DNA of 36,260 nucleotides from Caulobacter sp. (GTDB lineage: Bacteria; Pseudomonadota; Alphaproteobacteria; Caulobacterales; Caulobacteraceae): the NCBI GenBank assembly GCA_019636175.1, contig JAHBYC010000027.1, positions 1-36,260 on the forward strand. The letters run 5' to 3'. Position 1 is the first letter of the stretch. Every line of letters starts with the position of its first letter. The notes under the pieces are model-generated. The model was not told the origin of the DNA and searched no databases. It saw nothing but the letters and a program-made list of their open reading frames with translations. Below are positions 1 through 36,260 of the stretch, piece after piece. The position numbers and the translations under genes are program-made.

Positions 1-1
1 G

Positions 2-634
2 GCCATAGACGTCGAGGTCGAGGACCTCGCCTGGAACGAAATATCCGACCTCGAGCGCATTGTGACAGACGCGGCGACGGCGACCCTGAATATCCTCCTC
101 CGGGGCGAAGCCACGGGGGAGGGGGACCACGCGCAGCGTGGTGGAGGGGGCGGCGCCGGCCCGTCCGACGAACCCCTGACCACCACCACCGACAGCGCCC
201 CGAACGAACGCCCCACATCCGGCGCCGCCCCCTCCACCACCGGCCCTGAGCCGGGCCGGCGGTCCCCCTCCCCCGCGCCTCGCGCGGAGGAGGATTGTTC
301 GGTGACGATTCTGCTGACTGATGACGACGTCGTCGCCGATCTCAACCAACGCTTTCGCGGCAAGGCCGGGCCGACCAACGTGCTGTCGTTTCCCGCCCCT
401 GAAAACCCCGAGGGCCTGCTGGGCGACATCGCCCTGGCCCACGGCGTCTGCGCCCGCGAGGCGGCCGAGCAGGGCAAGAGGCTGGCGGACCATCTCAGCC
501 ACCTGACGGTGCACGGCGTGCTGCACCTTGCGGGATACGATCACCAGACCGATGATGAGGCGCAAGTGATGGAGGCTCTGGAGCGGCGCGTGCTGGCCGG
601 TCTGGGCGTTTCCGATCCCTACGCCGCCGATTGA
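2..634 (+). CDS. ybeY: YbeY, endoribonuclease / rRNA maturation factor (5' end outside window)
   Basis: YbeY is a single-zinc protein of the UPF0054 family needed for 16S rRNA 3'-end maturation and ribosome quality control in the cytoplasm. The frame is already open at base 2 and encodes IDVEVEDLAWNEISDLE, a typical YbeY N-terminus, so the true start lies just upstream; the GTG at 62 is internal. The C-terminal half is conventional: LTDDDVVADLNQRFRGK, TNVLSFPAP, GDIALA and the metal-binding HGVLHLAGYDH motif. The visible part is 210 residues. YbeY is normally about 150-160, and the excess is one Gly/Pro/Ser/Thr-rich stretch (about residues 31-98) encoded by a palindromic DNA element at 93-294. 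The frame stays open through it. corC follows 10 bases later. The assignment is firm; whether the insert affects activity is unknown. Confidence 0.95.
   Translation, partial: AIDVEVEDLAWNEISDLERIVTDAATATLNILLRGEATGEGDHAQRGGGGGAGPSDEPLTTTTDSAPNERPTSGAAPSTTGPEPGRRSPSPAPRAEEDCSVTILLTDDDVVADLNQRFRGKAGPTNVLSFPAPENPEGLLGDIALAHGVCAREAAEQGKRLADHLSHLTVHGVLHLAGYDHQTDDEAQVMEALERRVLAGLGVSDPYAAD
93..294. repeat. Palindromic repeat element inserted in frame within ybeY
   Basis: The left end TCCTCCTCCG (93-102) is the exact inverse of CGGAGGAGGA (285-294). Further inward, GGGGGAGGGGGACC at about 115-128 has its inverse GGTCCCCCTCCCCC at 261-274, and GGTGGAGGGGGCGGCGCCGG at about 140-159 is matched by its inverse near 220-241. 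The whole can fold into a long imperfect hairpin. Its C-rich CCCCCTCCACCACC sequence is the kind usually found between genes. It lies where YbeY homologues have a short loop between the first helix and the strand leading to LTDDD, and it reads through without a stop. Confidence 0.85.
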
Positions 635-644
635 CCAAAGGGCC

Positions 645-1511
645 ATGGCAAACACCGACGATACCGAATCCCCCGCTGAACCCCCTTCGCGAAGTCGCGG
701 GGGGCTGGGCGGGCTGCTGCGCCAGGTCCTCCGGGTGCTCAACGAGAGCGACCAGCTCGACGATCCGGTCGCCGAGACCGACGAGATGGCCCGCCAGGCC
801 CACGTCTTCGCAGGGCTCGACGTCGGCGACATCATGACCCATCGGGCCGACATCCAGGCCATCGAGGTCAACACCCCCTTCGACGACGTGGTGGCGCGGT
901 TTCTGGAGACCGAGCATAGCCGCCTGCCGGTGTTCCGCGAGACCCTCGACGATCCCGTAGGGGTTATCCACATCAAGGACATGTTCCGGGTGCTGGCCTC
1001 GGGCCAGAGACCCAAGACCGGCACGGTGCTGCGCAATCACAAGCGCGAGGCCCTCTATGTGCCGGAGTCCATGCCGGCCACCGCCCTGCTGGAAAAGATG
1101 CAGGCCAGCCGCGTGCACCTGGCGCTGGTCATCGACGAGCACGGCGGGGTCAGCGGTCTGGCCACGCTGGAGGACCTGCTGGAGGCGCTGGTCGGGGAGA
1201 TCGACGACGAATACGACGAGGCCCAGGCCAGCGGCGTGGTCGCCCGGCCGGGCGGGACCTATGACATCGACGCCCGCACCGATCTGGACAAGCTGGAGGC
1301 GGCCCTTGAGGTCGAGCGGTTGACCCCCGAGGAGATGGGCGAGGACTTCGACACCGTCGCCGGCCTGGTCACCGGGCTCGCCGGGCGGGTGCCCGAAGTG
1401 GGCGAAATCATTGAACATCCCGACGGCTGGCTGTTCGAGGTGGTCGAGGCCGATCCCCGCCGCGTCAAGCGGGTCCGCCTGCGGCCGGCCCCCGTGCGGA
1501 ACGCCGGGTGA
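645..1511 (+). CDS. corC: CorC/HlyC family CBS-domain protein (YbeX type)
   Basis: This 288-residue soluble protein belongs to the CorC/TlyC family, which has two CBS domains followed by a C-terminal CorC_HlyC (transporter-associated) domain. It is linked to magnesium/cobalt efflux and, as YbeX beside YbeY, to ribosome or RNA metabolism. The first CBS domain starts near GLDVGDIMTHRADI (about residues 58-115). The second contains VHLALVIDEHGGVSGLATLEDLLEALVGEI (about 135-190), a family signature. The C-terminal domain runs from about 205 to 280 (FDTVAGLVTGLAGRVPEVGE). No transmembrane segment is seen. The gene sits between ybeY and lnt as in many proteobacteria, and its TGA overlaps the GTG start of lnt. 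The exact biochemical role is unsettled in the family. Confidence 0.93.
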   Translation: MANTDDTESPAEPPSRSRGGLGGLLRQVLRVLNESDQLDDPVAETDEMARQAHVFAGLDVGDIMTHRADIQAIEVNTPFDDVVARFLETEHSRLPVFRETLDDPVGVIHIKDMFRVLASGQRPKTGTVLRNHKREALYVPESMPATALLEKMQASRVHLALVIDEHGGVSGLATLEDLLEALVGEIDDEYDEAQASGVVARPGGTYDIDARTDLDKLEAALEVERLTPEEMGEDFDTVAGLVTGLAGRVPEVGEIIEHPDGWLFEVVEADPRRVKRVRLRPAPVRNAG

Positions 1512-3109
1512 GTCTGCCCGGTCCGGCCTGGCGGGCGCGGCTTCTGGCTCTCGCCGCGGGCGCCGCGGCCGCCCTCGCCCATCCCCCCTTCGGCCTGCTG
1601 CCGGGGCTGCTGGGCTATGGCCTGCTGATGCATCTGATCGACAGCGTGGGCGGCGACCGCCCGCTGCGCTCGGCCTTTCTGCGCGGCTGGCTGGCCGGCG
1701 TCGCCTATTTCGCCATCGGCACCTGGTGGGTGGCCGAGGCCTTTCTGGTCGATATCGCCGCCCATGGCTGGATGGCGCCCTTCGCGGTGACCTTCATGGC
1801 CGGCGGCATCGCCCTGTTCTGGGGCGCGGCGATGGTCCTCTATCGCCTGGCGCGGGTCGCCGGCGCCTGGCGCATCATCGTCTTCGCCGGCGCCTTCACC
1901 GCCCTGGAGTGGGTGCGGGGCCATGTCCTGACAGGGTTTCCGTGGAATCTGCCCGGTGAGACCTGGCGGGCGGGCTCGTGGGTGTCGCAGTCGGCGGCCC
2001 TCATCGGGGCCTATGGCCTGACCTTCGTAACCCTAGCCATCGCCGCGACCCCGGCGCTGTTGCTGCGCGAGCGCGGGCGGGCGGCGCGGATCGCGCTGGG
2101 ACTTTCGGCGGCGACCCTGACGGCGATGATCGTCTTCGGCGCCGTGCGGGTCAGCCGCGCGCCGCCGCCGGCGGCCGATGCGCCGTTGATCCGCATTGTC
2201 CAGGCGAACGTCCGCCAGGAGGCCAAGTACGACCCCAGGGTCTTTACACGGATCTTCTCCGACTACCTGGAGCTGACCCGTCGTCAGGGGGAGGCGACGC
2301 CCGACATCATCATCTGGCCAGAGGGCGCCGTCCCGGCCCTGATTGACGACTACCTGGCCCCCGGAACCTGGACCCGCGCCGCCATCACCCGCACGCTGAA
2401 GGACGGTCAGACCCTGCTGGTCGGCGCCGCCCGCTATGAGGGCTCGCCGGAGGCGCCGCATTATTTCAACAGCCTGGCTGCTGTGCGGCGCGAGGGAGAC
2501 GACCTGGCGGTGCTCGGGGTCTATGACAAGCACCGGCTGGTGCCGTTCGGCGAGTATCTGCCGCTCGACGGCCTGCTGTCGCCGCTGGGGATCAAGAACC
2601 TGGTCAAGATCGGCGATGGTTTCGACGCCGGCCCGGCGCCGCGACCTCTGGCCCTGCCGGGACTGCCGGTGATGCAGCCGTTGATCTGCTACGAGAGCCT
2701 CTATCCCGGCTTTACCCGCTCCGGCGCGCGGGCGGCGGGCAAAGACCCGGCGCTGATCGTCAATGTCTCCAATGACGCCTGGTTCGGCGCCACCAGCGGG
2801 CCCCTTCAACACCTCAACCTGGCCAGCTACCGGGCCATCGAGGAGGGGATTCCGATGGCCCGGGCGACCCCGACCGGGGTGTCGGCGATGGTTGACGCCT
2901 ATGGCCGGGTGATTCCCTCGGCGCGGTTGAATCAGGGGAGCTCTGGCGTGATCGATGTGGTCCTGCCACCCAAGGTCGCCAAAACCCCCTACCGCAGGTT
3001 GGGAGACCTTTGGCTGATCCTATTCATGATTGCAGCCTGCGCTGTAACAACGGTGTTTCGCTGGCGAGACCATAAAAAAGGCACCAGTATGCCGGCCCAT
3101 CGAGACTGA
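1508..3109 (+). CDS. lnt: Apolipoprotein N-acyltransferase
   Basis: Lnt adds the third acyl chain to the N-terminal cysteine of lipoproteins at the periplasmic face of the inner membrane, the last step of lipoprotein maturation. The 533-residue product has an N-terminal block of hydrophobic helices (about 1-215), then a periplasmic carbon-nitrogen hydrolase domain. The family's Glu-Lys-Cys triad is visible as IIIWPEGAVP (Glu about 272), VYDKHRLVPFGEYLP (Lys about 341) and PLICYESLYP (Cys about 394). One C-terminal membrane helix follows (about 500-520). The GTG start overlaps the corC stop, giving translational coupling. The order ybeY-corC-lnt is conserved in proteobacteria. Confidence 0.96.
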   Translation: MSLPGPAWRARLLALAAGAAAALAHPPFGLLPGLLGYGLLMHLIDSVGGDRPLRSAFLRGWLAGVAYFAIGTWWVAEAFLVDIAAHGWMAPFAVTFMAGGIALFWGAAMVLYRLARVAGAWRIIVFAGAFTALEWVRGHVLTGFPWNLPGETWRAGSWVSQSAALIGAYGLTFVTLAIAATPALLLRERGRAARIALGLSAATLTAMIVFGAVRVSRAPPPAADAPLIRIVQANVRQEAKYDPRVFTRIFSDYLELTRRQGEATPDIIIWPEGAVPALIDDYLAPGTWTRAAITRTLKDGQTLLVGAARYEGSPEAPHYFNSLAAVRREGDDLAVLGVYDKHRLVPFGEYLPLDGLLSPLGIKNLVKIGDGFDAGPAPRPLALPGLPVMQPLICYESLYPGFTRSGARAAGKDPALIVNVSNDAWFGATSGPLQHLNLASYRAIEEGIPMARATPTGVSAMVDAYGRVIPSARLNQGSSGVIDVVLPPKVAKTPYRRLGDLWLILFMIAACAVTTVFRWRDHKKGTSMPAHRD

Positions 3110-3138
3110 AACATCGGTTTCCCCCAGGCCGGATTTTT

Positions 3139-3564
3139 ATGACTGACGACGCGCTCCGTTCGCCCAATCCCATCGACATTCACGTCGGCCGCCGCGTCCG
3201 ACAACGGCGCAAGGCGATGGGGGTGACACAGGAGCGTCTGGCTCATGATCTGGGCCTGACTTTCCAGCAGGTGCAGAAGTATGAGCGCGGCGCCAACCGG
3301 GTCTCGGCCTCCAAGCTGTACGAGATCGCCGTCGCCCTGCAGACCAGCACCGCCTACTTCTTCGAAGGCCTGGCCGACCCGGCCCTGGTCAAGGAAGGCG
3401 GCGCCGGTGATCCGGCCTCGGAGAAGTTCATCAACGCCTTCCTGATGAGCCCGGAGGGTCTGGAACTGGCCGAGATGTTCTCGCGGCTGCAGAACACCCG
3501 GCTGCGCAAGCGGATCGTCGATCTGGTCCGCAGCATGGTCGAGGACGAAGACGAGGACGATTGA
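3139..3564 (+). CDS. XRE-family helix-turn-helix regulator, PhrR/PraR-like
   Basis: This 141-residue cytoplasmic DNA-binding protein has one Cro/C1-type HTH domain (about residues 15-72, core VTQERLAHDLGLTFQQVQKYERG at about 29-51). A C-terminal helical tail ends in the acidic run EDEDEDD. In rhizobia the homologous gene lies next to the lnt orthologue actA and is called phrR; PraR of related bacteria affects adhesion and biofilm genes. That is family knowledge; the target genes here are unknown. It lies 29 bases after lnt and 104 bases before metK. The AT-rich patch just upstream (GGATTTTTATG) offers no strong ribosome binding site, but the start fits the conserved N-terminus. Confidence 0.88.
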   Translation: MTDDALRSPNPIDIHVGRRVRQRRKAMGVTQERLAHDLGLTFQQVQKYERGANRVSASKLYEIAVALQTSTAYFFEGLADPALVKEGGAGDPASEKFINAFLMSPEGLELAEMFSRLQNTRLRKRIVDLVRSMVEDEDEDD

Positions 3565-3618
3565 TGTCCTTCCCCGCGCCCCTCGCGGAGGCGCGCCGGA
3601 GCGAAGCCGACTTGCAGG

Positions 3619-3636
3619 TATAAAGATATCTTTATA
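3619..3636. promoter_or_regulatory. Perfect 18-bp palindrome upstream of metK (putative operator)
   Basis: TATAAAGATATCTTTATA is a perfect inverted repeat in an otherwise GC-rich region, 32 bases before the chosen metK start. It contains TATAAA and TTTATA, which could serve as -10 hexamers, so a bound protein would block transcription. ArsR-family regulators of the methionine cycle (SahR/SamR types) are known to control metK-type genes in proteobacteria through AT-rich palindromes. Linking this site to them is inference. Confidence 0.6.
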
Positions 3637-3668
3637 TGGTCCCCCGGCCTCAAGCCTGGGAGCCCCGC

Positions 3669-4889
3669 GTGAGCCGTCCGAACTACATTTTCACCAGTGA
3701 AAGCGTGTCCGAGGGACACCCCGACAAGGTCGCCGACCGCATCAGCGACACCGTCGTCGACGCCTTCCTGGCCGAAGAGCCGCAGGCCCGGGTGGCCTGC
3801 GAAACCATGGTCACCACCAACCGCATCGTGCTGGCCGGGGAAATCCGCGCCGGCAAGCCGGGCCTCTCCAAGCAGGAGAACAAGGAACGCAACAAGGCGA
3901 TCATCGCCAGCCTGGAGCCGAAAATCCGCGACGCGGTGAAGGACATCGGCTACGCCCAGAAGGGCTTCCACTGGGAAAAGGCCAAGTACAGCTGCTTCCT
4001 GCACGCCCAGTCCGACCATATCGCGCAGGGCGTCGACGCCAGCGACAAGAAGGACGAGGGCGCCGGCGACCAGGGCATCATGTTCGGCTACGCCACCGAC
4101 GACACGCCGGAGTTCATGCCGGCCACCCTGCAGTACAGCCATGACATCCTGCGCCGCCTGGCCGAGCTGCGTCACTCCGGCGAGTTGCCCTTCCTGGAGC
4201 CGGACGCCAAGAGCCAGGTCACCCTGCGCTACGAGAATGACCGCCCGGTGCACGTCGAGGAGATCGTCGTCTCCCACCAGCACGGCAAGTCGATGCCCGG
4301 CGGCGCCCCGACCTCCAAGCGCCTGCTGGCGGCGCTGAAGCCCTACATCCTGCCGCTGTTCGCCGACGGTCTGATCAGCAAGAAGACCAAGTGGCACATC
4401 AACCCGACCGGCAAGTTCCTGATCGGCGGTCCGGACGGCGACGCCGGCCTCACCGGCCGCAAGATCATCGTCGACACCTACGGCGGCGCGGCCCCGCACG
4501 GCGGCGGCGCCTTCTCGGGCAAGGACCCGACCAAGGTCGACCGCTCCGCCGCCTACATCTGCCGCTACCTGGCCAAGAACGTGGTCGCCGCGGGCCTGGC
4601 CAAGAAGTGCACCATCCAGATTTCCTACGCGATCGGCGTCGCCCGCCCGCTCAGCTTCTACGTCGACACCCACGGCACCGGCGAGGTCGATCCGGCCAGG
4701 CTGGAGGCCCTGCTGCCCGACTTCATCGGCGGCGGCACCCCGGCCGGCATCCGCAAGACGCTGGAGCTCAACAAGCCGATCTACGCCCGCACCGCCGCCT
4801 ACGGCCACTTCGGCCGCCAGCCGGACAACGAGGGCGGCTTCAGCTGGGAAAAGACCGACCTGGTCCCGGAACTGCAAAAGGCGTTCTAA
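3669..4889 (+). CDS. metK: S-adenosylmethionine synthetase
   Basis: MetK makes S-adenosylmethionine from methionine and ATP in the cytoplasm. Signatures are [19 protein letters not shown] at the N-terminus (ATP/methionine site), [12 protein letters not shown] in the middle, the glycine-rich loop [19 protein letters not shown], and the C-terminal DTHGTGEVD block. I chose GTG 3669 (406 residues) because GGGAG at about 3658-3662 is a well-placed ribosome binding site and the protein then begins just before the conserved [13 protein letters not shown]. An in-frame ATG at 3636 would add 11 unlike residues and would lie inside the palindromic operator. trmB follows after a repeat element. Confidence 0.95.
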
Positions 4890-4910
4890 AATCTTCCGTC
4901 TTCCGGTTCC

Positions 4911-5081
4911 CCCTTCCCCCTGGAGGGGGGAAGGGTCGGGGATGGGGGTGGCGGCCCGTCCGCCGTGCGCGGTGCGTAAGGATTGCGCCCGTCCGCTCCG
5001 CCTGACGACCCCAGCAGACAGACAGCCTGGCCTGACCGCCTCCACCCCCATCCCAACCCTTCCCCCCTCCAGGGGGAAGGG
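4911..5081. repeat. Intergenic palindromic repeat between metK and trmB
   Basis: CCCTTCCCCC (4911-4920) is inverted exactly as GGGGGAAGGG (5072-5081). The arms extend inward with little mismatch through TGGAGGGGGGAAGGGT and GGGATGGGGGTGG, leaving a central segment of about 80 bases. Each arm also contains its own small hairpin (CCTTCCCCCTGGAGGGGGGAAGG, 23 bases, at about 4912-4934). It starts 22 bases after the metK stop and may help end or stabilise that transcript. Confidence 0.8.
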
Positions 5082-5096
5082 CGTATTGGCTTCCCC

Positions 5097-5780
5097 ATGC
5101 CCAATCCCCAGCAGCCTCACGGCCCCCTGCGCAGCTTCGGCCGTATCAAGTCGCGGCCGATCAAGGCGCGGCAGGCGGCGCTGTTCGACAGCCTGCTGCC
5201 GTCCATCGCCGTACCGGAAACGCCCTTCGACCCGATGACCCTCAAGCCCGACGCCAGCGCGGTCTGGGTCGAGATCGGCTTTGGCGGCGGCGAGCATCTG
5301 GCCGGGCAGGCGGCGAAGAACCCCGGGGTGCTGATCATCGGCGCCGAGCCGTTCCAGAACGGCGTCGCCAGCGCCCTGCGCCATCTCGAGGAAGCCGGCG
5401 CGATCAACGCCCGCATCCACCCGGGCGACGGCCGCGAGGTTCTGGCCAATCTGCCGGAGGCCTCGGTCGACCGTCTGTTCGTCCTGTTCCCCGATCCCTG
5501 GCAGAAGGCGCGGCACAACAAGCGCCGGCTGGTGAACCCCGATTTCCTGGCCGAGGCCCACCGGGTGCTCAAGCCGGGCGGAGCCTTCCGCTTCGCCACC
5601 GACTGGGCTGACTACGCCGACTGGACCCTGGAGCGGGTGCTGGCCAGCGGCCTGTTCGACTGGGCGGCCGGCCGGGCCGACGACTGGCGCACCGCCCCCG
5701 CCGACCACCTGACGACCCGCTATGAAGAGAAGAAGCTTGGGGATATCGCCCCGGTCTGGCTGGATTTCCTGCGTATCTAG
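5097..5780 (+). CDS. trmB: tRNA (guanine-N7-)-methyltransferase
   Basis: TrmB methylates G46 in the variable loop of tRNAs using SAM. The 227-residue product has the SAM-binding motif VWVEIGFGGGEHLA, the family signature LFVLFPDPWQKARHNKRRLV (about residues 124-143), and the C-terminal LTTRYEEKKL substrate-binding block. The ATG at 5097 was chosen because upstream in-frame sequence is translated repeat element and does not look like TrmB. Its position next to metK, which supplies the methyl donor, is common in alphaproteobacteria. Confidence 0.95.
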   Translation: MPNPQQPHGPLRSFGRIKSRPIKARQAALFDSLLPSIAVPETPFDPMTLKPDASAVWVEIGFGGGEHLAGQAAKNPGVLIIGAEPFQNGVASALRHLEEAGAINARIHPGDGREVLANLPEASVDRLFVLFPDPWQKARHNKRRLVNPDFLAEAHRVLKPGGAFRFATDWADYADWTLERVLASGLFDWAAGRADDWRTAPADHLTTRYEEKKLGDIAPVWLDFLRI

Positions 5781-5875
5781 CTGCGTGAGGAGAAAATCTG
5801 CCTATTCTCCCGTCAGGCGTTTTCGGATTGCGCGGCGCCCGTTCCGGGTATGTTGAGGAAAACGGGGAATAAAAA

Positions 5876-6421
5876 ATGGTTCGTTTCTTCAGGATTGGGC
5901 TGGGCTGGATCGTCGGAGGCATGGTCTGGGCCCTGCTGTCGGCGGAACTTGCGCAGCTCGTCGAACATCGCGCCGATCTGGACGCGGGCAAGATTCTGCC
6001 CCTGGTGATCAACGGCGCCGTGGCCTCGCCGGCCGGCGTCCCGGGCGCCCTGATCTTCCTTGGACTGGCCCTGCTGCTCTACGGCATGCTCAAGCGCCCG
6101 GGCTCGACGGCGCAGGCCGGCTTCACCGCCGGGCTGCTGTTCCTGCTGGCGACGGTGGTGGTCTGGTTCCTCAAGCTGCAGGCGCAGATTCCGGCCCCGG
6201 TGTTCGGACTGTTTCCGGTGACCGCCCTTTGGGACGAGATCCGCGCCCTGTGGATCGAGCGCGCCAACGGCTTCCAGCTGATCGGCGCCCAGACCCTGAT
6301 GATCCCGGTGACCCTGGCCGCCTCGACCATCGCCGGCGCCGTCTATGGCGCCATCTCCGGCGAGGTCCGGGCCGCCCGCCGGCGCGCCAACTACCGGCCG
6401 GCGGTCAACTTCGGCGACTGA
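5876..6421 (+). CDS. Small membrane protein of unknown function
   Basis: I do not recognise the family. The 181-residue product has about four hydrophobic segments: residues about 5-22 (GLGWIVGGMVWALLSA), about 54-72 (GALIFLGLALLLYGML), about 82-102 (FTAGLLFLLATVVVWFL) and about 140-162 (LMIPVTLAASTIAGAVYGAISG). It ends in a basic tail (EVRAARRRANYR). It is probably an inner-membrane protein. GGGG at about 5866-5869, seven bases before the ATG, is a possible ribosome binding site. It is monocistronic by appearance and converges with the dehydrogenase gene 15 bases downstream. Confidence 0.75.
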   Translation: MVRFFRIGLGWIVGGMVWALLSAELAQLVEHRADLDAGKILPLVINGAVASPAGVPGALIFLGLALLLYGMLKRPGSTAQAGFTAGLLFLLATVVVWFLKLQAQIPAPVFGLFPVTALWDEIRALWIERANGFQLIGAQTLMIPVTLAASTIAGAVYGAISGEVRAARRRANYRPAVNFGD

Positions 6422-6436
6422 GCCGGCCGCCCGCCT

Positions 6437-7474
6437 TTACGGCGTCAGCACCATCTTCAGCGCCCCGTCCTGGCGGGCGTCGAACATCTCATAGGCTTTC
6501 GCGCCGTCGCTCAGCGGCAGGCGGTGGCTGATCACATGCTCCGGCTTCAGGCGGCCGCTCTGCAGCAGCGGGATCAGCTCCGGCCAGGTTTCCTGCACGC
6601 TGCAGGTCCCGATGCGGAAGGTCAGGCCCATGGCGAAGGCGCGGGCCATGGGAAAGTCAAAGCGGCGGTCCTGATTGACGCCGATCACCGAGACGGTGGC
6701 CCGACGGCCCGCCAGCCGCAGCGCCAGGTCTATGGTCTTCTGGTGACCGACGGCCTCGACGATGCTGTCGGCCATCCGCCCCCGGGTCGCCTCGGCCAGC
6801 TCCTGGGGGGCCTCGTCCGGATGCAGGGCGATGGCGCCCAGGCCCTCGGCGATGGCGCGGCGCTCGGGCACCGGATCGACCGCGAAGACACGCGCCGCGC
6901 CGAGCACAAAGGCCTGTTCGACCGCCATCAGGCCGATGGGTCCAAGCCCGACCACGGCGACGGTCTTGCCCGAGCTGATGTCGGCGTTGCGGGCGCCGTA
7001 CCAGGCGGTGGCCATGCCGTCGGTCATCAACAGGGCCTGGTCCTCGCTGATCCCTTCCGGAATCAGGGCGGCGTTGAAGTCGCCGGCGGGCACGCGGACC
7101 GCCTCGGCCTGTGAGCCCTGGAGCCGGGACGACAGCCCGTAGCAGCTGCCCGAGCCGGTCTCGCACCGGACGATGTCGCCCCTCAGGCAGGACGGACAGG
7201 CGCCGCAGCCGACCGCCGCGGAGATCATCACCCGGTCTCCGCTCTTGAGCCGGCGAACGGCCCGGCCGGTCTCCACCACCTCCCCGACCGCCTCATGGCC
7301 GACGCAGAAGCCGAGGTCCTCGCTGAATCCCTCTCCATGATAGATGTGCAGGTCGCTGCCGCAGATGGCGCAGCCGGTGACCTTGACCAGCACGTCGCGG
7401 TCATCCTGCAGCGTCGGGTCCTCCATGCTCTCGTAGCGGACATCGCGGGGACCGAAGTAGCGGAGGGCTTTCAT
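6437..7474 (-). CDS. Zinc-dependent alcohol dehydrogenase (MDR superfamily)
   Basis: This 345-residue medium-chain dehydrogenase has the catalytic-zinc region (CAICGSDLHIYHGEGF, then GHEAVGEVVE), the structural-zinc cysteines in GCGACPSCLRGDIVRCE, and a Rossmann NAD(P) site at AVVGLGPIGLMAVEQAFVLGA. It should oxidise an alcohol or reduce an aldehyde; the substrate cannot be told from sequence. The start at 7474 (MKALRYFGPRDVRYE) is typical of the family. The gene begins 11 bases after the stop of the upstream phosphotransferase, so the two probably form an operon. It is possibly linked to catabolism of alcohols or acyl compounds, which is inference. Confidence 0.88.
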   Translation of the reverse strand: MKALRYFGPRDVRYESMEDPTLQDDRDVLVKVTGCAICGSDLHIYHGEGFSEDLGFCVGHEAVGEVVETGRAVRRLKSGDRVMISAAVGCGACPSCLRGDIVRCETGSGSCYGLSSRLQGSQAEAVRVPAGDFNAALIPEGISEDQALLMTDGMATAWYGARNADISSGKTVAVVGLGPIGLMAVEQAFVLGAARVFAVDPVPERRAIAEGLGAIALHPDEAPQELAEATRGRMADSIVEAVGHQKTIDLALRLAGRRATVSVIGVNQDRRFDFPMARAFAMGLTFRIGTCSVQETWPELIPLLQSGRLKPEHVISHRLPLSDGAKAYEMFDARQDGALKMVLTP

Positions 7475-7485
7475 GCGGGTTCTCG

Positions 7486-8517
7486 TCAGGCGATCCAGCG
7501 CAGGGCGCGCTGGAACAGATTGAGGGTCGAGGCGTGCAGCCGGTCGCCGATGGCCTTTGGCGCCTGGCCGGCGCTGGCCCGGGCGTGGCTGCCCTCCAGG
7601 ATGATGCCCAGCTTGTAGCAGGCCAGCACGCCGTACCAGGCAAGATCGGTCAGGTCGCGACCGCTGCCCTCGCCATAGCGGGCGATGACCTCCTCGATGG
7701 TCGGAAACCCGTCCCAGGGGGTGACCGGGGCCGCCGCCGCGCCGGGCTCGGGCCACATGGCCATCAGCCAGCCGAGGTCGAGCAGCGGGTCGCCGACGCT
7801 GGCCAGCTCCCAGTCGACGATGGCCGCCAGTTCGCCGCTGTCATGGCGATACATGACATTGGCCAGGTGATAGTCGCCGTGGATCAGGCCGGGACGGAAG
7901 CGCGCCGGTCGATGGGCCTCCAGCCAGGCGCCGACCTCGTCGACCCCCGGGATCTCGTTGCACCAGTCGGGAAAGGCGGCGTAGCTGTCGAACTGCGCCT
8001 TCCAGCGGGGCGCCTGGCGTTCCAGCCAGCCCTCGGACTTGCCCAGGGACTGCAGGCCGACGGCGGCGATGTCGATGCGGCTCAGGGCCACGATGCCGTC
8101 GACCAGGGCCAGGCCCATGCGGTGGCGCACCGCCGGGTCGCCGGCGTGCAGGGCCGGCAGGCCGACCGTGGGATTGAAGCCGTCGATCGGCTCCATCAGA
8201 TAGAAGGCCGCGCCATCCATCGTCTCTTCGGGACAGGCGGCGATCAGGCCCGGATGGGGAACATCGGAGCCGGCGAGCGCGGCCAGCACCCGCGCCTCGC
8301 GGCGCATGGTCTCATTGCTGTTGGCCCGCAGCTTCGGCGGCGGCCTCCGCAGGACGAAGGCGCGGCCCGCGCGGGTGAATTTCAGCAGGATGTTCTGGGT
8401 CCCGCCGGTCAGCACGATCAGGTCGGTGAGCGGGCCTTCGCCGAGTTTGTGCGCGTCCATGAAGGCGGTCAGCACCGCCAGATCGACGCCTTCGGGGACG
8501 GAGTTTTCCTCGGACAT
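7486..8517 (-). CDS. APH-type phosphotransferase family protein
   Basis: This 343-residue protein has the kinase-like APH fold: an N-terminal nucleotide lobe with TGGTQNILLKF and FVLRRPPP, the catalytic loop motif LIHGDYHLANVMY, and the metal-binding motif AAIVDWELASVGDPLLDLGWL. It matches the ACAD10/FadE36-like branch often found with acyl-CoA and alcohol catabolism genes, not antibiotic resistance kinases. The natural substrate is unknown. ATG 8517 was chosen because GGGAG lies eight bases upstream and the next in-frame ATG (8556) has no such site. It heads an operon with the alcohol dehydrogenase and diverges from the CinA-like gene. Confidence 0.85.
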   Translation of the reverse strand: MSEENSVPEGVDLAVLTAFMDAHKLGEGPLTDLIVLTGGTQNILLKFTRAGRAFVLRRPPPKLRANSNETMRREARVLAALAGSDVPHPGLIAACPEETMDGAAFYLMEPIDGFNPTVGLPALHAGDPAVRHRMGLALVDGIVALSRIDIAAVGLQSLGKSEGWLERQAPRWKAQFDSYAAFPDWCNEIPGVDEVGAWLEAHRPARFRPGLIHGDYHLANVMYRHDSGELAAIVDWELASVGDPLLDLGWLMAMWPEPGAAAAPVTPWDGFPTIEEVIARYGEGSGRDLTDLAWYGVLACYKLGIILEGSHARASAGQAPKAIGDRLHASTLNLFQRALRWIA

Positions 8518-8592
8518 GCGCGCTCCCGGGTCGTCGTGACGCGACCTTGGCGGCAAGGTTAGGCGGTTGTCCTCGCGGCAGGCAAACCCCCT

Positions 8593-8710
8593 CCGCCTCC
8601 CCGACGAAAGTGGGGGCCCAGAGGCCGCCGACCTCGCGGAAGGAAGCTCTGATCAGCGCCGACCCTTCAATAGATCGCCAGTTGGCCCCCTCCTTTCGTC
8701 GGGGAGCCGG
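8593..8710. repeat. Palindromic repeat, copy 1 of 3
   Basis: The left arm CCGCCTCCCCGACGAAAG is mirrored by the right arm CTTTCGTCGGGGAGCCGG. The middle shares AAGCTCTGATCAGCGCC and a GCCAGTTGG-like block with copies 2 and 3. It lies between the divergent APH and CinA-like genes and is the most diverged copy. Confidence 0.85.
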
Positions 8711-8777
8711 CGCAGGGGCTGGCGGCCCGGCCGGATGGGGGATAGTCGGGAAAGACTGCAGACCCCCCGGAGGCCCC

Positions 8778-9281
8778 ATGCACGACATTCTGGCCCTCGG
8801 CGCCCGCGCCGGCGCCCTGCTCAAGGAACGACAGGAGACCATCGCCGTGGGGGAGACCTCCGCCGGGGGCCTGATCTCGGCCAGTCTGCTGGCGGTTCCG
8901 GGGGCCTCGGCCTATTTCACCGGCGGGGCGATCACCTATTCGGCGCGGTCGATCCGGGGTCTGGCGGGGATTTCCATCGAGCAGATGCGGGCCGACGGCA
9001 TCCGCTCGAGCTCCGAGCCCTACGCCCTGCTGCTGGCGACCGAAATCCGCGCCCGGCATGGACGGATCAGCTGGGGCCTGTCGGAGACCGGCGCCGCCGG
9101 ACCGGACGGCAACCCCTACGGCGACCCGGCCGGCCACACCTGCATGGCGGTGGTCGGGGCGGTGAGCGTGGTGCGGACCCTGCGCACCGGCTCGGACGAC
9201 CGGGTGGCCAACATGTGGGCCTTCGCCGAGGCCAGCCTGAAGCTGCTGGTCGAGGTTCTGGAAACGGCGCCGACGGACTGA
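8778..9281 (+). CDS. CinA C-terminal domain protein (PncC-like, divergent active site)
   Basis: The 167-residue product matches the stand-alone CinA C-terminal domain, whose best-known member PncC deamidates nicotinamide mononucleotide in NAD recycling. The fold pattern is visible: GETSAGGLISASLLAVPGAS, then AYFTGGAITYS and later GPDGNPYGDPAGHTCMAVVG. The canonical ESCTGG is ETSAGG here and the usual TYSNxxK is TYSARSI, so residues linked to deamidase activity appear changed. A different reaction, or loss of activity, is possible. The start was chosen from GGAGG at about 8769-8773 and the family N-terminus. It is flanked on both sides by copies of the same palindromic repeat. Confidence 0.8.
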   Translation: MHDILALGARAGALLKERQETIAVGETSAGGLISASLLAVPGASAYFTGGAITYSARSIRGLAGISIEQMRADGIRSSSEPYALLLATEIRARHGRISWGLSETGAAGPDGNPYGDPAGHTCMAVVGAVSVVRTLRTGSDDRVANMWAFAEASLKLLVEVLETAPTD

Positions 9282-9289
9282 GGTCCCCT

Positions 9290-9407
9290 CCGTCCTCCCC
9301 GACGCAAGTCGGGGTCCGGGGCCGCCGGCTTCAGAGAGCACAGCTCTGATCAGCGCCCACCCTTCGACAGATTGCCAGCTGGGCCCCGACTTGCGTCGGG
9401 GAGGCGG
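9290..9407. repeat. Palindromic repeat, copy 2 of 3
   Basis: The arms CTCCCCGACGCAAGTCGGGG and CCCCGACTTGCGTCGGGGAG are perfect inverses of one another. Each arm contains a smaller hairpin (CCCGACGCAAGTCGGG). The centre holds CAGCTCTGATCAGCGCC and GCCAGCTGGG. It begins nine bases after the CinA-like stop. Confidence 0.9.
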
Positions 9408-9465
9408 AAAGGGTCTGGCCGGACGTTGGGGCAGGGGGGCAAGGTGGCGGCAGGAGGAACCACCC

Positions 9466-11265
9466 ATGAGCAAGACCATCAGAATCGGCGGGGCCGGCGG
9501 GTTCCTGGGGGACTCCTCCGTCGCCGCACCGCAGCTGCTGAAGGGCGGCGACCTCGACTACATGATCCTCGACTATCTGGCCGAGGCGACCATGTCGGTG
9601 CTGGGCCAGATCAAGGCGCAGCGGCCGGAAGAGGGCTTCGCCCGCGACTTCACCGAATGGGTGTGGAAGGACAATCTGCGCGAACTGAAGGCCCGGGGGG
9701 TGAAGGTGATCACCAATGCCGGCGGTCTCAATCCCCACGCCTGCCGGGCGCGGATGGAGGAACTGGCGGCCGAGGCCGGCCTGAGTTTCCGTATCGCGGT
9801 GATCGACGGCGACGACCTGTCGGGCCGGCTGGACGTGCTGCAGGGCCAGACCGAGCTCTACACCGGCGCGCCCTTCCCGCCGCGGGAGGCGATCTTCTCG
9901 GCCAATGTCTATTTCGGCGGGCGGCCGATCGCGCAGGCCCTGGCGGCGGGGGCGGAGATGGTGATCACCGGCCGGGTGGTCGACAGCGCCCTGGCCCTGG
10001 GGCCCCTGATGCACGAGTTCGGCTGGCGCGACGAGGACCACGACCTGCTGTCGGCCGGCTCTCTGGCCGGCCATGTGATCGAGTGCGGGGCCCAGGCCAC
10101 CGGCGGGCTGTTCACCGACTGGGAAGAAGTGCCCGACTGGGCCCACATCGGCTATCCGGTGATCGAATGCGCCGCCGATGGCAGCTTCGTGGTCACCAAG
10201 CCGCCCGGCACCGGAGGACTGGTGTCGCCGGCGGCGGTGGCCGAACAGATCCTCTATGAGGTCGGCGATCCGCAGGGTTACGCCCTGCCCGACGTGGTCT
10301 GTGATTTTACCCGGGTAACGGTCGAGGCGGCCGGCGAGCAGCGGGTGAAGGTGTCGGGGGCGAAAGGCTATCCGCCCAGCGGCCGCTACAAGGCCTGCAT
10401 CACCTGGGGCGACGGCTGGCGGTTCATCGGGGCCATGCCGGTGGTCGGACGCGACGCCGCCGCCAAGGCCCGCCGTCAGGGCGAGGCGGTGCTGGAACGG
10501 GTCGGCGAGATGCTGCGCGACCGCAACCTCCCCCCGCTGCGGGCCAGCCGCATCGAGATCCTGGGCGCCGAGGCCAGCTACGGCGCCAACGCGGGCGCCG
10601 CCGCCCAGGGGGTGCGCGAGGTCGTCACCCGGGTCGGGGCCGAGCATGACGACGAGCGGGCCCTGCGCCTGCTGACCCGGGAGTTCCAGTCGCCGACCAC
10701 CTCGATGAGCGTGGGCACCACCGGCTGGTTCGGCGGCGCGCCGACGGTGACGCCGGTGTCGCGGGTCTTCTCGGTGCTGGTCCCGCGCGAGGCGGCGCCG
10801 GCCAGCGTCGATCTGGACGGGCGGCGGTTCACGGTGGAGGCCGCGGCGCCGGCGACGCCGTTTGACGACAGCATGGTGACCCGGCCCGAGGCGGCGCCGA
10901 CGCCGGCGGAGGGCGGGGAAATGGTCGAGGTTCCGCTGATCGATCTGGCCTGGGCCCGCTCGGGCGACAAGGGCGACGCCTTCAACGTCGGGGTCATCGC
11001 CCGTCGGCCGGAATACCTGCCCTGGATCCGCAAGGGTCTCAGCGAAACGGCGGTCAGGGCCTGGTTCGCCCATGAATTCGAGGGCGCCAGCGACCCCCGG
11101 GTCATCCGCTACGACCTGCCGGGAATGAACGCCATCAATCTGCACTGCATCCAGGCCCTGGGCGGCGGGCAGTTTTCCTCCCTGCGGCTCGATCCCCTGG
11201 CCAAGGGCAAGGCGCAACAGCTGCTGGACATGCCGGTGCGGGTTCCGGTCGGGCTGGTGGGATAG
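9466..11265 (+). CDS. AtuA family protein (acyclic terpene utilisation, DUF1446)
   Basis: The 599-residue cytoplasmic protein has the N-terminal AtuA/DUF1446 domain (about residues 4-450: IRIGGAGGFLGDS, VITNAGGLNPHACRA, GRVVDSALALGPLMHEFGW). A C-terminal AtuA-like ferredoxin-fold domain follows (about 485-592: IDLAWARSGDKGDAFNVGVIARR). AtuA is required for citronellol/geraniol-type terpene use in Pseudomonas, but its reaction is not well defined and many homologues lie outside atu clusters. No atuC/F carboxylase genes are seen here, so terpene catabolism is not supported. The start at 9466 follows AGGAGGAA at the ideal distance. Palindromic repeats lie on either side. Confidence 0.88.
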   Translation: MSKTIRIGGAGGFLGDSSVAAPQLLKGGDLDYMILDYLAEATMSVLGQIKAQRPEEGFARDFTEWVWKDNLRELKARGVKVITNAGGLNPHACRARMEELAAEAGLSFRIAVIDGDDLSGRLDVLQGQTELYTGAPFPPREAIFSANVYFGGRPIAQALAAGAEMVITGRVVDSALALGPLMHEFGWRDEDHDLLSAGSLAGHVIECGAQATGGLFTDWEEVPDWAHIGYPVIECAADGSFVVTKPPGTGGLVSPAAVAEQILYEVGDPQGYALPDVVCDFTRVTVEAAGEQRVKVSGAKGYPPSGRYKACITWGDGWRFIGAMPVVGRDAAAKARRQGEAVLERVGEMLRDRNLPPLRASRIEILGAEASYGANAGAAAQGVREVVTRVGAEHDDERALRLLTREFQSPTTSMSVGTTGWFGGAPTVTPVSRVFSVLVPREAAPASVDLDGRRFTVEAAAPATPFDDSMVTRPEAAPTPAEGGEMVEVPLIDLAWARSGDKGDAFNVGVIARRPEYLPWIRKGLSETAVRAWFAHEFEGASDPRVIRYDLPGMNAINLHCIQALGGGQFSSLRLDPLAKGKAQQLLDMPVRVPVGLVG

Positions 11266-11291
11266 GCGCCTGCGAACGCCTTCGCCCCCTC

Positions 11292-11407
11292 CCGCCTCCC
11301 CGACGCAAGTCGGGGTCCAGTGTCCGCACCGGGTGAAGGTCGGCTCTGATCCGCGCCAGCCCGTCAGCTGATGGCCAGCTGGGCCCCGACTTGCGTCGGG
11401 GAGGCGG
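11292..11407. repeat. Palindromic repeat, copy 3 of 3
   Basis: The arms are the same as in copy 2 (CTCCCCGACGCAAGTCGGGG and its inverse). The centre is more diverged but keeps GGCTCTGATC and GGCCAGCTGGGCC. It lies 26 bases after the AtuA-family stop and upstream of the rimP promoter. Confidence 0.9.
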
Positions 11408-11499
11408 AAGGAGGTAGGGCGGCGCAAAAGGGGCGTCATGCTGAGTAGCGGCTGAAGGCCGCGTGTCGATGCACGCGGGGACAAGGCCTCACCGGGGGG
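11408..11499. other. Gene-free stretch between repeat and rimP promoter, with two small hairpins
   Basis: No plausible gene is seen. GCGGC-TGAAG-GCCGC (11448-11462) and GCGTG-TCGATG-CACGC (11461-11476) are adjacent small inverted repeats, preceded by CGTCATGCTGAGTAGC. They could be a degraded palindromic repeat of another type. Confidence 0.5.
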
Positions 11500-11528
11500 C
11501 TGACAACCCTCCCCACACCCGCTATATA
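11500..11528 (+). promoter_or_regulatory. Promoter of the rimP-nusA-ylxR-infB operon
   Basis: CTGACA (11500-11505) and TATATA (11523-11528) are separated by 17 bases, a good housekeeping sigma factor match. GCTATATAAC also resembles the GCTANAWC -10 element reported for Caulobacter. Transcription would start near 11535, leaving a leader of about 95 bases before rimP. Confidence 0.65.
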
Positions 11529-11544
11529 ACCGCCAACATCGTTT

Positions 11545-11600
11545 GAAAGCGCTGGATAGCGCATTCGAGCGGCGTCCTCCGGGGCGCCGCTTTTGTTTTG
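11545..11600 (+). promoter_or_regulatory. rimP leader with terminator hairpin (putative attenuator)
   Basis: A first imperfect hairpin (11545-11566, GAAAGCGC-TGGATA-GCGCATTC) is followed by a strong stem GCGGCGTCC / GGGCGCCGC (11569-11577 with 11582-11590). This closes a UCCG tetraloop and runs into TTTTGTTTTGGGTTTT. It is a textbook intrinsic terminator placed before the first gene of the operon, so readthrough must be controlled or partial. A rimP-leader attenuator has been described computationally in bacteria; equating this one with it is from memory. Confidence 0.65.
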
Positions 11601-11629
11601 GGTTTTGGCCCAGTTTTGTTGGAGACCCC

Positions 11630-12193
11630 GTGCGCGGACGCACCACCGAAGACCGCAGCCTGCTGGAGCTGCTCGATCCCGTCGCCGACGCCGCGGGTTA
11701 CGAGATCGTGCGCCTGCGGCTGATGGGCGGTCAGACCCGGCGGCTGCAGATCATGGCCGAGCGTCCGGACGGCGAGATGGTGGTCGAGGACTGCGCCCGC
11801 CTGAGCCGGGCCATTTCCGAGGTCATGGACGCCGCCGATCCGATCGCCGGCGAATACACCCTGGAGGTCTCCAGTCCCGGCATCGACCGGCCGCTGACCC
11901 GCCTGAAGGACTTCGAGACCTGGGAAGGCTACGAGGCCCGCATCGAACTGGACCGGGTGGCCGAGGGCCGCAAGCGGTTCAAGGGCGAGCTGGCCGGCGT
12001 CGAACAGGGCGAGGGCGGCGTCTGGCAGATCGGCGTCAACCTGGAAGGCGACGCCGAGACCACCCTGTTCATCCCCTTCGACTGGGTCCAGGAGGCCAAG
12101 CTCGTCCTCAACGACGCGCTGATGAAGCTGGGGGCCGAACAGCGCGCCGCCCGGCTGGCCGCCGACGGCCTGGACCCGCAGGACCCCGAATAA
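11630..12193 (+). CDS. rimP: Ribosome maturation factor RimP
   Basis: RimP assists assembly of the 30S subunit. The 187-residue product shows the family pattern: [65 protein letters not shown], and a C-terminal SH3-like domain ([11 protein letters not shown]... [14 protein letters not shown]). GTG 11630 follows TGGAGA and fits the family N-terminus; an upstream in-frame ATG (11543) would translate the terminator hairpin and is rejected. It is the first gene of the operon. The C-terminal tail ([15 protein letters not shown]) is lineage-specific. nusA begins 47 bases downstream. Confidence 0.94.
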
Positions 12194-12240
12194 CCCGTTC
12201 CACCTCTTTGTCAGTCTGACGAACCCAAGGACCAAAGATC

Positions 12241-13962
12241 ATGGCCACCGGCATTTCCGCCAATCGCCTCGAACTGCTCCAGATCGCCGACGCGGTCGCC
12301 CGTGAAAAGGGGATCGACAAGGAGATCGTCATCGCCTCCATCGAGGAAGCGATCCAGAAGGCGGCCCGCAGCCGCTACGGCGCCGAGCATGACATCCGCG
12401 TCTCGATCGACGCCCGGACCGGCGAGACCTCGATCAAGCGCTTCGTCACCGTGGTCGAGGACGACGCCGAGATCGGCGAGGAGGATCTCGGCATGATGCG
12501 CCTGGCCGACGCCCGGGCGCTGTACGCCGACGCCGAGGTCGGCAAGGTCTATGAAGAAGAGCTGCCGCCGTTCGAGTTCGGCCGGGTGCAGACCCAGATG
12601 GCCCGCCAGGTGGTGTTCGGAAAGGTCCGCGAGGCCGAGCGCGAGCGCCAGTTCGAGGAATACAAGGATCGCGTCGGCGAGATCGTCAACGGCGTGGTCA
12701 AGCGCGTCGAATACGGCAACGTCATCGTCGATCTGGGCCGTGGCGAGGGCGTCATGCGCCGCGACCAGTCGATCCCGCGCGAGAACTTCAACATCGGCGA
12801 CCGCATCCGCTGCTACATCTACGACGTCCGCAGCGAGACCAAGGGCCCGCAGATCATGCTCAGCCGCGCCCACGGCGGCTTCATGGCCAAGCTGTTCGCC
12901 CAGGAAGTGCCGGAAGTCTACGACGGGGTCATCGAGATCCGCGCCGTGGCCCGCGACCCGGGCAGCCGCGCCAAGATGGCGGTGGTCTCCAACGACGGCT
13001 CGATCGACCCGGTCGGCGCCTGCGTCGGCATGCGCGGCAGCCGCGTCCAGGCCGTGGTCGCCGAGCTGCAGGGCGAGAAGATCGACATCATCCAGTGGAG
13101 CCCGGACGAGCCCACCTTCATCGTCAACGCCCTGGCCCCGGCCGAGGTGTCCAAGGTGGTGATGGACGAGGAAGACGGCCGGGTCGAGGTCGTGGTGCCG
13201 GACGAGCAGCTTTCGCTGGCCATCGGCCGCCGTGGCCAGAACGTGCGCCTCGCCAGCCAGCTGACCGGCTGGCAGATCGACATCCTGACCGAGTCCCAGG
13301 AGTCGGAGCGCCGCCAGAAGCAGTTCGCCGAGACCACCCAGCTGTTCCAGGACGCCCTGGACGTCGACGAGGTCATCGCCCAGCTGCTGGCCACCGAAGG
13401 CTTCGTGTCCGTCGAGGACGTGGCCTTCGTCGAGCCGCATGAAATCTCCGAGATCGAGGGCTTCGACGAGGAAACCGCCGAGGAGCTGCAGACCCGCGCC
13501 CGCGAATTCCTCGAAAAGGAAGCCGCCGAGCTGGACGCCAAGCGTCGCGAGCTGGGCGTCGAGGACGGGATTCTGGAGGTCGAGGGCGTGAGCCTGGCCA
13601 TGGCCGTCGCCCTGGGCGAGGCCGATGTGAAGACGGTGGAAGACCTGGCCGGCCTGGTGCCCGACGACCTGCGCGGCTGGTACGAGACCAAGGACGGCGA
13701 GCGGGTTCGCGAGGCCGGCGCCCTGGAAAGCTTCAACCTGACGCCGGAAGACGCCGAGACCCTGATCATGCGCGCCCGCGTGGTGATGGGCTGGGTCGAG
13801 GCCCCGCCGGAGCCGGAATACGCCGAGGAAGACTACGTCGACGGCGAATATGAGGGCGAAGAGGGCGAGTACGACGCCGGCGAGGCGGTCGAGGGCGAAC
13901 AGCCCGAAGACGCCGAGGCGTTCGACCTCGCCGAGGCCGAGGGCGAGGCTCGGGACGCGTGA
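12241..13962 (+). CDS. nusA: Transcription termination/antitermination factor NusA
   Basis: NusA binds RNA polymerase and modulates pausing, termination and rRNA antitermination. The 573-residue product has the N-terminal polymerase-binding domain (about 1-130), an S1 domain (about 140-205, [21 protein letters not shown]), KH1 (about 230-290, [17 protein letters not shown]), KH2 (about 300-355, [19 protein letters not shown]) and two helical C-terminal repeats (about 370-510). An acidic tail of about 55 residues follows, rich in Glu, Asp, Gly and Tyr. The tail is compositionally striking but such tails occur in alphaproteobacterial NusA. It lies in the usual rimP-nusA-ylxR-infB order. Confidence 0.96.
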
Positions 13963-14056
13963 GCGTCCCCGGCCAACCCTTCGCGACCTCGCTGCAACAA
14001 CTGACCTGACCGGCCCGCCCCTGGCGCCGGTCCCGACAAGGATTTGACCCGGCGCC

Positions 14057-14716
14057 ATGCAGGCCACCGCCGACCCACCCTCGGACCCCCGGGTCCACCG
14101 CACCCTGGCGCAGGCCACCCGGGAACGGCGCGACATCGTCTCGGGCGAGACGATGCCGGAGGCGCGGCTCGTTCGCTTCGTGCCTGGCCCTGACGGCGTG
14201 GTGACCCCCGACCTGGCGCGCAAGCTGCCGGGCCGGGGCCTGTGGGTCGCCGCCGACCGCGTCAGCCTGGCGACGGCGGTGAAGAAGAACCTGTTTTCCC
14301 GCTCGGCCAAACAGAAGCTGAGCGCCCCCGAGGGCCTCGTCGATCTGGTGGAAACCCTGCTGGTCAGGCGGGTTCTGGACGGCCTTGGCCTTGCAAGACG
14401 CGCCGGAGACCTTACCTCAGGATTCGAGAAGGTCATGGCCGCCGTGCGCAGCGGAAAGGTCGCCTGGCTGATCGAGGCCAGCGACGGCGCCGAGGACGGT
14501 CGTGGCAAGATTCTGAACCTTGCGCGCCATATCAGCCCGCCCCCCCGGATCGTCGGACTTTTCACCAAGTCCGAATTGGGTTTGGCCTTGGGCGCTGAGA
14601 ATGTGATACACACCGCCTTCCTTGCGGGGCGGTCAGCCGGAAGTTGGACCCAGGAGGTCGAACGACTGGCGGGATTTCGCCCGCTTCTCCCTGAGAGCTG
14701 GCGCGAGGAGCCGTGA
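14057..14716 (+). CDS. YlxR-type RNA-binding protein fused to an L7Ae-like domain
   Basis: The 219-residue protein has an N-terminal YlxR (DUF448) domain (about 20-90: RRDIVSGE, LVRFVPGPDGVVTPDLARKLPGRGLWV). An L7Ae/YbxF-like RNA-binding domain follows (about 95-195: VLDGLGLARRAGDLTSGFEKVMAAVRSGKVAWLIEA). Alphaproteobacteria commonly carry this two-domain form between nusA and infB. The frequent Cys of RRCIV is Asp here. It probably acts on ribosomal or RNase P RNA or in transcription control; its precise role is unsettled. The hairpin after its stop could tune infB expression. Confidence 0.88.
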   Translation: MQATADPPSDPRVHRTLAQATRERRDIVSGETMPEARLVRFVPGPDGVVTPDLARKLPGRGLWVAADRVSLATAVKKNLFSRSAKQKLSAPEGLVDLVETLLVRRVLDGLGLARRAGDLTSGFEKVMAAVRSGKVAWLIEASDGAEDGRGKILNLARHISPPPRIVGLFTKSELGLALGAENVIHTAFLAGRSAGSWTQEVERLAGFRPLLPESWREEP

Positions 14717-14720
14717 CCAG

Positions 14721-14753
14721 AGGGCCGCGCGGGAAACCGCGCCCGGGCCCTTT
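14721..14753 (+). terminator. Terminator-like hairpin between ylxR and infB
   Basis: AGGGCC pairs with GGGCCCT, and the inner CGCGG pairs with CCGCG across a GAAA loop; TTTGTG follows. It starts four bases after the ylxR-like stop. The T-run is short, so partial termination (attenuation) inside the operon is more likely than a full stop, because no clear promoter is seen between here and infB. Confidence 0.6.
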
Positions 14754-14816
14754 GTGAGTTTGGATTGATGGGATTGCGGGGACCGGCTGTCGGGACCCGC
14801 GAGTTAAGCGAGACGC

Positions 14817-17798
14817 ATGAGCGACGAGAACGACAACCGCCCGGGCCGCCCGCCCATGACGCTGAAGCCCCGCGCGGGGTCGGTCAGCGCCGGGGTGGTC
14901 AAGCAGAGCTTCAGCCACGGGCGGACCAAGACGGTGGTGGTGGAAACCAAGCGCCAGCGCAGCCATGCGCCGGCGTCGACCGGCAATCTGGCCGGCCCGT
15001 CGGCGGCTGAGCGGAATCGTCCGCCGGCCGGCGCCCCGTCGCGTCCCGCTCCCCCCTCCGGCGCCGGCGGCCTTTCGGCCGACGAGATGCGCGCCCGTCA
15101 GGAAGCCATCGCCCTGGCCCAGCGTCAGGCCGCGGCCCAGGCCGCCGCCAAGGCCGAGGAAGAGCGTCGTCAGGCCGCCGCCGCCGCGGCTGCCGCCGAA
15201 GCCGCCAGGGCCAAGGCCGCCCCGGCCCCCGAGGCGCCCAGGGCGGAAGCGCCCAAGGCTGAAACGCCCAGGGTCGAAGCCCCCGCCGCCAGCGAGCCGC
15301 CGAAGGCCGAGGCCGCCCCGGTGAAGGCCGAAACGCCCGCCGCCACCCTGCCCCCGCCCGTGGCCCGCGCCCCCGCGCCGCGTCCGGCCGCCCCCAGCGC
15401 GCCGAACCAGACCCGCACCTACGAGCCCTCGCGCGATCGCCGCGACGACCGGGCCAGCACCACGACCTACCGCCCCGAGCGGCCGGCCAGCGGGAACTAC
15501 AACCAGCGCACCCCGCGCATGGACACCACCAGCTTCAACCAGCGCGCCCCGCGCCCTGACGCCGACCGTCCGCAGCGTGACGATGCGCCCCGCGAGCGCG
15601 ACAGCGGCGGACGCGGCGAGAGCCGGGCCCCGCGCGCCGGCGAGACCGTCCGCTACTCGGCCCTGGCCCCGCGTCCGGCGCCGTCCCGCGCCGGCGCCCC
15701 GCGCGGCCCCCGTCCCGGCGCCGGCATGCCCAATGCGCCGCCGGCCACGCCGGAAGTGCAACGCGCCACCCGTTCCGCGCCCCGTCCCGGCGGCGCGGTC
15801 ACCGACCGTCGCCCCGACGAGGAGGACGATCGTCGCAAGGGCGCCGGTCCCGGCAAGGCCATCTCCCGCACCCGCGGTGAGCCCAAGCGCCGTGAAGGCC
15901 GCCTGACCATCCAGGCCGTGGCCGGTGACGACGAGGGCGCCGTCGAGCGCATGCGCTCGCTGGCCTCGGTCCGCCGGGCCCGTGAACGCGAGAAGGAAAA
16001 GCGCCGCGGCGGCCAGGCCGAGCAGGCCCGCGTGGCCCGCGAGGTCGTCATCCCCGACGTCATCACCGTGCAGGAGCTGTCCAACCGGATGGCCGTGCGC
16101 GGCGTCGACATCATCAAGTTCCTGATGCGCGAAGGGGTGATGCTGAAGATCAACGACGTGATCGACAGCGACACCGCCGAGCTGGTGGCCACCGAATTTG
16201 GCAACACCGTCCGCCGCGTGTCGGAAGCCGACGTCGAAACCGGCTTCCTGGCCGAGGACGATCACGACGATCACCAGCTGCCGCGGCCGCCGGTGGTGAC
16301 CATCATGGGTCACGTCGACCACGGCAAGACCAGCCTGCTGGACGCCCTGCGCACCACCGACGTCGCCTCGGGCGAGGCCGGCGGCATCACCCAGCACATC
16401 GGCGCCTATCAGGTTCGCCTGGAAAGCGGCGATCGCATCACCTTCCTCGACACCCCCGGCCACGCGGCGTTCAGCGCCATGCGGTCGCGCGGGGCGACCA
16501 TCACCGACATCGTCGTGCTGGTGGTTGCGGCCGATGACGGGGTCAAGCCGCAGACCATCGAAGCCATCCAGCACGCCAAGGCGGCCGAGGTGCCGATGAT
16601 CGTGGCCATCAACAAGATGGACAAGGACGGCGCCGATCCGACCCGCGTGGTCAACGAGCTGCTGCAGCACGAGATCGTCGTCGAAAGCCTGGGCGGCGAC
16701 ACCCAGGTGGTCGAGGTCTCGGCCAAGACCCGCGCCGGTCTCGACAATCTGATCGAGAACATCCTGGTCCAGGCCGAACTGCTCGAGCTGAAGGCCAACC
16801 CCGATCGCAGCGCCGAAGGCGTGGTCATCGAGGCCAAGCTGGACAAGGGTCGCGGCGCGGTCTCCACCGTCCTGGTCAAGCGCGGCACCCTCAAGCGCGG
16901 CGACATCGTCGTCGCCGGCTCCAACTACGGCCGGGTTCGCGCCCTGCTCAACGAGCGTCAGGAACAGCTGGACGAAGCCGGTCCCTCGACCCCGGTCGAG
17001 ATCCTCGGCCTCGACGGCGCCGCCATTCCCGGCGACGCCTTCGCGGTGGTGGAGAACGAGGCCCGCGCCCGCGAGCTGACCGAATACCGCGCCCGTCTCA
17101 AGCGCGAGAAGTCCTCGGTCGGCGCCGCCGCCGCCGGATCGTCGCTGGCCGACATGATGGCCAAGCTGTCGTCCAAGAAGGTCAGCGAACTGCCGCTGGT
17201 CATCAAGGGCGATGTGCAGGGCTCGGTCGAGGCCATCGCCGGCTCGCTGGACAAGCTGGGCAACGACGAGGTTCGCGCCCGGATCATCCTGCAGGGGGCC
17301 GGCGCGATCAGCGAAAGCGACGTCACCCTGGCCAAGGGCGCCGGCGCCCCGATCATCGGCTTCAACGTCCGCGCCTCGAAGCAGGCTCGCGACCTTGCCG
17401 AGCGTGAAGGGGTGGAGATCCGCTACTACTCGATCATCTACGACCTGATCGACGACATCAAAGGCGTCATGTCCGGCATGCTCGCGCCGATCCAGCGCGA
17501 AACCTTCCTGGGCTACGCCAAGGTGCTGCAGGTGTTCGACATCTCCAAGGTCGGCCGCATCGCCGGCTGCCGGGTCACCGAGGGCGTGGTTCGCCGCGGC
17601 TCCAAGGTGCGGATCGTCCGCGACGGCATCGTGGTGCTGGAGCTGGGCACGCTGCAGACCCTCAAGCGCTTCAAGGACGAGGTGGCGGAAGTCACCAATG
17701 GCATGGAGTGCGGCATGCATTTCGCCGGCTTCCAGGACATCCGGGAAGGCGACGAGATCGAATGCTTCACCGTCGAGGAAGTGGCGCGGTCGCTGTAG
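14817..17798 (+). CDS. infB: Translation initiation factor IF-2
   Basis: IF-2 is the GTPase that brings initiator tRNA to the 30S subunit. The 993-residue product has a long Ala/Pro/Lys/Arg-rich N-terminal region (about 1-400, with repeated KAE-TP-type units), then the IF2_N domain (about 410-465). The G domain follows, with GHVDHGKTS (from about 498), [12 protein letters not shown] and NKMDKDG. The remaining domains include the C-terminal [23 protein letters not shown] block. A potential AGCGAGA ribosome binding site precedes ATG 14817. A strong terminator follows, so the operon ends here and rbfA is not directly downstream. Confidence 0.97.
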
Positions 17799-17828
17799 CG
17801 GTCGGGCAGGCTTTCTGATCAAGTCGAA

Positions 17829-17856
17829 GGCGCGGATCGCAGGGTCCGCGCCTTTT
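17829..17856 (+). terminator. Intrinsic terminator of infB
   Basis: GGCGCGGA-TCGCAGGG-TCCGCGCC followed by TTTTGCTTT. It starts 30 bases after the infB stop and is the left end of a 124-bp direct repeat. Confidence 0.88.
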
Positions 17857-17952
17857 GCTTTGGAGGGCGGTGTGATGGGGCCTGGAGGCCGGTCGCCGCG
17901 AGGCGTCAGAGCCGGCCTGATCGGTCGGATGTCCGTGGGTCTGTTGCTTGCC
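17829..17952 (+). repeat. 124-bp direct repeat, copy 1 (terminator plus lipoprotein gene start)
   Basis: This segment recurs at 18441-18564 with the same length, no gaps and about 8 mismatches (about 93% identity by eye). It carries the infB terminator, the GGAGGG ribosome binding site, the ATG and the first 26 codons of the lipoprotein gene. Confidence 0.9.
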
Positions 17953-18390
17953 GGCGCCCTTCTCGGCGGCTGCGCCCGCACCGTCTATGTAAGCGGCGGC
18001 GACTGTTTGGCCAGCGACCCGCCGTACGCTGGGGGCTGGGTCTGGGTCAATGGCGTCCAGGCGTCGGCGGGAGACGCCGAACTGGCGCCCTTCTATCCCG
18101 GTCGAGCCCTCCGTCGCGAGGTCCAGGGCTATGCCACGCTTCGCTGCGGGATGGGCGCCTGCAAGGTCATCGATGAGGCGTCCGCGCCGTCGAGTTGCGC
18201 CGAGAAGGCCTGCTGGCGCCAGGATGAAGACGGTTCAAACGGGTACGGGTTCGGCGCCGCTGCTGAAAAGGCGGCGAGAGCCAGGGGCCTTGTAGACAGA
18301 GCGGTCGAGCAGGAGATCAGGGTGGCGTTTCAGATCACCGGACCGGGCCGCGGCCGGACATGGGCCTGTGGCGAGGCTCCGCCAGAGTGA
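17875..18390 (+). CDS. Putative lipoprotein of unknown function
   Basis: No family is recognised. The 171-residue product has a basic N-terminus, a hydrophobic stretch and a lipobox (LLAGALLGGC, Cys at about residue 35), so it should be exported and lipid-anchored. The mature part contains six or more cysteines (including GGDC, LRCGMGAC and ASSCAEKACW), suggesting disulfides in the periplasm or outer membrane. GGAGGG at 17862-17867 supports ATG 17875; the internal ATG 17929 would give a shorter, more conventional signal peptide. It lies between the infB terminator and the second copy of the same terminator. Confidence 0.7.
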   Translation: MGPGGRSPRGVRAGLIGRMSVGLLLAGALLGGCARTVYVSGGDCLASDPPYAGGWVWVNGVQASAGDAELAPFYPGRALRREVQGYATLRCGMGACKVIDEASAPSSCAEKACWRQDEDGSNGYGFGAAAEKAARARGLVDRAVEQEIRVAFQITGPGRGRTWACGEAPPE

Positions 18391-18440
18391 GATCCAGTGC
18401 GGGATGGTAACCAACAAGGGCGAGGTTGCTCAGAATCAGG

Positions 18441-18468
18441 GGCGCGGATCGCAGGGTCCGCGCCTTTT
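18441..18468 (+). terminator. Duplicated intrinsic terminator downstream of the lipoprotein gene
   Basis: The stem, loop and TTTTGC are the same as in the infB terminator. It lies 50 bases after the lipoprotein stop and probably ends that transcript. Confidence 0.8.
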
Positions 18469-18564
18469 GCTCTGGAGGGCGGTGTGATGGGGCCTGGAGG
18501 CAAGTCGCCGCAAGGCGTCAGAACCGGCCAGATCGGTCGGAGGTCCGTCGGTCTGTTGCTTGCC
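18441..18564 (+). repeat. 124-bp direct repeat, copy 2
   Basis: Second copy of 17829-17952. The terminator stem GGCGCGGA/TCCGCGCC and the GGAGGG-ATG block are preserved. Similarity ends abruptly at 18564 (GTTGCTTGCC), where lower-GC sequence begins. Confidence 0.9.
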
Positions 18565-18570
18565 ATTTGA
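18487..18570 (+). pseudogene. Truncated duplicate of the lipoprotein gene start
   Basis: With its ribosome binding site intact, the second repeat copy encodes 27 residues that parallel the upstream lipoprotein (MGPGGKSPQGVRTG... SVGLLLA). It then reaches a TGA six bases after the repeat ends, before any lipobox. It looks like the stub of a duplicated gene whose remainder was deleted or replaced. Confidence 0.7.
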
Positions 18571-18829
18571 GGGGGCGCACAGCCAAGTAGGCTTCCTGCT
18601 CGGCAAGTTGGTCTTCGCTGAACGGCAGATCCGTAACACCGGGCAGCGGCTTGTACGGCTCCCAGCCGTTTCGCTCGTGATGATGCCTCATCGCGTCCTC
18701 ATGCGTGGAAGCATAGAAGACATCAACGCGGTGGGCAGAATCGTCTCGAGCGCGATCCCAACTCTCGCTCACCGCAGCGCACTCAATGGAGTGCGGTGTC
18801 TCCCAAACCTCAAAGCGCAGCTTGACCAT
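18518..18829 (-). CDS. Small soluble protein of unknown function, C-terminus from repeat DNA
   Basis: No family is recognised. The 103-residue product is mostly hydrophilic (VKLRFEVWETPHSIECAA, VDVFYASTHEDAMRHHHERNGWEPYKPLPG) with no signal peptide. GC content is visibly lower than in the neighbours (18661-18720 is about 57% by count). The last 15 codons (ATDRRTSDRSGRF and two before) lie antisense within copy 2 of the 124-bp repeat, so the original end of this gene was probably replaced. No strong ribosome binding site is seen. It may be a transferred gene or a truncated remnant. Confidence 0.55.
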   Translation of the reverse strand: MVKLRFEVWETPHSIECAAVSESWDRARDDSAHRVDVFYASTHEDAMRHHHERNGWEPYKPLPGVTDLPFSEDQLAEQEAYLAVRPLKWQATDRRTSDRSGRF

Positions 18830-19204
18830 CCCGCTACTTAGCCGCCCCACACTCAACGTGAATACAACCTTTTCTTTGCGTGGCCGCGCGGTCTCGCCGC
18901 GACCTACATTCGCCGCGCATCGCCCCACGTCCGGCCACCCGTTTTGCCTACGTTCTCGCGGCCTCGACCCACGCCAAAGCCAACAGCTGTGGGGAGTCTG
19001 ACCCGACTTCCGACAATTTCAGGAGTGATCGGCCTTTTTGTGGGCCGGCCTGCCCGCGCTATAATGGTCTCGCCGCTTCGCAAGGCCCGGCCCCGTCGCT
19101 TGCGGCCCCGTTCGCCGGCCCGCCACGCAAACCGTTGACCGCCGCCCGCCCGTCGCGGAAAAGCCTTGGGAGCAGCCTATCGTTCCGGCAGGAGTTGTTG
19201 TCGA
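18830..19204. other. Gene-free stretch with a TATAAT box
   Basis: No convincing coding frame is seen. The left part continues the lower-GC DNA; the right part is GC-rich. GCTATAATGG around 19060-19065 is a perfect -10 hexamer (TATAAT) with only a weak -35 (TTGTGG, 19038-19043, 16-base spacing). It could drive the gene at 19205 with a leader of about 130 bases. I found no tRNA-like or other RNA fold. Confidence 0.45.
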
Positions 19205-19735
19205 ATGGTCACGCGTCGTCTTTCAGCCGGTCTGGTCGCCATCGCGCTCGTCGCCAGTGGCCTGGCGTCCTGCGCGACCGCCACGCGCATTGACGCGGCG
19301 GGCGATGTCCACGCCCTGCTGATCGCCATTCGCGACAACGACAAGGCGGCCTTCAACGCCCATGTCGACCGCCCGGCCCTGAAGCGCTCCATCGAGGCGC
19401 GGCTGATGGCCGAAGCCGACAAGGCCACCGACGACCCGGGCCTGAAGGTGCTGGGGGCCATCGCCGCCCCCTACCTGGCCGACGCCGCCAACAAGGCCCT
19501 GATCCAGCCGGCGACCTTCCGCGCCCTGGCCTATCAGTACGGCTATCGCCCCGACCAGCCGATCCCGGGACAGATCGCCATCGCCGCCAACCTCAAGGCC
19601 CTGCCCGACGGCCGGGTCTGCGCCACCAAGAAGAAGGACGGGCCCTGCGTGCTGATCTTCACCCGCGAGGACGGCGCCTGGCGGCTGTCGGGCTTCGAGG
19701 GCGATATCGCCGACCTGCGGGACCGCCGCCGCTAG
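19205..19735 (+). CDS. Putative DUF2939-like lipoprotein
   Basis: The 176-residue product begins with a signal sequence ending in a lipobox-like VASGLASC (Cys about residue 23). The mature part has the pattern DVHALLIAIRDNDKAAFNAHVDRPALKRSIEARL, resembling DUF2939 proteins (small membrane-associated or exported proteins of unknown function). A C-terminal domain ends CVLIFTREDGAWRLSGFEGDI, like a compact beta-fold. ATG 19205 was chosen because it starts the signal peptide; an in-frame ATG at 19166 would add a non-signal extension. A possible GCAGGAG site lies at 19189-19195. Confidence 0.65.
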   Translation: MVTRRLSAGLVAIALVASGLASCATATRIDAAGDVHALLIAIRDNDKAAFNAHVDRPALKRSIEARLMAEADKATDDPGLKVLGAIAAPYLADAANKALIQPATFRALAYQYGYRPDQPIPGQIAIAANLKALPDGRVCATKKKDGPCVLIFTREDGAWRLSGFEGDIADLRDRRR

Positions 19736-19789
19736 GTCGCCCCGGACGCCAACCTCAGTTTTGCCGCAACACCGCGCCAGAGACGCCTG

Positions 19790-20353
19790 ATGATCGCCAG
19801 AACCGCCCTCGCCGGGCTCGCCGCCACCCTGCTGGGCCTCGCCGCCGTCCCCGCCCATGCCGCGGACAAGCGGATGGTCACCTATGACTCCGCCTCGCCC
19901 GAGGCCCGGCGGCTGACCGGCGCCGGCCTGACCTTCGTCTTCACCCGCCAGTTCTTCCAGACGCGGATCCTGGCGGTGCGCGCCACGGCGGTTCCGGTGG
20001 GCGTGGTCCCCCGGCCCTCGCGGGACGCCGCCGTCAACCGGCAGCTGGACGCGCTGATGGGCGAGGATCGCGGCAAGGGCGCCCTCTACGAAATCGACCC
20101 CGAGAAGGCCGAGGGCAAGGTGATGATCCAGGCCTTCTGTCCCGGATCGGTCAAGGGCTGGCTGGCCATCGGCGCGGTCAACGACCGCAAGCCCCTGCGG
20201 GTCTACGCCTTCGGCGACGACGGTTCGGGCGGGGTGAGAAAATGCGCCGCCATGGACTTCACCTGGCGCGGCGACTGGCAGATGCCGAGGCCAAAGGGCG
20301 GCGACACCCGCAAGGCCGTCTTCCGCCCCGACTACGGCCGCCCGGGCAGCTAG
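19790..20353 (+). CDS. Exported protein of unknown function
   Basis: The family is not recognised. The 187-residue product starts with a clear Sec signal peptide (ALAGLAATLLGLAAVPAHA, cleavage after AHA at about residue 24). The mature protein contains GLTFVFTRQFFQTRIL, a basic region and two cysteines (AFCPGS and KCAAMDF). It follows the DUF2939-like gene by 54 bases on the same strand, so they may be cotranscribed. It is probably periplasmic. Confidence 0.65.
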   Translation: MIARTALAGLAATLLGLAAVPAHAADKRMVTYDSASPEARRLTGAGLTFVFTRQFFQTRILAVRATAVPVGVVPRPSRDAAVNRQLDALMGEDRGKGALYEIDPEKAEGKVMIQAFCPGSVKGWLAIGAVNDRKPLRVYAFGDDGSGGVRKCAAMDFTWRGDWQMPRPKGGDTRKAVFRPDYGRPGS

Positions 20354-20453
20354 AGGGTCGGGCGGGCGGCGGCGCCGGAGAGTGGCGTCTCGATTTATCT
20401 CGCATTGGCGTCCCGGCTTCGCCTAACCTTGTTCAGCGACAGGGGAGCGGGCG

Positions 20454-21239
20454 ATGGCCGACAAGGACGTTCTGGCGAGCTGGGACCGGTTTGACTTCAC
20501 AGACGGCCCATGGACCCGGCCGGTGTTTCGCAAGGGGACCGGCCCGGCGGTGATCATCATGCATGAGATCCCGGGCCTGCATCCGCAGGTCGTCGACTAC
20601 GGAGACCAGGTGGCCGCCGCCGGCTTCACCGTCTTCATGCCCAGCCTGTTCGGCACGCCGGGAAAGGCCCTGTCGACCGGCTATGCGGTGCAGCAGATGT
20701 TCCTCAATGTCTGTATCCGCCGCGAGTTCAACGCCTGGGCCAACCACCGCTCCAGCCCCATCGTCGACTGGCTGAGGGCCCTGGCCCGCAAGGTTCATCC
20801 GGAGTGCGGCGGCAAGGGCGTCGGGGCCCTGGGAATGTGTTTCACCGGCGGCTTCGCCCTGGCGATGATGACCGAGCCCAGCGTGGTCGCCCCGGTCCTG
20901 TCGCAGCCGTCCCTGCCGCTGGGCAAGAAAGGCAAGGACCGGATCGACGCCTCGCCGGCGGAGATCTCCTGCGCCAAGGCCCGGCTCGAGGCCGAGGACC
21001 TGTCGATGATCGGCCTGGCCTTCAACGGCGACGGCTTCGTCCCGGCCGAGCGGATGGACATGCTGGAGAAGACCTTCGGCAAGCGCTTCGAGTCCCATCG
21101 CCTGGATCCCAAGGACGCCCGGCCCGGCACCGGCATGCAGCCCCATTCGGTTCTGACGGTGCATCTGAACAACGCCGGGCCGACGCGGGAGGCCGCCGAC
21201 CGGACCATTGAGTTCTTCCACCAGCGGCTGGACGGCTGA
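20454..21239 (+). CDS. Dienelactone hydrolase family protein
   Basis: This 261-residue alpha/beta hydrolase has the nucleophile elbow GALGMCFTGGFAL with Cys at about residue 129, the cysteine nucleophile typical of dienelactone hydrolases. VIIMHEIPGLHPQVVDYGDQVAAAGF supplies the oxyanion region, and a late His lies in HSVLTVHL. Family members hydrolyse dienelactones in chlorocatechol breakdown, but many act on other esters; no aromatic pathway genes are nearby, so the substrate is unknown. The GGGGAGCGGG site precedes ATG 20454. It converges with the next gene, seven bases away. Confidence 0.87.
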   Translation: MADKDVLASWDRFDFTDGPWTRPVFRKGTGPAVIIMHEIPGLHPQVVDYGDQVAAAGFTVFMPSLFGTPGKALSTGYAVQQMFLNVCIRREFNAWANHRSSPIVDWLRALARKVHPECGGKGVGALGMCFTGGFALAMMTEPSVVAPVLSQPSLPLGKKGKDRIDASPAEISCAKARLEAEDLSMIGLAFNGDGFVPAERMDMLEKTFGKRFESHRLDPKDARPGTGMQPHSVLTVHLNNAGPTREAADRTIEFFHQRLDG

Positions 21240-21246
21240 CGCCGCC

Positions 21247-21843
21247 TCAGACCGTCAGGCCAAATTCCCGGACCAGCCAGTCGTACCAGTCGGGCAGGGC
21301 CTCTCTCAGCGCCGCCCGGGTCGAGGGCGGACGGGCGGCCTGGCCCCAGAGGACGACCGAGGCGGTCATGGCGAAGAACTCGCCCGGGTTCTTCAGCATA
21401 TAGGCCTGTTCAGGCCAGCGCCCGGACGCCCTGGCCGCCTCCCAGGCGGCGATGACATCGCGGTTCTTCCGCCCGTCGGGCAGCCGGTCGAAGTGATAGC
21501 CGTGCAGCATCTCATGCAGCAGCACCGGGTTGTCGGGCGGGGAGATCATCGCCGCCATCTCCAGCCGGCCCTGGCCGTACCGCCCGGGCTGCTTCAGCCG
21601 GGGATTGACGATGATGGCGATGTCGCGGAACCAGGCCTTGATCGCCGGATCGATGGCCAGGCCCTCGACGATGTCGATCTGGCGCTGCAGCGAGGCCAGG
21701 ATCTCCGGACGCCGGTCTTCGTCGAGGGCGGTGAGATCGATGCGGTATCCGCGCCAGGTCTGCTGGTCCGCGGCGGCCGCGGCCGGCAGGCCTGTCAGGC
21801 CGGCGGCGCACAGCAGGGTCAACAGGCGCCGTCGGCTGGGCAT
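21247..21843 (-). CDS. Exported HExxH protein, putative zinc metallopeptidase
   Basis: The 198-residue product begins with a twin-arginine-like signal (PSRRRLLTLLCAAGLTGLPAAAAA). It then contains HEMLHGYH (His110, Glu111, His114), a zinc-binding HExxH, with Glu155 in NPGEFFAMTAS as a plausible third ligand as in gluzincins. This suggests a periplasmic metalloprotease, but the family name is not certain and no substrate can be inferred. It is transcribed toward the hydrolase gene and away from rbfA. Confidence 0.7.
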   Translation of the reverse strand: MPSRRRLLTLLCAAGLTGLPAAAAADQQTWRGYRIDLTALDEDRRPEILASLQRQIDIVEGLAIDPAIKAWFRDIAIIVNPRLKQPGRYGQGRLEMAAMISPPDNPVLLHEMLHGYHFDRLPDGRKNRDVIAAWEAARASGRWPEQAYMLKNPGEFFAMTASVVLWGQAARPPSTRAALREALPDWYDWLVREFGLTV

Positions 21844-21979
21844 GTTCGTCTCCGTGGATCTGATGCAGCGGGTTAAACGGGCCGGCCCGGCAGGTCCAGC
21901 GCTGGACAGCGGCCGCGGCGGGGACTAGAAGCCGCCCTCCCCGCCGGAGCCGAGGTTCGATCCCTCGCCGGACGCCTGG

Positions 21980-22438
21980 ATGGATAAGATGAGCCGCAAC
22001 AGCAAGAACAGGGGCCCCTCGACCGGCCCCAGCCAGCGCCAGCTCCGCGCCGGCGAACTGATCCGCCACGCCCTGGTCGAGGTGCTGCGTGAGGAGGAGA
22101 TCGCCGATCCCGCCCTGGCCGGTGTGTCCCTGACCGTGACCGAGGTGCGGATGAGCCCCGACCTCAAGCACGCGGTCTGCTTCATCGAGGTGCTGGGCGC
22201 CGGGGTCACCGGGGCCGGCACCGCCGAGGCCCTGAACGCCCTGAACCACGCCGCCCGCTTCCTGCGCGGACGGCTCGCCCGCAATATCGACATGAAGTTC
22301 ACCCCGGACCTGAAGTTCATTCACGACGAGAGCTTCAACAGCGCCGCCCACATGGACCGGCTGTTCAGCGACCCCCGGGTGCAGGCCGATCTGCATCACG
22401 AGGACGAGCGGGACGAAGACCGGGGCGGGGAGGCCTAG
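21980..22438 (+). CDS. rbfA: Ribosome-binding factor A
   Basis: RbfA binds the 30S subunit and helps 16S rRNA 5'-end maturation. The product (about 152 residues) has the KH-like fold sequence: [53 protein letters not shown], then [26 protein letters not shown]. An acidic C-terminal tail follows. The start could be ATG 21980 or ATG 21989; neither has a strong ribosome binding site. Its TAG overlaps the GTG of truB by one base. infB, its usual upstream neighbour, lies 4.2 kb away. Confidence 0.93.
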
Positions 22439-23370
22439 TGGCCCGTCGCAAGAAGGGCCTGCCGGTCAGCGGCTGGGTCAATCTGGACAAGCCCTACGAC
22501 TTCGGCTCGACCCAGGCCGTGGGCAGGGTGCGCTGGCTGTTCAACGCCCAGAAGGCGGGCCATGCCGGCACCCTGGACCCGCTGGCCACCGGCGTGCTGC
22601 CCATCGCCCTGGGCGAGGCGACCAAGACGGTGGCCTTCATGACCGAGGCCGACAAGACCTACCGCTTCACCCTGGAATGGGGCCGGGCCACGACCACCCT
22701 GGACCGCGAGGGCGAGACCACCGCTGTCAGCGACGTGCGGCCGACGCGCGAGGCCATCGCGGCGGCCCTGCCCGCCTTCATCGGCGAGATCGTCCAGGTC
22801 CCGCCCCACTTCTCGGCCGTCAAGGTCGATGGCGAGCGGGCCTATGACCTGGCCCGGGAGGGGGTCGATTTCGAGCTGGCCGGACGGACGGTGCGGATCG
22901 ACGACCTGCGCATCCTCGACCTGCCCGACGCCGATCACGTCACCCTGGAAATGGATTGCGGCAAGGGAACCTATGTGCGCGCCGTGGCCCGGGACCTGGC
23001 CGCCGCCCTGGGAACCTGTTGCCATGTCAGCGCCCTGCGACGGACCCGTGTCGGGCCGTTTGGGGAAGAAACAGCGATAACACTGGAAAAGCTGGAAGAT
23101 TTGGGCCATAAGGCCGCCCTTCCGGAGGCATTGCTTCCGGTCGCGACCGCACTGGACGACATCCCGGTGCTGGCCGTGACCGCTGAAGAGGCTTTCCGGT
23201 TGGCTCAGGGTCGATCGATCGTACTCGTTCCCCGACAGGTTGAAGCCCTGCGCGCCCGCCTCACCGGCGGTTCCCGCGTTGTTTCAGCCATGGAGGGGGA
23301 TCGGTTGGTGGCCCTGGCCGAGATGCGCGCGGGATCGCTCAATCCGGTGCGGGTCTTTCAACTCACCTGA
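22438..23370 (+). CDS. truB: tRNA pseudouridine(55) synthase
   Basis: TruB makes the universal pseudouridine 55 in the T loop of tRNA. The 310-residue product shows [20 protein letters not shown] and the catalytic motif [18 protein letters not shown] (Asp47). [21 protein letters not shown] and [18 protein letters not shown] follow, with a C-terminal PUA-like domain (about 240-305). The GTG start overlaps the rbfA stop, giving tight coupling. The last third uses less extreme GC than the rest. rpsO follows 14 bases later. Confidence 0.96.
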
Positions 23371-23384
23371 GCGGAGACCATCCG

Positions 23385-23660
23385 ATGTCGATTACGCCCG
23401 AGCGCAAAAGCGCCCTTATCGCCGAACATGCCCGCACCCCGGGCGACACCGGAAGCGCCGAAGTCCAGGTCGCGATCCTGTCCGAACGGATCGCCAACCT
23501 GACCGAGCACTTCAAGGGTCACAAGAAGGACAACCACAGCCGTCGTGGCCTTCTGCAAATGGTTTCGCAGCGTCGTTCGCTGCTGGGCCACCTGAAGAAA
23601 TCCGACGCCGACCGTTACGAGGCCCTGATCGCCAAGCTCGGCCTGCGTCGTCAGCACTAA
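23385..23660 (+). CDS. rpsO: 30S ribosomal protein S15
   Basis: S15 is a primary 16S rRNA-binding protein of the small subunit. The 91-residue product has the family sequence [45 protein letters not shown] and [17 protein letters not shown] lies before ATG 23385. The order truB-rpsO-pnp is conserved. A strong terminator follows, so pnp expression depends on readthrough or its own promoter. Confidence 0.97.
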
Positions 23661-23674
23661 CACCAACGACCAGG

Positions 23675-23703
23675 GGCGGGGTCCTTCACGGGCCCCGCCT
23701 CTT
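23675..23703 (+). terminator. Intrinsic terminator of rpsO
   Basis: GGCGGGGTCC and GGGCCCCGCC (23675-23699) form a GC-rich stem with a short loop, followed by TCTTGCATT. It begins 14 bases after the rpsO stop. Confidence 0.75.
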
Positions 23704-23907
23704 GCATTACCCGCCCATCCCTCTCAGGTCCTGGGGGTCGGCGGCGGGGGGGCTCCCCCCACACATCCGCAGAGGGTTCAAAGCGATCCTCACCGGACCT
23801 GACACTGGAGAGGATCCCCGGAAACGCCCGCATACAGACTGCGCGCACCGCCCCTGTCCGCCCCCGCGAGGAATACGCCCGCGGGAGATGAGAAAAGAAA
23901 GACTCAC
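23704..23907 (+). promoter_or_regulatory. pnp upstream region
   Basis: About 200 bases separate the rpsO terminator from pnp. A hairpin GGGGGGGCTCCCCCC lies near 23745-23760, and shorter complementary blocks follow. In enterobacteria the pnp leader is cut by RNase III and autoregulated; this stretch could play that part, but I cannot identify a promoter or a specific fold with confidence. Confidence 0.4.
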
Positions 23908-26043
23908 ATGTTTGAAATTCGTCGCAAGACCATCGAGTGGGGCGGCAAGACGCTGACCCTCGAAACCGGCCGCATCGCCCGTCAGGCCGATGGCGCCGTG
24001 CTGGCCACCATGGGCGAGACCGTCGTCCTGGCCACCGCCGTGTTCGCCAAGCAGCAGAAGCCCGGCCAGGACTTCTTCCCGCTGACCGTCAACTATCAGG
24101 AAAAGACCTTCGCGGCCGGCAAGATCCCCGGCGGCTTCTTCAAGCGCGAAGGCCGTCCGTCGGAAAAGGAAACCCTGGTTTCCCGCCTGATCGACCGTCC
24201 GATCCGCCCGCTGTTCGTCAAGGGCTTCAAGAACGAGGTCCAGGTCGTCGTCACCGTGCTGCAGCACGACCTTGAGAACGATCCCGACATCCTGGCCATG
24301 GTCGGCGCCAGCGCCGCCCTGACCCTTTCGGGCGCCCCCTTCATGGGCCCGATCGGCGCCGCCCGCGTCGGCTACGTCGATGGCGAATACATCCTCAACC
24401 CGACCGCCGAACAGATGGCCGACACCAAGATGGACCTGGTCGTCGCCGGCACCGCCGAGGCGGTGATGATGGTCGAGTCGGAGATCCAGGAACTCAACGA
24501 AGAGATCGTTCTGGGCGCCATCAAGTTCGCCCATGACGGCATGCAGCCGGTGATCGAGGCCATCATCGAACTGGCCGAGCACGCCGCCAAGGACCCCTTC
24601 GACTTCGAGCCGGAAGACACCGACGCCATCAAGGCCGAGATGAAGGGCCTGGTCGGCGCCGACATCGCCGCCGGCTACACCATCCAGAAGAAGCAGGACC
24701 GCTACGAAGCGATCGGCGCCGCCAAGAAGAAGGCCATCGCGGCCCTCGGCAAGAGCGAAACCAATCCGGAAGGCCACGACCCGCTGAAGCTGGCCGGCGT
24801 GTTCAAGGAACTGGAAGCGGACGTCGTCCGTCGCGGCATCCTCGACACCGGCAAGCGCATCGACGGCCGTGACGTCAAGACCGTGCGCCCGATCCTCGGC
24901 GAAGTCGGCATCCTGCCGCGCACCCACGGTTCGGCCCTGTTCACCCGCGGCGAGACCCAGGCCCTGGTGGTCGCCACCCTGGGCACCGGCGACGACGAGC
25001 AGTTCATCGACGCCCTGGAAGGCACCTACAAGGAAAGCTTCCTGCTGCACTACAACTTCCCTCCCTACTCGGTCGGCGAGACCGGTCGGATGGGCAGCCC
25101 CGGCCGCCGCGAAATCGGCCACGGCAAGCTGGCCTGGCGCGCCCTGCGCCCGATGCTGCCGGCCAAGGAAGACTTCCCCTACACCATCCGCCTGGTCTCG
25201 GAGATCACCGAGTCCAACGGCTCGTCCTCGATGGCCACCGTCTGCGGTTCGTCGCTGGCGATGATGGATGCGGGCGTGCCGCTGGTTCGTCCGGTCTCGG
25301 GCATCGCCATGGGCCTGATCCTGGAAGACGACGGCTTTGCGGTTCTGTCGGACATCCTGGGTGACGAAGACCACCTGGGCGACATGGACTTCAAGGTGGC
25401 CGGCACCAGCGACGGCATCACCTCGCTGCAGATGGACATCAAGATCTCGGGCATCACCATCGAGATCATGCAGCAGGCCCTCGCCCAGGCGAAGGAAGGC
25501 CGCGATCACATCCTCGGCGAGATGAACAAGGCCATGGATGCGCCGCGTGAGGAACTCGGCGAGTTCGCGCCCAAGATCGAGACCATCAAGATCGCCGCGG
25601 ACAAGATCCGCGAAGTGATCGGCACCGGCGGCAAGGTGATCCGCGAGATCGTCGCCACCACCGGCGCCAAGGTCGACATCGGCGATGACGGCACCATCAA
25701 GATCGCCGCCTCCGAGCAGTCCAAGATCGACGCCGCCAAGGACTGGATCAAGTCGATCGCTTCCGAACCGGAAGTCGGCGCGATCTACAACGGCAAGGTC
25801 GTGAAGGTCGTCGACTTCGGCGCCTTCGTGAACTTCTTCGGCGCCAAGGACGGCCTGGTCCACGTCAGCCAGATCAGCAACGAGCGGGTCAACAAGCCCA
25901 GCGACGTGCTGACCGAAGGCCAGATGGTCAAGGTCAAGCTCATCGGCTTCGACGATCGCGGCAAGACCAAGCTGTCGATGAAGGTCGTCGACCAGGAGAC
26001 GGGTGAAGACCTCTCCAAGAAGGAAGAGGCCGCCGACGCCTGA
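23908..26043 (+). CDS. pnp: Polyribonucleotide nucleotidyltransferase (PNPase)
   Basis: PNPase degrades RNA phosphorolytically from the 3' end and is a core component of the RNA degradosome. The 711-residue product has two RNase PH domains (about 10-145 and 310-540; [50 protein letters not shown]) separated by a helical domain. A KH domain follows (about 553-615, [25 protein letters not shown]), then an S1 domain (about 620-690, [22 protein letters not shown]). Length and domain order are normal. A perfect terminator follows. Confidence 0.97.
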
Positions 26044-26068
26044 GGCGCCGGTCAAGGCTGAGGTTGAG

Positions 26069-26098
26069 GGGGCGGCTCCGCGAGGAGCCGCCCCTTTT
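26069..26098 (+). terminator. Intrinsic terminator of pnp
   Basis: An 11-bp perfect stem GGGGCGGCTCC / GGAGCCGCCCC with a GCGA loop, followed by TTTTCC. It starts 25 bases after the pnp stop. Confidence 0.92.
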
Positions 26099-26153
26099 CC
26101 ATTGTGTCTCCGGGCGGGTGAGGGGTGAGTCCTCTCCTTGCCCGGCGTTCCCT

Positions 26154-26167
26154 TGTTTCGACAAACA
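26154..26167. promoter_or_regulatory. Inverted repeat upstream of the TetR gene (putative operator)
   Basis: TGTTT-CGAC-AAACA lies 20 bases before the ATG. TTGTTT (26153-26158) could also be the -35 element of the gene's promoter, so binding would repress it. TetR proteins commonly autoregulate this way. Inference from position and symmetry. Confidence 0.45.
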
Positions 26168-26187
26168 GGCTGTATGTATCTTCGGGC

Positions 26188-26799
26188 ATGGCCGAACGCC
26201 GTCCCAACGCCGAACGAAGCCGCCAGACCCGTGGCCGTATCCTCTGGGCGATGCGTCAGCTGGTGGCGGAGAAGGGCTACGCCGCCGCCTCGACCCCCGC
26301 CATCGTCGCCGCCGCCAAGGTGACCCGCGGGGCGCTGTATCATCACTTCACCGACAAGGCGGCGGTGTTCGCCGCCGTGGTCGAGGCCGAACAGGCCGAT
26401 GTGGGCTCGCGCATGGCCAAGGCCGCCGAGGCCCATCCCGATCCGGTGGAACAGCTGATCCGCGTCGGCGAGGCCTTTGTCGTGGCCATGGCCGAGGTCG
26501 GGCGTCGACGCATCCTGATGCTCGAAGGGCCGGCGGTGCTGGGCGCAGAGCGGATGCAGGCCGTTCGCGGGCGCCATCTGCGGCCGCAGATGGACGCCGG
26601 GGTGCGACAGCTGATGGCCTCGGGCCTGGTGACCCCGGTTCCGGTCGAGCCCCTGGTCGATCTGCTGGTCGCCCTGTTCGATCGCGTCGCCCTGGTGGCC
26701 GATCGCGAGAACTTCCCCGCCTATCGCCATGCCCTGCGGGCCCTGGTGCAGGGCCTGAAGACCGCGCCCCTATCGGACGGGGATTTCGTGCTGGCATGA
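26188..26799 (+). CDS. TetR/AcrR family transcriptional regulator
   Basis: The 203-residue product has an N-terminal TetR DNA-binding domain (about 12-60: RGRILWAMRQLVAEKGYAAAS, IVAAAKVTRGALYHHFTDKAAVFAAVV). The HTH is at about 34-53 and a helical ligand-binding domain follows. The ligand and targets are unknown. No divergent partner gene lies beside it: pnp ends upstream on the same strand and folC converges from downstream, so its targets may lie elsewhere. ATG 26188 gives the standard TetR N-terminus; an upstream ATG (26125) would include the operator-like repeat. Confidence 0.88.
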   Translation: MAERRPNAERSRQTRGRILWAMRQLVAEKGYAAASTPAIVAAAKVTRGALYHHFTDKAAVFAAVVEAEQADVGSRMAKAAEAHPDPVEQLIRVGEAFVVAMAEVGRRRILMLEGPAVLGAERMQAVRGRHLRPQMDAGVRQLMASGLVTPVPVEPLVDLLVALFDRVALVADRENFPAYRHALRALVQGLKTAPLSDGDFVLA

Positions 26800-26804
26800 G
26801 GGGC

Positions 26805-26830
26805 GAGGTCCGGAAGGACCGACCTCTATT
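26805..26830. terminator. Possible terminator between convergent tetR and folC
   Basis: GAGGTCC-GGAA-GGACC-GA-CCTC forms a bulged hairpin, with TATTTC after it on the plus strand. It overlaps the folC stop codon. Weak by composition. Confidence 0.35.
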
Positions 26831-28145
26831 TCGGCCAGGTCTCGGGGCTGAGGGCGAGGACCTCGCCGGCGAGATAGAGGGATCCGCAGATCAGCAGCCG
26901 GGGCGGCGGGCCCTCGCCGGTCAGGGCCATGCCGATGGCCGCCTCAAGGCTGTCGGCGGCCTTCGCCTCCAGACCCGCGGCCCGCGCCGCGGAGACCAGG
27001 CGCTCGGGCGGACTGGCGGTGTCGGCGGCGAAGGGAATGGCGATGACCTGTCCATCGACCCCGCGCAGGGCGTCGAAGAAGCCCTCCGCGTCCTTGCCGG
27101 CCAGCATGCCGCAGATCAGGGTCGCGGGACGCCCGTCGCGGGCCTTCAGCGCCGCCAGGGCGTCGGCCAGGGCGCGGGCGGCGTGGACGTTGTGGCCGCC
27201 GTCGAGCCACAGGTCGCTTCCGACGGCGCGGGCGCGCTCGGCCAGCGGCCCGGCGGTCAGGCGCTGCATCCGCGCCGGCCAGACCACCGTCTCGATGCCC
27301 CGGGCGATGTCCGCCTCCGTGAGCCGGGGGTGGTCCAGCGCCAGGGCGGCCATGGCGGCCACGCCGGCGTTGGCGATCTGATGGGCTCCGACCAGCGCGG
27401 GCGCCGGCAGGTCGAGCAGCCGGTCGTCCGCCTGCAGCACCATGCGGCCGCCCTGGGCGTAGGCGTCGAAGTCGCGGCCCATGGCCGTCAGCGGGGCGCC
27501 CAGGGCCCGGGCCCGCGCCTCTATGACGGCGAAGGCCGCCTCGCCCTGCCAGCCGGTGACGACCGGCCGGCCGCGCTTGATGACGCCGGCCTTCTCTCCG
27601 GCGATGGAGGCGATGTCGTCGCCGAGGAATTCGCGGTGGTCATGGTCGACCGGACAGACCACGCTGACCGCCGGCTGCTCGATGACGTTGGTGGCGTCAA
27701 GGGAGCCGCCGAGGCCCACCTCCAGCAGGCAGAGGTCCGCCGGAACCTCGCTGAAGGCCTGGAAGGCCGCGGCGGTGGTGATCTCGAAGAAGGTGATGGG
27801 CTGGCCGGCGTTGGCGGCCTCGACCCGGGCCAGCACCTCGGCGAGGTGATCATCGGTGATCAGCTCGCCCGCCAGGCGGATGCGCTCGGCGAAGCGAACC
27901 AGATGCGGGGAGGTGAAGACATGGACCCTCAGACCCGCCGCCTCGGCCATGGCCCGCAGGAAGGCGACGGTGGAGCCCTTGCCGTTGGTCCCGGCGACAT
28001 GGATCACGGGCGGCAGGTGACGCTGCGGATCGCCAAGATCGGCGCAGAGACGCCGCATCCGGCCCAGCGACAGATCGATCAGCTTCGGGTGAAGCAGGCG
28101 CAGGCGCTCAAGAGCGGCGTCGTGGGGGAGCAGGTGGTCGGTCAT
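26826..28145 (-). CDS. folC: Dihydrofolate synthase / folylpolyglutamate synthase
   Basis: FolC adds glutamate to dihydropteroate and to folates. The 439-residue product has the Mur-ligase-type P-loop VIHVAGTNGKGSTVAFLR, TSPHLVRFAERIRL, LEVGLGGSLDATNVI, PVDHDHREFLG and the C-terminal WLDGGHNVHAARALADAL. Length is normal. It is downstream of accD, as in many proteobacteria, but a palindromic repeat of about 156 bases now lies between them. Confidence 0.95.
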   Translation of the reverse strand: MTDHLLPHDAALERLRLLHPKLIDLSLGRMRRLCADLGDPQRHLPPVIHVAGTNGKGSTVAFLRAMAEAAGLRVHVFTSPHLVRFAERIRLAGELITDDHLAEVLARVEAANAGQPITFFEITTAAAFQAFSEVPADLCLLEVGLGGSLDATNVIEQPAVSVVCPVDHDHREFLGDDIASIAGEKAGVIKRGRPVVTGWQGEAAFAVIEARARALGAPLTAMGRDFDAYAQGGRMVLQADDRLLDLPAPALVGAHQIANAGVAAMAALALDHPRLTEADIARGIETVVWPARMQRLTAGPLAERARAVGSDLWLDGGHNVHAARALADALAALKARDGRPATLICGMLAGKDAEGFFDALRGVDGQVIAIPFAADTASPPERLVSAARAAGLEAKAADSLEAAIGMALTGEGPPPRLLICGSLYLAGEVLALSPETWPK

Positions 28146-28179
28146 TCTGGCGCCATCGGAGGAACGGCTTGGAGAACGC

Positions 28180-28335
28180 CCTTCTCCCCTTGCGGGAGAA
28201 GGTGGCCCCGAAGGGGTCGGATGAGGGGTCCAACCGGCGGGAGGGGATGTGTGGGTCGGTGCAATTGCACGGCTTGGCGAGTCATCGACCCCTCATCCGT
28301 CGCTTCGCGCCACCTTCTCCCTCAAGGGGAGAAGG
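28180..28335. repeat. Palindromic repeat between accD and folC
   Basis: CCTTCTCCCC (28180-28189) is inverted exactly as GGGGAGAAGG (28326-28335). Inner blocks GGAGAAGGTGG and CCACCTTCTCC, and GGATGAGGGGTC and GACCCCTCATCC, also pair. The centre contains GTGCAATTGCAC, a perfect 12-bp palindrome. Such blocks are widely dispersed in alphaproteobacterial genomes. Confidence 0.85.
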
Positions 28336-28391
28336 AACTCTCACGGCGGCTTTGATGGTTGAAGTCGCCTTGGCCAGGGCGGCCTTCTGGA

Positions 28392-29321
28392 CTACGCCGC
28401 CTTCGAACCGGAGCGGCCCATCATCAGGGTGCCGAGCACCGAGCCGAGAATGGCCGGCAGGTCCTCGCGGCGGACGACGCGGTCGACCATGCCCTTCTCG
28501 ACCAGATACTCCGAGCGCTGGAAGCCCGGCGGCAGGGTCTCGCGAATGGTCTGTTCGATCACCCGGGGGCCGGCGAAACCGATCAGGGCGCCGGGTTCGG
28601 CCAGGTGGATGTCGCCCAGCATGGCGTAGCTGGCGGTGACCCCGCCGGTCGTCGGGTCGGTGAGCACCACGACGTAGGGCAGCTTGGCGGCCTTGAGTTC
28701 CTGGATCGCCAGGGTGGTGCGAGCCATCTGCATCAGGGACAGGGTGCCTTCCTGCATCCGGGCCCCGCCGGCGGCGGTGTAGATCACCAGCGGCGCCTGA
28801 CGTTCGACCGCGGCGCGGGCGGCGGCGATGAAGGCCTCGCCCGCGGCCATGCCCAGAGAGCCGCCCATGAAGGCGAAGTCCTGCACCAGCACCACGGCCG
28901 GCACATTGCGGATCTTGCCGAAGGCCAGGGCCATGGTGTCGGGCTCGCTGGTGGCCTTGCGGGCCTTGGCCAGGCGGTCCTTGTAGGGGCTGCCGTCGGA
29001 GAAGTTCAGCGGATCTTCCGGCACCTCAGGCGTCGGCAGGACCTCATGCGCCCCGTCATCGAAGGTGAAGGCGAAGCGCTGCTTGGGCCCGATGCGCATA
29101 TGCCGGCCGGCCGGGGTGACCCACAGGGCCGCCTCCAGGTCGGGGCGATAGATCATCTCGCCGGTGTCGGGACATTTGACCCACAGGTTTTCCGGGGTCT
29201 CGCGCTTGGTGAAGGCCCCGCGCACGCCGGGGGCGATGCGCGACAGCCAGCCGCCGCTGCGCTCCTTGCCGGAGACCGGGGGACGAGTGGGCTTGTCGCC
29301 CTTGGAGTCTGCCATAGCCAT
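28392..29321 (-). CDS. accD: Acetyl-CoA carboxylase carboxyltransferase, beta subunit
   Basis: AccD and AccA form the carboxyltransferase that makes malonyl-CoA for fatty acid synthesis. The 309-residue product has the carboxyltransferase signatures DFAFMGGSLGMAAGEAF, TAAGGARMQEGTLSLMQM, LTDPTTGGVTASYAMLGD and GFAGPRVIEQTIRETLP. The N-terminal zinc ribbon normally has four cysteines; here only Cys50 (LWVKCPDTGEMIYR) remains, and the second pair is replaced (WVTPAGRHMRIG). I believe this is shared by alphaproteobacterial AccDs, but cannot check. It begins 13 bases after trpA, making a trp-accD-folC unit. Confidence 0.95.
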   Translation of the reverse strand: MAMADSKGDKPTRPPVSGKERSGGWLSRIAPGVRGAFTKRETPENLWVKCPDTGEMIYRPDLEAALWVTPAGRHMRIGPKQRFAFTFDDGAHEVLPTPEVPEDPLNFSDGSPYKDRLAKARKATSEPDTMALAFGKIRNVPAVVLVQDFAFMGGSLGMAAGEAFIAAARAAVERQAPLVIYTAAGGARMQEGTLSLMQMARTTLAIQELKAAKLPYVVVLTDPTTGGVTASYAMLGDIHLAEPGALIGFAGPRVIEQTIRETLPPGFQRSEYLVEKGMVDRVVRREDLPAILGSVLGTLMMGRSGSKAA

Positions 29322-29334
29322 CGTCTTTAAAGCC

Positions 29335-30171
29335 TCAAGCCTTACCGACTCTCGCCGAACGCACAGCTTTCGCCAATGTCGACGCTTTGGAAAGAACGCG
29401 CGCGGTCACGTTTTCGTTCGAATTATCCCCGCCGGCCTCCAGAGCCGCCTGGACTTCATCCACGAAGGCGGAGCCGACGACAACCCCGTCGGCGACTTTC
29501 GCCACGGCGGCGGCCTGGTCGGGGGTGCGGATGCCAAAGCCGACGGCGACCGGCAGGCCGGAGGCGGCCCTGATCCGGGCCACGGCGGGGGCGACGTCGG
29601 CGGCGTCAGCCGACTTCACCCCGGTCACGCCGGCGACGGAGACGTAATAGACAAAGCCGGAGGTGCGTTTGACCACGGTCGGCAGGCGCTTGTCGTCGGT
29701 GGTCGGGGCGGTCAGGCGGATCAGGCTGATGCCGACCGCTTCCAGGGCGTCGGTCAGCTCGTCGGCCTCTTCCGGCGGGCAGTCGACGCAGATCAGGCCA
29801 TCGACCCCGGCGTCGGCGGCCCGGGCTGCGAAAGCCTCGTATCCGGCGCTGAACAGCGGGTTGAGATAGCCCATCAGCACGATCGGCGTGTCGTTGTCGG
29901 CCTTGCGGAAGTCGGCGACCAGCTGAAGGGTGCGATTGAGGGTCATGCCGGCCTTCAGGGCGCGCAAGGCGGCGCGCTGGATCGGCGGGCCCTCGGCCAT
30001 CGGGTCGGAGAAGGCGTAGCCCAGCTCGATGATGTCCACCCCGGCGCCCGGCAGGCCCTGAACGGTCTTCAGCGAGGTGTCGTAATCCGGGTCGCCGCCC
30101 ATGACATAGGCGACGAACGCGGCGCGGCCTTCGGCGGCGAGGGCGGCAAAGCGGGTGTCGATACGGTTCAT
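29335..30171 (-). CDS. trpA: Tryptophan synthase, alpha subunit
   Basis: TrpA cleaves indole-3-glycerol phosphate and channels indole to TrpB. The 278-residue product is a TIM barrel with [43 protein letters not shown] and [14 protein letters not shown]. Catalytic Glu49 is present. Position 60, Asp in the E. coli enzyme, is Glu here (AEGP), and the usual GIPFSDP is GYAFSDP. The ATG overlaps the stop of a small exported ORF (ATGA), whereas TrpA normally follows TrpB directly. Confidence 0.95.
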
Positions 30172-30596
30172 TCAGCGTTTCCCACCCAGCAATTGTTGGC
30201 TGGAATGTGCATGAACTGGAGGACTCGGGTCTCAAGTGAAGGGTTCTGCCCGGCGGCAACCGCCAGCGGCTTCACGGTGATCAGGAGTTGGCTGCAGCGT
30301 TTGTCAGGCTGATGCTTCTGGACCCACACTTGGTATTGCCCGCGGCGATATTCTTGCCAGCCGTGAGAAGCAAGGACCTCTACGTAGTTATCCAGCGCCT
30401 GAGGGGCATCAGTTCGGGACACAGCCACGCATGCAAAGCGCCGGGGCACAGGACCTCCGACCGGCGGCTGTTTGCAGTCTCGAAGCACGCCGACGACCAA
30501 CGGCAAATCTTGCGAGTCCGCAAAGAGCTGCGTCGGTGGATCCAAAGCTGCCGCCCCGGCCAGAACAATTGCAATAGCCAAGCCCGGGAGCGTCAA
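30168..30596 (-). CDS. Small exported protein between trpB and trpA
   Basis: The family is not recognised. Reading from TTG 30596 gives 142 residues: a signal peptide ([16 protein letters not shown]) and a mature part with four cysteines (DCKQPP, FACVAV, KRCSQL, NNCWVG), suitable for two disulfides. The TTG overlaps the trpB TGA (TTGA), and its own TGA overlaps the trpA ATG (ATGA). Base composition is lower in GC than its neighbours: 53, 58 and 67% in three 60-base lines, against 73% in a trpB line. A frame kept open with coupling at both ends suggests a translated gene, probably acquired. A non-ATG start lowers certainty. Confidence 0.65.
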
Positions 30597-31825
30597 ATCG
30601 TCCGTCCCAGAGCTTCGGCGACGGTGAAGATGTCCTTGTCGCCGCGGCCGCACATGTTCATCACGATGATCCCGTCCTTGCCGAGGTCCCTGGCCAGATC
30701 GCCAACCCGGGCCAGGGCGTGGGCCGGTTCGAGGGCCGGGATGATGCCCTCCTGTTCGGCGCAGAGCTGGAAGGCGGCAAGCGCCTCCTTGTCGGTGGCG
30801 CTGATGTATTCGGCGCGGCCGGTCTCATGCAGGAAGCTGTGTTCGGGACCGATGCCCGGGTAGTCGAGGCCGGCGCTGATCGAATGGGCGTCGATGATCT
30901 GGCCGTCGTCGTCCTGCAAGAGATAGGTCTTGTTGCCGTGCAGGACGCCGGGGCGGCCGCCGGTCAGGCTGGCGGCGTGCTGGCCGCTCTCGATGCCGTG
31001 GCCGGCCGCCTCGACGCCGATCAGACGCACGCCCTCGTCGGCGAGGAAGGGGTGGAAGAGGCCGATGGCGTTGGAGCCGCCGCCGATGCAGGCGACCACG
31101 GCGTCGGGCAGACGGCCCTCGACGGCCAGGATCTGCTCGCGGGCCTCGTGGCCGATGATCGACTGGAAGTCGCGAACCATGGCCGGATAGGGGTGCGGCC
31201 CGGCCGCGGTGCCGATCAGGTAGTAGGTGTCCTCGACGTTCGTGACCCAATCCCGCATCGCCTCGTTCATGGCGTCCTTGAGGGTGCCGGCGCCCGAGGT
31301 GACGGGACGGACCTCGGCGCCCAGCAGGTTCATGCGGAAGACGTTGGGCTTCTGCCGCTCGACGTCGGTGGCGCCCATGTAGACCACGCAGGGAAGGCCG
31401 AAGCGGGCGCAGACGGTGGCGGTGGCCACGCCGTGCTGACCGGCGCCGGTCTCGGCGATGATCCGGGTCTTGCCCATGCGGCGGGCCAGCAGGATCTGGC
31501 CCAGCGCATTGTTGATCTTGTGGCTGCCGGTGTGATTGAGCTCGTCGCGCTTGAAGTAGATTTTCGCGCCGCCGAAATAGTCGGTCAGCCGCTCGGCGAA
31601 ATAGATCGGGCTGGGCCGGCCGGTGTAGTGCCGGTGGAAGCGGGTCAGCTCGGCCTGGTATTCGGGGTCGGCCTTGGCGGCGGCGTAGGCCTCGCCCAGG
31701 TCCAGCACCAGCGGCATCAAGGTCTCGGCGACATAGAGGCCGCCGAACTCGCCGAACTTGCCCCGCGCGTCGGGCAGGGCGTTCCAGTCGTTGGGGCGTT
31801 CGGTCGGCGTAACAGGGGCGTTCAA
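30593..31825 (-). CDS. trpB: Tryptophan synthase, beta subunit
   Basis: TrpB condenses indole with serine using pyridoxal phosphate. The 410-residue product shows [17 protein letters not shown], the PLP lysine in [16 protein letters not shown] (Lys103), [16 protein letters not shown] and the phosphate-binding [16 protein letters not shown]. Length is normal. It begins seven bases after trpF. The last codons (LGRTI) end at the TGA that overlaps the TTG of the following small ORF. Confidence 0.97.
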
Positions 31826-31832
31826 GGCGGGC

Positions 31833-32489
31833 TCACACGCTGCGCACGGCGTCCAGAAAGGCCGTGATCAAGGGGGCGTCCTTTAGCCCCGGACCCCGCT
31901 CCACGCCAGAGGAAACGTCCGCGACGGGCGCGCCGGAGATCTTCAGCGCCTCGGCTACGTTCCAGGGGTCGAGACCGCCGGCCAGCATGTGAGGCCGGGC
32001 GTAGCGGCGGCCGGCCAGCAGGGTCCAGTCGAATTTCGCTCCCATGCCGCCGGGAAGCTCGGACCCGGCCGGGGGCCTGGCGTCAAACATCAGATGCTCG
32101 ACCAGGGCGTCGTAGGGCGCGGCGGCGGCGATGTCGGAGGCCTCGGAGACCGAAAGAACCTTGATCACCCCGACCCCGGTCCGGGTCCGCACCTGCGCCA
32201 CGCGGGCCGGCGTTTCGCGGCCGTGCAACTGGATCAGGTCGGGCCTGAGGGTGGTCATCAGCTGGTCAAGCAGGGCATCGTTGGGATCAACGGTGACGGC
32301 GACCAGTTTCGGCGGCTGACGGGGGCCGTCGCGGCGCACCGGTTCGGCCAGCCGGGCGGCAGCCTCGGGCGTGACGTAGCGCGGGCTTTTCGCGAAAAAG
32401 TTGAACCCCAGGAAGGCGGCGCCGCCATCGACCGCCGCCCGCACCGTCTCCGCCGTGGACAGGCCGCAGATCTTGGCTGTCGCCATCAT
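31833..32489 (-). CDS. trpF: Phosphoribosylanthranilate isomerase
   Basis: TrpF isomerises phosphoribosylanthranilate, the third step of tryptophan synthesis. The 218-residue TIM barrel has [16 protein letters not shown] (catalytic Cys), [47 protein letters not shown] and [15 protein letters not shown]. The start may be ATG 32489, which overlaps the upstream stop as ATGA, or ATG 32486. Order trpF-trpB-(orf)-trpA is the usual alphaproteobacterial arrangement apart from the extra ORF. Confidence 0.95.
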
Positions 32490-33367
32490 GAGCAGCCCGG
32501 GGCAGCCGTTTGGCGCGTCATTGTCAGGGTTTCGCGAAAGGCGTAGCCGGCCGGGGCCGTTCTTGTCTTCGTCTGGGTCAGGGTGACTGGCAGAGCGTCT
32601 GCCGCCAGCGTCGCCTGGGTCACCAGAGCCTCGTCATAGCCGGTCGCCGCAATTCTGAAGCGGGAGTTGCGGCTGTAGGTGATCTCGCAGCGGGCCTGGT
32701 CAACGGCGTCGATCTTCATTCCGCCGTCGGCCACCATGGTCGATCCGTCAGCAAGCGTTTCCGTTCGGGTGGGCATGACGAAGGGCTTGTTGGGAATCCG
32801 CGGCAGATGCATGCCCGCCAGATTATTGACATCCCCGGCCATCCAAACCGACAGGCCATCCGCGCGGCTTTCCAGATCCTTGAACAGGCCCTCCAGCGCC
32901 ACCCTCGCCCCGGCCTCGTCAGTGGCGGTTGTCTTCAGATTGGCGAAGACCTGCTTGCGGACATCCGCCCCGTTGAGGGTCACCCCGGGATAGACGCCAT
33001 TGACGGTGCGAAACTCGACGGGCACGCCGACGAAGGCCGCCATGATCTCCTGAATACCGGGTTGCCGCTCATCGACGATCACCACACTGCGCAGGGTGTA
33101 TCGGAAGACGGGCTGACCATCCGCCTCGACCCTGACCACCTCAAGGTCGAAGGTCTGGTTGTTGGACTGGGCGCCGGGATGATCGCCGCCCACCTCGGTG
33201 AGGCGGGTTTCCGAAAGATAGCGCCAGTGATCGCCCGCCTTGAAGGGCAGCGTCTGAACCTGGAAAAACCCGCCATCGGGCGTCTCGATGGTTATTGCCG
33301 GCGGCGCGGCGGCAACCGGCCCCGCCAGGCACAGGCCAAGACAGACCAGGAGCGGGGCAAGGCGCAT
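32486..33367 (-). CDS. Exported protein of unknown function
   Basis: The family is not recognised. The 293-residue product starts with a Sec signal peptide (RLAPLLVCLGLCLAGPVAAA). The mature part is mostly predicted beta-rich: FKAGDHWRYLSETRLTEVGG, TFDLEVVRVEADGQPVFRYTLRSV, CEITYSRNSRFRIAATG and VTLTQTKTRTAPAGYAF. It is probably periplasmic or outer-membrane associated. It begins two bases after mscL and overlaps trpF by four bases, so it is embedded in the same transcription unit. Codon use is somewhat less GC-rich than in trpB. Confidence 0.75.
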   Translation of the reverse strand: MRLAPLLVCLGLCLAGPVAAAPPAITIETPDGGFFQVQTLPFKAGDHWRYLSETRLTEVGGDHPGAQSNNQTFDLEVVRVEADGQPVFRYTLRSVVIVDERQPGIQEIMAAFVGVPVEFRTVNGVYPGVTLNGADVRKQVFANLKTTATDEAGARVALEGLFKDLESRADGLSVWMAGDVNNLAGMHLPRIPNKPFVMPTRTETLADGSTMVADGGMKIDAVDQARCEITYSRNSRFRIAATGYDEALVTQATLAADALPVTLTQTKTRTAPAGYAFRETLTMTRQTAAPGCS

Positions 33368-33369
33368 GG

Positions 33370-33879
33370 TCACGTCTTCTTCGGTGCGGCGGGCTTCTTC
33401 GCGGCCGGTTTGCGGGCGACCGCCTTTGTCGCGGCGGGCGCCTTGGCCGGAACCACCTTGGCGGCCGGCGGCGCGGCCAGCAGGTCGCGGATCTCGATCA
33501 GCAGGGCTTCGCTGGGGGTCGGCGGCGGCGGCTCGGCGGGAGCCGGCGCCTCTGCCTCCTTGCGGCGGGCGGCATTGACCAGCTTGACCAGCATGAACAC
33601 CGCGAAGGCGACGATCAGGAACTGGATGATGGTGTTGATGAACAGGCCGTAGCCGATGGCGACCTCGGCCTTCTCGGTGACCGGATCGGCCTGGATCAGG
33701 ACGTATTTCAGCTTGGAGAAATCGACCTGGCCCAGCAGCACCCCGATCGGCGGCATGATGATCTGGTCGACCAGGGCGGTGACGATCTTTCCGAACGAGG
33801 CGCCAATGATCACGCCGACAGCGAGATCGACGACGTTGCCCCGGGAAATGAACTGACGAAACTCGGCGACGATACCCAT
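33370..33879 (-). CDS. mscL: Large-conductance mechanosensitive channel MscL
   Basis: MscL opens under membrane tension to release solutes during osmotic downshock. The 169-residue product has the N-terminal helix and TM1 ([32 protein letters not shown]), the periplasmic loop ([12 protein letters not shown]), TM2 ([25 protein letters not shown]) and the cytoplasmic helix [12 protein letters not shown]. About 30 further residues, rich in Ala, Lys and Pro ([19 protein letters not shown]), extend past the usual end; most MscLs have about 135-150 residues. GAGGAG precedes ATG 33879. Confidence 0.95.
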
Positions 33880-33941
33880 GGCTGGAATCTCCTCGGATTG
33901 ACGGGGCCGCGCGCGGCGGCCGGCGCGGCCCGGCCTGCCGC

Positions 33942-34223
33942 TCAGTCGGCGTTGAGCCGGGCGCGCAGTTCCTTGCCGCTCTTGAAGAAGGGCACATGCT
34001 TGGCCCGCACATCAACGGTCTCGCCGGTGCGGGGGTTGCGACCCGAGCGGGCCGGACGCGACCGCACCGAAAAGGCGCCAAAGCCGCGCAGCTCCACCCG
34101 GCCGCCCTGTTCCAGCGCGTGGATCATCTTTTCCAGAATTACGCCCACCACCCGCTCGATATCCTTCTGGGTGAGGTGTGGATTCTCCGCCGCCAGACTG
34201 GCGATCAACTCCGACTTGATCAT
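33942..34223 (-). CDS. ihfB: Integration host factor, beta subunit
   Basis: IHF is a heterodimeric DNA-bending protein. The 93-residue product has [26 protein letters not shown] and the DNA-binding arm [27 protein letters not shown] 34223 gives the standard length; an in-frame upstream start at 34289 would add 22 unlike residues. ihfB commonly follows rpsA; here an opposing gene lies between them. mscL begins 62 bases downstream. Confidence 0.94.
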
Positions 34224-34369
34224 TCTTCTATCCCCGGACCCCGCCACTAAGGCCGGGCGACCTTTGCCCAACTCACCCTGAGTCTTCAAGGGGTTGCATA
34301 AATTTTGCGGACGTTAAACCGGACGCAAGGCTGCCTGGCTATGCTCAGGGCGAGTATGGGCGCGTAAAC

Positions 34370-35215
34370 ATGCAACAAACCACGGACGCCGGGACCCGAC
34401 CGGCCCGAGCCGCAGGTCTGGAGGCCATGCGAGGGCCCAGGGTCCGGGTGAGGCTGGCCGCATCGGTGGGCGGCGATCTGTTGATCGACGGACGTCTTCG
34501 GCCGGCGATCGGACTGAAGGAGGGCGGTCTTCGCGGCCGGGCCCTGGTCTATCGCCTGACCGAGGTCGAGGGCGAGCATCGTCGACTCGATCCGACAAGT
34601 CTCAACAGCGTCGACGCCGGGCGGGTCGACATGGCCGCCATGGAGGCGGCCTTCGGCGCCCTGGAGCCGCCGGCGCCCGGCGAGCGGCCGCCGCTGCTGA
34701 TCCTGCCGGTCAACTGGACCACCCTGCGGTCGGAGAAGTCCCGCCGGCGGCTGTTGCGCCGGGCGGCGGTGGGCCAGATCGAGCATGGCGTCCTGGCCCT
34801 GTGCGAGGTGATCGGCCTGGACCCGGGCACGCCCCGGACCGTGCTGCATGAGGTCACCGGCGGTCTGAAGCCGATCTTTCGCGGCGTCCTGGCCCGGACC
34901 CGCCCGGACCCGCCGATGGTGCGCCATCTGGCCGGGTGCGGTTTCACCGGGGCCTCGATCCTGGCCGACCGTCTGGAGGCGGCCGAGGATGAGAAGGAAA
35001 TGCTTCGCCGGGTGCTGATGCTGCAGACCATCGGCCCCGGCATCCTGATCCATGGGGTCGGGTCGGTGCTGGCGCTGGGCGCGGCGCGGGCGGCGGGCGC
35101 CAGCTGGGCCAGCCTGGACATCACGCCCGGAGGCCGCGAGGCCGGAAAGCTGCTGGAAGAAACAAAAGCGGCGGCCGGGTTGCCCCGACCGCCGCATATT
35201 GTCGACCCGACCTGA
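34370..35215 (+). CDS. Protein of unknown function, possibly a degenerate EAL-like domain
   Basis: I do not recognise this 281-residue soluble protein. The segments LLILPVNWTTLRSEKSRRRLL, then PMVRHLAGCGFTGASILADRL and GPGILIHGVGSVLALGAARAAGASWASLD follow the spacing of a c-di-GMP EAL domain. The catalytic EAL glutamate and metal ligands are not evident, so any such domain would be inactive. This is a weak inference. The start is uncertain: ATG 34370 has no good ribosome binding site, and ATG 34427 follows GGAGG by only two bases. It is divergent from ihfB and convergent with rpsA. Confidence 0.6.
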   Translation: MQQTTDAGTRPARAAGLEAMRGPRVRVRLAASVGGDLLIDGRLRPAIGLKEGGLRGRALVYRLTEVEGEHRRLDPTSLNSVDAGRVDMAAMEAAFGALEPPAPGERPPLLILPVNWTTLRSEKSRRRLLRRAAVGQIEHGVLALCEVIGLDPGTPRTVLHEVTGGLKPIFRGVLARTRPDPPMVRHLAGCGFTGASILADRLEAAEDEKEMLRRVLMLQTIGPGILIHGVGSVLALGAARAAGASWASLDITPGGREAGKLLEETKAAAGLPRPPHIVDPT

Positions 35216-35241
35216 AGGGTCGGGGCAGGAGGGCCGCGCGA

Positions 35242-35257
35242 GCGCCGCAAGCGGCGC
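35242..35257. terminator. Hairpin between convergent genes
   Basis: GCGCCGC-AA-GCGGCGC is a perfect inverted repeat in the 57-base gap between the unknown gene and rpsA. No T-run follows on either strand. CGACCC...GGGTCG at about 35202-35221 forms a second hairpin overlapping the stop codon. Confidence 0.4.
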
Positions 35258-35272
35258 CCACGCCAGCCGCCC

Positions 35273-36260
35273 CTAGTCCTTCGAAGCCTTCTCGCGCAGG
35301 GCGGCGCCGAGGATGTCGCCCAGCGAAGCGCCGGAATCCGAGGAACCGTACTGTTCGATGGCCGTCTTCTCGTCGGTCATCTCCAGGGCCTTGATCGAGA
35401 CCGACACCTTGCGGGCGGCCTTGTCCACGGCGGTCACCTGGGCGTCGACGCGGTCGCCGACGGCGAAGCGCTCGGGGCGCTGCTCCTGACGGTCGCGCGA
35501 CAGATCCGACTTGCGGATGAAGGCGGTCATCGGGGCTTCCTCGTCACCGAACTTCACTTCGATGCCGCCGGTGGTCACTTCGGTCACGGTGCAGGTGACG
35601 GTCTGGCCGCGGCGGAAGCTGTCGCCGGCCATCGGATCGCCGGCCAGTTGCTTGACGCCCAGGCTGATGCGCTCCTTCTCGACGTCGACGTCGAGGACGC
35701 GCGCCTTGACCATGTCGCCCTTCTTGTACTTGGCCAGGGCTTCTTCGCCCGAGACGGCCCAGTCCAGGTCGGACAGGTGCACCATGCCGTCGATCTCGCC
35801 GTCCAGGCCGATGAACAGGCCGAACTCGGTGGCGTTCTTGACTTCGCCCTCGACGGTCGAACCGATCGGGTGATCGGCCAGGAACTTCTCCCACGGGTTG
35901 GCCGCGGCCTGCTTGAGGCCCAGGCTGACCCGGCGCTTGGAGCTGTCGACGTCCAGCACGATGACGTCCACTTCCTGCGAGGTGGAGACGATCTTGCCGG
36001 GGTGGACGTTCTTCTTGGTCCAGGACATTTCCGAGACGTGCACCAGGCCTTCAACGCCGGCTTCCAGCTCAACAAACGCGCCGTAGTCGGTGATGTTGGT
36101 GATGCGGCCGGTGAACTTGGCGCCGACCGGGTACTTGGCTTCGACGCCGTCCCACGGGTCCGACTGCAGCTGCTTCATGCCGAGGCTGATGCGCTGGGTG
36201 TCGGGGTTGATCTTGACGATCTGGACCTTGACGGTGTCGCCCACGGCCAGGACCTGGCTG
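35273..36260 (-). CDS. rpsA: 30S ribosomal protein S1 (5' part outside window)
   Basis: S1 binds mRNA and unfolds it on the 30S subunit. The frame is open to the right edge of the window, so the N-terminal part is missing. The visible 328 residues contain the end of one S1 domain (VKINPDTQRISLGMKQL) and three further S1 repeats (FTGRITNITDYGAFVELEAG..., VEGEVKNATEFGLFIGLDG..., and TCTVTEVTTGGIEVKFGDEE), followed by a C-terminal tail. Its C-terminus (SLGDILGAALREKASKD) is typical of alphaproteobacterial S1. It converges with the gene at 34370. Confidence 0.96.
   Translation of the reverse strand, partial: SQVLAVGDTVKVQIVKINPDTQRISLGMKQLQSDPWDGVEAKYPVGAKFTGRITNITDYGAFVELEAGVEGLVHVSEMSWTKKNVHPGKIVSTSQEVDVIVLDVDSSKRRVSLGLKQAAANPWEKFLADHPIGSTVEGEVKNATEFGLFIGLDGEIDGMVHLSDLDWAVSGEEALAKYKKGDMVKARVLDVDVEKERISLGVKQLAGDPMAGDSFRRGQTVTCTVTEVTTGGIEVKFGDEEAPMTAFIRKSDLSRDRQEQRPERFAVGDRVDAQVTAVDKAARKVSVSIKALEMTDEKTAIEQYGSSDSGASLGDILGAALREKASKD

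Follow-up and report, generated by a model that had tools for sequence, protein, structure and literature searches.

Small four-cysteine proteins of predicted exported type encoded between trpB and trpA in Caulobacter and its relatives

The genes trpB and trpA are a textbook example of a coupled gene pair. In Escherichia coli the two are known to be coupled by an overlap of their codons (Das and Yanofsky 1989, cited in the available text of PMC10666635). A gene of unknown function, unrelated to trp, is already known from between trpB and trpA in the split operon trpF-trpB-X-trpA of Burkholderia and also in Flavobacterium, and in the available part of that paper the authors suggest that such inserted genes are possibly morons or helpers (PMC2395257). 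In the accessible portion of PMC10269605 trpB is used only as a typing gene, and the literature searched contained no report of a four-cysteine trpB-X-trpA family in Caulobacter or Brevundimonas.

The locus described here, from a Caulobacter sp. (GenBank contig JAHBYC010000027.1), is similar to those of Burkholderia and Flavobacterium, as far as the available text on them goes, in that a trp-unrelated gene, here called X, sits between trpB and trpA. It differs from the Burkholderia X, compared by description only, in that the present X would encode a small exported-type four-cysteine protein of Caulobacterales, and in that its family forms tandem arrays and is present in some close relatives but absent from others. 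By analogy with E. coli, as described in the available text of PMC10666635, overlapping stop and start codons would pass ribosomes toward trpA, with the difference that in the present locus an extra ORF would be part of the relay. Within the searched literature what seems to be new is the family itself, its attachment to the slot in several families of the order, where it expands in tandem and turns over, and the almost constant bridging of inserts.

The trpB-X-trpA locus of the window

The window, meaning the whole stretch of 36,260 nt that was analysed, carries on its minus strand trpB (30593–31825), identified by protein comparison and with a product 94–96% identical over the aligned parts to those of loci L005, L006, L007 and L034, and trpA (29335–30171), for which every one of the 61 genomes searched, that of the window among them, gave a match. 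Between them the ORF reading of the window places X at 30168–30596 on the same strand, with 142 codons and a TTG start. Judged by their proteins, the neighbouring minus-strand genes that form the operon context are probably trpF (31833–32489), accD (28392–29321) and folC (26826–28145). The order trpA-accD-folC matches that described in the available text of PMC2395257.

The initial annotation had described an ORF fitted between trpB and trpA by 4-nt overlaps on both sides, and this is borne out by the coordinates. The 3' end of trpB reads TTTGA on the minus strand and the TTG at 30596 overlaps the TGA of trpB (TTGA, 30593–30596), while the TGA stop of X overlaps the ATG of trpA (ATGA, 30168–30171). 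The start at TTG 30596 is putative, an in-frame TTG at codon 6 being the alternative.

As had also been noted at the outset, X is of lower GC, with 59.9% compared to 68–73% for trpF, trpB, trpA, accD and folC. Its third-position GC is 0.643, against 0.86–0.92 in those same genes and 0.78–0.88 in three other window genes measured, and the GC at the three codon positions (0.70/0.455/0.643) follows a coding pattern. The predicted protein, P0001, contains four cysteines (C41, C56, C101 and C136) and a GW motif (G79-W80), and its N-terminus is, by eye, hydrophobic and without positive residue. The proposal of a real gene for an exported-type four-cysteine protein stands on the open frame, the codon-position GC, the cysteine count, and the profile homology and structure model given below, with export suggested, as judged by eye, by this N-terminus and by those of relatives.

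Homology, constraint and predicted fold of the X protein

The first searches made X look like an orphan, and the trpB-trpA junction itself was for that reason read in relatives. When 101 related genomes were searched with P0001 as a single sequence the only clear match was in its own genome, with two further matches (E 0.003–0.006) in long frames; a search of phages gave no match and one of plasmids a single weak partial match. Against Pfam the best match reached E 0.089 and 13.2 bits, the curated cut-off being 27. Pfam, NCBIfam and solved structures gave no match of note and PHROGs none; across Pfam, NCBIfam, PHROGs and PADLOC P0001 stayed below cut-off or a clear E-value, another best match having E 0.037 and 11.1 bits. 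The relatives of X that were searched likewise gave no family assignment, and one of them (L129) matches phrog_17588, annotated as of unknown function, with E 0.0022.

The ORFs of genomes G017 and G110 (137 and 140 aa) are like the window ORF in length and cysteine pattern, and no pairwise link between them and the window ORF was found by sequence comparison. Of two further proteins, P0002 and P0003, P0002 taken alone gave no significant result against P0001 (BLASTP E 2.0; hhalign P 0.064). The search for homologues proposed at the outset succeeded with a profile built from six Brevundimonas genes that stand second or third in the slot, which P0001 matches with 40.9 bits over residues 9–138, all four cysteines being aligned. 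None of the 4999 reported shuffles of P0001 reached this score, the best giving 10.5 bits, and the match has E ~1e-10 when P0001, P0002, P0003 and their shuffles, 15,003 sequences together, are searched. P0002 reaches 21.5 on the same profile, where the best of its shuffles has 13.0. P0003 by itself was not significant against three of four profiles, where 2 of 4869, 2 of 4854 and 2 of 4460 own shuffles scored as high, and against the pooled profile it was barely above its best shuffle (14.4 and 14.2); it was assigned to the family through its 68% identity to P0002. Profiles of first-slot Brevundimonas genes gave P0001 only 13.2 and 13.3 bits, yet above all shuffles. In an alignment of 26 sequences (MAFFT) three cysteines are invariant, and C41 of P0001, aligned in the HMM match, is shifted.

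Judged by profile homology X is a genuine member of a trpB-X-trpA family and neither orphan nor remnant. The family is unnamed, and its members appear to be small lipoproteins or proteins of exported type, most of which have four cysteines and the GW motif. Its members diverge fast and are therefore easily missed by ordinary searches, and it is their position that gives them away.

Since P0001 is without a close relative, dN/dS was taken from relatives, the window protein being excluded. In 10 hand-picked pairs of relatives it was 0.06–0.31 for X and 0.03–0.11 for trpA of the same pairs, while X was saturated in one more pair, the eleventh (pN/pS 0.40; its trpA 0.32). Purifying selection on the relatives of X is evident from these values. 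By eye, the Brevundimonas members have signal-peptide-like starts and several members of other families lipobox-like starts; the product of X accordingly looks exported, and its cysteines may form disulphides.

The AlphaFold2 model of P0001 has a core of a strand, a helix and four strands with mean pLDDT of 94–96 over residues 61–110, falling to 78–90 over residues 111–140 and to below 65 in the first 50 residues (mean 77.9), and a second member, when modelled, gave the same core (mean pLDDT 89.2). Foldseek returned no match at E 0.001 or better. Above that value its list contains rows for KA1 domains (AMPK alpha, MARK3 and Chk1; probability up to 1.0, E 0.03–0.2, several rows having probability 0.98–1.0 at E 0.05–0.1) and, more weakly, BamC of E. 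coli (E 0.12, probability 0.38), which have a similar strand-helix-strands topology, together with unrelated proteins of similar rank. P0001 gave no match to the Pfam KA1 family, and the likeness to KA1 and BamC would be one of topology only.

Occupancy of the trpB-trpA slot among relatives

A profile of three sequences matched 10 of 299 genomes of the bacterial family, seven of them weakly, and one of the weak matches, in another genus (Brevundimonas), lay exactly between trpB and trpA. In that genus the family was present in 11 of 15 junctions, these being drawn from the best-listed trpA matches, chosen without regard to X. A scan of named contigs with 12 such Brevundimonas proteins, which reaches only close relatives of the Brevundimonas genes, gave 72 loci, mostly titled Brevundimonas, and the match sits between trpB and trpA in all 72. 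When 10 larger junctions were re-read, seven contained a tandem second four-cysteine gene and one of these also a third.

For the wider searches a profile made from the 26-sequence alignment was used at E 0.001 or better, which found the family in 65 of 299 genomes of the bacterial family, 21 of 150 of the order and 3 of 240 of the class. Each of these counts includes the genome of the window. The family-level matches comprise 60 of the 72 genomes of the Brevundimonas genus (g19), three genomes of the window's genus, one genome of a further genus (G121), and G337, where the match is probably a misbinned Brevundimonas contig. Brevundimonas-type trp loci were seen in MAGs labelled Phenylobacterium and Bordetella (L144 and L175), and these are probably misbinned contigs.

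Among 18 places fetched at order, family and class level, 11 lie between trpB and trpA and seven elsewhere. The 11 slot loci span families f1 to f4 of the order, the window's own family included. Four of the seven places outside the slot are without the four-cysteine pattern and may be only distantly related. The other three look four-cysteine: one is in a Brevundimonas that also has a slot copy, another is L221, and the remaining one (L227:2358-2849) is a lipoprotein-type member adjoining not trp genes but a gene that is presumably pheS-like.

From 24 order-level genomes 22 junctions were fetched, those of G069 and G081 because of their X match, and in both X occupies the slot. The other 20 are without X: 10 have no insert, one a cutA-like gene, four other or unclear content, and five were unreadable. 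In family f2 of the order the junctions of L231, L235, L242 and L246 contain what we take to be a cutA-like gene; three of the four also have a lipoprotein-like ORF, and one an ORF that is presumably GFA-like. X is thus common in Brevundimonas and patchy elsewhere, and the slot also accepts unrelated genes. The unusual context claimed in the initial annotation is real as a trpB-X-trpA arrangement, but it is not unique to the window, as the same family fills the slot in several families.

Of 75 genomes in the genus of the window 74 yielded a trpA, and 75 loci from these 74 genomes were classed (one genome supplied two), an insert being defined as 60 nt or more between trpB and trpA. No insert is present in 59 of the 75 junctions; three contain a family-X gene and 11 another spanning ORF, and the last two are a locus with an 88-nt insert left unclassed by the rule and one unreadable from truncated trpB. 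The comparison of this junction in relatives, which had been proposed beforehand, hence gives a mostly insert-free junction, the nearest species included. This species, G038 by trpA (96%), has a trpA that appears to start at a TTG overlapping the trpB stop, the site used as the X start in the window, and in the five 60-nt blocks beside the junction its identity to the window is 0.93–0.98 on the trpB side and 0.88–1.00 on the trpA side. G060 and G019 are also without insert.

A tree of the flanks (~270 nt of trpB and up to 540 nt of trpA from 12 hand-picked loci) interleaves the insert states. The window has X, and G110 and G017 have another X; G014 and G040 have a membrane-type ORF of 43 aa; the sister of the window, G038, is without insert, as are G060 and G019. 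The support is 0.986 for the window with G038, and several other nodes are weak. Such mixed states among close relatives suggest that X was gained in the lineage of the window and that turnover of the slot is high, in line with the insertion first proposed: the three relatives without insert and the conserved flanks look like a gain. The preference for gain over loss would follow from parsimony across weakly supported nodes, repeated precise loss being the alternative. In the gene tree P0001 is on a long branch with low support, apart from the other two genus members, which would be compatible with either gain or an old paralogue.

Bridging of inserts and explanations for the slot

Inserts were regarded as bridged when one ORF or a chain of ORFs connects the stop of trpB with the start of trpA. 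Of 38 readable inserts of at least 60 nt, drawn irrespective of X, 36 are bridged: all 15 from the genus of the window, 12 of 13 from Brevundimonas, all five from other genera of the family and 4 of 5 from other families. Loci selected for their X gene give 69 of 72 (named) and 9 of 11 (fetched). If X is taken to begin at its most upstream start (TTG, GTG or ATG), this start shares 4 or 1 nt with the trpB stop in 10 of 11 order-level slot loci. At the trpB stop of the 72 named loci the letters are GTGA in 29, TTGA in 5, CTGA in 5, TAG in 24 and TAA in 9.

Open frames are common in GC-rich DNA. The bridging by the window insert nevertheless exceeds chance: shuffled with dinucleotides, length and flanks kept, it still bridged in 113 of 3000 cases, under a null that is generous to chance since the phase of the frame and the start and stop letters of the flanks are preserved. 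Shuffles of single inserts with length kept remained bridged in 26 to 2345 of 3000, and the weight therefore lies in the repeated outcome, single cases proving little. Several inserts of the window's genus are repeat-like (L042, L048, L056, L029, L064, L017 and L018) and form ORFs from trpB stop to trpA start. The bridging ORFs of L017, L018, L029, L042 and relatives look repeat-derived by eye, for which reason it seems to be the relay rather than the peptide that is kept there.

The inserts that broke the relay to trpA have, we infer, mostly been lost. In the 59 insert-free junctions of the window's genus 25 have their trpA start at -4, -1 or 0, counted from where the trpB stop ends, and the other 34 at +5 to +27 nt, and overlap as such is therefore not strictly required. 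The earlier idea that the exact fit reflects selection for trpA coupling agrees with the bridging of inserts, which such selection predicts.

We consider it probable that X is a genuine gene of a fast-evolving family, an exported-type envelope passenger in a high-turnover slot in which the trpB-to-trpA relay is kept. This reading builds on what can be read directly from the letters, namely homology, purifying selection on the relatives, position, precise fit and absence in the nearest species. X was probably gained as a passenger where trpA formerly started on a TTG overlapping the trpB stop and would have taken over that TTG; it would be translated by termination-reinitiation from trpB and pass ribosomes on to trpA via its own ATGA, the precise fit resulting from selection for continuous trpB-to-trpA translation. 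Its role would be in the envelope and unrelated to tryptophan chemistry, as tryptophan synthase is an improbable target for a protein that leaves the cytoplasm. Counter to a random passenger, the long-lived preference for the trpB-trpA slot exceeds expectation, and it is so persistent that a tie to tryptophan physiology becomes the main rival. Tentatively, the junction may be a long-lived capture slot which ORFs for small, fast-evolving envelope proteins repeatedly enter, duplicate in and leave, but only while keeping the relay; the four-cysteine family would have been tied to it from a time that predates the divergence of the families of the order, because its level of expression has to follow that of tryptophan synthase.

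That X has a functional link with tryptophan synthesis, or with the sensing at the envelope of tryptophan or indole, and that the slot is kept for co-regulation with trpB and trpA, we regard as unlikely, as its product looks exported while tryptophan synthase is cytoplasmic, most junctions of the window's genus are without insert (59 of 75), the slot is also used by unrelated ORFs and family members occur off the trp locus (L219 and L227). It would nevertheless account for a slot association that spans four families, for the presence of the family in most Brevundimonas genomes (60 of 72), for the purifying selection on relatives and for tandem copies that remain inside the operon, and the idea of such genes aiding the pathway is raised in the available text of PMC2395257. 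X could also be a selfish or mobile passenger, spread by recombination between the conserved flanks in trpB and trpA and persisting since most disruptive deletions uncouple trpA. The insert states mixed among close relatives at an exact junction, the low third-position GC of the window copy and, with weak support, the separation of P0001 from the other two genus members would suit this, but the flanks of the window copy look native with no imported flank visible, no match to phages or PHROGs was found for P0001, and the dN/dS values are those of a conserved protein in the relatives, which makes it rather improbable.

Very improbable is a translated spacer in which only the open frame matters and the protein is functionless: the repeat-like inserts of relatives are ORF-bridged as well, but in the X family the cysteines and the GW motif are kept across great divergence, dN/dS of the relatives is well below 1 and the core of the fold is confidently modelled. 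The least credible reading is a decayed remnant or fortuitous open frame, an alternative named beforehand, to which the lower GC and the simple 101-genome search without a clear relative could have pointed; it is strongly opposed by the 40.9-bit profile match, which covers nearly the whole protein with its four cysteines aligned, and by the codon-position GC signal.

With many natural insertions in trpB-trpA, nearly all of those sampled keeping translation open, the junction offers a natural test of selection for coupling, and its reading brings to light an unnamed family of predicted envelope proteins. A further exported-looking ORF is found in the window directly upstream of the presumed trpF, at 32570–33340 on the minus strand.
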